Made by a program: the position numbers and the translations under genes. A stretch of 44,931 nucleotides of DNA from an uncultured beta proteobacterium (GTDB lineage Bacteria > Pseudomonadota > Gammaproteobacteria > Burkholderiales > Burkholderiaceae_C): assembly GCA_903876045.1 (NCBI GenBank), contig CAIQYP010000219.1, forward strand, positions 1 through 44,931, in the 5' to 3' direction. Below are positions 1 to 44,931 of this stretch, piece after piece; the stretch's first letter is position 1; every line of letters begins with the position of its first letter. Under the pieces are notes generated by a model that was not told the DNA's origin, ran no database searches, and saw only the letters and a program-made list of their open reading frames with translations.

Positions 1-31
1 CTCTAGTGCCCATTTCAGTGGCAGCTGTGGC

Positions 32-1439
<1,408 letters not shown>

Positions 1440-1449
1440 TTAGTGGATT

Positions 1450-1572
1450 TCAAGGAAGGGCCACTTCTGTAAGACACTGCTCCAGAATGTCCAAGGCATC
1501 GTCCATTTGTGGCTTTGTAGTTATCAGTGGATGAGTGAGGGTAAGCACATTGCCCAAATTGAAGCGGGTGTC
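1450..1572 (-). pseudogene. C-terminal remnant of a class III aminotransferase
   Basis: Between the NUDIX stop codon and phnA the minus strand reads RFNLGNVLTLTHPLITTK and then MDDALDILEQCL before a TGA at 1450-1452. This is the characteristic C-terminal segment of class III (ornithine-type) PLP aminotransferases. The frame is closed at its upstream end by tandem TAG-TAA at 1573-1578, and that TAG is the stop of the NUDIX gene. Only about 40 codons remain, with no start codon. Phosphonate clusters often encode a class III PLP enzyme (PbfA, an ammonia lyase acting on hydroxylated aminoethylphosphonate) next to phnA-type genes, so this may be its last relic. That identity is inference; the family call comes from the sequence itself. 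Confidence 0.7.
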
Positions 1573-1575
1573 TTA

Positions 1576-2304
1576 CTACTCTCCTGACTTAAACATTCTG
1601 GGAAAAGTCGTAGCTAGTTGCCGGTCTTTGATTCGATAGGACATGGCCACTCGTCCCTGCACGCCATCAGTCATTCCTGACTCTTCAAGAAAGTTCGCGT
1701 CCAGCATCCGCTTGCGAAAAGCACTTTTGTCCATCGCACGACCGAGCACAACTTCATAGGATTTTTGCAATTGTGGCAACGTAAATGGCTCGCTCAAAAG
1801 AAAGGCCGGGAGTGATGTGTATTCCACCTTACTGCGCAGCCTGACGACGGCTGCATTCAGAATCTGTTTGTGATCGAATGCCAGGCGCTTGCGCAAAGCC
1901 TCTTCCACGGGAAACCATTGCGATTCCAGAGATGGGGCTGACGTTTCAGCGTCAGCAACTTCTGGTACTTGAATCAGCGCAAAGTATGCGTGCGTTGCGG
2001 ACCACCCGCGCGGATCCCGGCTCTCGTCTCCCCAACTGCCGAGTTGCTCCAAATAGGGTGTCGTAACACCTGTCTTGGCCTTCAGTTTGCGCACGGCGCA
2101 CTCAAAGAGCGAACTGTCCTGCTTCACGTCTACAAAACCTCCCGGGAGAGCCCATTGGCCTGGAAAGGGGTCCTGCGGGTCGGATAGCCTGCGCACAAGT
2201 AGCACGGTCAGTGTGTCGTTGCGAAGCGCAAATATTGCGACGTCCACGGTTACAAGCGGGCGATCAAAAGTTGCCATGGTAGATGCTGTACCGATTTTTT
2301 TCAT
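1576..2304 (-). CDS. NrtR-like transcriptional regulator (NUDIX domain plus winged helix)
   Basis: This 242-residue protein has an N-terminal NUDIX fold (about residues 15-150) and a C-terminal winged-helix region (about 160-235). The NUDIX box begins LPGGFVDV but is degenerate: the usual REUxEExG stretch reads RKLKAKTGV and the preceding Glu is replaced, with about two extra residues between the halves. The following PYLEQL and RDPRGWSATHAYFAL segments are typical of NrtR-like repressors, which sense NAD-related metabolites and have often lost hydrolase activity. The ATG start at 2304 is supported by AAGGG six bases upstream. The gene is divergent from an SPFH/NAD-kinase-like pair, and two palindromes lie between them, so it probably regulates itself and that pair. 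A catalytic role is unlikely from the motif but not excluded. Confidence 0.85.
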   Translation of the reverse strand: MKKIGTASTMATFDRPLVTVDVAIFALRNDTLTVLLVRRLSDPQDPFPGQWALPGGFVDVKQDSSLFECAVRKLKAKTGVTTPYLEQLGSWGDESRDPRGWSATHAYFALIQVPEVADAETSAPSLESQWFPVEEALRKRLAFDHKQILNAAVVRLRSKVEYTSLPAFLLSEPFTLPQLQKSYEVVLGRAMDKSAFRKRMLDANFLEESGMTDGVQGRVAMSYRIKDRQLATTFPRMFKSGE

Positions 2305-2328
2305 AAGAGCCCTTGACTTCGTGAATTA

Positions 2329-2371
2329 CGGTTGTACTATACAACTTATAAACGGTTGTACAGTACAACCG
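2329..2371. promoter_or_regulatory. Tandem palindromic operators in a divergent promoter
   Basis: The 83-bp gap between the NUDIX regulator and the SPFH gene contains two copies of the same palindrome, 24 bp apart centre to centre. The site at 2353-2371 is a perfect palindrome about one central base (CGGTTGTAC-A-GTACAACCG). The site at 2329-2347 shares the left arm (CGGTTGTAC) and has a slightly degenerate right arm. A plausible promoter toward the SPFH gene has TTGACT at 2313-2318 and TATACA at 2338-2343 with a 19-bp spacer, so its -10 lies inside the first palindrome. Position and symmetry make these the likely binding sites of the adjacent NrtR-like protein, which is an inference. Confidence 0.75.
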
Positions 2372-2387
2372 TATCCAGGAGTGAGCC

Positions 2388-3437
2388 ATGCTCGGAGTCA
2401 AATTCATCAAAGCCCAGCCAACAGTGCACCTGATGCAATTCCGCAAAGGTCGCATAGTCCGGGAGGGCGCCGGACTTTCATTCTTCTACTACGCACCCAG
2501 TAGTTCGGTGGTCGCTGTTCCCATCGCCAGTCAGGACAGCGGGTTCATGCTGGAACTGGTGACAGCAGATTTTCAGAACGTCACGGTCCAGGGCCAGGTG
2601 AGTTTTCGGGTTAGTAACCCTCAATGCATTGCGGCCTTAATGGACTTCTCGTTGCAGCCCAACGGCGAGGGCTACGCCTCCCAAGATCCCCAACTGCTGA
2701 CCGAGCGGGTTGCCATGCAGGTCAAAGTCATTGTTCAGCAAGCCGTGCAGGCTTTGGATCTGAAGGCGGCCCTCAAGGCCTCCGCCGCAATTGCCCGTGC
2801 CGCACAAGAGCAGTTAGGAAATCAAACGGAAATTGCGGCTCTGGGGCTGCAGATTCTGGGCGTTGCTATCGTTGCCATCAAGCCGGTGCCTGATATTGCA
2901 CGGGCACTGGAAGCCACTGCCAGGGAATCCAACTTGAAGGCTGCAGATGACGCCATCTACCTTCGCCGCATGGCCTCAGTCCAGAACGAACGCGCCATTC
3001 GACAAAATGAGCTGGATACCGAAATTGCCGTGGAACAAAAGAAGCGCCAGATCCAGGAAACGCAAATGGAGGCCAAAGCTGTCGTCATGCGCCGGCAAAA
3101 CGAACTGCGCGGTGAGCAAATGTCTTCGGATATTGAGTTGGAGCAGCGGCGCAAGGACCTTGTGCTGGGTCAGGCCGACAATATCCGCCAACTTGCGGAA
3201 GCAGAGGCGCACAAGGTGAGCAGCCTGATGCAAGCCTTTGACAAAGTGGATCCGCGGGTGGTACAGGCTCTCGCTGCGACCGGCATGCAGCCGGGTCAGC
3301 TGATAGCCCAGGCGTTTGGCAACATCGCCCAAAATGCCGAACGCATTGGGCAGCTCAATGTCTCCCCCGAGTTGCTGAATTCCCTGATGCAGGGGATGTC
3401 GCCAAAACTTGGCATCGCGCGCAAAGGTGAAGTATGA
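2388..3437 (+). CDS. SPFH/band-7 (stomatin-like) domain protein
   Basis: This 349-residue protein has a band-7/SPFH domain over about residues 5-190, including a stretch resembling the stomatin core (VTADFQNVTVQGQVSFRV). A long charged, Glu/Gln/Arg-rich coiled coil follows (about 195-275), then a hydrophobic and Asn/Gln-rich tail. There is no obvious transmembrane helix or signal peptide at the N-terminus, unlike most stomatins and prohibitins, so membrane attachment, if any, must be peripheral or through a partner. The start is supported by AGGAG about seven bases upstream. The stop overlaps the next start in an ATGA, indicating translational coupling with the NAD-kinase-like gene. SPFH proteins generally build membrane-associated oligomeric scaffolds; the cargo here is unknown. 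Confidence 0.85.
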   Translation: MLGVKFIKAQPTVHLMQFRKGRIVREGAGLSFFYYAPSSSVVAVPIASQDSGFMLELVTADFQNVTVQGQVSFRVSNPQCIAALMDFSLQPNGEGYASQDPQLLTERVAMQVKVIVQQAVQALDLKAALKASAAIARAAQEQLGNQTEIAALGLQILGVAIVAIKPVPDIARALEATARESNLKAADDAIYLRRMASVQNERAIRQNELDTEIAVEQKKRQIQETQMEAKAVVMRRQNELRGEQMSSDIELEQRRKDLVLGQADNIRQLAEAEAHKVSSLMQAFDKVDPRVVQALAATGMQPGQLIAQAFGNIAQNAERIGQLNVSPELLNSLMQGMSPKLGIARKGEV

Positions 3438-4402
3438 GCAACACAGTTCCAATGGCCCGGCCTGGCGGGGTCGAGCGCAAGGTAGTGCTGATAACGCGCC
3501 GCACGCGACTGGAGGAACTGGTCGCACGGCACAACACGCTTGCACAGGCGAAGTTCTATATCGAGCACCTGGGTGCTGAATTTGGCGACTACCTGATGGA
3601 AAACGAAGCCTACTCCCACAGTCTGCGCGTCGCCGTTCAGACCCTGCAGGAGTGGGGTCGATACCAGATGCTGGATCGCTCCATGCTTTCCAACTTCGTA
3701 TTCTCTGCGTCTGACATCGTGGTTGCACTCGGCCAGGACGGACTCGTTGCCAACATCCTCAAGTATTTGAATGGTCAACCCCTCGTGGGCATCAACCCGG
3801 AGCAGGGTCGATGGGATGGCATCCTGTTGCCGTTTGAGGCCAAAGATTTGCGTCGGGTGTTGCCCGAGGTGGCAGCAGATCGGCGCGGCATCAAGTCTGT
3901 GACCATGGCAAAGGCAACGTTGTCAGATGGACAGTCTCTCGTAGCAGTCAATGACCTGTTCATTGGTCCACGTAGCCACTCATCTGCACTGTACGAAATT
4001 AGTTACGACGGAAAAACAGAATTTCAGTCCTCATCAGGGTTAATTGTGTCGACCGGGCTGGGATCAACGGCCTGGATAAAAAGTGTCGTAACCGGGTCTT
4101 TGGCAATTGCCCGCTCCATGGGGATGGCCAATCAGAAAAGTGATCGCTATCGGTATGAACCGATGCCCTGGGATTCTCCGACACTCGAGTTTGCAGTGCG
4201 AGAACCCTTTCCCAGCCGGACCTCAAAGGCATCACTGATATACGGCCAATTTGGAAGCAATGAGCCTTTGCGAATTCGATCGCGCATGCCTGAAGCCGGT
4301 GTAATTTTTTCAGACGGCATCGAATCAGACTTCCTTCGCTTCACCGCTGGAATGGAGGCAATAGTGTCGATCTCTCCAGTGCAAGGGCGACTAGTTTATT
4401 GA
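3434..4402 (+). CDS. NAD-kinase-fold protein with divergent nucleotide motif
   Basis: This 322-residue protein resembles the NAD kinase / diacylglycerol-kinase-like fold. Three motifs can be aligned by eye: VVALGQDGLVAN at about 96-107 in place of the family GGDGT motif, VNDLFIG at about 172-178 in place of the NE/D motif, and STGLGSTAW at about 206-214, close to the family TGSTAY motif. The first motif has Gln and Leu where NAD kinases have Gly and Thr, so phosphoryl transfer to NAD cannot be assumed. It is longer than ordinary bacterial NAD kinases (about 290-300 residues) and is unlikely to be the housekeeping enzyme. It is translationally coupled to the SPFH gene by ATGA overlap. Together with the NrtR-like regulator this suggests a role linked to NAD metabolites (inference). 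Confidence 0.75.
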   Translation: MSNTVPMARPGGVERKVVLITRRTRLEELVARHNTLAQAKFYIEHLGAEFGDYLMENEAYSHSLRVAVQTLQEWGRYQMLDRSMLSNFVFSASDIVVALGQDGLVANILKYLNGQPLVGINPEQGRWDGILLPFEAKDLRRVLPEVAADRRGIKSVTMAKATLSDGQSLVAVNDLFIGPRSHSSALYEISYDGKTEFQSSSGLIVSTGLGSTAWIKSVVTGSLAIARSMGMANQKSDRYRYEPMPWDSPTLEFAVREPFPSRTSKASLIYGQFGSNEPLRIRSRMPEAGVIFSDGIESDFLRFTAGMEAIVSISPVQGRLVY

Positions 4403-4875
4403 TTGACCTGAAACCTAGGTTGCCCAATCTCCTGCCCCTCTCCACTTGTTGCGTCTGTCTTGAACCAAGGCCCCTTCCCTCCACCGGAGTTACCCAGCTT
4501 CGTCAGTACTACGGACCTATCCACCACCCCACGAAGCCTGGCCTGTCTGCCACCGGCATCCAGTCATTGACCTGCAGCAGGGATGCTAACCAACTTAGCG
4601 ATAACACAAAAAGTACTGCTGAGTGGTGGTATTTCGTACTGTGCTTCCCGTCGATGGTGCGGAGATAAATCAATAAGCAAAATGTTGACCTGCATCAGGT
4701 TGTTTAACCATTGAGGTCATTGTCAGAATCTCATTGACATGAGATCCTGCTTGCTTGGGCCGCAAGTGCAGAACGGGATATCACTAAGTGGATTCGCACC
4801 GCTTTTGAAAACATCAAGAACACTTAGGCCAGGTGACGATTTTGATTCCCTAGGTAGGGTCCCACTTTGCACACG
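4403..4875. other. Intergenic region without a convincing gene
   Basis: No gene is supported in these 473 bases. A plus-strand open frame at 4399-4668 contains LPSTGVTQLRQYYGPIHHPT. Similar strings recur, as I remember them, in dispersed spurious predicted proteins of many bacteria, so the stretch may be a relic of a conserved non-coding or mobile sequence rather than a gene. Downstream sequence (4670-4875) is AT-richer and shows no clear promoter consensus before the GGDEF-EAL gene; a CCTAGGTAGGG stretch lies about 15 bases upstream of its ATG. Confidence 0.35.
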
Positions 4876-7680
4876 ATGAAAAGAATAATTCTCGCCAGTT
4901 TTCAGTCTAGCTCGCTAAAGACACGAGTTACTCTGTTCACGTTGGCGATTTTCATTAGCAGCATATGGACCTTGGCCATTTATGCGAGTCATACATTGCG
5001 CCAGGACATGCAACGACTTCTCGGCGAGCAACAATTCTCGTCGGTTTCACTCCTTGCAAAAGAAGTCAACCAGCAGTTGAACGAGCGTTTTAGTGCCCTG
5101 AAAGTTGTCGCTGGGCAACTTGCGCCTGCCGTGATCGCTGACGTCGGTGCGGCACAAAGTTTTCTGGATTCAAATCTGACTTTGCAAGGGCATTTCAACG
5201 GCGGAATTACGATTTTGCGCCAAGACGGCACCGCGATCGCGGATGTTCCTCGGACGGCTGGACGCGTCGGTATTAACTTTGGTGATACGGAGGTCACCGC
5301 TTCGGCGCTTCGGGGCCTGGCCAACATCAGCCGTCCGATGATGGGCAAGTCGACCAAAGCACCACTGATCGTGATGTCGGTCCCGATTCATGCGTCCGAC
5401 GGCCACGTGATTGGTGCCATATCAGGCGTGATCAATCTGGGCCAGCCCAACTTTCTGGATTTGGTGACTGACAGCAGATACGGCAAGACAGGAGGGTATC
5501 TACTTGATGCACCGCAGTACCGGGTCATTGTCACTGCGACTGACAAGTCCCGCGTCATGGCACCGCTGCCGCCCCCAGGCATCAATCCCCTGATCGATCG
5601 TTTTGTTGATGGCTATGACGGCTACATCGTGGGAAACAGTCCCTTAGGGGTGGAGGTTCTGGCATCAGCCAAACGCGTGCCAGTCACTGGTTGGTACTTG
5701 GTGGCCCAACTGCCCACTAACGAGGCATTTGCACCGATCGTTGACATGCAGAAACGGATGTTGGCGGCAACCATCCTTCTTACTTCGTTGGCAGCCGGAT
5801 TGACATGGTGGATGTTAAGACGCGAACTCTCGCCCCTGTTCACAGCGGTAAAGGCGCTCGCATCTGCTGCAGGAGGCAGCGAGCGTGTGGAACCCTTACC
5901 TATCTCTCGGCAAGATGAAATTGGTGAGCTCATCGCGAGCTTCAACCGATTACTTCAAAAACTAGACGATCGCGAATCCGCCCTGCGTGACAGCGAGGAG
6001 CGACATCGAACTCTCGTGGAATGGTCGCCAGAGGCCATCGCTGTTTATCGTAAAGGTCGACTGGTCTATGCTAATCCAGTAGCCATCAAGTTGTTCGGCT
6101 CGCAAGGTCGCGGCGAGCTATTGGGCAGGGAAGTAATGGAGTTCGTGCATCCGGACTTCCGACAGAAAGTGGCTGCAGTGATGGAGTCCGCAACCGGGGC
6201 CAATCTCATGCCCACAGCCCTCGAGGGTAAATTCTGCAAATTGGATGGAACCGCAATGGACTTGGAGATTCAAAGTCGATTGATCATCTTTGACGGTTCG
6301 AGCGGTATCTATTTGGCGATGCGCGATGTTACGGCCAGCAAGCAGGCAAAACGCGAAATTGAAACGCTTGCCTTCTTCGATACGCTCACTGGTTTGCCCA
6401 ATCGGCGACTTCTGATTGACCGACTGGAACAAGCCCTTGCGGCCAGTTCTCGCCACAATCGCGATGGCGCACTACTCTTTATCGACTTAGACAACTTTAA
6501 AAACCTGAACGACACGTTAGGGCACGATCAAGGCGATATTTTGTTGCAACAGGTGGGCCGCCGCTTGAGCGAATGTATGCGAGAGGGCGATACTGTCGCC
6601 CGCTTTGGCGGCGATGAATTTGTAGTAATTCTGGAAGATCTCAGCGAAAACGCCGAGGACGCCGCTGCGCAAGCTGAAGTTGTAGGAGAAAAGATTCGCA
6701 CGTCTCTGGGACAAACCTATCAACTTCCTGCGCGTGAGTACCACACCACGCCCAGTATTGGAATAACACTTTTCAGTGACCATGAGGAAACGGTCGCGGA
6801 GTTGCTGCGTCGCGCCGATTTGGCGATGTACCAAGCAAAGGAAGCTGGTCGCAACATGCTCAGATTCTTTGATCCAGCCATGCAAGCCGTCATTTCGGCG
6901 CGCCAGGACCTTCAAAACGATCTCTACACGGGGATCGCCGAGAATCAGTTCTGTCTTTACTACCAGCCTCAAGTCACAGGGGAGCAGCACTTGATCGGTG
7001 CCGAAGCACTTCTGCGTTGGCAGCATCCGCTAAAAGGGAATATCCCCCCAAGCGACTTCATTGCGCTGGCGGAGACATCAGGACTGATTGTTCCGATTGG
7101 TAAATGGGTGCTTGAGACGGCTTGTCTCCAGTTAGCGACATGGGCCATTCAGGAAGGAAGGGATCACTTGACCATTTCCGTGAACGTTAGCGCCCGTCAA
7201 TTTCATCAGGAAGACTTTGTTGACATGGTTATTGATGTCCTTAAAACAACCGGGGCGAGACCTCATCGACTCAAGTTGGAGTTGACGGAGAGCCTGCTGG
7301 CCACTGATGTTGCTAGCCTCATCCACAAGATGAATGAGCTTAAGTCAGTTGGGGTGGGATTTTCAATGGACGATTTCGGTACAGGCTACTCTTCGCTTTC
7401 CTATTTGAAGCTGCTTCCTCTGGATCAACTCAAGATAGATCAGAGCTTTGTCAGAGACATACTGATAGACCCCAACGATGCTGCGATCGCCAAAATGGTC
7501 ATCGTATTGGCAGAGAGCTTGGGGTTGGCTGTAATAGCTGAGGGCGTAGAAACACAAGCGCAGAGGCGCGTTCTAGCTGATCAAGGTTGCGATACTTACC
7601 AAGGTTATCTTTTCGGCCGACCAGTGCCCATCGGTGAGTTTGAAACCATCTGTGGCTCGCTGCAGACCATGATATTTTGA
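4876..7680 (+). CDS. Membrane dCache-HAMP-PAS-GGDEF-EAL protein (c-di-GMP turnover)
   Basis: About 934 residues from the ATG at 4876; a TTG three codons earlier is also possible. Architecture: transmembrane helix at about 16-38, a periplasmic double-Cache sensor to about 290, a second helix (TILLTSLAAGLTWWML), HAMP, PAS at about 378-490, GGDEF and EAL. The diguanylate cyclase site is intact (RFGGDEFVV) and is preceded by REGD five residues upstream, matching the RxxD inhibitory site. The phosphodiesterase domain has GAEALLRWQHP, LTESLL, DDFGTGYSS, KIDQSF and EGVET, so both activities look possible. The ligand of the Cache domain cannot be read from sequence. It is a clear paralogue of the gene at 38027-40855 (shared LGEQQFS and NPYGKTGGY/RYGKTGGY segments). 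No terminator is visible after it. Confidence 0.94.
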   Translation: MKRIILASFQSSSLKTRVTLFTLAIFISSIWTLAIYASHTLRQDMQRLLGEQQFSSVSLLAKEVNQQLNERFSALKVVAGQLAPAVIADVGAAQSFLDSNLTLQGHFNGGITILRQDGTAIADVPRTAGRVGINFGDTEVTASALRGLANISRPMMGKSTKAPLIVMSVPIHASDGHVIGAISGVINLGQPNFLDLVTDSRYGKTGGYLLDAPQYRVIVTATDKSRVMAPLPPPGINPLIDRFVDGYDGYIVGNSPLGVEVLASAKRVPVTGWYLVAQLPTNEAFAPIVDMQKRMLAATILLTSLAAGLTWWMLRRELSPLFTAVKALASAAGGSERVEPLPISRQDEIGELIASFNRLLQKLDDRESALRDSEERHRTLVEWSPEAIAVYRKGRLVYANPVAIKLFGSQGRGELLGREVMEFVHPDFRQKVAAVMESATGANLMPTALEGKFCKLDGTAMDLEIQSRLIIFDGSSGIYLAMRDVTASKQAKREIETLAFFDTLTGLPNRRLLIDRLEQALAASSRHNRDGALLFIDLDNFKNLNDTLGHDQGDILLQQVGRRLSECMREGDTVARFGGDEFVVILEDLSENAEDAAAQAEVVGEKIRTSLGQTYQLPAREYHTTPSIGITLFSDHEETVAELLRRADLAMYQAKEAGRNMLRFFDPAMQAVISARQDLQNDLYTGIAENQFCLYYQPQVTGEQHLIGAEALLRWQHPLKGNIPPSDFIALAETSGLIVPIGKWVLETACLQLATWAIQEGRDHLTISVNVSARQFHQEDFVDMVIDVLKTTGARPHRLKLELTESLLATDVASLIHKMNELKSVGVGFSMDDFGTGYSSLSYLKLLPLDQLKIDQSFVRDILIDPNDAAIAKMVIVLAESLGLAVIAEGVETQAQRRVLADQGCDTYQGYLFGRPVPIGEFETICGSLQTMIF

Positions 7681-7945
7681 AGAGAAGGGTGCAACCATTG
7701 TCCAGTTATGAATTTCTCAGGATGTATTTAGAATGGATGTCTGAACCAAAAAGCACGATTTCACCTTTGTCTCGTTTAACGTATGGCATCGATAGTTGAA
7801 GCATTCTTGAATAGTAGTTATGTGGCACTCAACGGCTTACGAATTAGAAGGTGAATTGTTGCTGCAAATATCCGGGGTAAACAAAGTCATCGATCTGAAT
7901 CCGCGTCGAAGTAGATAAATCAACAGGCACTGAAGTAGAAAATCC

Positions 7946-8515
7946 ATGTTTTGGTTCGGAAAGAATAAGACCCAAAGTAGAGAACCGGTGGTGGCAAGCC
8001 GGGTTTCGGTAGTCACGCCCGCCGCATCGGTTGTCCATCGCGATCTAGTGAGGATGAAACTTAGAAAAGTTCTGAAAGCGTATGGCGTGCCTCCCCATTG
8101 GGTTACCTGCGAGGTGGTGCCGGTGGAAGCATCAGCGGGGATACTGCGCTTTCAGCTAATTCTTACTATGACAAAGTGGAATGCGCAGTTGTTGCGGTAC
8201 ACCTTGACGCTGCAACAAAAATTGCTGCTATCTATTGAAGAATATCTGCCGAAATCTGATCGGACTGAATTTAGGGTGAGTTGGACGTTTGCTCCGTCGT
8301 GCAATCCCCCAGAGCTGGAAATTACCAATTCCGCCAGTTGGGTGGAGTCCGAACCAGCTGGTGATGGACTGAGCAAACTATTCGATCGCAGAAAGGCACC
8401 TCGCTCACCAAGTCGTTCGAGCCAGTTACCTGGGCGCGGTGAATTGAAGGGACACGACAATGGCGATCAGGAAGATGAAGATTTTGCCAAGACTGCCATC
8501 TCCCCCCTTCGTTAG
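7946..8515 (+). CDS. Hypothetical protein, unrecognised
   Basis: A 189-residue frame with no family I recognise. The N-terminus is MFWFGKNK, followed by a low-complexity Val/Ala/Ser linker. A central mixed segment (about 35-135) has several hydrophobic beta-like stretches (ILRFQLILTM, ELEITNSASW). The C-terminal 50 residues are charged and probably disordered, ending in an acidic DNGDQEDEDF run. There is no signal peptide or transmembrane helix. The upstream ribosome site is weak. It lies on the same strand between the GGDEF-EAL gene and the roadblock/ODP cassette, 265 bases after the former and 356 before the latter. It might belong to the cassette, but nothing in the sequence proves that. 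The base composition is slightly lower in GC than the housekeeping genes. Confidence 0.55.
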   Translation: MFWFGKNKTQSREPVVASRVSVVTPAASVVHRDLVRMKLRKVLKAYGVPPHWVTCEVVPVEASAGILRFQLILTMTKWNAQLLRYTLTLQQKLLLSIEEYLPKSDRTEFRVSWTFAPSCNPPELEITNSASWVESEPAGDGLSKLFDRRKAPRSPSRSSQLPGRGELKGHDNGDQEDEDFAKTAISPLR

Positions 8516-8871
8516 GCCGATCCCGCACCCGCAAACCTGCGCATCACCATGGCAATGGCATTGCTGGTGCATTTGATAGCACCAGTCGCGATTCGGGAAA
8601 TGGCTGACAGAACAATATTTCGAAACATTTAGTTACGTGCTGATTCGGTATCCCCGGGCATACCAATTCACAATGTAAAAAAATGCTGGATTCTGTAACC
8701 CTCTCGGAATAAGTTACGGTTATCCTTGTTGAACATCCAAGGGCATCTCGCAAGGCGAGTAGCTCTCGTTCATGCGAGGTCTTTTGTGAATGTTCAGCTC
8801 AAAATCGGTCGGATTCTTCAGCACGGGCAAAGCGCAGCTTGGTCGGGCCACGACCGCCGGGCTAGTGGCCT
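8516..8871. other. Intergenic leader of the roadblock/ODP cassette
   Basis: I find no convincing gene in these 356 bases. A short hairpin (CTCGC-aag-GCGAG) lies at 8747-8759 without a T-run. A plus-strand 33-codon frame at 8790-8891 (starting MFSSKSVGFF) overlaps the start of the next gene out of frame. It may be a small upstream frame coupled to that gene or chance; it resembles no family I know. The promoter of the cassette probably lies here, but no strong -35/-10 pair stands out. Confidence 0.3.
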
Positions 8872-9888
8872 ATGACGGACAAGCTGGATAGCCGGCCTAT
8901 ACCGGTTCTAACAAATTTGGTTAGTCCAATTTCTGGAGCACCAAAGTACAAAGTTCTGCTCGTTCACGAGTCGCACCACTTACTGGAAATTATGCAGCGC
9001 AGCATGATGGGTGACTTTGAAGTGCGCACCGCGAGCAATGCCGAAGACGGATGGCACGCAATGCTTACCGATCAAACTATTCGTGGCGTCGCCGCGAGCC
9101 TGGCGGTACTGGAAATTGATGGCTACGGATTGCTCCAGCGCATTCGGCGCTCCAAAGTGTCGCGCATCAACAGTGCACCGGTTTTGGTTATCGCGGATGA
9201 CGATAAATCTATTGGCGACCTTGCAACATCCATTGGAGCTTCGGGGTTCACGCCGCTCGATGATCTTGGGGGAATGAAGGATCGGCTTAAGCGATTGATC
9301 GAACCAGACACCTTGGTGAAGTCGGCTGAAATCGTTCGCGCCCAAACGGCCAAGGCGGTAGATCTGCCCCTTCCCATGGATGAGGTCTCGCAAATAATGC
9401 CTGAGCTTGCTGGCTTTCGTGTCAAGCTTGTTTCACGCGCTCACAAGTCCGCATCCAAATCCCTGATTTCCCCTTCTACCTCAGTTAACCCGTCCGATCC
9501 CATCCCAGAAAAGGAGAACTCCATGTCACGACTTGACAGTTTGAACAAAGTACTTAAGGCTCTGCAAAGCTCTTCACCTGGCGTTGAAGCAAGCGCACTG
9601 ATTTCAACAGACGGCCTGATGATTGCCAGTGTATTGGCCAAAGAAATGGATGAGACCCGAGTGGCGGCTATGACAGCTACGCTGCTGAATCTTGGCACGC
9701 GTGCTGCGACCGAATTGCGTCGTGGCGAAGTCTCTGAAGTCATTGTCCGCGGAGACCAGGGCTATGCCGTGATGCTAAGCGCCGGACGCGGCGCCTTGCT
9801 GCTTGTGCTGGCAAATGAAGGTACCCCGCTGGGCTTGATATTTTTTGACATGCGTGAGGCGGTCAAGGAAATCAAAAACGTTCTGTGA
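8872..9888 (+). CDS. Pseudo-receiver fused to a roadblock/LC7 domain
   Basis: The full frame is 338 residues. Residues about 25-145 follow a response-regulator receiver pattern (KVLLVHES, then LEIDGYGLLQRIR, then PVLVIADDD). The N-terminal acidic pair is replaced by His-Glu-Ser, the phospho-acceptor Asp cannot be aligned, and the conserved Lys-Pro is missing, so it is a non-phosphorylatable pseudo-receiver. A Ser/Pro-rich linker (about 180-217) leads to a roadblock/LC7 (MglB-like) domain over the last 121 residues, with ALISTDGLMIASVL and GYAVMLSAGRGALLLVLA. A perfect AAGGAG and ATG inside the frame (9511-9525) would yield the roadblock domain alone, so two products are likely. Roadblock domains dimerise and usually regulate small GTPases; no MglA-like GTPase is present in the window. 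It heads a gene set with ODP, OmpA-like and second roadblock genes. Confidence 0.8.
   Translation: MTDKLDSRPIPVLTNLVSPISGAPKYKVLLVHESHHLLEIMQRSMMGDFEVRTASNAEDGWHAMLTDQTIRGVAASLAVLEIDGYGLLQRIRRSKVSRINSAPVLVIADDDKSIGDLATSIGASGFTPLDDLGGMKDRLKRLIEPDTLVKSAEIVRAQTAKAVDLPLPMDEVSQIMPELAGFRVKLVSRAHKSASKSLISPSTSVNPSDPIPEKENSMSRLDSLNKVLKALQSSSPGVEASALISTDGLMIASVLAKEMDETRVAAMTATLLNLGTRAATELRRGEVSEVIVRGDQGYAVMLSAGRGALLLVLANEGTPLGLIFFDMREAVKEIKNVL
9511..9525 (+). promoter_or_regulatory. Internal ribosome binding site and start for the free roadblock domain
   Basis: AAGGAG at 9511-9516 stands six bases before an in-frame ATG at 9523 inside the pseudo-receiver/roadblock gene. It is among the best Shine-Dalgarno sequences in this cassette. 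Translation from it gives a 121-residue protein (9523-9888) of normal length for a single-domain roadblock/LC7 protein. The upstream linker encoded just before it is Ser/Pro-rich. Either the gene encodes two nested proteins, or an ancestral free roadblock gene was fused to the receiver when an intervening stop was lost. Confidence 0.75.
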
Positions 9889-9957
9889 TTGTTGGCAATT
9901 GAGGCGATGAAATGACGCCACGACAATTTTCCCCAACAACGACACGAGGAGCGATGC

Positions 9958-10719
9958 ATGCCCAATACGATTTTGTATGACGATGGCACTCACAGAAATG
10001 TGATGCTGGAAGATTTCGATGCTGGTGGATTCGCCGTTCAAGCCAATCAGCATGTGATCGTGCATGGCAAGGAAGGCATGATTCTGGATCCTGGTGGCCA
10101 TAAAGTTTACAACCGCGTTCTAACGGCCACTTTCGGCATTTTGGGTGGTGCCCAGTTGCGCCATATCTTCCTGTCTCATCAAGACCCGGATATTGTGGCC
10201 GCCGTCAACGGCTGGTTGATGACCACCGATGCCGACGCCCATTTGTCACAACTCTGGACTCGCTTTGTGGCGCATTTTGGCTTGGACCACTTGGTTGAAG
10301 ATCGACTTAAGGCCATCCCGGATTCCGGAAAGTTGCTGAATTTGGGCGGCGTCAATCTACCCGTAATTCCGGCACACTTCCTGCACAGCGAGGGCAACTT
10401 TCAGCTCTATGATCCAGTTTCCAAGATTCTCTATACAGGTGACTTGGGCGCCTCTCTCGGTGCACCCTACCTTCAAGTGGAAGACTTCGACCAGCACCTG
10501 CGTTACATGGAAGGCTTTCACCGCCGAATCATGGCGTCCAATCGAGTGATGGTGGCCTGGGCCAACATGGTCAGTCCGCTAGACATCGAGATGATCGTGC
10601 CGCAGCATGGCGCATATTTCAAGGGCAAAGACATGGTCGACCGATTCATTCGCTGGTGCTCCGGTTTGCAGTGTGGAGTAGATCTTATTGTGCCAACATT
10701 CAAATTGCCCGTTGCTTGA
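9958..10719 (+). CDS. ODP-type metallo-beta-lactamase-fold diiron protein
   Basis: This 253-residue protein belongs to the ODP/flavodiiron-like branch of the MBL fold. A complete ligand set can be read: His74, Asp76 and Asp78 in SHQDPD, His143 in HFLHSEGN, Asp162 in YTGDLGA and His217 in PQHGAYF. The acidic residue between the first ligands is the signature of diiron, oxygen- or NO-binding members rather than zinc hydrolases. There is no flavodoxin or rubredoxin domain, so it is unlikely to be a stand-alone oxygen or NO reductase. Related free-standing ODP proteins act as oxygen and iron sensors in spirochaete chemotaxis. GAGGAG precedes the ATG at 9958; a second ATG at 9954 is out of frame. 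It follows the roadblock gene by 69 bases and precedes the OmpA-like gene by 12, so it is probably co-transcribed. Sensing is inferred. Confidence 0.85.
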   Translation: MPNTILYDDGTHRNVMLEDFDAGGFAVQANQHVIVHGKEGMILDPGGHKVYNRVLTATFGILGGAQLRHIFLSHQDPDIVAAVNGWLMTTDADAHLSQLWTRFVAHFGLDHLVEDRLKAIPDSGKLLNLGGVNLPVIPAHFLHSEGNFQLYDPVSKILYTGDLGASLGAPYLQVEDFDQHLRYMEGFHRRIMASNRVMVAWANMVSPLDIEMIVPQHGAYFKGKDMVDRFIRWCSGLQCGVDLIVPTFKLPVA

Positions 10720-10731
10720 AAGTGTTTCGGT

Positions 10732-11352
10732 ATGAATGAAATAGCGCGGTCAGATGGGGTTCCCGAGCACCCGGTCTTGGGAGAAAACTTGCATGGTGGT
10801 CTCCTTGTGGCGGTTATTGTGGTCGGCGTCCTCATGGCCGCTGCGGCAACTTGGTTGGCTCTAGACGATACGCAGGCAAATCCTACTTCCACTATCTCGC
10901 AAGCTTTACCAACAAATATACCAAATACGCCTGCAACTGTTACGGCAATGCCGGCCAATGAAACTCAATCGTCAAACAATGCAAAGCCGACGTGTCCGGA
11001 AATAGTATCGATATTCTTTCCGATAGGCGCCACTGTGCCACAGGCCCGCAGCGACACGTCTGAGCTTGATTCGATCGTTAATTGGGCCAAGTTGAACCCG
11101 GAAGCCAAGATCGCCGTGCAAGGATATGCCGATATGGTGGGACTGGACCAGACGAACCTCTTGCTGAGTTACGAGCGTGCAAAAACTGTTTCGTCGTTCT
11201 TGGTCAGTCGTGGCGTAGTGCTGCAGCAGATTCAAATTGCGGCAGCTGGAAGTCACTCGCTGGTTGAGGGCTCACCTGGTGATGCGCAGGTTAATCGGCG
11301 CGTCACCATTCAAATTAGCAACCCCGAAGTTTGTATAACTACAACCAAATGA
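10732..11352 (+). CDS. Membrane-anchored OmpA/MotB-like protein
   Basis: This 206-residue protein has a single transmembrane helix near residues 22-45 (GGLLVAVIVVGVLMAAAATWLAL) and a Pro/Thr/Asn-rich linker. A periplasmic OmpA-C domain covers about 85-195, with VSIFFPIGATVPQ, IAVQGYADMVGLDQTN, LSYERAKTVSSFLVSRGV and the terminal NRRVTIQI. The peptidoglycan-binding Asp and Arg positions appear present (GYAD and NRRV). With no cleavable signal and a short cytoplasmic N-terminus, it should be an inner-membrane protein that reaches the cell wall, topologically like MotB, though it lacks the MotB channel Asp in the helix. It is 12 bases after the ODP gene and five before the membrane roadblock gene. 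Confidence 0.85.
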   Translation: MNEIARSDGVPEHPVLGENLHGGLLVAVIVVGVLMAAAATWLALDDTQANPTSTISQALPTNIPNTPATVTAMPANETQSSNNAKPTCPEIVSIFFPIGATVPQARSDTSELDSIVNWAKLNPEAKIAVQGYADMVGLDQTNLLLSYERAKTVSSFLVSRGVVLQQIQIAAAGSHSLVEGSPGDAQVNRRVTIQISNPEVCITTTK

Positions 11353-11356
11353 AACA

Positions 11357-12010
11357 ATGATTTTAATGATTTCACTATTGGGACTGGGTGCAGCTTTGCT
11401 GCTATTGATCGCAGGCTATCTGCTGGGTGCGCGCGAAGGTAACAAGGCTCGCGAGAGCCTTAGGCTTTTGAATCGGGGCTTTGCCAAAGAGATTGTTCAA
11501 CTGCGCATCAAGGTCGCAACGCCCAAAGACAACAAAGATAATAACGAGACTCTTCGGGCTGCTTTGCAGGAAATATTGTCGCCCCTAGTGACTCGTGAAA
11601 GGCTTTCCTATGAAATGTCGCGTTTGGAAAGTGGCGCGGGCCAACAAAGAAACCTGGCCTCGGTACTGGATCAAATGGCTGACAAAGGGAATTTTTCTTC
11701 CGTACTGCTGAGCGATGCGCAGGGCTGGCGAATTGCGGCCAGCACCGCCACAACGGACCCAGAAAGGCTAGGTGCTACGGCGTCGCTTCTGCTATTGCTG
11801 GCCGACCGCATTGCGCGTGACGGATCACCGGCACCTCTGTCTTTGATGTTATACGACACTGGCAATACCACGACGCTGTGTCGTTTGTTCTCTGTTAACA
11901 ATCAGCGCATGACCTTGACGGTGGTAGCGAACGGTTCAGAACTCACCCCGGCTGCTATTGATCCCGCATTGGTCAAGCTCAATGCCATGTTGATCAGCAG
12001 CGAATCGTGA
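11357..12010 (+). CDS. Membrane-anchored roadblock-like protein
   Basis: A 217-residue protein with an N-terminal transmembrane helix (about residues 3-24, LLGLGAALLLLIAGYLLG). A charged, probably helical linker (25-95) follows, then a C-terminal roadblock/LC7-like domain at about 100-215, with ASVLDQMADKGNFSSVLLSDAQGWRI, a Leu-rich helix (ASLLLLLADRI) and LCRLFSVNNQRMTLTVVANGSE. The domain call rests on fold-like pattern and context and is weaker than for the upstream gene. The helix would hold the roadblock domain at the cytoplasmic face of the membrane. It starts five bases after the OmpA-like stop and ends the cassette. A membrane-bound roadblock together with a soluble one suggests heterodimers that could recruit a cytoplasmic partner; this is inference. 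Confidence 0.72.
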   Translation: MILMISLLGLGAALLLLIAGYLLGAREGNKARESLRLLNRGFAKEIVQLRIKVATPKDNKDNNETLRAALQEILSPLVTRERLSYEMSRLESGAGQQRNLASVLDQMADKGNFSSVLLSDAQGWRIAASTATTDPERLGATASLLLLLADRIARDGSPAPLSLMLYDTGNTTTLCRLFSVNNQRMTLTVVANGSELTPAAIDPALVKLNAMLISSES

Positions 12011-12232
12011 ATTTCCGTTGAGCACTGTTGTGACTCGAAGGGCAGCCAGGTGTGCAGCGCCGCATGTGCTGTGGGCCTGACTTAGAGATGGACCCCGCGA
12101 AGGACCGGAAATGGTACCTGACCGGACCGTGGTTGGAAGCCGTCAACTGACTCCTGACTGTCCAAAGCGTAATTCCCTAGTGCGTCACGTCAAAGTCAAG
12201 CGCAACGTTGATTGATTTTGAACCTAACTGTG

Positions 12233-13144
12233 TCAATGCCCGGTGGACTTTAAGGCGTCGATTCCGCTAGCCTGGGCCAACAGCCAGTTCTTGAAATCGG
12301 TCACACGCTCAGGCACGGGTGACTGCCGCGTGGGGACCACAAACCAGTAGCCAAAGGGCCCTTCCACCTGCAGAGCGTTGTGCCGCAGCAGTTCGCCCGA
12401 TTGCAACTCGCGCACCACCATGGCCTCGTCCACCACCACCACACCGGCGCCGGCAATGGCAGCACTGATGGCCTGGTCGAGCGTACTGAAAGTTAAGCCC
12501 GGTTTGGCATCGAGTTCGCGCGGCCCGTGCTGGGCGATCCACTGCTCCCAGACCGGCAGGCGTTGGCCACCGTCCAGTACATGCAACAAGGTTGCACGGG
12601 GCAGCGCAGGCGGCTGCCCTTTTTTCCAAAGTACCGGGCTGCTGACCATCACGTGACGCTCATGGAGCACTGGCTCACAGGTGACCTTGGGCCAGGCCTG
12701 GCTGTCAAACACGATAAGGCAATCCAATGCACGGGTCTCGCGCATGGAGCCGATGCGATCGGTGGTGACGGACAAATCGATATGGGGATAACGATTCCGA
12801 AAGTCTGAAAGGCGTGGTGCCAGCCAACGCGTGGCAAACGTGGGCGGCACATTGACCGCAAGCACCTGGCGCCTGTGCTTGCCGGCCGCCTTATTAACGG
12901 CCACCTCCATCTCGGCAAACAGGCGTTGCAGGCTCTCGGCCAGTTCCCGTCCGGCATCCGTTAATTCCACTGCCTGGTGTACCCGCAGAAAGAGCGGCAA
13001 ACCCAGGGCGGTTTCAAGCTGTTTGATCTGACGGCTGATGGCCCCCTGCGTGACGTGCAGTTCTTCACCCGCCAAGGTAAAGCTGCCCTGGCGTGCAGCG
13101 ACGGAAAAGGCCTTGAGCGCGTTGAGCGGAGGCAGGCGCTTCAC
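12233..13144 (-). CDS. LysR-family transcriptional regulator (GcvA-like)
   Basis: From a GTG at 13144 this is a 303-residue LysR regulator of normal length; longer readings run into folK and are rejected. The N-terminal winged helix-turn-helix is clear (PLNALKAFSVAARQGSFTLA, then VTQGAISRQIKQLE, then LPLFLR). The effector domain covers about 95-290, and its FRNRYPHIDLSVTT stretch is typical of the GcvA/AmpR-like branch. The gene follows folK by 10 bases on the same strand and is probably transcribed with it. Such regulators usually control a divergent neighbour, but the upstream sequence here is folK, so the target is not evident. The inducer is unknown. Confidence 0.9.
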   Translation of the reverse strand: MKRLPPLNALKAFSVAARQGSFTLAGEELHVTQGAISRQIKQLETALGLPLFLRVHQAVELTDAGRELAESLQRLFAEMEVAVNKAAGKHRRQVLAVNVPPTFATRWLAPRLSDFRNRYPHIDLSVTTDRIGSMRETRALDCLIVFDSQAWPKVTCEPVLHERHVMVSSPVLWKKGQPPALPRATLLHVLDGGQRLPVWEQWIAQHGPRELDAKPGLTFSTLDQAISAAIAGAGVVVVDEAMVVRELQSGELLRHNALQVEGPFGYWFVVPTRQSPVPERVTDFKNWLLAQASGIDALKSTGH

Positions 13145-13154
13145 CGCGAATGCC

Positions 13155-13619
13155 TCACAAAACCCATACCGATTGATCGGCCACCGCCTGAAGTTGCTTC
13201 TTGCTGACCAACTTGGGAGCGATTTCGGCCAGGGGGCGCAACACAAAGGCGCGCAGCCACATGCGCGGGTGCGGAATCACCAGTTCGGTGTCATTGAATT
13301 CCAATTGGTCGTAGATCAGGATGTCCAGGTCCAGGGTGCGCGGTGCATTGCGAAATGGACGGCGACGGCCTGCTGCGTCTTCTATGGTGTGGAGTTGCGC
13401 CAACAGTGCATGTGGCTTGAGCCGGGTCTGTACTTCGGCCACTGCGTTCACATAGTCGTCACCCCCGGCGTCCACCGGTGCGCTTCCGTAAAGAGAGGAT
13501 TGCCGCGTTAGCGCCACCCCATCCAGATCGGCAATCGCATTCAGCGCCTGCAAAACCGTGGCGCGCGAATCACCCAGATTGGCACCCAGGCCGATATAGG
13601 CAATAACCGGCTCACGCAT
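13155..13619 (-). CDS. folK: 6-hydroxymethyl-7,8-dihydropterin pyrophosphokinase
   Basis: This 154-residue enzyme transfers pyrophosphate from ATP to hydroxymethyl-dihydropterin in folate synthesis, in the cytosol. Recognisable parts are the N-terminal IAYIGLGANLGDS, the S-LYGSAPVD segment, the conserved RPFRNAPRTLDLDILIYD signature carrying the catalytic Arg and paired Asp residues, and LVIPHPRMWLRAFVLRPLAEIAP. The length is normal. The start is the ATG at 13619, seven bases after the pcnB stop. It is preceded by pcnB and followed by a LysR gene on the same strand; the pcnB-folK order is common in proteobacteria. Confidence 0.96.
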   Translation of the reverse strand: MREPVIAYIGLGANLGDSRATVLQALNAIADLDGVALTRQSSLYGSAPVDAGGDDYVNAVAEVQTRLKPHALLAQLHTIEDAAGRRRPFRNAPRTLDLDILIYDQLEFNDTELVIPHPRMWLRAFVLRPLAEIAPKLVSKKQLQAVADQSVWVL

Positions 13620-13626
13620 CGCCGAA

Positions 13627-15213
13627 TCAGCCCTCAGAGCCGCCTGCTTGAGCGCCTTCACCGCCGCCACCGGGACGACGGCGACGACGGCGCTTGCGTG
13701 GTGCATCGTCGCTTGCTTCCGTCGGCGCTTGTGCTGCGCCACCTGTTGTGCCCGCGTCTGCAGGGGCACCGGCATCACGTGCCGGTTTGTCACGCACTGG
13801 CGCGGGAGCGCGGTGCACGCGCGGGGTCTTGGGGCGCGCCTGTTGCTCGGCACGCACCTGGTCGATCATGTCCTGGCGCAGATTGTCGTCGGCCATGCTG
13901 AATTCCTGCCACCAATCGGCCAGCACTTCTTCAATTTCACCGGCATCGGCACGCAGGCGCATGAAGTCAAAGGCGGCGCGAAAACGCGGCTGATCCACCA
14001 TGCCAAACGGGGTGCTGCCCACGCGCTTGTCAAAGCGTGGTTGCATCAGCCAGATTTCGCGCATGTCACCAGCCAGGCGGCCACGGCCTGATACGTCGCC
14101 AATGCGGGCGTTGAACACGTCCTCAATCGCATCCTGCAGCGCAGGGTGGCTGTGCTGACGTTCGTCTATGCGCCGGGCCCAGCCATCACGCACATCAGCC
14201 CACAGCACGCAGGCCAATAGAAAACTGGGCGCCACCGGCTTACCTTCGCCAACGCGGCGGTCCGTGTCCTTTAATGCGGCATTGACAAAAGGTTGCTCAG
14301 CGCGCTCCACCACTACATCCAAAAGCGGGTAGATGCCAGTGCTCATGCCCAACGCTTTGAGTTGCGCGATGGAAGCCAGCGCATGGCCGGTCTGCAAGAG
14401 CTTCAGCATTTCGTCAAACAAACGGCTTTGCGGCACATCGTTGAGCAGCGCTTGCGACTTGATCAGAGGGGCCGCCGTTTTGGCTTCCAACTTAAAGCCC
14501 AGGCCGTTGAGCTTGGCAGCAAAGCGCACAGCGCGGATGATGCGCACCGGGTCTTCGCGATAGCGCGCGGTGGCGTCGCCAATCATGCGCAGGGTGTGGT
14601 TCTTGGCGTCCTTCAGTCCATGGTGGTAATCGACCACGATTTGTGTCTCGGGGTCGTAATACATGGCGTTGATGGTGAAGTCGCGGCGTACTGCGTCTTC
14701 TTCCATCGGGCCCCAGACGTTGTCACGTAAAACGCGCCCGCTGGAATCCACCGCATGCTTCAAGTTAGCCAACTCGCTCTTGCTGGTTTTCTCGTTGCCC
14801 GCCACCTGCTCGGCAGCGGCATTGTCCAGATAGGCGCGGAAGGTGGAGACTTCAATCACCTCGTTTTCGCGGCCACGGCCATAAACCACATGGACGATGC
14901 GAAAGCGCCGCCCGATGATGAAGGCGCGGCGGAACAGGCCCTTGACCTGCTCGGGCGTGGCGTTGGTGGCCACGTCAAAGTCCTTGGGCCGCAGGCCCAG
15001 CAGCAGGTCGCGCACGGCACCGCCGACGATATAGGCTTCAAAGCCCGCAGCTTTCAGGGTGCGCACCACATTGGCGGCGCGTTCGTCCACCAACGTGGGG
15101 TCTATGCCGTGGGTGCTGGCAGGCACGTCCATGCGCTTGCCAAACTTCGGCGGAGCGGTGCGCGAAGTCACGCCAGCCTTGCCCAACAGTTTGTCGATAA
15201 ATTTTTTAATCAA
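13627..15213 (-). CDS. pcnB: Poly(A) polymerase I
   Basis: This 528-residue enzyme adds 3' poly(A) tails to RNA and promotes its decay. The nucleotidyltransferase head is clear: YIVGGAVRDLLLGLRPKDFDVATNA with the Asp-x-Asp metal pair, then RRFRIVHV and RRDFTINAMYYD. The tRNA-nucleotidyltransferase-like neck follows (REDPVRIIRAVRFAAKL, SRLFDEMLKLL). The last 90 residues form a low-complexity tail with Pro/Ala/Arg repeats and RKRRRRRRPGGGGEG, an RNA-binding tail typical of betaproteobacterial PcnB. I prefer the TTG start at 15213, which has AGGA about eight bases upstream; an upstream in-frame TTG at 15255 lacks such support. It is 99 bases downstream of the IMPase-family gene and seven upstream of folK. 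Confidence 0.95.
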   Translation of the reverse strand: MIKKFIDKLLGKAGVTSRTAPPKFGKRMDVPASTHGIDPTLVDERAANVVRTLKAAGFEAYIVGGAVRDLLLGLRPKDFDVATNATPEQVKGLFRRAFIIGRRFRIVHVVYGRGRENEVIEVSTFRAYLDNAAAEQVAGNEKTSKSELANLKHAVDSSGRVLRDNVWGPMEEDAVRRDFTINAMYYDPETQIVVDYHHGLKDAKNHTLRMIGDATARYREDPVRIIRAVRFAAKLNGLGFKLEAKTAAPLIKSQALLNDVPQSRLFDEMLKLLQTGHALASIAQLKALGMSTGIYPLLDVVVERAEQPFVNAALKDTDRRVGEGKPVAPSFLLACVLWADVRDGWARRIDERQHSHPALQDAIEDVFNARIGDVSGRGRLAGDMREIWLMQPRFDKRVGSTPFGMVDQPRFRAAFDFMRLRADAGEIEEVLADWWQEFSMADDNLRQDMIDQVRAEQQARPKTPRVHRAPAPVRDKPARDAGAPADAGTTGGAAQAPTEASDDAPRKRRRRRRPGGGGEGAQAGGSEG

Positions 15214-15312
15214 GTCGTTATTCCTAGCTAACTGAGGTTTGCCGGATTCAGGCAAACAGGCTGAGTATGCGCCATTGACACGGCATCAGCCGCACCAACG
15301 GGCGGCAATAAC

Positions 15313-16107
15313 TCAGCCGCCAGCGCGCAGCGCATCCAGCGCTTGTGCATGCAGTTCGGGCGTTGCCGCTGCCACCACGCGTCCATCGGAGCCGACACCC
15401 AGTTTTTGACCACTCCAATCGGTCATCACCCCTCCGGCAGATTGCACCAGAGTTACCACCGACAAATAGTCGTACGGTTGCAGGCCAGACTCGACCACCA
15501 AATCGATGCTGCCGCCAGCGAGCTGAGCATAAATATAGCAATCGCCTCCGAAACGACGGAAGGCGCAGCGCCGGCTCAGCGCGTCATAAAGGGCCCATTC
15601 CTGGGCTGAGAATATGTCCGGGGACGTGGTGTAAACGCGCGCCTGCGCCAAATCCCGGCATGCGCTCACGTGCACATTTCTTCCATTGCATTGCGCCGGG
15701 CTGCCTAGTTCGGCAAGCCAGCGCTCACCCAACATGGGCATGTCTACCAGGCCCAGAACCGGCACCCCTTTGTGCAACAGGGCGACCAGCGTGCCCCACA
15801 GGGGTGAACCGGAAATGTAGCTCTTGGTGCCGTCGATGGGATCCAGAACCCATAGGTAGTCCGCATCCATGCGCTCGCGCCCATGCTCTTCGCCAAATAT
15901 TCCGTGCTGTGGCAGTTGTGCATTGATCAGGGTCCGCATACTGGTCTCGGCATTGCGATCGGCAATCGTCACGGGACTGTCGTCGGCTTTGGCCGTAACA
16001 GCCAGACTGGTTCGGAACAAGGGAACCGTTTGCGCGCGCGCGGCATCCGCCAAAGCGTGTGCCATATCCATCCACGGGCCACTGTCTGCGTTAAAAGATT
16101 GAGTCAT
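15313..16107 (-). CDS. hisN: Histidinol-phosphatase / inositol-monophosphatase family enzyme
   Basis: A 264-residue Mg-dependent phosphatase of the inositol monophosphatase fold. Motifs in order: IFGEEHG (metal Glu), WVLDPIDGTKSYISG (metal Asp pair and phosphate site), GGDCYIYAQLAGGSIDLVVESG and the C-terminal Asp in LQPYDYLS. The sequence resembles the HisN type of histidinol-phosphatase used in actinobacteria and many betaproteobacteria. The same fold also acts on inositol phosphate and other phosphomonoesters, so the substrate is not certain. I use the ATG at 16107; a GTG five codons earlier is possible and neither has a good ribosome site. It lies 49 bases after the DeoR gene, which could place it in the upstream module instead of histidine synthesis. 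Confidence 0.85.
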   Translation of the reverse strand: MTQSFNADSGPWMDMAHALADAARAQTVPLFRTSLAVTAKADDSPVTIADRNAETSMRTLINAQLPQHGIFGEEHGRERMDADYLWVLDPIDGTKSYISGSPLWGTLVALLHKGVPVLGLVDMPMLGERWLAELGSPAQCNGRNVHVSACRDLAQARVYTTSPDIFSAQEWALYDALSRRCAFRRFGGDCYIYAQLAGGSIDLVVESGLQPYDYLSVVTLVQSAGGVMTDWSGQKLGVGSDGRVVAAATPELHAQALDALRAGG

Positions 16108-16156
16108 GTTGATTTGATGCACTAACTAAAAAAATGAAAACCTTGGGTTGATACGC

Positions 16157-16948
16157 TCAATCGCCCGGCGTTTCTGCAATATCGATGCGTACGCCGGCAT
16201 TCTTGCAAAGCTCTACCAATGCTCGGGGCGGGTTGCCATCGGTAAACAATACATCCACATCATCCAGCGTGCCCACCTTCATGGGCGCTTCCCGGCCAAA
16301 CTTTGACTGGTCTGCCAGCACCCACACTTGCTCTGCCTGCTGCATGAGGGCGCGGGAGAATTCAGCCTCAGCCAGATGAAAGTCGGTCAACTCACCCTGG
16401 TCATTGATACCGCCAATGGAAAGAATGGCGACCTTTGCCTTGAACTGACGCACGAAAGCGAGCGCAGAACTGCCAAATGCGGCCGCATCATCGGACCGGA
16501 GTTCGCCGCCTGCCAGAAACACCCGATTGCCTTCGCGCGCAACCAACTGGCGGGCAATTTCAATGGAATTGGTTACGACCAGTAGATTGGAGCGCACGCT
16601 CAGCGCATGCGCCACACAGGCCGTACTGGAACCGGTATCGATCATCAGGGAATCACCGTCCCTGATCTGAGCTGCCACACTGTTGCCGATTCTCATCTTG
16701 GCGACGCGGTTGAGTTGCATGCGTGATTGAAAAGGCGGCTCACCGATTCGCTCCGGCAACATCACGCCACCATGAAACTTGGTGACCACGCCCTCATTGA
16801 CGAGTGGCTTCAAGTTACGGCGAATGGTTTCGGTGGTTACATCCAAGGCCAGGGCCAAGTCACCAATGGAGCAACTGCCCTTTTCCTGCACCACGCGCAT
16901 GATGTCCGATTGCCGTTTGTCCAAAAACAGCTTTTGGTCTGTCGCCAT
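16157..16948 (-). CDS. DeoR/GlpR-family transcriptional regulator
   Basis: A 263-residue regulator. The N-terminal DeoR helix-turn-helix covers about 11-65 (RQSDIMRVVQEKGSCSIGDLA, then VTTETIRRNLKPLVNEG, then KFHGGVML). The C-terminal DeoRC sensor domain has the phosphosugar-binding pattern (IRDGDSLMIDTGSSTACVAH, LLVVTNSIEIARQL, GIND-GELTDFHLAEAEFSRA, VLADQSKFGREAP). Members usually bind a phosphorylated intermediate of the pathway they repress. It sits between a dimethylglycine-dehydrogenase-like gene and an IMPase-family phosphatase and follows a kinase-like gene, so a phosphorylated compound made by that kinase is a plausible effector (inference). A tandem TTTTCGTTGT repeat ahead of the first gene of the group is a candidate operator. 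Confidence 0.92.
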   Translation of the reverse strand: MATDQKLFLDKRQSDIMRVVQEKGSCSIGDLALALDVTTETIRRNLKPLVNEGVVTKFHGGVMLPERIGEPPFQSRMQLNRVAKMRIGNSVAAQIRDGDSLMIDTGSSTACVAHALSVRSNLLVVTNSIEIARQLVAREGNRVFLAGGELRSDDAAAFGSSALAFVRQFKAKVAILSIGGINDQGELTDFHLAEAEFSRALMQQAEQVWVLADQSKFGREAPMKVGTLDDVDVLFTDGNPPRALVELCKNAGVRIDIAETPGD

Positions 16949-16999
16949 GAAAATTGAGTGCTGGGTGTATCGATTGGGGATCCCAGTATAGGCGAGCCC

Positions 17000-19444
17000 T
17001 TAGCTCTTAACTCGCGTCATCAGGGGGTCGTACAGAGGTCCCAAATGGATTTCACAGGGTACGCGCACCATGGCCACCTCAAGCTCGTACTTTCCCGCGA
17101 GCAGGTATTCGGGCGTGACACCGTCTTTGTCACGCACATAGCCGTAGCCGATCGGTTTTTTGACGGTATGGCCGTGACCACCACTGCTCAACCAGCCCAC
17201 GCGCACACCATCCCGGTAAATGGTTTCACGCCCGAGCAGAACAACATGGGAATCGTCTACCGTAAAGCAGCACATGGATTTTTTGAGCGGCTGTTGCTTC
17301 TGCGCCAGAAGCGCCTCGCGACCCAGGAACGGCGTGGGCTTCTGAAGCTTGACGGCCCAACTCAGGCCCGCTTCCAGCGGAGTATGGTCAGGCCCTATGT
17401 CTGATCCCCAGGCACGGTAGCCTTTTTCAAGGCGCAGTGTTTCAATGGCGCGGTAACCGGCATTGGCAATACCGAACTCAGCCCCTGCTGCCATCAACGC
17501 CTCATAGACGTTGACCGCAAATTCGGTTGGGATATGCAGTTCCCAGCCCAACTCGCCTACATAGGTCACGCGCAATGCCAACACCGGCGCGCCTGCCACG
17601 CCCACTTCCCGCACGGTGCCAAACGGAAATCCTTGATTGGACAGGTCGTCACTACACACCTTGGACAAAACATCACGGGCACGCGGCCCCATCAAACTCA
17701 AGACGGCGTAACCCGAGGTCACATCGACCAGATTCGCATCAAGCCCTTGAGGAATGTTGCGACGGATCCAATCAAAATCGTGGGTGGCAAAACCGGTGCC
17801 AGTCACGAGGTAAAACTTGTCTTGCGCCAGACGTGCCACCGTCAAATCGCACTCAATGCCGCCCTTTTTGTTCAGCATCTGCGTATAGATCAGGCTTCCA
17901 ACGGGCTTGGCCACGTTGTTGGAACAAATCCATTCCAGCGCCGCTTCGGCATCCCGGCCAACCATCTGGAATTTCGCAAAAGATGATTGGTCGAACAGGG
18001 CAACACGCTCACGCACCGCCGTGTGCTCCTGCGCCACGCGATCAAACCAGTTGGGGCGCTCGAAGGTATACACATCGACCGGCTGCTCGCCATCGGTGGC
18101 AAACCAGTTGGGGCGCTCCCATCCCAGTTTTTCACCAAAACAGGCGCCCTGTCGTTGCAGGCGGTCATACAGCGGCGAGCGCCGGCACGGGCGTCCGCTC
18201 TGGTTTTCTTCGTGCGGCCACGCGATGGTGTAGTGCTTGGCGTACATCTCCAGCGTGCGCTTGCGGACCCAGGACACGTCAAAATGCGGACGCCCAAAGC
18301 GCCGGATATCCACCGGCCAGACATCGAACGGCGGCTCGCCTTTCACCACCCATTCGGCCAGCACCATGCCGGCACCGCCACCAGATGCGATGCCAAACGC
18401 ATTGAAGCCTGCGCCAACAAAAAAGTTATCCAATTCCGGTGCCAGACCCAGAATGAAATTGCCGTCCGGCGTGAAGCTTTCGGGGCCGTTAATCAACTCC
18501 TTGACGCCTGCGGTCTGCAAGGCGGGTACGCGTGCCATGGCCAAGTCCACAATTTGCTGGAAGTGGTCAAAGTCCGGTTGCAAAAGCTGGAAATTGAAAT
18601 TCTTGGGGAACCCATTGATGGCCCAGGGAACCGGGTTGGGTTCATAGCCGCCCATCACCAGCCCACCTACATCTTCCTTGTAATAGGTCAAGCGGTCGGG
18701 ATCTCGCAGGGTCGGCAAATCGCGCGTCACACCGGGAATTTGCGCCGTCACCATGTATTGGTGTTCAACCGATACCAAGGGCACGTTCACCCCCGCCATA
18801 CGGCCGAGTTCGCGCGCCCACTGGCCTGCGCAGTTGACCACCGCGTCGCAAGCAATGCGGCCCTTGCTCGTCAGCACGGCTTTGACCTTGCGGCCTTCCA
18901 ATTCGAGGCCCGTGACTTCGGTGTCTTCAAAGAAACGCACGCCCTGCATGCGCGCGCCTTTGGCCAGCGAGGCCGTGATGTCGGATGGATTCGCCTGGCC
19001 ATCGGTCGGAAGGAAGGCCGCACCCAGAACGTCCGACACATCCATCAGGGGCCACAGGCCCTGCGCCTCTTTGGCGCTAAGCAACTGCATCTCCAGGCCA
19101 AAGGATCGCGCTGTGGTAGCCTGGCGTTTGACTTCGGTCCAGCGCGCCTCGGTGCAGGCCAGGCGCAGGCCACCATTCATCTTCCAGCCCGTGGCCAAAC
19201 CTGTTTCCTTCTCCAGCTTGCTATACAACTCCACCGAATAGCCCAGTAGCTGCGTGATGTTGGCATTGGAGCGCAGTTGCCCGACCAGACCGGCTGCATG
19301 AAAAGTGCTGCCGGAGGTCAGCTTGTGGCGTTCGATCACCACCACATCGGTCCAGCCCAGCTTGGCCAGGTGGTACGCAGTTGAGCAGCCCACAATGCCG
19401 CCGCCAATGACGACCACGCGGGCCTGTTTAGGAAATTCGTTCAT
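17000..19444 (-). CDS. FAD-dependent oxidoreductase with GcvT domains (dimethylglycine/sarcosine dehydrogenase-like)
   Basis: An 814-residue two-part enzyme. The N-terminal DAO-type FAD domain begins VVVIGGGIVGCSTAYHLA. The sequence SGSTFHAAGLVGQL around residue 51 places a His where related dimethylglycine and sarcosine dehydrogenases attach FAD covalently. A middle FAO-type region follows (WAREL, GAGFNAFGIASGGGAGMVLAEW). The C-terminal half is GcvT-like (DQSSFAKFQMVGRDAE, GYAVLSLMGPRARDVL, then YRAIETLRLEKGYRAWGSDI) and should bind tetrahydrofolate to capture formaldehyde. The length equals the family norm and nothing is missing. Likely reaction: oxidative N-demethylation of a methylated amine such as dimethylglycine; the exact substrate is not readable. 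It starts five bases after a choline-kinase-like gene, so the two are surely co-transcribed. Confidence 0.9.
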   Translation of the reverse strand: MNEFPKQARVVVIGGGIVGCSTAYHLAKLGWTDVVVIERHKLTSGSTFHAAGLVGQLRSNANITQLLGYSVELYSKLEKETGLATGWKMNGGLRLACTEARWTEVKRQATTARSFGLEMQLLSAKEAQGLWPLMDVSDVLGAAFLPTDGQANPSDITASLAKGARMQGVRFFEDTEVTGLELEGRKVKAVLTSKGRIACDAVVNCAGQWARELGRMAGVNVPLVSVEHQYMVTAQIPGVTRDLPTLRDPDRLTYYKEDVGGLVMGGYEPNPVPWAINGFPKNFNFQLLQPDFDHFQQIVDLAMARVPALQTAGVKELINGPESFTPDGNFILGLAPELDNFFVGAGFNAFGIASGGGAGMVLAEWVVKGEPPFDVWPVDIRRFGRPHFDVSWVRKRTLEMYAKHYTIAWPHEENQSGRPCRRSPLYDRLQRQGACFGEKLGWERPNWFATDGEQPVDVYTFERPNWFDRVAQEHTAVRERVALFDQSSFAKFQMVGRDAEAALEWICSNNVAKPVGSLIYTQMLNKKGGIECDLTVARLAQDKFYLVTGTGFATHDFDWIRRNIPQGLDANLVDVTSGYAVLSLMGPRARDVLSKVCSDDLSNQGFPFGTVREVGVAGAPVLALRVTYVGELGWELHIPTEFAVNVYEALMAAGAEFGIANAGYRAIETLRLEKGYRAWGSDIGPDHTPLEAGLSWAVKLQKPTPFLGREALLAQKQQPLKKSMCCFTVDDSHVVLLGRETIYRDGVRVGWLSSGGHGHTVKKPIGYGYVRDKDGVTPEYLLAGKYELEVAMVRVPCEIHLGPLYDPLMTRVKS

Positions 19445-19449
19445 GGTAT

Positions 19450-20313
19450 TTACGCTTGTTTAAAGTGGGTCCACGCCCGGGAAAATTGCGCCAGATTCGT
19501 CTGGCTGTAGGTCTTGTAATCAAAGTCCAGCGTCGATTGGCTCTCAGACACCATGCTCCACATTGTTTCGCGCAGCAGCGACGCTGCTTTCATGGCCAGA
19601 TAGCGGTGTTGCAGGTCGGGGCTTACCGGGGCATCAAAATAGATTTCCAGCATCCGCGTTTCCTGCTCTGCGCTGAAGCCATTGTTGGAAGCCAGGCCAC
19701 CCAGATCAAAAAGCGGGGTGTTAAAGCCTGCATAGTCCCAATCGATCAGCCAAAGGCGCTTTCCGTCATGGAGGAAATTACTGGCCAGCAAATCGTTGTG
19801 ACCAAATACCAGGTTAACGGGCCCCACCGCGGTCTCCAGCACCGCAGCGCAATGCAGCAGGTGTTCAAAGTCTGCGTCGTAGCGTCCCTCTATCAATACC
19901 TTCGCGTAATCCCGAATGACCTGGAAGACCCAAAACATCAACACCGGCCCGCGCAGGTGATGCGGAATTTCGGTATGAACGCGGCGCACCAACGCGACCG
20001 CCTCATCCAGTTGCTCACGCACATCCGCCGGTGTATAGGGCGCAGCGTCAATGTATTGCATTACCAGTACGCCAGGCTCCGTGTAGGTTACGGCTGGCGA
20101 TATACCGGCTGAAGCCGCCGCCCTGCTGGCCGCTTGCTCATTGAAACGCATGATGTGATGCACTGGCATATCACCGCCCAGGCGCACCACAAAGCGATTG
20201 GAGCCATCCTCAACCAGGAAGTTCCGGTTGGTAAGCCCGCCTGCCAAAGGTCGATAGCTAACTTCACCTTGCCAGCAAGGGAGGTATTCAATTTGTCGAA
20301 TGGAAGTTTGCAA
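19450..20313 (-). CDS. Choline/ethanolamine-kinase-like phosphotransferase
   Basis: About 287 residues (299 if a TTG at 20349 is used), of the aminoglycoside-phosphotransferase / choline-kinase fold. Seen: an N-lobe with LAGGLTNRNFLVE and FVVRLGG (nucleotide-binding strand), the catalytic loop FGHNDLLASNFL with Asp and Asn, and the metal motif LWLIDWDYAGFNTPLFDLG. These are the Brenner-type motifs of choline and ethanolamine kinases, close to the LicA/ChoK branch. The preferred start is TTG at 20313, preceded by AAGGGGG; the TTG at 20349 has no ribosome site. It is the first gene of a group with a dimethylglycine-dehydrogenase-like enzyme, a DeoR regulator and an IMPase-family phosphatase. 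An antibiotic-resistance role is unlikely from this context. Confidence 0.86.
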   Translation of the reverse strand: MQTSIRQIEYLPCWQGEVSYRPLAGGLTNRNFLVEDGSNRFVVRLGGDMPVHHIMRFNEQAASRAAASAGISPAVTYTEPGVLVMQYIDAAPYTPADVREQLDEAVALVRRVHTEIPHHLRGPVLMFWVFQVIRDYAKVLIEGRYDADFEHLLHCAAVLETAVGPVNLVFGHNDLLASNFLHDGKRLWLIDWDYAGFNTPLFDLGGLASNNGFSAEQETRMLEIYFDAPVSPDLQHRYLAMKAASLLRETMWSMVSESQSTLDFDYKTYSQTNLAQFSRAWTHFKQA

Positions 20314-20410
20314 ATGACCCCCTTGAAATTCACCTGCTGAGGTTGGCAATGAAAGCCAGTCGTTTGAAAAATTCTACTGGAAAATCACTTTTGCAACAAA
20401 TAATATGTAA

Positions 20411-20438
20411 TTTTCGTTGTTTTTCGTTGTTTTCAACG
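20411..20438. promoter_or_regulatory. Candidate operator: tandem TTTTCGTTGT plus inverted CAACG
   Basis: Two perfect head-to-tail copies of TTTTCGTTGT (20411-20430) are followed by TTTCAACG, so the second copy also forms an inverted repeat CGTTG-tttt-CAACG (20425-20438). It lies about 100 bases upstream of the choline-kinase-like start, in the promoter region of the module. DeoR-family regulators often use repeated TTTCG-type half sites, and a DeoR gene is in this module, so it is the obvious candidate ligand. That link is inference. Confidence 0.45.
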
Positions 20439-20472
20439 TAGACCAACCAGGGAAAGCGCGGCTTGAGGGCGC

Positions 20473-21159
20473 TTACGAGTTTTCCATCATGGCTTTGATC
20501 ATCGGTATGGTGATGGCGCGCTTGCTTTGCAGGCTGTATCCGTCCAGCAGTTCCAGCAGTTCCATCAGGTGACCCAGGTCGCGCGAGAAGCGGGTCAGCA
20601 TGAAGTCCATCACCTCATCGCCCAGAAATACGCCGCGATCATCGGCCGCCTGGCGCAGCACGGCACGGCGCTCGGCTTCGCTGAGCAGTTGCAGGCCGAA
20701 GATATGGCCCCAACCCAAGCGGGTGCGCAAATCGTCACGCAGCTTAAGTTCCAACGGCGTGAATTCCCCGGCCGCCATGACCGGGCGCTGCAGCGTTTGG
20801 GCATGGACAAACCAATTGAAGGCCACCTGCTGTTGGGCCGCCGTGTAGGCATGCACGTCGTCCATCAGCACTGCCGCCCAGCTCTCGGAAAACTCGGGCG
20901 CGTTCTGCACCGATGCGTCCAGCCAGCCCACGCGTGCGCCCTGCTCGCGCAAGCCTTCGCGCGCTGCCTTGAGCAAATGTGTCTTGCCACTGCCGCTGGG
21001 CCCCCAGTAATAAGTGGGCACTGGCGAGCGATGCGGCTGCTTGTCTTTGTCGCCCAGCCATAACTCCAGATGCTGCCGCGCCGCCAGGTTTGGGCCGGCA
21101 CAGAAATTGGCAACCGAAGGTCCCGTGGAGAGGCCGATGTCGAGCGCAATCTGTTTCAT
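20473..21159 (-). CDS. hda: DnaA regulatory inactivator Hda
   Basis: A 228-residue AAA+ protein that, with the DNA-bound sliding clamp, stimulates ATP hydrolysis by DnaA after initiation. Visible: the N-terminal clamp-binding region MKQIALDIGL, Walker A YYWGPSGSGKTHLLKA, Walker B AAVLMDDVHAY, sensor I near the MAAGEFTPLELKLRDDLRTRLGWG arginine-finger segment, and a DnaA-like lid. It lacks the DnaA DNA-binding domain IV, as expected. The ATG at 21159 gives the normal length. It lies 40 bases downstream of the AI-2E-type permease gene on the same strand; this pair beside purM is a frequent arrangement in Burkholderiales. Confidence 0.95.
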   Translation of the reverse strand: MKQIALDIGLSTGPSVANFCAGPNLAARQHLELWLGDKDKQPHRSPVPTYYWGPSGSGKTHLLKAAREGLREQGARVGWLDASVQNAPEFSESWAAVLMDDVHAYTAAQQQVAFNWFVHAQTLQRPVMAAGEFTPLELKLRDDLRTRLGWGHIFGLQLLSEAERRAVLRQAADDRGVFLGDEVMDFMLTRFSRDLGHLMELLELLDGYSLQSKRAITIPMIKAMMENS

Positions 21160-21199
21160 ACCAGGTCACCTGAGACAACCAAAGCGGCGTTCATCCTGA

Positions 21200-22282
21200 T
21201 CATCCTTTGTAAAGGTGACTGGCCAGATAGCTGCTGCGCAGGCGCCGTATAGCGACCAACAACACAGCACTAACGGGCAACGCGACCAGCACGCCCAAAA
21301 AACCAAACAACTGGCCAAACGCCAACAGCGAAAAGATGACCGCCAGCGGGTGCAAGCCAATACGCTCACCCACCAGTTTGGGCGTCAGAACAAAGCTTTC
21401 CAGCAATTGCCCGGCTCCAAACACTACCACCAGCATCAGCACCGTATGAGAAAAACCACCTACCGCCGAGAACTGCAACAGCCCGGCAAGGGTGGCCAGC
21501 AATAGCCCGAGACCAAAACCCAGATAGGGCACAAACACCGCCAGACCGGTGAATACGCCAATCGGCAGGGCCAGATCCAGCCCGAACAATTTGAGCGCCA
21601 CGCTGTAATACGCGGCCAGCAACAGCATCACCAGCAACTGCCCACGCAGATACTGACCCAGCACGGCATCTGCATCGCGCACAAAACCGTCGGTGGCGGT
21701 ACGCAGTGCGGGGGGAATCAGCTCGCGCACCTGGGTCACCAAACCGTCCCACTCCATCAACAAGTAAAACAGGGCCACCGGGATCAGCACCAGATTGCCA
21801 ATCAGCGAGAAGGCCACGCTGCCGCCGATCTTGAGCGAGGACAGCACTGAACCTGCAGCATCCTGGAAATTGGTGTCGAGATAGGTTTTGATAAAGCCCT
21901 TGATGCTGTCCAGGTCCAACGCGACCTGAAAGCCCCACTGGTTCAATAGCGGCTGAAGCACGGCACCGGCCCGCTCCAAAAGGGGCGGCAACTGGTCGCG
22001 CATCAGTGGCAACTCCTTACCCAGAATCGGCACGATCAGCAGCAGGATAGCCAGTAGCGCCAATATAAACACCAGTTCCACCACGATCACAGCCACGATG
22101 CGCGGCAGACGACCACGTCCGACGTTGTCCAGCCAGTCCACCAGGGGTGTTAGCGCATAGGCCAACACAGCGGCGACCACAAAGGGCGCCAACACGGGGC
22201 CCAACAGCCACAAGGCCAGTGCAAACACAGCAGCAATTGCACCCCAGGTGGTGATAGTTTTTTGGTTGGGGGTGAGTTGCAT
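21200..22282 (-). CDS. AI-2E family (PerM-like) membrane transporter
   Basis: A 360-residue integral membrane protein from the ATG at 22282; a TTG at 22321 would lengthen it without support. About seven to eight hydrophobic segments are seen, starting with TWGAIAAVFALALWLLGPVLAPFVVAAVLAYALTPLVDWL, typical of the AI-2E/UPF0118 family. Family hallmarks include the large periplasmic loop (PPLLERAGAVLQPLLNQWG) and a late GFGLGLLLATLAG segment. Family members export diverse small solutes or ions; the substrate is unknown and autoinducer-2 transport should not be assumed. The gene is divergent from purM. Confidence 0.9.
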   Translation of the reverse strand: MQLTPNQKTITTWGAIAAVFALALWLLGPVLAPFVVAAVLAYALTPLVDWLDNVGRGRLPRIVAVIVVELVFILALLAILLLIVPILGKELPLMRDQLPPLLERAGAVLQPLLNQWGFQVALDLDSIKGFIKTYLDTNFQDAAGSVLSSLKIGGSVAFSLIGNLVLIPVALFYLLMEWDGLVTQVRELIPPALRTATDGFVRDADAVLGQYLRGQLLVMLLLAAYYSVALKLFGLDLALPIGVFTGLAVFVPYLGFGLGLLLATLAGLLQFSAVGGFSHTVLMLVVVFGAGQLLESFVLTPKLVGERIGLHPLAVIFSLLAFGQLFGFLGVLVALPVSAVLLVAIRRLRSSYLASHLYKG

Positions 22283-22376
22283 ACAGGATGGGGAGGTGGG
22301 AACCCTTAAAATCAAGGTCAAATTCTATCGGGCTTGATTCCCGCCCAAGTCTCCCGTCCGCCTCAAGCCACATTAC

Positions 22377-23420
22377 ATGACCCAATCCTCTTCCCCTACT
22401 CCCCTTTCCTACAAAGACGCCGGCGTCGATATTGACGCCGGAGACGCACTGGTGGAACGCATCAAGCCACTCGCAAAAAAGACCATGCGCGAAGGCGTGC
22501 TGGCTGGCATTGGCGGTTTTGGCGCTCTGTTTGAAGTGCCCAAGCGCTACAAGGAGCCGGTGCTGGTGAGCGGAACCGACGGCGTGGGCACCAAGCTGAA
22601 GTTGGCGTTCGAGTGGAATATGCACGACACCGTGGGCATCGATCTGGTGGCGATGAGCGTCAATGACGTGCTGGTGCAAGGCGCTGAACCGCTGTTCTTC
22701 CTGGACTACTTTGCCTGCGGCAAGCTGGATGTAGACACCGCAGCGGCCGTGGTCGGCGGAATTGCCCGGGGCTGCGAACTTTCAGGCTGTGCCCTGATTG
22801 GCGGTGAAACCGCTGAAATGCCCGGCATGTACCCGTCCGGCGAATACGACCTGGCCGGTTTTGCTGTTGGTGCGGTCGAAAAGTCCAAGATTCTGACCGG
22901 CGCGGATGTGAAACCTGGCGACGTGGTGCTGGGTCTGGCCAGCAGCGGCGTGCACTCCAACGGCTTCAGCCTGGTGCGTAAATGCATTGAGCGCGCCGGC
23001 TCAGAAGCCCCTGCCACGCTGGATGGCAAACCTTTCAAGCAAGCCCTGATGGAGCCTACGCGCCTGTACGTAATAAATGTGCTGGCTGCGCTGGCCGCAC
23101 ACCCGATCAAGGCCCTGGCCCACATCACCGGCGGTGGCTTGCTGGAAAACATTCCGCGCGTGTTGCCCGAAGGCACCGCGGCGCACCTGACCAAGGGTAG
23201 CTGGCCCCAGACCGAACTATTTGCCTGGCTGCAAAAGACCGCTGGCATTGACGACATTGAGATGAACCGCACCTTTAACAACGGCATCGGCATGGTGGTG
23301 GTGATTGATGCGGCCAGCGCCGAAGCCTGCGCCGCTACTTTGCGCGCTGCGGGTGAGACGGTTTACACCATCGGCAGCATTGCAGCCAAGGGTGATACCG
23401 CGTCCGTCGTCGTCGCCTAA
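22377..23420 (+). CDS. purM: Phosphoribosylformylglycinamidine cyclo-ligase (AIR synthetase)
   Basis: A 347-residue enzyme that closes the imidazole ring of AIR with ATP in purine synthesis. Recognised from [21 protein letters not shown] at the N-terminus, [29 protein letters not shown], the [25 protein letters not shown] core, [14 protein letters not shown] and [17 protein letters not shown], and the late [14 protein letters not shown]. The length is standard. Upstream is a leader with a possible TAAAAT -10. Its TAA overlaps the TAG of the convergent SirB1-type gene by two bases. Confidence 0.97.
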
Positions 23421-24274
23421 TCGCCCTCGCGCCGCAATTCGTCCACCCGGTAGGCAATCGCGTTCACATCGACCAGATCATCGGTGTGGATCAGATAGCA
23501 CTCCAAGTCGGCCAGCGCCTGCTCGGTATTGCCCATCTCAGCGTGGGCCAGACCACGGTCACGGTACTCGGACCAGGACTCGGGCAGCAACACAATCAGC
23601 CGCTCCTGCACAGCCAGCATGCGCGGCCAGTCTTCCTGGGTGCGGTAGATTTCTTTCAGGTTATGCAACATGCGCGCAATGATGTCGCGCGGCGGCGCAC
23701 TTTGTAGAAACAGGCCCAAGGGAGTTTCCATATCCTCCAACAAAGTGCTGGGACGGCGATAGGGCTCCAGCCGCTCTGACAACTCTTCGCGACTTAAAGA
23801 CTGCCCGTTCATGGGATCAATCACCGCTTGGCCCATCGGCAGATTCACCTTGACCATGAAATGGCCCGGGAAGCCAACTCCTCGCACCGACAAGCCCAGG
23901 CCTTGGGCCAATTCCATCCACAACAGCGCCAGCGAAATCGGAATACCCCTGCGCGTGCGCAATAACGTATGAACAAAGCTGTTGTCCGGGTCGTAATAGT
24001 TGTTGAGGTTGCCACCAAAGTTCAAGTCCTTGAAAAAGAACTGATTCAGCATCCGCAACTTCTGCAGTTGACCGGCGTCGGTGGGCAAGCGTCGGCGGAT
24101 GCGTTCCAGCAAGCCATCCACTTCGCCCAAAACAGCCTGCACATCCAATTCCGGGTATTCGTCCTGCGCCAGGCTTACGGCGGCTTCGAACAGGGCAAAG
24201 TTCGCGTCACTCTGCACCAAAGAGGCAAAGTAATCCAGCGGTGTCGGCACATCGTATGACAGGTTCATTGCCAT
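23417..24274 (-). CDS. SirB1-family transglutaminase-like/TPR protein
   Basis: A 285-residue protein of the SirB1 family. The N-terminal transglutaminase-like core has [43 protein letters not shown] and [14 protein letters not shown]. The C-terminal third has tetratricopeptide-like helices ([31 protein letters not shown] and [22 protein letters not shown]). The family is widespread and conserved near housekeeping genes, but its biochemical role is poorly defined; I see no catalytic Cys of the usual transglutaminase kind. It lies 24 bases downstream of the murJ stop on no shared strand boundary (both minus), so co-transcription after murJ is likely. Confidence 0.88.
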
Positions 24275-24298
24275 GCTCGCTCTTGCTTCTCCATCCGG

Positions 24299-25864
24299 TT
24301 AACGACGCAAAAATTGCCGTGGATTTAACCCGGCAGCCCAAACTGCCCCCAGATACAGTGCTGCTGCGCCCACCAAGGTGGCAGCTAGCAAGCCGGCTCG
24401 TTTCATACCTTCGCTACGCAGGGCAATCCAGTCAAACGCCTGGGAGGCCCACAGCAAATAAATTACCAATAGCGCACTACCCGCCAGCACCTGCAACAAA
24501 AACCGTCCCCACCCCGGCTCTGGCTTAAAGGTACCGCGACGGATCAAGCCCGTCAACAACAAGCCCGCATTCAGCAATGCCGCGAGTCCAATCGACAACG
24601 ACAATCCCGCCACATGAAATATGGGCACCAAAACCAAGTTCATCAATTGCGTCAGCACCAGAATCAGCACGGCAATGCGCACCGGCGTTTTGATGTCCTG
24701 ACTGGCGTAATAACCCGGAGCCAGCACCTTGATGGCCACCAGGCCAATCAACCCGGCCGCGTAACCCATGAGCGCCAGCGTGGTCTGCTCCACATCGTTG
24801 GCGGTAAAGGCTCCGTTGTGGTACAGCACTGCGACCATAGGCTTGGCATAAATCATCAGGCCTATGGCCGAGGGAACGGCAAGTACCACGACGATGCGCA
24901 GGCCCCAGTCCAGAAAGGCAGAGTAACGCGCGGCATCGTCCGCTGCCTTGGCCGCAGCCAACTGTGGCATCAGCACCACGCCGAGCGCGACGCCCAGCAT
25001 CGCAGTGGGAAATTCCATCAAGCGGTCGGCATAAGTCAACCAACTTACACTGCCCGTCGGCAAATGCGAGGCAATTTGCGTATTGATCAGCAGCGAGATC
25101 TGCGCCACGCTCACGCCCAACAAGGCAGGCATCATTAACTTGCCAATGCGCCGAGTGCCAGGATCAGCTATTGCCGCACGAATGCCGGCCCGATTCAACG
25201 CGATGCGCGGCAACAAACCCAACCTTTTCAGCGCCGGTATCTGCACACCGAGTTGCAACATCCCGCCCGCCATAACGCCCACGCCCATGGCGTAAATCGG
25301 CTCAATGCCCTGGGTCTTGAACCAGGGCGCCAGCAACCAGGCGGCGGAAATCATGCATATGTTCAGCAGAACCGGCGTCGCCGCAGAAACGGCAAAGCGC
25401 TTCCAGGTGTTGAGCACGCCTGATGAAAGGGCAACCAACGACATAAAGCCGATATAGGGAAACATAAAGCGGGTCATAAACACCGCAGCGTCATAACCCT
25501 GTGGGTTTTGCTTCAAACCGCTAGCCATCAGCCACACCAGCAGTGGCGATGCAATCACCCCCAGCACACAGGTAAGCAGCAGCACCCAGGCCAGGAGAGT
25601 CGCCACATGGTCAATCAGCCGATGTGTCGCCTCGTCGCCATGTTGCGCCTTGCTGGCGGCCAGCACCGGCACAAAAGCCTGGCTGAAGGCGCCCTCAGCG
25701 AACAATCGGCGAAACAAATTGGGAATGCGAAACGCCACATTGAAGGCGTCGGTCATGGCGCTGGCGCCAAAGGTGGAGGCGACCAGAAGTTCGCGCACCA
25801 GACCGGTAATGCGGGAAGCCAGGGTCAGGAGGGAAACGGTAGAAGCGGATTTGAGGAGACTCAC
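24299..25864 (-). CDS. murJ: Lipid II flippase MurJ
   Basis: A 521-residue polytopic membrane protein (about 14 helices) of the MOP superfamily that moves lipid II across the inner membrane for peptidoglycan synthesis. The start of the protein carries family hallmarks: LKSASTVSLLTLASRITGLVRE, then ASAMTDAFNVAFRIPNLFRRLFAEGAFSQAFVP, with the functionally important Arg residues of the central cavity. Later helices are intact (SWLTYADRLMEFPTAMLGVALG). The start codon is GTG at 25864. It is divergent from rpsT, a common pairing in betaproteobacteria. Confidence 0.96.
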   Translation of the reverse strand: MSLLKSASTVSLLTLASRITGLVRELLVASTFGASAMTDAFNVAFRIPNLFRRLFAEGAFSQAFVPVLAASKAQHGDEATHRLIDHVATLLAWVLLLTCVLGVIASPLLVWLMASGLKQNPQGYDAAVFMTRFMFPYIGFMSLVALSSGVLNTWKRFAVSAATPVLLNICMISAAWLLAPWFKTQGIEPIYAMGVGVMAGGMLQLGVQIPALKRLGLLPRIALNRAGIRAAIADPGTRRIGKLMMPALLGVSVAQISLLINTQIASHLPTGSVSWLTYADRLMEFPTAMLGVALGVVLMPQLAAAKAADDAARYSAFLDWGLRIVVVLAVPSAIGLMIYAKPMVAVLYHNGAFTANDVEQTTLALMGYAAGLIGLVAIKVLAPGYYASQDIKTPVRIAVLILVLTQLMNLVLVPIFHVAGLSLSIGLAALLNAGLLLTGLIRRGTFKPEPGWGRFLLQVLAGSALLVIYLLWASQAFDWIALRSEGMKRAGLLAATLVGAAALYLGAVWAAGLNPRQFLRR

Positions 25865-25940
25865 AGGCGGGAGTGTAGCCCGAGGGATCCAGCCTTATTG
25901 ACACCCCGGAATAGAGGCCGCTGCCAGCAAGATTGCCGCC

Positions 25941-25949
25941 TGCTATAAT
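25941..25949 (+). promoter_or_regulatory. Extended -10 promoter of rpsT
   Basis: TGCTATAAT at 25941-25949 is an extended -10 element (TG-n-TATAAT) 46 bases upstream of the rpsT ATG. No good -35 stands 17 bases before it; the TTGACA at 25898-25903 is too far (40 bases). A strong extended -10 without a -35 suits a ribosomal-protein gene. The assignment rests on consensus match and position only. Confidence 0.7.
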
Positions 25950-25994
25950 CATCGGCTTTGCTGACAACATCCGCAGACACAAGGAACACACACT

Positions 25995-26294
25995 ATGGCA
26001 TCTGGAAAACCCAAGAAAAAGAACCCGCGCCTCGCGTCGGGCCGTAAGCGCGTCCGTCAGGACGTCAAAATCAACGCAGCGAACACCTCGTTGCGTTCCA
26101 AATACCGCACTGCGGTGAAGAACGTGGAAAAAGCAGTTCTGGCTGGTGACAAGACCAAGGCCGGCGAACTGTTTGCCAAGATGCAAGCCGTGGTAGATAC
26201 CGTGGCTGACAAGGGCATCTTCCACAAGAACAAGGCCGCTCGCGATAAGAGCCGTCTGGCAACCAAGGTGAAAGCCTTGGCCCTCGCCGCCTAA
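25995..26294 (+). CDS. rpsT: 30S ribosomal protein S20
   Basis: A 99-residue, very basic protein that binds 16S rRNA and joins early in 30S assembly. Start [22 protein letters not shown], followed by [19 protein letters not shown] and the conserved C-terminal [19 protein letters not shown]. The length is slightly above the family norm of about 87-90 owing to the N-terminus. The gene stands alone between its own promoter and a terminator and is divergent from murJ. Confidence 0.97.
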
Positions 26295-26371
26295 CTCCGT
26301 TAGGCACTCGCCCGGACCTGCAAAGGTCCGCCGTTTGTAACGGGTGCGCTGTCAGTAAAGCAAAAGCAGGA

Positions 26372-26395
26372 AAGCCGTCGTAAGACGGCTTTTTT
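26372..26395 (+). terminator. Rho-independent terminator of rpsT
   Basis: AAGCCGTC at 26372-26379, loop GTAA and GACGGCTT at 26384-26391, overlapping a run of six T (26390-26395). This is a textbook intrinsic terminator about 80 bases after the rpsT stop. It also separates rpsT from the converging yoeB gene. Confidence 0.9.
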
Positions 26396-26415
26396 GTGGG
26401 CGAAACAAAAGTCAA

Positions 26416-26679
26416 CTACTCATAGTGCGACCACATTCGCAAGACGCGAACCACCTTCTCTTCAGCAAATACCTCGTACACCATGCGGTGCTGAATATTG
26501 ATGCGGCGCGAATATGCGCCGGCCAGATCACCGACCAGTTTCTCGAACGGTGGCGGATTTTGAAATGGGTCGTTCGCAAGAACCGCCAGCAATTCCAGTG
26601 CCTTGGCTTTCAGACCACTGGCAGCAAGCTTCTTCGCGTCCTTCACCGCATGCTTTGCATAGACAAGTTCCCAAGTCAC
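26416..26679 (-). CDS. yoeB: YoeB/Txe-family toxin
   Basis: An 87-residue ribosome-dependent mRNA endonuclease of the RelE superfamily. The residues used for catalysis in Escherichia coli YoeB are all visible: Glu46 (FEKLVGDL), the SRRI arginines at 58-59, Arg65 in QHRMVYEV and the C-terminal His85-Tyr86. The toxin therefore looks intact. Its start overlaps the antitoxin stop by four bases. The pair is inserted between rpsT and the DUF3579 gene. Confidence 0.93.
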   Translation of the reverse strand: MTWELVYAKHAVKDAKKLAASGLKAKALELLAVLANDPFQNPPPFEKLVGDLAGAYSRRINIQHRMVYEVFAEEKVVRVLRMWSHYE

Positions 26680-26918
26680 CAGTCAAGTTCCTTCGCGCTA
26701 TTCGCGAGGGGTTCAGCCATACTTGCCTTGATGGATTCACGCATACCTGGTACAGCCAAAAGGAACAAGGTTTCCTGAATCGCATTCCAGTCTTCGGTGG
26801 AGAGCAAGACTGCGCTATTGCGTTTTCCGGAAATGATGATCGGCTCATGTGACTCCACCGTTTGATCAATCAATCGATACAGGTTTGCACGCGCTTCGCT
26901 GGCGGTCAGGGTGTTCAA
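26676..26918 (-). CDS. yefM: Phd/YefM-family antitoxin
   Basis: An 80-residue antitoxin that neutralises YoeB and represses its own operon. The N-terminal Phd/YefM DNA-binding region is clear (MNTLTASEARANLYRLIDQT, then PIIISGKRNSAVLLSTEDWNAIQET). A short toxin-binding tail follows (ESIKASMAEPLANSAKELDW), typical of YefM. The start is TTG at 26918 with AAGGAG upstream; no better ATG is available. A candidate operator with two GTAC cores lies 28-45 bases upstream. Confidence 0.92.
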   Translation of the reverse strand: MNTLTASEARANLYRLIDQTVESHEPIIISGKRNSAVLLSTEDWNAIQETLFLLAVPGMRESIKASMAEPLANSAKELDW

Positions 26919-26945
26919 TTTGGGCTCCTTATAAGAACTTTGAAT

Positions 26946-26963
26946 GGTACGCTAATACGTACG
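26946..26963. promoter_or_regulatory. Candidate YefM-YoeB operator (paired GTAC cores)
   Basis: GGTACG at 26946-26951 and CGTACG at 26958-26963 hold GTAC cores exactly 12 bases apart centre to centre. In Escherichia coli the YefM-YoeB operator uses TGTACA cores at the same 12-base spacing, so this is the expected form and place for autoregulation. The flanking bases differ from the E. coli hexamer. Confidence 0.55.
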
Positions 26964-27189
26964 TTTAGACAACTAAGTAGGCGCCGTCATTGCCATGTGG
27001 AACACCATAGAACTCATGCCATCGGGAATGCCATGCTTACTAGCGCCGTATGCGTAGTAGACGGCCGCGAAGAATCCGTAGCATGAGCGTGTCGTAATTG
27101 CCGCGCCAAACGCCGGTTGATGCAAGTAGTTCAAATGCGGCAGCGTGCTTCGATGCGAAATTCATCTGTGAGTTTCAGAAAATTCCAGG

Positions 27190-27516
27190 TCATTTGCCTT
27201 CGGCCCGGGCGTGCTCGTCAACACGCTGCCCTCTGCGCAAAGCCGCCAGCCCACGCGGTTCGCCGAAAAACCAGGACCACTGCGTATCCGTGTCCCCCAA
27301 ACGCAAGATGAATTGCCAAAACTGGAGTGAACAAACCGACGCGACAACCAACAAGGCCAACAGGCCAGCCAGACCCGCAAGGCAGTAGAAGACAAGATAG
27401 CCCCACGCGATACCTGGTGCCAGCGCTTTTGCTAAAGGTGCGACAAGCGCGACGAACGCCACGGCAGCAATGAGCAATTTGCCAAGGACTACGCGACTAC
27501 ATTTTGGACGGTTCAT
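27190..27516 (-). CDS. Small membrane protein, unrecognised
   Basis: From the ATG at 27516, preceded by TGGAGG six bases upstream, this is a 108-residue protein with two transmembrane helices (VLGKLLIAAVAFVALVAPLA and GYLVFYCLAGLAGLLALLVVASV). A charged C-terminal tail follows (QFILRLGDTD, then RRGQRVDEHARAEGK). A longer upstream reading lacks support. I recognise no family. It lies between the toxin-antitoxin pair and a DUF3579 gene, on the same strand as both, with more than 150 bases on each side. The gene is real on ribosome-site and membrane-protein grounds, with moderate confidence. Confidence 0.55.
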   Translation of the reverse strand: MNRPKCSRVVLGKLLIAAVAFVALVAPLAKALAPGIAWGYLVFYCLAGLAGLLALLVVASVCSLQFWQFILRLGDTDTQWSWFFGEPRGLAALRRGQRVDEHARAEGK

Positions 27517-27668
27517 GCCGGCCTCCAATGAAATACTGTCTGAAAACGAGAGCCCTCCTGCATGCATGCAAGCGGAACGGTATCTATTGGAGTCGGTGGC
27601 GAAGAATCTGACGGCCGGATAGCAGTGCGTACCGCTGGCCACCCTTTGCCGCCGAATTGCAGTCTAGC

Positions 27669-27989
27669 CTAGTTGACGACCGGCTTTTCCGGCGGATGGG
27701 GCCGCGTGTCGCTGACCTGCAGGTCGTTGTCCTCTGCAAAATGCACGACAAAATCCCAGGCCATCACATTGTGGTCACGCAGGGCGTGGTGCACGATGAC
27801 GCACTTCACATTGCCGATGGAGGTCGGCACGCACCAAGGCGAATAGGCGATGTGGCTGCCCGGATGCGAACGGCCCGGGCGGAATTGGCTCATGACACCC
27901 GCCAGACGCTCGGCCCAGTCACTGGGCCTGAAGGTCTTGCCCTGCTTGGTCACGCCGAGGATGTAGAGTTTTTTTGCGGAAGAATCCAT
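27669..27989 (-). CDS. DUF3579 family protein
   Basis: A 106-residue protein beginning MDSSAKKLYILGVTKQGKTFRPSDWAERLAGVMSQF, which matches the start of the DUF3579 family found in betaproteobacteria. It is followed by a segment rich in His and Val (VKCVIVHHALRDHNVMAWDFVVHFAEDNDL). The function of the family is not known. It stands divergently beside argD, its usual neighbour in Comamonadaceae. A longer reading from 28040 is possible but starts inside a less conserved stretch. No clear ribosome site precedes the ATG at 27989. Confidence 0.85.
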   Translation of the reverse strand: MDSSAKKLYILGVTKQGKTFRPSDWAERLAGVMSQFRPGRSHPGSHIAYSPWCVPTSIGNVKCVIVHHALRDHNVMAWDFVVHFAEDNDLQVSDTRPHPPEKPVVN

Positions 27990-28150
27990 ATTGATAAAGT
28001 GAGTGCAACTCCCGTGCCAGAAAGCCGTAAAGTGTTGCACTGCACAAGAATTCTACCTGTTCGCCTGTCTTGAAGTTGACATCCCCGGCTGACGCAAAAG
28101 GCACCGGGACGGTGCCGGCCTCTGTCATCAAAGCACCTTGAAGATGCGCC

Positions 28151-28199
28151 TAAAATCACAGCTCAACGGCCCAACCTGCGTTGGGCCGCTCTTTTTTTT
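28151..28199 (+). promoter_or_regulatory. Promoter and terminator-like leader hairpin ahead of argD
   Basis: A TAAAAT -10-like element at 28151-28156 would start a transcript at about 28163. It is followed at once by CGGCCCAAC (28167-28175), loop CTGC and GTTGGGCCG (28180-28188), then CTC and eight T (28192-28199). The argD ATG is only 20 bases further on. The hairpin with its T-run has the form of an intrinsic terminator facing argD. There is no plus-strand gene upstream for it to terminate after rpsT, which has its own terminator, so it may attenuate argD or cap the mRNA 5' end. Confidence 0.6.
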
Positions 28200-28219
28200 A
28201 CCCGATTCGGAGTGCCTGC

Positions 28220-29434
28220 ATGTCCAGCGAAACGTCTCTGCCCAGTTCACCGCACGTGATGAACACCTATGGTCGCCTGCCTGTTGCCTTGTCACATGGC
28301 AAGGGCTGCCGAGTCTGGGACACCAATGGCCGCGACTATCTGGACGCATTGGGCGGCATCGCTGTCAACACGGTGGGGCACAACCACCCGCAACTGGTCG
28401 CCGCCTTGCAGGACCAGGTCACCAAGCTCATCCACACCTCCAACTACTACCATATTCCCCTGCAGGAAGAACTGGCCAAGCTGCTGGTAGAGCGCTCCGG
28501 CATGACGAACGTGTTCTTCTGCTCCACCGGGCTGGAGGCCAATGAGGCAGCGCTGAAACTGGCGCGCAAGTTCGGCCACGACAAAGGCATTGAGCGCCCG
28601 GAGATTGTGGTCTATGAAAAGGCCTTTCATGGGCGCTCGATTGCCACACTCAGTGCCACCGGCAACCCCAAGGTGCAAGCTGGTTTTGGCCCACTGGTGG
28701 AAGGCTTTATCCGCGTGGCGATTAACAACATTGACGAGCTGAAGGCCGCCACCGCCAACAACCCGAATGTGGTGGCGGTGTTTTTTGAAGCCATCCAGGG
28801 CGAAGGCGGCGTCAACCCCATGCACATGGATTACCTGCGCGACGTGCGCGCCCTGTGCGATGAACGCGACTGGCTGCTGATGATTGACGAGGTGCAATGC
28901 GGCATGGGTCGCACCGGTAAATGGTTTGCGCACCAATGGGCAGGCATCCAGCCGGACGTGATGCCGCTGGCCAAGGGCCTGGGTTCGGGCGTGCCGGTGG
29001 GCGCCGTGGTGGTCGGCCCCCGCGCTGCCACCATTTTTCAGCCGGGCAACCATGGCAGCACTTTTGGCGGCAATCCCCTGTCCATGCGCGCCGGCGTGGA
29101 AACGATTCGCATCATGGAGGCCGAGGGCCTGCTGGACAACGCAACCCGTGTCGGCGCACACCTCAAGTCCGCGCTCGAGCAAGGTTTGGCGGCGGAGCTT
29201 GCCAGCGGTGCGGTGAAAGAAATCCGCGGCATGGGCCTGATGCTGGGCATTGACTTGGCCAAGCCCTGCGGCGCACTGACACAGCAGGCGTTGGACAAGG
29301 GCCTGCTGATCAGCGTCACCGCCGACAGCGTGGTGCGACTGGTGCCCCCGCTGATTTTGAGTGTGGCAGAGGCCGAAGAAATCGCTACCATCCTTTGCCC
29401 CCTGATTTCGGCTCTGTTGAAGGAAGCGCCATGA
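28220..29434 (+). CDS. argD: Acetylornithine aminotransferase
   Basis: A 404-residue class III PLP aminotransferase that converts N-acetylglutamate semialdehyde to acetylornithine in arginine synthesis (and possibly succinyl-diaminopimelate). Seen: the N-terminal TYGRLPVALSHGKGCRVWDTNGRDYLDALGGIAVN, the phosphate-binding FFCSTGLEANEAALKLARK, EAIQGEGG, LLMIDEVQCGMGRTGK and the PLP lysine in PLAKGLGSGVPVGAVV. The ATG at 28220 begins MSSETSLP; a reading from 28181 would start inside the leader hairpin and is rejected. The stop overlaps the argF start (ATGA). Confidence 0.95.
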   Translation: MSSETSLPSSPHVMNTYGRLPVALSHGKGCRVWDTNGRDYLDALGGIAVNTVGHNHPQLVAALQDQVTKLIHTSNYYHIPLQEELAKLLVERSGMTNVFFCSTGLEANEAALKLARKFGHDKGIERPEIVVYEKAFHGRSIATLSATGNPKVQAGFGPLVEGFIRVAINNIDELKAATANNPNVVAVFFEAIQGEGGVNPMHMDYLRDVRALCDERDWLLMIDEVQCGMGRTGKWFAHQWAGIQPDVMPLAKGLGSGVPVGAVVVGPRAATIFQPGNHGSTFGGNPLSMRAGVETIRIMEAEGLLDNATRVGAHLKSALEQGLAAELASGAVKEIRGMGLMLGIDLAKPCGALTQQALDKGLLISVTADSVVRLVPPLILSVAEAEEIATILCPLISALLKEAP

Positions 29435-30402
29435 GCTATTTCAAACCTGCAGTTCCCAGCACGCTGCCCAAAGGTGCGCCACCGGTTCGCCATTACCTGC
29501 AGTTCTCCGACTTCAGCACCGAGGAATATGGCTACCTGCTGGAGCGCGCCGCCTTCATCAAGCAAAAGTTCAAGACCTTTCAGCGCCATCAGCCGCTGGT
29601 CGACCGCACCCTGGCCATGATCTTCGAAAAAGCTTCGACCCGCACCCGCGTGAGCTTTGAAGCGGGCATGTACCAGCTTGGCGGCAGCGTGGTGCACCTG
29701 ACCACCGGCGACAGCCAGTTGGGCCGCTCCGAGCCGATTGAAGACAGCGCCAAAGTCATCAGCCGCATGACCGACATCGTGATGATCCGCACCTATGAGC
29801 AGAGCAAGCTGGAAAGCTTTGCCAAACACTCGCGCGTGCCGGTGATCAACGGACTGACCAATGAGTTCCACCCTTGCCAGATCCTGGCCGACATCTTCAC
29901 CTACATCGAGCACCGCGGCCCGATCGAAGGCAAGACCGTGGCCTGGGTCGGTGACGGCAACAACATGGCCAACACCTGGCTGCAAGCGGCTGCCATGCTG
30001 GGCTTTCACCTGCGCGTGAGCACACCCAGCGGCTACGAAGTAAACGAAGTCACCGCCGCCGCGCCCGCCTCCATGGGCAATGGCAGCTACAAGACCTACA
30101 GTGACCCCATGGAAGCCTGTGACGGTGCTGACCTGGTCACCACCGACGTCTGGACCAGCATGGGCTACGAGGCGGAAAACGAAGTGCGCCGCAAGGCCTT
30201 TGCCGCATGGTGCGTGGACCGCAAGATGATGGCCATTGCCAACCCTTCCGCCCTCTTCATGCACTGCCTGCCGGCGCACCGTGGTGAAGAAGTCGAAGCT
30301 GAAGTCATCGACGGGCCGCAAAGCGTGGTCTGGGATGAGGCAGAAAACCGGATGCATGTGCAGAAGGCGCTCATGGAGTACCTGCTGCTGGGTAAGCAAT
30401 AG
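29431..30402 (+). CDS. argF: Ornithine carbamoyltransferase
   Basis: A 323-residue enzyme that joins ornithine and carbamoyl phosphate to citrulline. Catalytic motifs: carbamoyl-phosphate loop FEKASTRTRVSFE, NEFHPCQILADI, the DLVTTDVWTSMG ornithine region and MHCLPAHRGEEVE. The ATG at 29431 has AAGGA upstream and overlaps the argD stop by four bases; a longer reading from 29395 lies inside argD and is rejected. It is followed after nine bases by a YkgJ-type gene. Confidence 0.96.
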   Translation: MSYFKPAVPSTLPKGAPPVRHYLQFSDFSTEEYGYLLERAAFIKQKFKTFQRHQPLVDRTLAMIFEKASTRTRVSFEAGMYQLGGSVVHLTTGDSQLGRSEPIEDSAKVISRMTDIVMIRTYEQSKLESFAKHSRVPVINGLTNEFHPCQILADIFTYIEHRGPIEGKTVAWVGDGNNMANTWLQAAAMLGFHLRVSTPSGYEVNEVTAAAPASMGNGSYKTYSDPMEACDGADLVTTDVWTSMGYEAENEVRRKAFAAWCVDRKMMAIANPSALFMHCLPAHRGEEVEAEVIDGPQSVVWDEAENRMHVQKALMEYLLLGKQ

Positions 30403-30411
30403 GGCATTGCA

Positions 30412-30717
30412 ATGAGCGCCTGCACCACTTGCGGCGCTTGCTGCGCCAGCTTCCGTGTAGATTTTTCAGTGCATGAACTGGAAGACGCCGGCGGCAGCGT
30501 GCCGTCCGGGCTTGCCGTAGAAGTTAACTCCCACATCGCCCGCATGCGCGGCACCGACCACCAACCGCCGCGCTGTGCCGCCCTCTCGGGCAAGCTGGGC
30601 GAAAAAATCGGCTGCGGCATTTACGAGTGGCGTCCCTCGCCCTGCAGGGAATTCGAGGAAGGCAGCGACGCCTGCGCACTGGCGCGGCGGCGGCACGGAC
30701 TGGCTCCGCTGGAATAG
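30412..30717 (+). CDS. YkgJ-family cysteine cluster protein
   Basis: A 101-residue protein with the family cysteine pattern: CTTCGACCASF near the start (Cys4, Cys7, Cys10, Cys11), CAAL in the middle and CGIYEWRPSPCREF near the end, which probably bind zinc or iron-sulfur. The family is small and its role is unknown. It follows argF by nine bases on the same strand and should be co-transcribed with argD-argF, as often seen in this family of bacteria. Confidence 0.88.
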   Translation: MSACTTCGACCASFRVDFSVHELEDAGGSVPSGLAVEVNSHIARMRGTDHQPPRCAALSGKLGEKIGCGIYEWRPSPCREFEEGSDACALARRRHGLAPLE

Positions 30718-30748
30718 CTCTGGCGCCCATTGCCTCGCCCAACTACTT

Positions 30749-30761
30749 TAGTTCTAAACTA
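30749..30761. promoter_or_regulatory. Candidate operator upstream of kynU
   Basis: TAGTT-cta-AACTA is a 13-bp inverted repeat about 93 bases ahead of kynU, in a short AT-rich island within GC-rich surroundings. Its form fits a dimeric winged-helix regulator such as MarR or Lrp types, which control kyn genes in other proteobacteria. No regulator gene is adjacent, so the binder is unknown. Confidence 0.4.
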
Positions 30762-30853
30762 TTTTTGCAGGCTGTTGGAATTTACCGACACCACGCCGTT
30801 TTCACCGGTGTTACCTTTGCTGCGCCTTGAAACAAAACGCAAAGAGACACACC

Positions 30854-32134
30854 ATGATCACACTGCAAAACTGCCAGCAGCGCGATGCGGCAGACCCGCT
30901 GCGCACCCTGCGCGACCTGTTTTCCATTCCGCCCGGCGTAATTTATCTGGACGGAAATTCGCTCGGTGCCATGCCCAAATCAGCCGCGGCGCGTGCTGCG
31001 CAAGTGGTCACCACGGAATGGGGCCGTGACCTCATCAAGTCCTGGAACACGGCCGGTTGGTTCCAACTGCCGCAGCGCCTGGGCAACCTGATTTCCCCAC
31101 TGATTGGCGCGGGACAAGACCAGGTAGTGGCCACCGACACCACCTCCATCAACCTCTACAAAGTGTTATCCGCCGCCATCTCTATCGCCAAGCAGGATGC
31201 ACCACAACGCCGCGTGATCGTGAGCGAGCGCAGCAACTTCCCCACCGACCTCTACATCGCCGAAGGTCTGTGCAAAGCGCAGGGCTTTACGCTCAAGCTG
31301 GTTGAGCCGGATGAAATTGCAGGCGCACTGGATAAAGATTTGGCCGTGCTGATGCTCACGCATGTGAACTACCGCACCGGTGCCATGCATGACATGGCCG
31401 CAGTCACCGCCGCTGCCCATGCAGCGGGCGCGCTGATGGTCTGGGACCTGGCGCACAGCGCGGGCGCAGTGCCGGTGGATCTGCTGGGAGCGGGTGCTGA
31501 CTTCTCAGTCGGCTGCGGCTATAAATACCTGAACGGCGGCCCCGGCGCACCGGCCTTTCTGTGGGTCAACCCCAAGCACGCCGAGCGCTTCTGGCAGCCG
31601 CTCTCCGGTTGGTGGGGCCACGCGGCGCCTTTTGCCTTTACGCCCGACTACCAACCCGCCCCCGGCATTACCCGCTACCTGTGCGGCACCCAACCCATGG
31701 TCAGCCTTGCGCTGCTCGAATGCGGGCTGGATGGCTTCAAAGCAGCAGAGGCCTTGGGCGGCATGGCGGCGCTGCGAGCCAAGTCACTGGCACTCACCGA
31801 TTTGTTTATCGCCTTGGTGGAACAACGCTGCCAAGGTTATGGCATCGGCCTAGCCACACCGCGTGAACACGCCAAGCGCGGCTCGCAGGTTTGTCTCACC
31901 CGAGACCACGGACAAGGCGCTTTTGCCATCGTGCAGGCACTCATCGCGCGCGGTGTGATTGGCGACTTTCGCGCAGGCGATGGAGCTGCCTACAAAGACA
32001 TATTGCGCTTCGGATTTACACCGCTCTACATTGGCTTTGAAGACGTGTGGAATGCGGTGGAGCATTTACGCCAAGTATTGGAAAGTGGCGAATGGCAAAA
32101 GCCGGAATTCAACAAACAACATGCGGTGACCTGA
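30854..32134 (+). CDS. kynU: Kynureninase
   Basis: A 426-residue PLP enzyme of aminotransferase fold type I that cleaves kynurenine to anthranilate and alanine. Seen: [20 protein letters not shown] near the start, [29 protein letters not shown] with the PLP-interacting Asp, and [19 protein letters not shown] with the Schiff-base Lys. The ATG at 30854 gives the usual N-terminus; an upstream TTG at 30827 has no support. kynA starts one base after its stop, so the two form an operon for tryptophan breakdown through anthranilate. The intermediate arylformamidase gene (kynB) is not in the window. Confidence 0.95.
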
Positions 32135-32135
32135 T

Positions 32136-33035
32136 ATGGCAAACGAACCCTCCGGCTGCCCGATGCACGGCAGCTCAGATACACAGCCCGGCGCAGCCCA
32201 CGCCACGGAAGCGATAGTCGCCGAAGAAAAGGCGCAGCTCGATTTCAGCAACGACATGAGCTATGGCGACTACCTGCACATCGACCAGATACTCAGTGCA
32301 CAACATCCGCTGTCGCCCGCGCATGACGAGATGCTGTTTATCGTGCAGCACCAGACCAGCGAGTTGTGGATGAAGCTGATGCTGCATGAACTGCGCGGCG
32401 CCATGGCCCACATCGCGCAGGACCAGATGGCACCGGCTTTCAAGATGCTGGCGCGCGTCTCCAAAATTATGGAACAACTGGTGCATGCCTGGGATGTGCT
32501 GGCCACCATGACACCACCCGAGTACACCGCCATTCGCCCCTACCTGGGCCATAGCAGCGGCTTTCAAAGTTACCAATACCGCTGCATTGAATTCGCACTG
32601 GGCAACAAGAATGCCGCCATGCTCAAGCCCCATGCCCACAGCGCCGAGCGGTTGGCCATGGTGCAAGCAGCTTTTGAAGCGCCTTCGCTGTACGACGAAG
32701 CATTAAAGCTATTGGCGCGCCGTGGCATTGCCGTGCCGACCAGCCATTTGCAACGCGACTGGACCCAGCCCTATGCCGCCAACGAAGCGGTCGAACAAGC
32801 CTGGCTGCAGGTCTATCGCAACCCCGAACAGCACTGGGACTTGTACCAACTAGGCGAAGAACTCACCGATCTGGAAGATGCCTTCCGGCTCTGGCGTTTC
32901 CGCCACGTCACCACCGTAGAACGCGTGATCGGTTTCAAGCGCGGCTCGGGTGGCACAGGCGGTGTGAGTTACCTGCGCAAGATGCTGGACGTGGTGCTGT
33001 TCCCCGAGATCTGGACGCTGCGCACCCTGCTCTGA
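32136..33035 (+). CDS. kynA: Tryptophan 2,3-dioxygenase
   Basis: A 299-residue haem enzyme that opens the indole ring of tryptophan to N-formylkynurenine. Family signatures: [60 protein letters not shown], and [32 protein letters not shown], which contains the proximal haem His and the substrate-binding Arg/Thr region. The N-terminal 35 residues are extra and likely disordered. It follows kynU directly. A hairpin lies just after the stop. Confidence 0.96.
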
Positions 33036-33056
33036 GAACCGGGCTTTGGCCGGTTC
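33036..33056 (+). terminator. Hairpin after kynA (weak terminator candidate)
   Basis: GAACCGG (33036-33042), loop GCTTTGG, and CCGGTTC (33050-33056) form a seven-base-pair stem one base after the kynA stop. No T-run follows, so intrinsic termination is doubtful. It may instead protect the mRNA 3' end or act with the convergent DsbA-like gene. Confidence 0.35.
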
Positions 33057-33092
33057 AGGTTGCGCTGCCTGAATGAAACTCTGCGCGTTCAA

Positions 33093-33752
33093 TCAACGCG
33101 TTCTTGCCACTTCATCAGCCACCAACTGTTTCAATTGCTCAAGGCCGAAGGACGGTAGCGGCTTGCCGTTGACAAAATATTCCGGTGTCTGCGACACGCC
33201 CAACGTGTTGGCATCGGTCAGGTCTTGCGCGATGGCTTGCTGAACCTCAGGTGCTGTCACATCAAAAGCAAGTTGCTCCATATTCAGGCCCACGGGTTCC
33301 AGATATTTCCACACCAGATCGACCTTGGCGGTGTGGTTGGATGCCCAATCGTCCTGACCCTCGAACAAAGCCTCCAGCGCGGGCCAAAACTTGCCCTGGC
33401 GGCGTGCCGCTTCCAGCACGGCCACGACCTTGTCCGAACCTTTGTGAAACGGTGCGTAGCGCATCACCAAGCGAATGCGGTTGGGGTATTTGGCCATCAG
33501 CGCTTTGACCTCCGGATAAAACGTGCGGCAGGTGCCACAAGCCGGATCAAAAAATTCCACGATCACGACAGCGGACCCTTGCTTGCCCTCAGTGGGCGAG
33601 TGAGCGCGAATCAGCGAGGTCTTATCGAGCGCTGCGCCTGTTGCACCTTGAGAACCCTGAGAACCTTGGCCCGCCAAATACAGCCACGCGCCCACTGCGA
33701 GCACCACCAGCAACGCCACGATGGCGAGCACATTTACCGTTTTCTTTTGCAC
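33093..33752 (-). CDS. DsbA-like thioredoxin-fold protein (membrane-anchored, periplasmic)
   Basis: A 219-residue protein with an uncleaved N-terminal helix or signal anchor (VLAIVALLVVLAVGAWLYLA), a Gly/Ser/Gln linker and a DsbA-type domain. The active site is CGTC at Cys72-Cys75 (FFDPACGTCRTFYPEV). The cis-proline loop reads GVSQTPEYFVNGK near the C-terminus. It resembles the DsbA/DsbG-like group of periplasmic disulfide oxidoreductases. The start is GTG at 33752 with GGAGG upstream. No DsbB-type partner gene is present within the window, so its redox partner is not evident. Role: oxidation or isomerisation of exported proteins (family inference). Confidence 0.88.
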   Translation of the reverse strand: MQKKTVNVLAIVALLVVLAVGAWLYLAGQGSQGSQGATGAALDKTSLIRAHSPTEGKQGSAVVIVEFFDPACGTCRTFYPEVKALMAKYPNRIRLVMRYAPFHKGSDKVVAVLEAARRQGKFWPALEALFEGQDDWASNHTAKVDLVWKYLEPVGLNMEQLAFDVTAPEVQQAIAQDLTDANTLGVSQTPEYFVNGKPLPSFGLEQLKQLVADEVARTR

Positions 33753-34030
33753 TATCGAAATCCTCCAGGAAAATTTGGGGCCGCTTGGGCTGGCTCGATT
33801 CTACGTAGGCAGAAGTTGTCCGCACTGCACTTGATGGCATGGGACTCCCGCATGGCGAGATAGGCAGCGAAATCCATCCCCAGTTCGTGTGAACTTATCT
33901 GTTGATAACTGTGGGACAGGTGTGCCAAACCCGCATGCCTATTGGGGTTGCCCAGACTGCCCAAAAAGGATGCAGATCGTTTTTTGAGATATGTTAAGAA
34001 ACAGCAACGAAGGGGTTTCCGGGGGCCTTC

Positions 34031-34843
34031 TCAAGCCACTACCGGAAACAGCAAGTCGTCCATCACAGCGCCATCGGCCAACCGGTCGCTGAGGCCCACA
34101 AATGGTGGCGACGTGCGCCAGGGTCGCAGCGCATGGCGAGCGTCGTCACCCAGGTAGCGCACGGAGAACACGCGGCGGCGCTGCTTGGGGCCGACACCAC
34201 CACTGGCGTGTAACGTGAGCATGTGAAAAGCCACGGCATCGCCGGGCTGCAGCGCCCAGGCCAGTTGCTGGAACTTTTCGGGCTCGGCATCAATCGTCGG
34301 CAGTTCGGCCAGCGCGCCATCCGGAAACCACTTGGCCTGGTTATCGCGAAAAGTACGCGGCATGTACCAGGTGCCCGCATGCGACCCGGCAACAAAGCGC
34401 AGCGTGCTCTCAACACTTACCGGGTCCACCGGAATCCAGAAGCTCACATTTTGATGGCCGCTGACGTTGTAATAGGGCTGATCCTGGTGCCAGGGTGTGA
34501 CTTGCCGCGTGTCCGGTTCTTTGACCAGCATATGGTCGTGATAGATGCGCACGCTTTCGCTTTGCATGAGTGCTTTCGCCACCCTCGGCAAGGCCGAGTC
34601 GCGCATGATGCTTTCATACGCCGGGTTGCTTTGCCAGGTGCAAAAGTCTTCCACAAATTTGCCCGGGTCATCACCCTTGCTGGCCACCTGGGCCAACGGG
34701 CTTAAGTGGGCCAGGTTGTGTTCAATGCCTTGCGCCAACCGCGCAACCTGCTCGGCATTTAGCACTCCGCGCAGCACGACAGCGCCATCGCGCTCATAGT
34801 CGGCCACGGCGGATTTGGGGAGTTGAAAGTGGGCATTGGGCAT
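34031..34843 (-). CDS. Phytanoyl-CoA dioxygenase (PhyH) family protein
   Basis: A 270-residue Fe(II)/2-oxoglutarate-dependent oxygenase of the PhyH family. The iron ligands are His119 and Asp121 in TPWHQDQPYYN and probably His212 in LTLHASGGVG. The arginine after it (QRRRVFSVRY) is the likely 2-oxoglutarate anchor. The domain fills the whole protein. Substrates of bacterial PhyH enzymes are diverse (fatty acyl-CoA, ectoine, quorum-signal-like compounds) and none can be read from the sequence or neighbours. It stands alone between a DsbA-like gene and a PucR regulator, with 278 and 108 bases of space. Confidence 0.9.
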   Translation of the reverse strand: MPNAHFQLPKSAVADYERDGAVVLRGVLNAEQVARLAQGIEHNLAHLSPLAQVASKGDDPGKFVEDFCTWQSNPAYESIMRDSALPRVAKALMQSESVRIYHDHMLVKEPDTRQVTPWHQDQPYYNVSGHQNVSFWIPVDPVSVESTLRFVAGSHAGTWYMPRTFRDNQAKWFPDGALAELPTIDAEPEKFQQLAWALQPGDAVAFHMLTLHASGGVGPKQRRRVFSVRYLGDDARHALRPWRTSPPFVGLSDRLADGAVMDDLLFPVVA

Positions 34844-34951
34844 GGCGTTATTTCACCGCAAAAAAGCGCGGCATATGTCTTATTCTCGAAATGCTGCGAG
34901 GACCTTTAACGGCTGGGGGAGAACGTTACGCTGCGCTTCGCACAACTGGTT

Positions 34952-36235
34952 TCAAAGACGCCCGCAGTCCGCTACCAGTAGCAATTCGGTCAGATCGTGA
35001 TACCGCTGGGCATTCAAGCCGGTAAGTTCTTCGATGCGTTGCAGCCGCGCGTAGACTGTGTTGGCGTGCAGCGTCAGGCGGCGGGCGGCGCCCTGTACGT
35101 TCATTTCGGCATCTGCTAAAGCACGCAATGTTTTGACCAGGTCTCCTCGGGACTTGGCGTTGGCGTCACGAAAGGCAGCAAACCACGTAGGCAACGCCGA
35201 TTGCGCGAACTCGACGCCACGATGAACCAGCAATCGCCGTATGGAAAGCGAGGAGAACGCCTTCACACGCTCTGCGACAGTGGCGAACTCAAGGGCCAGC
35301 ATAGCCTCGTGCCAACCCAGAGAAATTGCGGCCGGTGACGCCTGCTCGCCAGACAGACCAACCAGGACGGAAGGGCCGAGGCCCAGTAAGCATTCCTTGA
35401 CACGTTCAGTGATGTTGGCCTGCGGTGCGGTCCAGCCTGACACACGCCGGATGTCAGAGAACACGGCCGTGACCAGGTTGCGGCGCACACCGACCAGCAC
35501 CCGAACTGGCACCGATGCCACGCATTCGACGATTGCGTCTGAAATGCGCTGCGCACGCGCAGTGTTTTCCATTTCAAGTGGGTCGGTCGCTTGCGCCACT
35601 GCGACGCAGAAACGCAGCCGTTGCTCCAGGTAGCCGGATTGCTTGAGCAAGCGGGCCACACGGGCATCGGCTTCATTGAAACCGCCGACCAGGATGCCGA
35701 GCAGTTCAGCGCGACGGTCGCCCTCGGCTTCGGCAAAGATCGCGACATGCGCAGAATATGCGGCAGCAAAAGTGATGCTGGCGGTGCTCGTGTATTGCGC
35801 CGCGAATTCGGCGAGTGCGGCCCGAGCCTGTACCCGGTCTCGCCCCTTGTACGTGACAAGTTCATCGCAAAGCCACCGGATAAGTAGGGGCAGCGTAAAG
35901 CGATAGGCCTGCAGTGTCGCTTCAATCGGTAATCGTTGGGAAGCGCACTTGCGTGCATAAACGTGAACGAAGTCCAGTTCGCGCACTCTTGCATCGGACA
36001 GCCAGGAACTGAGCTCTGAGATCAGCAGGCACACGTGACTTTCGAAGTCGGCAAGAACGTCTGAACGTGCATTGGCTTGGTAAGCCTCAACCTTGGCAAC
36101 CACCGTTTCACGCGCCAGTCGTGCAACCCGGGTTGCTGGCTCGCTTTGCGACGCGATGGCGACGGCCTTCAGACCGAACTTCGATAACGCCAGCAGTGAC
36201 TCCACCAGCACTGTGTCTCGACTTGCAACGTTCAT
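34952..36235 (-). CDS. PucR/CdaR-family transcriptional regulator
   Basis: A 427-residue regulator. The C-terminal helix-turn-helix of the PucR type is clear (LADAEMNVQGAARRLTLHANTVYARLQRIEELTGL). The centre has a degenerate GGDEF-like CdaR domain (FCVAVAQATDP to LSGEQASPAAISLGWHEAMLALEFA). The N-terminal 160 residues are helical and may be a RsbRD-like sensor segment. It is divergent from a YCII-MAPEG pair, the likely target, and a GGTGTC/GACACC inverted repeat lies in the shared promoter region. The start ATG at 36235 has a GAGAG upstream. The effector is unknown. Confidence 0.88.
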   Translation of the reverse strand: MNVASRDTVLVESLLALSKFGLKAVAIASQSEPATRVARLARETVVAKVEAYQANARSDVLADFESHVCLLISELSSWLSDARVRELDFVHVYARKCASQRLPIEATLQAYRFTLPLLIRWLCDELVTYKGRDRVQARAALAEFAAQYTSTASITFAAAYSAHVAIFAEAEGDRRAELLGILVGGFNEADARVARLLKQSGYLEQRLRFCVAVAQATDPLEMENTARAQRISDAIVECVASVPVRVLVGVRRNLVTAVFSDIRRVSGWTAPQANITERVKECLLGLGPSVLVGLSGEQASPAAISLGWHEAMLALEFATVAERVKAFSSLSIRRLLVHRGVEFAQSALPTWFAAFRDANAKSRGDLVKTLRALADAEMNVQGAARRLTLHANTVYARLQRIEELTGLNAQRYHDLTELLLVADCGRL

Positions 36236-36323
36236 TGGCTGTTAACTCTCCACATTTTTCTCAATGAATTGTCACAAGTTTTGCCATTGTGGGGGCGAGA
36301 TTCTGTAACTACTCTCCATGACA

Positions 36324-36339
36324 GGTGTCAGACGACACC
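36324..36339. promoter_or_regulatory. Inverted repeat in the PucR/YCII divergent promoter
   Basis: GGTGTC-agac-GACACC lies about 30 bases upstream of the YCII start and 90 from the pucR-type start. A TTGCCA with TGTAAC 17 bases later stands just upstream and could be the promoter of the YCII gene, which would place the repeat just downstream of the transcription start. It is the obvious candidate site for the adjacent PucR-type regulator (inference). Confidence 0.45.
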
Positions 36340-36367
36340 GCAATTGCAACTTCATGGAGATTTCCGT

Positions 36368-36682
36368 ATGGCCAAATTTTTGTTCGTTTATCACGGTGGA
36401 AATCCACCTGCCAATCCAGCCGAGGCCAAAGCGGTGATGGACGCCTGGGGGGCCTGGTTCGGCTCTATGGGCGTGGCCGTCATCGATGGTGGCAACCCGG
36501 TCGGCCCATCCAGCACAGTTACCTCGGACGGCGCGCTGATGCACGGAGGCGGCGCCAATCCGGCCTCCGGCTACAGTTTGATCGAAGCGTCGAGTCTGGC
36601 GGATGCCCACCAGAAGGCTGCCCGCTGCCCGCTGCTGAAGGCTGGCGGAACGATCGAAATCGCCCAGAGCATGGACATGTGA
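36368..36682 (+). CDS. YCII-related small protein
   Basis: A 104-residue protein of the YCII (dimeric alpha-beta barrel) superfamily, beginning AKFLFVYHGGNPPANPAEAKAVMDAWGAWF and ending with YSLIEASSLADAHQKAARCPLL, a typical YciI-like tail. The family includes putative small enzymes with a His/Asp dyad; the His of the FVYHGG segment is a candidate. The true start is the ATG at 36368 with GGAG upstream; a longer reading from 36269 includes promoter sequence and is rejected. It is followed after 18 bases by a MAPEG gene. Confidence 0.85.
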   Translation: MAKFLFVYHGGNPPANPAEAKAVMDAWGAWFGSMGVAVIDGGNPVGPSSTVTSDGALMHGGGANPASGYSLIEASSLADAHQKAARCPLLKAGGTIEIAQSMDM

Positions 36683-36700
36683 CTACCAAGGATTTAAATC

Positions 36701-37093
36701 ATGACACCTGATCTTCGATACCTCGCCTTCACGGCCATGCTCACCGCCAGTTTATGGATTCCCTACGTCGTCTGCCAGGTTATATCCAACGGCTTTCTGG
36801 CGCCGGGAAACTATGTGGACCCTACACCTCGCCCCGTGCCTCTGTGGGGCAAAAGAGCCGACCGGGCACTTATGAATGGAGTGGAAGTCCTGGGCGGTTT
36901 TGCGACGATGGTTATCGTTGCCCGCCTCGCAGGCAAAGCAAACTCGATGACGGCAATGTGGGCCGGTATCTTCTTCTGGGCGCGATTGATACACGCGGTC
37001 GTTTACTGGCTTGCCATTCCCTACGTGCGGACAATCGTGTTCACGCTCGGATACGTCTGCATCGCAGGAATCTTCTGGCAAATCATCGTTTGA
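36701..37093 (+). CDS. MAPEG family membrane protein
   Basis: A 130-residue protein with four predicted transmembrane helices (YLAFTAMLTASLWIPYVV, VEVLGGFATMVIVARLAG, MWAGIFFWARLIHAVVYWL, TIVFTLGYVCIAGIFWQII). The MAPEG-type sequence includes RADRALMNGVEVLGGFA and FFWARLIHAVVYWLAIPYVR. Eukaryotic relatives are glutathione-dependent enzymes of eicosanoid metabolism; bacterial members are mostly uncharacterised. It is in an operon with a YCII gene and divergent from a PucR-type regulator. Confidence 0.9.
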   Translation: MTPDLRYLAFTAMLTASLWIPYVVCQVISNGFLAPGNYVDPTPRPVPLWGKRADRALMNGVEVLGGFATMVIVARLAGKANSMTAMWAGIFFWARLIHAVVYWLAIPYVRTIVFTLGYVCIAGIFWQIIV

Positions 37094-37290
37094 CCTGATG
37101 GACCGGCGAGGCAACAAAGGCACGCTCGGACACGACTTCCGTGCCGTCAAATGCCCGGGTGTGCCGCGGTCCTCTACTAAGGGCAGTCGTCGGGCATCCG
37201 ACATTGCGAATTTGCGGAGTTAACTGGCCCAGAATAGCCTCAACATCCGATCGCCCTACCTTCCCGGTCGTTACCTTCTTTGCGCAAATC

Positions 37291-37515
37291 ATGAGTGCTC
37301 TCAACAAGACATTTATCGCGGTTTTGCAGCGCAGTTCAGGCATAGGCGGATGGACATATGTCGTCATGCCTGACTCAGCGAACTACTTCATTACAAGAGG
37401 CCTTGTGATGGTCCGGGGAACTGATGATGGTCAACCCGGCAGTGAATCAGTCGATCGGTGGTTTTGTGGATTCAAAGTCCCTTTCTATTGCGGGAGCCTT
37501 CGCAGTCATCCGTAG
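37291..37515 (+). pseudogene. DUF1905-like remnant
   Basis: From the ATG at 37291 the frame reads NKTFIAVLQRSSGIGGWTYVVMPDS and then FITRGLVMVRGTDDGQP, which matches the first 45 or so residues of the DUF1905 domain. After about base 37437 the similarity stops abruptly: the usual continuation (a Phe-Arg-Ser-Ser-Phe type stretch) is replaced by unrelated residues. The frame ends at 37515, where it runs antisense to the next gene. There is no good ribosome site. I read it as the 5' part of a decayed gene, cut where the minus-strand gene ends. Confidence 0.6.
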
Positions 37516-37941
37516 ATCAGTGAGCCATGGCGGAATGGCCATTCCATAGGCAGTCCGTTTCCCAAACATCGATTCAAGTTGCACAAGCTGCTCTGCCTTG
37601 ATGTGATGAATGATCAAGCCTGCACTTTGTGGTGTAACAGCATGAGGCTGAGGTAGCGCATTGGCCGGCCAGGATTCACCCGCTTGCCCAGTTATATCTT
37701 CCCAGACTGTGTCTATCTGACTCTCCAGCGGTGCCGGGCCACTCATGATCCATTCTTTTTCCTGCGTGTCATCTTCTTCGATCGGCTTGGTGTGGAGATG
37801 ATTTTCGAGCTCACTTTTTATAGCGAAATACGCTGATGACTTGTATGGCGCGTGCTCCATTTGATTCATTAGCAACTCGGATTTGGTTCTCCACTGTGCA
37901 AGGTTCAGGAGTAGGTGGGTCGAGATTTTAGGTTTATTCAT
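37447..37941 (-). CDS. Hypothetical protein, unrecognised
   Basis: A 164-residue acidic-to-neutral protein with no family I recognise. It has a mainly helical N-terminal half (LLLNLAQWRTKSELLMNQM, AYFAIKSELENHL) and a Pro-rich C-terminus (LPQPHAVTPQSA, then AYGMAIPPWLTDLRM). There is no signal peptide or transmembrane segment. The coding sequence is lower in GC than its neighbours. It ends where the DUF1905 remnant loses homology, which hints that it arrived with the event that broke that gene. The start ATG at 37941 has only a modest AGGTGAG ribosome site. Confidence 0.5.
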   Translation of the reverse strand: MNKPKISTHLLLNLAQWRTKSELLMNQMEHAPYKSSAYFAIKSELENHLHTKPIEEDDTQEKEWIMSGPAPLESQIDTVWEDITGQAGESWPANALPQPHAVTPQSAGLIIHHIKAEQLVQLESMFGKRTAYGMAIPPWLTDLRMTAKAPAIERDFESTKPPID

Positions 37942-38026
37942 GCGTGCTCACCTAGCGTGTTTTTTGATCTGCGCCCCGTCCAAACCGGGGGTTCTTGAGG
38001 CGAAGTCGGTGGGCGATCTCGGGCCA

Positions 38027-40855
38027 CTAGTCTTCCGGAAGGCTGTATTTGCTGGCACGCCGCACATAAGCTTCAAAGTCGGGCAACGCCAGCGGGCGAC
38101 TGAAGAAATAGCCCTGGTAGGCGTGGCAGTCCAGATGCGCCAGAAAGTCAGCCTGCGCCTGCAGCTCCACGCCTTCAGCAATCACCGACAGCCCCATGCT
38201 CTCGGCCAGCACCACCACCATCTTGGCAATGGCCGCGTCGTTGGGGTCGGTGACGATGTTGCGCACATAGCCCTGGTCGATCTTGAGCTGGTCCAGCGGC
38301 AGGCGCTTCAGGTAGGCCAGCGACGAATAACCGGTGCCAAAGTCATCCAGCGAGAAGGCCACGCCATGGGCCCTGAGCGTGCCCATCCGGGTGATGACCG
38401 CCTCTACGTCGTCCACCAGCATGCTCTCGGTCAGCTCCAGCTTGAGGTGCTTGGGGTTGGCCCGGGTACGTGCCAGCGTGTTCAGTACGTTGTCCACAAA
38501 ATCGCGCTGTTTGAACTGACGCGCACTCACATTCACCGCCATCGTGAGGTGTGCGAACGCCGGGTCAGCGGCCCACGCTGCCAACTGGGCACAGGCGGTC
38601 TCCAGAACCCATTGGCCTATGGGCAGAATCAGACCGTTTTCTTCTGCCTGCGGGATGAACTCAGCCGGCGACACCATGCCGCGCTGCGCATGTTGCCAGC
38701 GCACCAGCGCCTCCGCCCCGGTGATGCGCCCGGCGCCCACCACCTGAGGCTGGTAGTGCAGCAGGAATTGCCGCTGTTGCACTGCTTCACGCAAATCTCC
38801 TTCCAGCGCCGCATGGGCAGAGACCTCGGCCTGCATCCGGGCATCAAAAAAGCGCAGCGTGTTGCGTCCGGCTGCCTTGGCCTGGAACATGGCCAGCTCG
38901 GCGCGCTGGAGCGGTTGCTCGGGGCCTTCGAGGATCACTCCGCCAAACAAGCTGACACCAATGCTGGGCGTGCTGTGGTGGGCACCGTGGCCGAGGGTGA
39001 AGTCTTGCTCAAATGCTGCAAGAACGTTGCCGGCCACGATCTCGGCCTGGGTTGCGGCTTCCAGGTCGTCCCGGCTCAGGTCTTCCAGCATCACCACAAA
39101 CTCATCACTGCCCAGGTGTGCCAGGGTGTCGCCCTCACGGATGCAGGTTTTGAGGCGCTGCGCCACCTGCACCAGCAGCAGGTCACCCTGGTGGTGCCCC
39201 AGCGTGTCGTTGAGGGTTTTGAAGTTGTCCAGGTCCACAAACAGCAGGGCATTCTTGTGCGTGTGGCGAATGCTGGCGTGCAGCGCCTGTTCCAGCCGGT
39301 CCATCAGCAGGCGCCGGTTGGGCAAATGGGTCAGCGGGTCATAAAAGGCCAGCGTGTCAATTTGAGACTGGGCGTCGATGCGCTCGGTGACATCGCTGAA
39401 TACCAACACCACGCCCACGATGTCGCCCGCAGCGTTGCGGATCGGGGCGGCATTGTCATCAATCTGGTACTCCTGCCCGTCTTTGGCCAGCAACAGCGTG
39501 TGGTTGGCCAGGCCCACCACCTGGCCGTTGGCCATCACCAGTTGCACCGGGTCGCTCACGGGTTCGAGGGTCAGGGCGTTGACGATGCGAAACACATCGG
39601 TCAGCGGGCGGCCCAATGCATCGGCCAGGGACCAGGCTGTCAAGCGCTCGGCGGTGGGGTTCATGCGCGTGATCAAGCCGTCGGCATCGGTGGCAATAAC
39701 GGCATCGCCAATCGAATGCAGGGTAATGGCCAGGTTTTGCTGACTGTCCATCAGCGCCGTCTCACGTTGCGTCCAGCTGGCCAGGATTCGGTTGAAGCCG
39801 CCGATCAGGTGGCCCATTTCATCCAGGCGCCTGGCGGGCAACGGCGTGGCCATCTGGTTGGAATCGGCCAGTGCAGCCATCGCATCCGCAGTGGCCGCCA
39901 GCGGGGACAGTTGGCGCTTCAAAATCCACCAGGTCAGCACGCCGGTCAGAAGGGTCAGCAGTAGCGTGGCCCAGAGCAGGTGCTGCCACAGGTCTTGCAG
40001 GGGTGAAAAGGCTTCGTCGGTCGGTAGCGTGGCCAGCAGATACCACCCCGCCGCCGCAATACCTTTGCCCGAAACCAGCATTTCCACACCCTTTGGATTG
40101 GGTGCAACCGCAGAGCCCTCATAGCCATTGGCAAATCTGTCAACCCACGGGTTGATGCCCGCGGCCGGCAGGGGCTGCATGACACGACTCTTGTCGGTGG
40201 CGGTGACAACCAGACGGGCCCGCGCTGCGATCAACACATAGCCGCCTGTCTTGCCATAGGGGTTCTGGGCAATCTTGTCCAGAAAACTGGGCATGCCCAG
40301 GTCGACCACCCCGACGATGGCGCCAATCACCTTGCCGCGGGTGTCGCGCACCGGCACGCCCATGCAGAAAATGGGGGTTTTCAATTGCTTGCCCATGACC
40401 GGCAGGCCCATGGCCGATTTGCCCTCTGTCAGCGCGGCCGCCATGTAATCACTGTCCATGTAATTGATGCCGACACGCTGTGCCGAGAGTGGCACTTCGG
40501 CCATAACCGTGCCGTCGGTGCCGGCCACCATGACACCGCCGTTGAACAGCAGTTGCAAAATGGGGCGCTGATCCAGTCGGGCTTGCACGGCAGCCGGACG
40601 GCCCAGCATGACTGCATCCATTTCTTTGGCTAGGGTTTCCAGCGCTTGCAGGCGCTCGGTCAGGTTGTCATTGACATCATTGGCAACCACCGTCACTACC
40701 GAGAACTGCTGCTCGCCCAGCACACGCTGCATATCCTCTTTCAGCATGCGGCTCGTGTAGAGCGAGAGTGCACCGATGCCCAGCACAAACACCGCAAGCG
40801 TAAAAGCCGTGGCCCGCGTTCTCAGCGAGTTCCAGGGGGAGACTTCTCGGTTCAT
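38027..40855 (-). CDS. Membrane dCache-HAMP-PAS-GGDEF(GSDEF)-EAL protein
   Basis: A 942-residue paralogue of the protein at 4876-7680 with the same order: transmembrane helix (about 12-33), periplasmic dCache domain, second helix (LLWATLLLTLLTGVLTWWIL), HAMP, PAS at about 370-490, GGDEF and EAL. The cyclase motif reads HLGSDEFVV, so the second Gly is Ser, although the RxxD (REGD) site five residues upstream is kept. The EAL domain is complete (GAEALVRWQHAQ, LTESML, DDFGTGYSS, KIDQGYV, EGVEL). Cyclase activity is therefore doubtful and phosphodiesterase activity likely. Its ATG overlaps the stop of the upstream GGDEF-EAL gene by four bases. Confidence 0.93.
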   Translation of the reverse strand: MNREVSPWNSLRTRATAFTLAVFVLGIGALSLYTSRMLKEDMQRVLGEQQFSVVTVVANDVNDNLTERLQALETLAKEMDAVMLGRPAAVQARLDQRPILQLLFNGGVMVAGTDGTVMAEVPLSAQRVGINYMDSDYMAAALTEGKSAMGLPVMGKQLKTPIFCMGVPVRDTRGKVIGAIVGVVDLGMPSFLDKIAQNPYGKTGGYVLIAARARLVVTATDKSRVMQPLPAAGINPWVDRFANGYEGSAVAPNPKGVEMLVSGKGIAAAGWYLLATLPTDEAFSPLQDLWQHLLWATLLLTLLTGVLTWWILKRQLSPLAATADAMAALADSNQMATPLPARRLDEMGHLIGGFNRILASWTQRETALMDSQQNLAITLHSIGDAVIATDADGLITRMNPTAERLTAWSLADALGRPLTDVFRIVNALTLEPVSDPVQLVMANGQVVGLANHTLLLAKDGQEYQIDDNAAPIRNAAGDIVGVVLVFSDVTERIDAQSQIDTLAFYDPLTHLPNRRLLMDRLEQALHASIRHTHKNALLFVDLDNFKTLNDTLGHHQGDLLLVQVAQRLKTCIREGDTLAHLGSDEFVVMLEDLSRDDLEAATQAEIVAGNVLAAFEQDFTLGHGAHHSTPSIGVSLFGGVILEGPEQPLQRAELAMFQAKAAGRNTLRFFDARMQAEVSAHAALEGDLREAVQQRQFLLHYQPQVVGAGRITGAEALVRWQHAQRGMVSPAEFIPQAEENGLILPIGQWVLETACAQLAAWAADPAFAHLTMAVNVSARQFKQRDFVDNVLNTLARTRANPKHLKLELTESMLVDDVEAVITRMGTLRAHGVAFSLDDFGTGYSSLAYLKRLPLDQLKIDQGYVRNIVTDPNDAAIAKMVVVLAESMGLSVIAEGVELQAQADFLAHLDCHAYQGYFFSRPLALPDFEAYVRRASKYSLPED

Positions 40856-42738
40856 GCGCGCCCCGCGGATACGGGTCGCTTCCCGTAGCGGTTCATAAAT
40901 GCTATTGGTTTTATAACTGCTTGCGCATATGTCACTGGGGCTACAGCATCATTTGTGCAGTGAACTTGGCCCAAAAGGTGGTGCGGTCCGGGACGCCCGA
41001 AGTAGTAGCCCTGAAACGTATCGCAGCCCATGGCGGCCAGGAATTCGTGTTGCTCAGCACTTTCCACCCCCTCGGCTACGACCTCCATTTGCAGGCTGTG
41101 CCCCAACGTCACAATGGTGTGGGCAATGGCAGCGTCGTTGGGGTCTGTCAGCAACTCGCGGACAAACGACTGATCAATCTTGAGCTGGTCCAGCGGCAGC
41201 CGCTTGAGGTAAGCCAGCGACGAGTAGCCGGTGCCGAAATCGTCCAGCGACAGGCGCACCCCCAGGCGTTTGAGTGCACGCATCCTGTCAATCACCTCCT
41301 CCACATCGGCAATCAGCAAACTCTCGGTCAACTCCAGCTTGAGTTGGTGCGGATTGGCACCGGTAGCGGCCAGTGTGGACAGCACCTGCGCCACAAATTC
41401 AGCGTGGTGGAACTGGCGTGCGCTCACGTTCACCGCCACCGTCAGGTGCGCCATGTTTGCCTGGGTCTGCCAGTTTGCCAGCTGCTTGCAAGCGGCCTCC
41501 AGCACCCAGTGCCCCAAAGGCAGGATGAGACCGGTCTCTTCTGCCAACCCGATGAATTCACCCGGCGCTATCAGGCCGTGCCGTGGGTGCTGCCAGCGCA
41601 CCAGCGCCTCGGCACCGACCAGCCCGACGCCGCTGGCCACCTGCGGCTGGTAATGCAGCAGGAACTGCCCACCCTGCAGCGCCTCCCGCAGATCCTCTGT
41701 CAGGGCGGCTCGCTCTGCGGCGTGTGACTGCATCTGCGGATCAAAGAAGCGCAGGGTATTGCGGCCCGCGGCCTTGGCCTGGTACATGGCCAGGTCGGCC
41801 CGCTTGAGCGGCTCATCCATGCTCTCAAAGTCACCACCGCCAAACAGCGTGACACCCATGCTGGACGTGCAGTGGTACGCATGGTGATCGAGTTGGTAGA
41901 CCTGGCTGAGCGCAAGCCGGATCTTCTCGCCCACCGCCTGGGCCTGCCTGGCAGCGTCGGTTGCGTCTTCGCTCAGATCTTCGAGCAACACCACAAATTC
42001 GTCACCCCCCAGGCGCGCCACCGTATCACCCTCGCGCACGCAACTGCTCAAGCGCTGGGCCACCTGTGTCAGCAGCAGATCACCCTGGTAATGGCCCAGG
42101 CTGTCGTTCAGGGTCTTGAAGTCGTCAAGGTCCAGAAACATCAAAGCGCTTTTGCGTGGATGGCGGGTGCCCGACGCCACCGCCTGCGCCAGCCGGTCCA
42201 TCAACAGGCGGCGGTTGGGCAGGCTGGTCAGCGGGTCGAAATAGGCCAGGTTCTGGATCAGGTCCAGCGATGCCTTGTGCCCGCTGCTGTCGGAGAAGGC
42301 GCCAACATAGTGTGTTACCTGGCCAGCCGCATCCTTGACCGCCGTAATGGTGATCCATTGCGGATATTCCTCGCCACTCTTGCGCCGATTCCAGATTTCG
42401 CCAACCCAGGTGCCATGGTGTGCAATGCTCGTCCACATGGATGCATAGAAGGCTGCGTCCTGCCGCCCCGACTTGAGCAGTCTGAGGGATTGGCCCTGGG
42501 CCTCGGCAACGCTGTAGCCGGTGATGGCGCAAAAAGCCTGGTTGACCTGGAGGATGTGTTTGTTGGCATCGGTCACCAGAATGGCCTGCTGCGACTCAAG
42601 AGCGGTCGCGGCGATGCGTAACCCCGCATCGCACTGCTCCAGCCACGCCAGCCATTGCCCGGACGAGCCCGTCTTTGCAACATCGGTCTGGTGAAGGTCT
42701 GTTGGGTGGGTCCTGGTGGAGGAAAGAGGCTGTGGCAT
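40852..42738 (-). CDS. Cytoplasmic PAS-GGDEF-EAL protein
   Basis: A 628-residue soluble protein: PAS domain at about 45-160 (ILVTDANKHILQVNQAFCAITGYS and the PAC segment), GGDEF and EAL. The cyclase motif is intact (RLGGDEFVVLL) with REGD five residues upstream. The EAL domain has GAEALVRWQHPRHG, LTESLL, DDFGTGYSS, KIDQSFV and EGVES. Both synthesis and breakdown of c-di-GMP are possible. It is the first gene of a two-gene operon with the membrane GGDEF-EAL gene and lies downstream of the NarL-type regulator on the same strand. Between them is a ccdB-type pair flanked by a 13-bp repeat. Confidence 0.93.
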   Translation of the reverse strand: MPQPLSSTRTHPTDLHQTDVAKTGSSGQWLAWLEQCDAGLRIAATALESQQAILVTDANKHILQVNQAFCAITGYSVAEAQGQSLRLLKSGRQDAAFYASMWTSIAHHGTWVGEIWNRRKSGEEYPQWITITAVKDAAGQVTHYVGAFSDSSGHKASLDLIQNLAYFDPLTSLPNRRLLMDRLAQAVASGTRHPRKSALMFLDLDDFKTLNDSLGHYQGDLLLTQVAQRLSSCVREGDTVARLGGDEFVVLLEDLSEDATDAARQAQAVGEKIRLALSQVYQLDHHAYHCTSSMGVTLFGGGDFESMDEPLKRADLAMYQAKAAGRNTLRFFDPQMQSHAAERAALTEDLREALQGGQFLLHYQPQVASGVGLVGAEALVRWQHPRHGLIAPGEFIGLAEETGLILPLGHWVLEAACKQLANWQTQANMAHLTVAVNVSARQFHHAEFVAQVLSTLAATGANPHQLKLELTESLLIADVEEVIDRMRALKRLGVRLSLDDFGTGYSSLAYLKRLPLDQLKIDQSFVRELLTDPNDAAIAHTIVTLGHSLQMEVVAEGVESAEQHEFLAAMGCDTFQGYYFGRPGPHHLLGQVHCTNDAVAPVTYAQAVIKPIAFMNRYGKRPVSAGRA

Positions 42739-42780
42739 ACGCGCAAGGCTAAGCCTTCATACGCGCGCCCATTGCCGGTA

Positions 42781-42793
42781 AGCAGGTAGCTGC
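42781..42793. repeat. 13-bp direct repeat, left copy
   Basis: AGCAGGTAGCTGC occurs here and again, identical and in the same orientation, at 43487-43499. The two copies lie 706 bases apart and bracket the antitoxin-ccdB pair exactly. This copy also overlaps a palindrome AGGTAG-ctgca-CTACCT (42784-42800) in the promoter region of the GGDEF-EAL operon, so it could alternatively be part of a regulatory site. Confidence 0.7.
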
Positions 42794-42896
42794 ACTACCT
42801 ATAAACCGGTAGCCATCCGCCACTTTTTGATGCGCTGCGGTTCGGCAAGTCGCATTGAGCTTAGCTAAAATAGCCATTCAACCTTCGGAGGATCTC

Positions 42897-43166
42897 ATGC
42901 AAGTCACCGCCACGCAAGCCAAGAATCGTTTTGGCGCTATGTGCGCCCATGCCAAAATTGAGCCTGTTTTTGTTGAAAAAGACGGACGCATTGACACGGT
43001 TATCGTCTCAGCAAGACAGTTTTCCGAATTGCAAGCAACTAACCACAGCGATACGCTAGCGCAACGCAAGGCCCAATTCGAGCAATCGCACAGTGCTTGG
43101 CTTGCCGAGCAAAAACAGCGCTTTGAAGCGCATGGCCTGTGGTGCGACGACCTGCGCGTTTGGTGA
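42897..43166 (+). CDS. Antitoxin with Phd/YefM-like N-terminus and CcdA-like tail
   Basis: An 89-residue antitoxin from the ATG at 42897, preceded by CGGAGGA. The N-terminal 45 residues are Phd/YefM-type (MQVTATQAKNRFGAMCAHA, then VFVEKDGRIDTVIVSARQF). The C-terminal part (AWLAEQKQRFEAHGLWCDDLRVW) resembles the toxin-binding tail of CcdA antitoxins instead. The partner six bases downstream is a CcdB toxin, so this is a swapped-domain antitoxin. A TAAAAT -10-like box stands at 42866-42871. Longer readings from 42855 lack support. Confidence 0.85.
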   Translation: MQVTATQAKNRFGAMCAHAKIEPVFVEKDGRIDTVIVSARQFSELQATNHSDTLAQRKAQFEQSHSAWLAEQKQRFEAHGLWCDDLRVW

Positions 43167-43172
43167 ACCTGC

Positions 43173-43487
43173 ATGCAGTTCGATGTTTTTGAAAACCCCA
43201 GCCCACGCATGCGCGATGTCTACCCCTTTGTGGTGGACGTGCAGAGTGAATTGCTTAGCTCGCTTGCCACGCGCATGGTGGTGCCGCTAGCCGTCACGGC
43301 CCTCGATGCAAAAGACCTGCCACGCCGACTGTGCCCGATCATCATGGTGAACAACACGCCGTTGATGCTGGTGCCGTTTGAAGCGGCGCCATTGGACAAG
43401 CGATTGCTGAAGACAGGTGTTACTTCTGTCCGGGACCGATCTCACGAGATCGTCGCGGCAATGGACTCGGTGTTAAGCGGCATCTGA
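43173..43487 (+). CDS. ccdB: CcdB-family toxin
   Basis: A 104-residue CcdB toxin, a family that traps DNA gyrase. Family features: [29 protein letters not shown] at the start, TRMVVPLAV, the [20 protein letters not shown] core, and the C-terminal SGI, where F-plasmid CcdB has Trp-Gly-Ile (the gyrase-binding end). The Trp is replaced by Ser, as in several chromosomal relatives, so potency against gyrase is uncertain. The TGA stop overlaps the first base of the right 13-bp repeat. Codon use does not differ obviously from the neighbours. Confidence 0.9.
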
Positions 43488-43499
43488 GCAGGTAGCTGC
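43487..43499. repeat. 13-bp direct repeat, right copy
   Basis: A perfect second copy of AGCAGGTAGCTGC. It lies between the ccdB stop, with which it shares one base, and the stop codon of the NarL-type regulator gene on the other strand (43501-43503). With the left copy at 42781-42793 it delimits a 706-base segment that contains only the toxin-antitoxin pair and its promoter. Confidence 0.7.
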
Positions 43500-43500
43500 G

Positions 43501-44136
43501 TTACATGCTCTCGTTTTCGATGACGTAGCGCGTCAACTCGGCCACACTGTGGCGGTCGAGCTTGCGCATGATGTTGCGGCGATGCACATCCACGGTGGAG
43601 GCGGCGATCCGTAGCTGGCTGGCAATCTGATTGGAAGTGTGACCCTGGGCCACCAGCTTGAGCACCTGGCGCTCGCGCGCACCGAGCACAACCGTCGGGC
43701 GCCCGGGCCGGATTTGTTCTATCAGTGATTGCGTCACCACCTCGGCAACGTCAGGGCAGAGATACAGGCGCCCGTTGTAAACCGCCCGAATGGCGCGCAA
43801 CAGCTCTTCGCCATCCTCCATCTTGGTCACATAGCCTTTGGCCCCGGCATTGATCATGTCCAGCACATGCAATTTGTCCGAATAGGCCGACAGGGCTACC
43901 ACCTTCAGGTGCGGCAGCGCCAGCAACAACATGCGGGTGAGTTCAATGCCGTTGATGTCCGGCAGGCCAATGTCCATGCACACCAGGTGCGGTACCGTTT
44001 GCTGCGCCAGGGCAACGATGTCGTGCCCGTCGCCACTTTGCCCGACCACCTCCATGTCAGACTGCGATTGCACCAACTGGCACAGGGCACCGCGCAACAT
44101 CTTGTGATCATCCACAATGAGGATGCGGATCTTCAT
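43501..44136 (-). CDS. NarL/LuxR-family response regulator
   Basis: A 211-residue two-component regulator. The receiver (1-120) has ILIVDDHKMLRGAL, the phospho-acceptor Asp in VCMDIGLPDINGIEL and the conserved Lys in KGYVTKMED. The LuxR-type helix-turn-helix follows (VLGARERQVLKLVAQGHTSNQIASQLRIAASTVDVHRRNIMRKL). The ATG at 44136 fits the family N-terminus; a GTG at 44163 overlapping the kinase stop is an alternative that would add nine residues. It forms an operon with the upstream histidine kinase. Downstream on the same strand, beyond the toxin-antitoxin pair, lies the GGDEF-EAL operon. Confidence 0.93.
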   Translation of the reverse strand: MKIRILIVDDHKMLRGALCQLVQSQSDMEVVGQSGDGHDIVALAQQTVPHLVCMDIGLPDINGIELTRMLLLALPHLKVVALSAYSDKLHVLDMINAGAKGYVTKMEDGEELLRAIRAVYNGRLYLCPDVAEVVTQSLIEQIRPGRPTVVLGARERQVLKLVAQGHTSNQIASQLRIAASTVDVHRRNIMRKLDRHSVAELTRYVIENESM

Positions 44137-44159
44137 AAGGTGCGGCGCGATCTGTGGCA

Positions 44160-44931
44160 TCACACCAGCACCACAACGCGTGTGCCGCGCCCTGGTGCAC
44201 TTTCCAGCAACAGGTTGCCACCCAGAAACTCGGCGGTTTCGCGCATGTTCTGCAGGCCGTGGCCACCAGCCCGTGCATCAGTCGCCGCCAGCGTGATGTC
44301 AAAGCCGCAGCCGTCGTCCACGACTGCCACCCGTAGCGGTGTTCGACTGAGCGCAATGGCAACCTGGATGGTCGACGCGCTGGCGTGCTTGGCACAGTTG
44401 GTCAGGCTCTCCTGGACGATGCGAAACAGGCTCAGTTCCAGAAAAGGTTCGAGCCGAACATCGCCATGCGCGCAGTCGACCGCCACCGGCAGTCCGGTTC
44501 TCTTGGTGAATTGCTGGGCGTAGCTCTTCACGACTTCGAGCAATCCACCCCGGTCCAGCTCCGGGGTGTGCAACTCCGAACAAATGTCGCGGATGCTGAA
44601 ATTGGTGTCCGCTATCAAAGCGCGCGTGTCATCCACCCTTTCCCAGAACAGCGTTGCATCAGGCGCTTGCCCTGCGATTTTGACAATCTGATCCAGGTTC
44701 AGGCGCAAGGCCGTCAGGTTGGCACTGGTGCGGTCATGCAGCTCGCGCGACAAGCGCCGCCGGGCCTCTTCCTGCGCCTGGACCAGGCGGCGCGACAAGT
44801 CTTCAATGCGCTGGACCATGCCCTGGCGTTCAAGCTCCTTGCGCTTGCGCTCGCTGATGTCGCTGAGAACGAGGTGTAAGACGTCCTGTCCATTGCGCAC
44901 GTTGGCAGTATTGGCCACCAGCTGCGCCCAG
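44160..44931 (-). CDS. Sensor histidine kinase (NarX/DegS-type), partial at the window end
   Basis: The C-terminal 257 residues of a histidine kinase; the frame is open through base 44931, so the N-terminal part lies outside. The visible part begins in the end of a PAS domain (VLHLVLSDISERKRKELE). A HisKA_3 dimerisation domain follows with the phospho-acceptor His in RRRLSRELHDRTSANLTALRLNLD. The HATPase domain has the N box NCAKHASAS, G1 box VVDDGCGFD and G2 region GGHGLQNMRETAEFLGGNLL. It pairs with the NarL-type regulator, whose gene it abuts. The signal is not readable from this part. Confidence 0.9.
   Translation of the reverse strand, partial: WAQLVANTANVRNGQDVLHLVLSDISERKRKELERQGMVQRIEDLSRRLVQAQEEARRRLSRELHDRTSANLTALRLNLDQIVKIAGQAPDATLFWERVDDTRALIADTNFSIRDICSELHTPELDRGGLLEVVKSYAQQFTKRTGLPVAVDCAHGDVRLEPFLELSLFRIVQESLTNCAKHASASTIQVAIALSRTPLRVAVVDDGCGFDITLAATDARAGGHGLQNMRETAEFLGGNLLLESAPGRGTRVVVLV

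Follow-up and report, generated by a model that had tools for sequence, protein, structure and literature searches.

A four-gene cassette with two roadblock proteins

The window analysed here, a stretch of 44,931 nucleotides from an uncultured beta proteobacterium, carries four open-reading frames (ORFs) at 8872-9888, 9958-10719, 10732-11352 and 11357-12010, all on the plus strand. In this order, they encode a (pseudo-receiver)-roadblock protein, an ODP di-iron protein, an OmpA protein with a membrane anchor and a second roadblock tethered to the membrane. The ORF calls and Pfam assignments (the Pfam scan in the window covered seven proteins, at 4867-12010) bear out the original prediction of four closely spaced genes on one strand, and the short intergenic gaps of 69, 12 and 4 bases make it likely that the four form a single operon. 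The features are as follows.

8872..9522, plus strand: degenerate (pseudo) receiver and linker, N-terminal part of ORF 1 (Pfam, PDB, alignment)
9523..9888, plus strand: Roadblock/LC7 domain, 121 aa (Robl_LC7 at 64.4 bits, PDB profile matches)
9958..10719, plus strand: ODP-type di-iron MBL-fold protein, 253 aa (PF19583, PDB 6qrq, ligand conservation)
10732..11352, plus strand: OmpA-domain protein, 206 aa, with one N-terminal transmembrane (TM) helix, a linker and the OmpA domain (PF00691, TM prediction, alignment)
11357..12010, plus strand: membrane-tethered roadblock, 217 aa, with an N-terminal TM helix, a coiled coil and a C-terminal roadblock fold (AlphaFold2, Foldseek, profile)

ORF 1 as a whole scored 61.6 bits against Robl_LC7 (Pfam cutoff 23), and a profile of the soluble roadblock found the solved roadblock 7f8m (E 6.4e-39), CvnB5 (9.9e-17) and MglB (9.3e-4) in the PDB. 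The receiver match (Response_reg) reached 19.4 bits, under the Pfam cutoff of 30.2, and the N-terminal part matched CheY2 in the PDB at E 0.0069. When aligned with seven other receivers, it has Ser at the phospho-Asp position and His-Glu as the acid pair, and the Lys is gone; with the phosphorylation residues lost and Robl_LC7 above cutoff, the reading of this gene as a pseudo-receiver-roadblock protein holds. Inside ORF 1, a further ATG in frame at 9523, preceded by a Shine-Dalgarno-like AAGGAG, lies where stand-alone relatives begin and is kept in many relatives, making two ORF 1 products possible, so that the roadblock domain may also be made alone. An AlphaFold2 model of whole ORF 1 was unusable (mean pLDDT 41). 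Derivation of the pseudo-receiver from a Myxococcota receiver-DUF4388 protein was considered and not adopted, since, judged by eye, it is nearer to the receivers of GGDEF response regulators (L081, L082). At two other loci (L063, L097), an AAA ATPase is fused ahead of the soluble roadblock.

The ODP protein scored 230.7 bits against PF19583 and matched the oxygen-binding diiron protein 6qrq in the PDB at E 7.6e-67, with 6qnm likewise a match. All six predicted diiron ligands (His74, Asp76, Asp78, His143, Asp162 and His217) are present, and across 70 ODP rows they show no substitution, gaps (1-6 per position) aside. The OmpA domain (PF00691, 46.6 bits) contains Asp134 and Arg149, the peptidoglycan-binding pair of such domains, and is flanked by Cys88 and Cys201; in an alignment of 13 OmpA proteins Arg149 and Cys88 are invariant and Asp134 and Cys201 nearly so. 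The topology agrees with the label 'MotB-like' given to this protein, but the family does not, as the 25 NCBIfam models listed are of OmpA/Pal/MotB type and all fell below their curated cutoffs, the best MotB model among them scoring 33.5 bits where 250 is required. Nor did the Pfam scan of seven proteins at 4867-12010 show a MotA family member.

The roadblock nature of ORF 4 is less apparent from Pfam, where Robl_LC7 reached 18.0 bits, under the cutoff of 23. Lack of a roadblock fold at 11357-12010 was one of two outcomes named beforehand as refuting the original prediction, the other being lack of conserved co-occurrence, and neither came about: AlphaFold2 (pLDDT 89.6, pTM 0.70) predicts a complete roadblock fold behind a long TM/coiled-coil helix region. 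The predicted elements (H97-110, E113-120, E125-128, H135-154, E162-166, E171-180, E183-192, H198-216) follow the alpha-beta-beta-alpha-beta-beta-beta-alpha pattern of roadblock/LC7 proteins. The top Foldseek match of the model was Myxococcus xanthus MglB (6hjm, E 7.6e-6, TM 0.71 by target length), with the LAMTOR2 chain 5y3a_B at 0.74 and a Ragulator chain at 0.77. A profile of 18 sequences for ORF 4 also finds solved roadblocks (best E 6.9e-5); these sequences go beyond ORF 4 orthologues, four of them being roadblocks of Chloroflexota that lack the tether. Just beyond the cassette, a repeat at 12068-12158 showed no unusual fold (DNA folding z-score 0.76).

Distribution of the gene set and the putative sensor position

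An ODP-seeded scan found all four genes together in 14 of 32 loci (Proteobacteria, Myxococcota), some of which are non-independent (L094/L095 and L109/L110 are near copies, and L098/L099 belong to one genome); they also stand together at L063, in a single-contig genome of the window's order. In a reverse search of 188 Myxococcota genomes with the tethered roadblock as seed, all eight new strong matches lay in loci where the tethered roadblock stands in one row with OmpA, a DUF4388-like protein and a roadblock. The set, mostly in the same order, is thus reached from two different seed genes in lineages as remote as Myxococcota, in agreement with the expected co-occurrence beyond Comamonadaceae. 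Conservation across Comamonadaceae, also anticipated, was not found, as the window's family, searched in 150 genomes, gave a strong fourth-gene match in the window's own genome only. ODP is present in 54 of these 150 genomes, and the 29 best-scoring same-family ODP loci besides the window's own had flanks (at most 1.5 kb) in which none of the other three genes was matched. The cassette is likewise absent from the corresponding stretch of all five congeners examined.

In the ODP tree, a 26-row clade (97/94) contains all 16 cassette rows; the ODP of the single-contig genome (G164) groups with one from a Nitrosomonas MAG (metagenome-assembled genome). Across the midpoint root from the cassette lie 27 of the 29 same-family loci; the other two, L005 and L008, sit on the same side of the root as the cassette but lie beyond its clade, on a long branch (1.93). 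Eight clade members lack the full set, with roadblock and ODP standing without a nearby OmpA and full tethered roadblock at L104, L105, L111, L113 and L116, and no roadblock nearby at L103, L108 and L112. A genome-wide search with the tethered-roadblock profile (E <= 0.001) returned nothing in the genomes of L103, L104, L111, L112 and L113, only weak matches for those of L105 and L116, and a strong one for that of L108. The tethered roadblock being missing or weak in most of these eight genomes, the four-gene set is not obligatory. The cassette is rare, and its patchy distribution has apparently arisen by horizontal spread. GC content was dropped as a sign of transfer because low GC continues leftwards past the cassette, and a plasmid origin was rejected, as the fourth gene had no match in the plasmid collection and the nine for ODP all stayed under 60% identity.

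The position of ODP is not always held by ODP. Of the eight new Myxococcota loci from the reverse search, five have ODP and the other three (L171, L175 and L176) carry a protoglobin there instead; a protoglobin adjoins ODP in L102, L114, L115, L118, L121 and L122 (by Pfam scan in L102, L115, L118 and L121). Among the solved relatives of the protoglobins are HemAT and a globin-coupled histidine kinase. This exchange between ODP and a heme protoglobin argues for gas sensing and is the strongest sign that the position is a gas-sensor slot.

A PAS histidine kinase lies beside the cassette in many Myxococcota loci, where receiver neighbours also recur. Neither the PAS kinase nor the DUF4388-like protein was found beside Pseudomonadota cassettes; Pfam showed no kinase among the seven window proteins at 4867-12010, and the other Pseudomonadota cassettes had no adjacent match to the Myxococcota or Chloroflexota kinases. 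The upstream GGDEF-EAL gene, once proposed as the output, clusters with proteins of 21 other loci, and the members scanned (not all) are histidine kinases, which makes a shared sensor domain the likely reason for the clustering; the gene was not adopted as a partner of the cassette.

The GTPase question and comparison with known systems

Most of what is known of bacterial roadblock proteins concerns their partnership with GTPases. As originally noted, no MglA-type GTPase is linked to the cassette, and three MglA-type queries gave no match in the window's genome, a metagenome-assembled genome (MAG). The same type of query gave no convincing match in any of the eight Pseudomonadota cassette genomes, which are mostly MAGs: the single-contig genome G164 yielded one 24-residue match at E 0.65 and nothing else, and three of the other six yielded partial matches within frames of 966-1012 aa (E 1e-4 to 8e-4). 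The GTPase profile among these queries matched strongly in 7/7 Myxococcota cassette genomes and 3/3 controls, with no match inside the fetched Myxococcota cassette loci. In all six Chloroflexota loci, a GTPase shares an operon with roadblock and ODP (one checked by Pfam). G164 gives the top match to the soluble roadblock in the window's order; the next best, mostly at 43-49% identity, sit in operons that also encode a GTPase, two roadblock-like proteins and a receiver-like one, with ODP in five of 17 loci. Since ODP is joined to a GTPase both here and in Chloroflexota, dependence on a GTPase may be the ancestral state of the system.

We take these operons of the window's order to be group 3 MglA/MglB systems of beta/gamma-Proteobacteria, as these are outlined in the available text of PMC4316618 and PMC11112851. 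They differ from the cassette in having a GTPase and in showing no OmpA or tethered-roadblock match in 17 loci, and the string 'metallo' is absent from the main text of both papers, the latter of which treats the Snodgrassella mgl locus. The cassette does contain an MglB-type roadblock (by Pfam and PDB profile, with a second by predicted fold), whereas the MglA-family GTPase was found neither linked nor genome-wide in the Pseudomonadota cassette genomes (mostly MAGs), and we regard the cassette as a GTPase-free variant of MglA/MglB-type signalling. In the conservons of Actinomycetota, according to the accessible part of PMC13343842, the roadblock CvnB occurs with a histidine kinase. CvnB5 is among the matches of the profile made for the soluble roadblock, and kinase and roadblock occur together in many Myxococcota cassettes, but the window's genome gave no CvnD-type GTPase match with MglA-type queries and the seven window proteins scanned include no kinase; the cassette also exceeds a conservon by ODP or protoglobin, OmpA and the tethered roadblock. 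Group 1 Rup systems, as presented in the main text of PMC4316618, are similar in having an inner-membrane protein with an OmpA domain and c-di-GMP or kinase output genes nearby. Their feature of a TM protein with a C-terminal OmpA domain is shared by the cassette OmpA protein; in that text, 0 of 71 small Rup sequences are coupled to MglB.

A membrane-tethered roadblock platform is also what the cassette would share with Ragulator/LAMTOR, and in the predicted model the tethered roadblock resembles LAMTOR2 chains. Ragulator is eukaryotic and serves Rag GTPases, and the likeness carries no sign of descent. ODP is known mainly from chemotaxis. In Treponema denticola, it is the oxygen sensor of chemotaxis and is linked to a soluble MCP homologue (PMC7666581, as far as its accessible text goes). 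The window ODP is of the same named protein type but is linked to roadblocks and OmpA, and the Pfam scan of 4867-12010 (seven proteins) showed no MCP. No description of such a cassette was found in titles and opening parts of abstracts among the open-access matches listed, and no open-access paper was found that treats flavodiiron and roadblock proteins jointly.

A proposed gas-sensing platform and its alternatives

Given these results, we lean towards the cassette being a gas/redox-sensing scaffold on a roadblock platform. Pairing of the tethered with the soluble roadblock would yield a platform at the inner membrane, on its cytoplasmic side, and the OmpA protein would link this platform to peptidoglycan; the OmpA domain and the TM segments argue for such a membrane/cell-wall platform. 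ODP would dock on it, and O2 binding or reduction (or NO, or iron loading) would alter the state of ODP, a change that the platform would relay onward. In Myxococcota, the signal would probably be received by the adjacent PAS histidine kinase and DUF4388-like protein, and in Pseudomonadota probably by the domain fused ahead of the soluble roadblock (the pseudo-receiver in the window, the AAA ATPase at L063 and L097) or by an unlinked protein. The mode would be that of an MglB- or Ragulator-type roadblock platform, with a gas sensor rather than a GTPase as the switch. Much of the original sensor or scaffold model is retained here, namely, the recurrent set, the ORF 4 fold, the lack of any MglA-type GTPase found, the gas-sensor slot and the membrane/wall platform, while its GGDEF-EAL output is not. 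Alternatively, the signal for ODP may be iron or NO, or the protein may be an enzyme.

The roadblocks could alternatively act as an orphan GAP module on a GTPase encoded elsewhere, with ODP tuning the activity by its redox state. The GTPase in the operon at 6/6 Chloroflexota loci, the operons of the window's order with GTPase and two roadblock-like proteins (ODP in 5/17) and the MglA-type GTPases in all seven Myxococcota cassette genomes tested are consistent with this, but no convincing GTPase match came from 8/8 Pseudomonadota cassette genomes, single-contig G164 included, or from within the fetched Myxococcota cassette loci, and we consider it rather unlikely. Still less probable is an envelope or polarity module, in which OmpA and the tethered roadblock form a wall scaffold and ODP is no sensor but an accompanying enzyme of detoxification or metabolism. 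It would fit the conserved TM helix, the Asp/Arg of the OmpA domain and the roles of roadblock/MglB proteins in polarity and motility described in the main texts of PMC11112851 and PMC4316618, yet sensing is indicated by the exchange of ODP for protoglobin at the same position and by the PAS kinases and receivers that recur next to the cassette in Myxococcota. Chance adjacency of four unrelated genes in this MAG contig could be suspected from their rarity in the window's own family and their absence from the corresponding stretch of 5/5 congeners. Against it stand the same set, mostly in the same order, in distant lineages via two seed genes, and the 0/29 same-family ODP loci that show the set; on these conservation counts, we regard it as refuted.

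Extending the favoured gas-sensing scaffold, we tentatively propose that the cassette could be an undescribed machine, a wall-anchored, membrane-tethered roadblock platform on which an exchangeable gas-binding switch (ODP or protoglobin) replaces the Ras-like GTPase, spread horizontally from Myxococcota-like donors into GTPase-free Pseudomonadota. If true, this would be a new wiring of gas sensing to the cell envelope, through a roadblock pair that persists without a findable MglA-type GTPase, and ODP would become tied to roadblock signalling. ODP and protoglobin in the same slot offer a natural experiment, and the series of Chloroflexota with GTPase, Myxococcota with kinase and Pseudomonadota with neither adjacent would make the role of orphan roadblocks directly testable.

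Genes and predicted products of the cassette

The four same-strand ORFs of the original prediction were all found, exactly as described, and are separated by gaps of only 69, 12 and 4 bases, which suggests a single operon; 356 bases set its start apart from the nearest upstream ORF. This region and other features of the window are as follows.

8872-12010, + strand: cassette encoding a pseudo-receiver-roadblock protein (ORF 1), an ODP di-iron protein, an OmpA protein and a membrane-tethered roadblock (ORF 4)
9508-9525, + strand: in-frame internal start within ORF 1 (AAGGAGAACTCCATG)
11357-12010, + strand: ORF 4
12068-12158: dispersed repeat of about 91 bp, 58 bases past the cassette, with at least four more matches in the same genome (C572, C420, C260 and C210) and nothing unusual in a folding check
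4867-7677 and 38030-40855: pair of large proteins whose N-terminal starts are very similar, the former GGDEF-EAL by Pfam, the latter judged by eye
43173-43484: ORF resembling, by eye, the CcdB toxin of a toxin-antitoxin pair

Pfam scored the roadblock at 61.6 bits, the ODP at 230.7 bits and OmpA at 46.6 bits; two domains fell under their curated cutoffs, the receiver at 19.4 bits and the roadblock of ORF 4 at 18.0 bits. Alignment bore out the pseudo-receiver assignment, as the phospho-Asp of ORF 1 is replaced by Ser, the acid pair reads His-Glu and the Lys is lost. An internal in-frame ATG at 9523, with AAGGAG ahead of it, lies where the stand-alone roadblocks of relatives begin, and ORF 1 may yield two products, one of them lacking the pseudo-receiver. 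AGGAG also precedes the corresponding start in loci L092 and L093 of other genomes, and L097 has no Met at this position and is therefore a true fusion. The ODP keeps all six of the diiron ligands ascribed to it, unchanged in 70 rows wherever the position was covered, and matches solved oxygen-binding diiron proteins.

The OmpA protein has a single TM helix and an Asp134/Arg149 pair that we take to be peptidoglycan-binding; its Cys88 (10993-10995) and Cys201 (11332-11334), conserved in the cassette family, flank the OmpA domain and might form a periplasmic disulfide. The weakest of the four gene calls is the roadblock identity of ORF 4. Its profile, built from 18 sequences (14 cassette proteins and four untethered Chloroflexota roadblocks), matched the solved roadblocks 7f8f (E 6.9e-5), 9jue (0.0019) and LAMTOR2 (about 0.01-0.06). 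AlphaFold2, run on the same alignment, gave an N-terminal TM/coiled-coil helix region followed by a complete roadblock fold (pLDDT 89.6). On structural comparison the model resembles MglB of M. xanthus (TM 0.71, by target length) and chains of LAMTOR2 (0.72-0.74); profile and model together back the fold claimed for this product. Because an Arg/Lys-rich stretch follows the N-terminal TM helix, the roadblock domain should be cytoplasmic.

Distribution of the cassette

Conservation across the window's family, which the original prediction had anticipated, was not observed. The ODP occurs in 54 of 150 family genomes, yet none of the 29 ODP loci examined had a neighbouring match to any of the other three genes, and the tethered roadblock matched (E <= 0.001) in 2 of the 150, the window's own genome and one with a weak match. 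A roadblock search over 300 genomes of the order, taken to be Burkholderiales, with 20 places fetched, returned one locus, L063 in the single-contig genome G164, that has the complete set in unchanged order; its ODP is 67% identical to that of the window and an AAA ATPase replaces the pseudo-receiver. OmpA and full tethered-roadblock matches were absent from the other 19. Across 398 genomes of the phylum, taken to be Pseudomonadota, with up to six candidates scored per genome, a strong tethered roadblock appeared only in the window's genome and in G164; 19 others matched in part, none above 33 bits. No cassette DNA was among the matches listed for 12 same-genus genomes (best 14 candidates scored per genome), and all five congener stretches carried the flanking genes, presumably folK, pcnB and hda (by eye), with the cassette genes absent. 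GC content (0.52-0.53 in the cassette genes versus 0.60-0.62 in three genes to the right) was rejected as a sign of foreign origin, since low GC continues leftwards from the cassette through the contig.

Beyond the family, the four genes do recur together. A genome scan with the window and L063 ODPs yielded 32 loci, 14 of which hold all four (L092-L095, L097-L102, L106, L109, L110 and L118), a partly redundant set in which L094/L095 and L109/L110 are near copies and L098/L099 share a genome. L107 has three genes before its contig ends, and a piece of the fourth ends a different contig. L096 starts inside the roadblock and continues with ODP and then other genes, its OmpA and tethered roadblock lying together on a separate contig (L179). 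In five loci only the roadblock and ODP are present (L104; L105, whose fourth-gene match is weak; L111; L113, on a short contig; and L116), three have ODP only (L103, L108, L112), and six from Chloroflexota have kinase, GTPase, roadblock and ODP. Tandem ODPs with no roadblock matches were seen in two Gammaproteobacteria MAGs (L119 4868-6524; L120 6739-8462), and one ODP gene amid three roadblock genes in L093 (5263-9589).

Searched genome-wide (E <= 0.001), the tethered-roadblock profile found nothing in the genomes of L103, L104, L111, L112 and L113, weak matches in those of L105 (1.3e-9) and L116 (4.8e-6), and strong matches in those of L096, L107 and L108, the last within a full cassette on a separate contig (L180). 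The ODP tree places all 16 cassette rows within one 26-row clade (97/94). Because some loci and genomes of this clade lack the fourth gene, the set is recurrent there, not obligatory. The clade's Pseudomonadota rows cluster (93/91, not a starred branch) amid Myxococcota rows, the pattern that horizontal transfer would be expected to leave.

Exchange of the sensor in Myxococcota

The tethered-roadblock profile was also run on 188 genomes from the phylum of the L118 genome (G455, Polyangiaceae). Twelve matched at E <= 1e-10, ten of them at 2e-37 or better, comprising the genomes of L118 and L109 and eight new ones (L169-L176); the cassette was absent from the two weak matches (L177, L178). All eight new loci encode consecutively a soluble roadblock, a DUF4388-like protein homologous to that of L104/L100, OmpA and the tethered roadblock. 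The DUF4388 label is weak: four cassette proteins score 24.6, 20.4, 19.3 and 25.4 bits (cutoff 25), and the domain went unreported for L100:4666-6048. In five of the eight, ODP lies between the roadblock and the DUF4388-like protein; in the other three (L171, L175, L176) a protoglobin takes this position, with no ODP within the fetched 16 kb. These protoglobins score 98-106 bits (cutoff 25) and retain one invariant His, which we take to fall in the region of the proximal heme ligand, and the solved structures matched by their family include a globin-coupled histidine kinase and HemAT. Both sensors occur in L102, L118 and four of the six Chloroflexota loci. Of all the results, this exchange at a single operon position, between a di-iron O2-binding protein and a heme one, points most strongly to function. 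L172 (1-8379) carries two tandem kinase-roadblock-ODP-DUF4388-like units, with OmpA and tethered roadblock after the second only.

GTPases, candidate signal partners and a proposed model

The original prediction noted no GTPase of the MglA type, and none of the eight Pseudomonadota cassette genomes, mostly MAGs, gave a convincing match to one. The profile used, built from four Chloroflexota GTPases and four encoded in operons of the order, all of which we class as MglA-type, was searched against 18 whole genomes, most of them MAGs, G164 being one contig listed as 100% complete. Five of the eight had no match at E <= 0.01; the other three, two of them near-copy genomes, gave partial matches (E 1e-4 to 8e-4) to 966-1012 aa frames that are probably translation factors. 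Further searches of the window's genome and G164 agreed. Strong matches were obtained in all seven Myxococcota genomes tested (from the 32 loci) and all three controls.

The fullest Chloroflexota operon (L115) encodes, in this order, receiver-kinase, GTPase, roadblock, DUF4388-roadblock, protoglobin, ODP and receiver-roadblock; the gene order in operons from the window's own order is (ODP), TPR, receiver-like, GTPase, roadblock-like and roadblock. We take the latter as Group 3 MglA systems, which have the GTPase whereas the cassette does not; ODP is present in five of 17 fetched GTPase-holding loci of the order. In L064, L066, L068, L069 and L071, ODP heads an operon with TPR, receiver-like, GTPase and two roadblock-like proteins, an arrangement that the consulted passages of the 2014 MglA census do not mention. 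Comparisons with MglA/MglB and ODP draw on portions of PMC4316618, PMC11112851 and PMC7666581. The open-access collection searched yielded no paper combining 'flavodiiron' and 'roadblock' and, among the matches listed (titles and abstract starts), no description of such a cassette.

A homologue of the L104/L099 PAS-HisKA kinase lies upstream of the roadblock in many Myxococcota loci (L100, L102, L104, L109-L111, L113, L116, L118, L171-L174, L180), downstream in L099, L169 and L170, and was not found in L098, L101, L175 and L176. Neither such a kinase nor a DUF4388-like protein was found in the window at 4867-12010 or beside L063 and L092-L097 (L092 and L096 being short).

Because the Chloroflexota operons and some of those of the order join GTPase, roadblock and ODP, and the Pseudomonadota cassette genomes gave no convincing GTPase match, the cassette appears to descend, without its GTPase, from an older system that combined a GTPase, roadblocks and a gas sensor. 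In the model that we propose, a roadblock platform on the cytoplasmic side would be tied to the wall, and ODP or protoglobin would serve as its switch. The set of genes, the folds predicted for their products, the ligands, the exchange of the sensor and the lack of a convincing MglA-type GTPase are what was observed; complex formation, gas binding, the signal path and the output are inferred.
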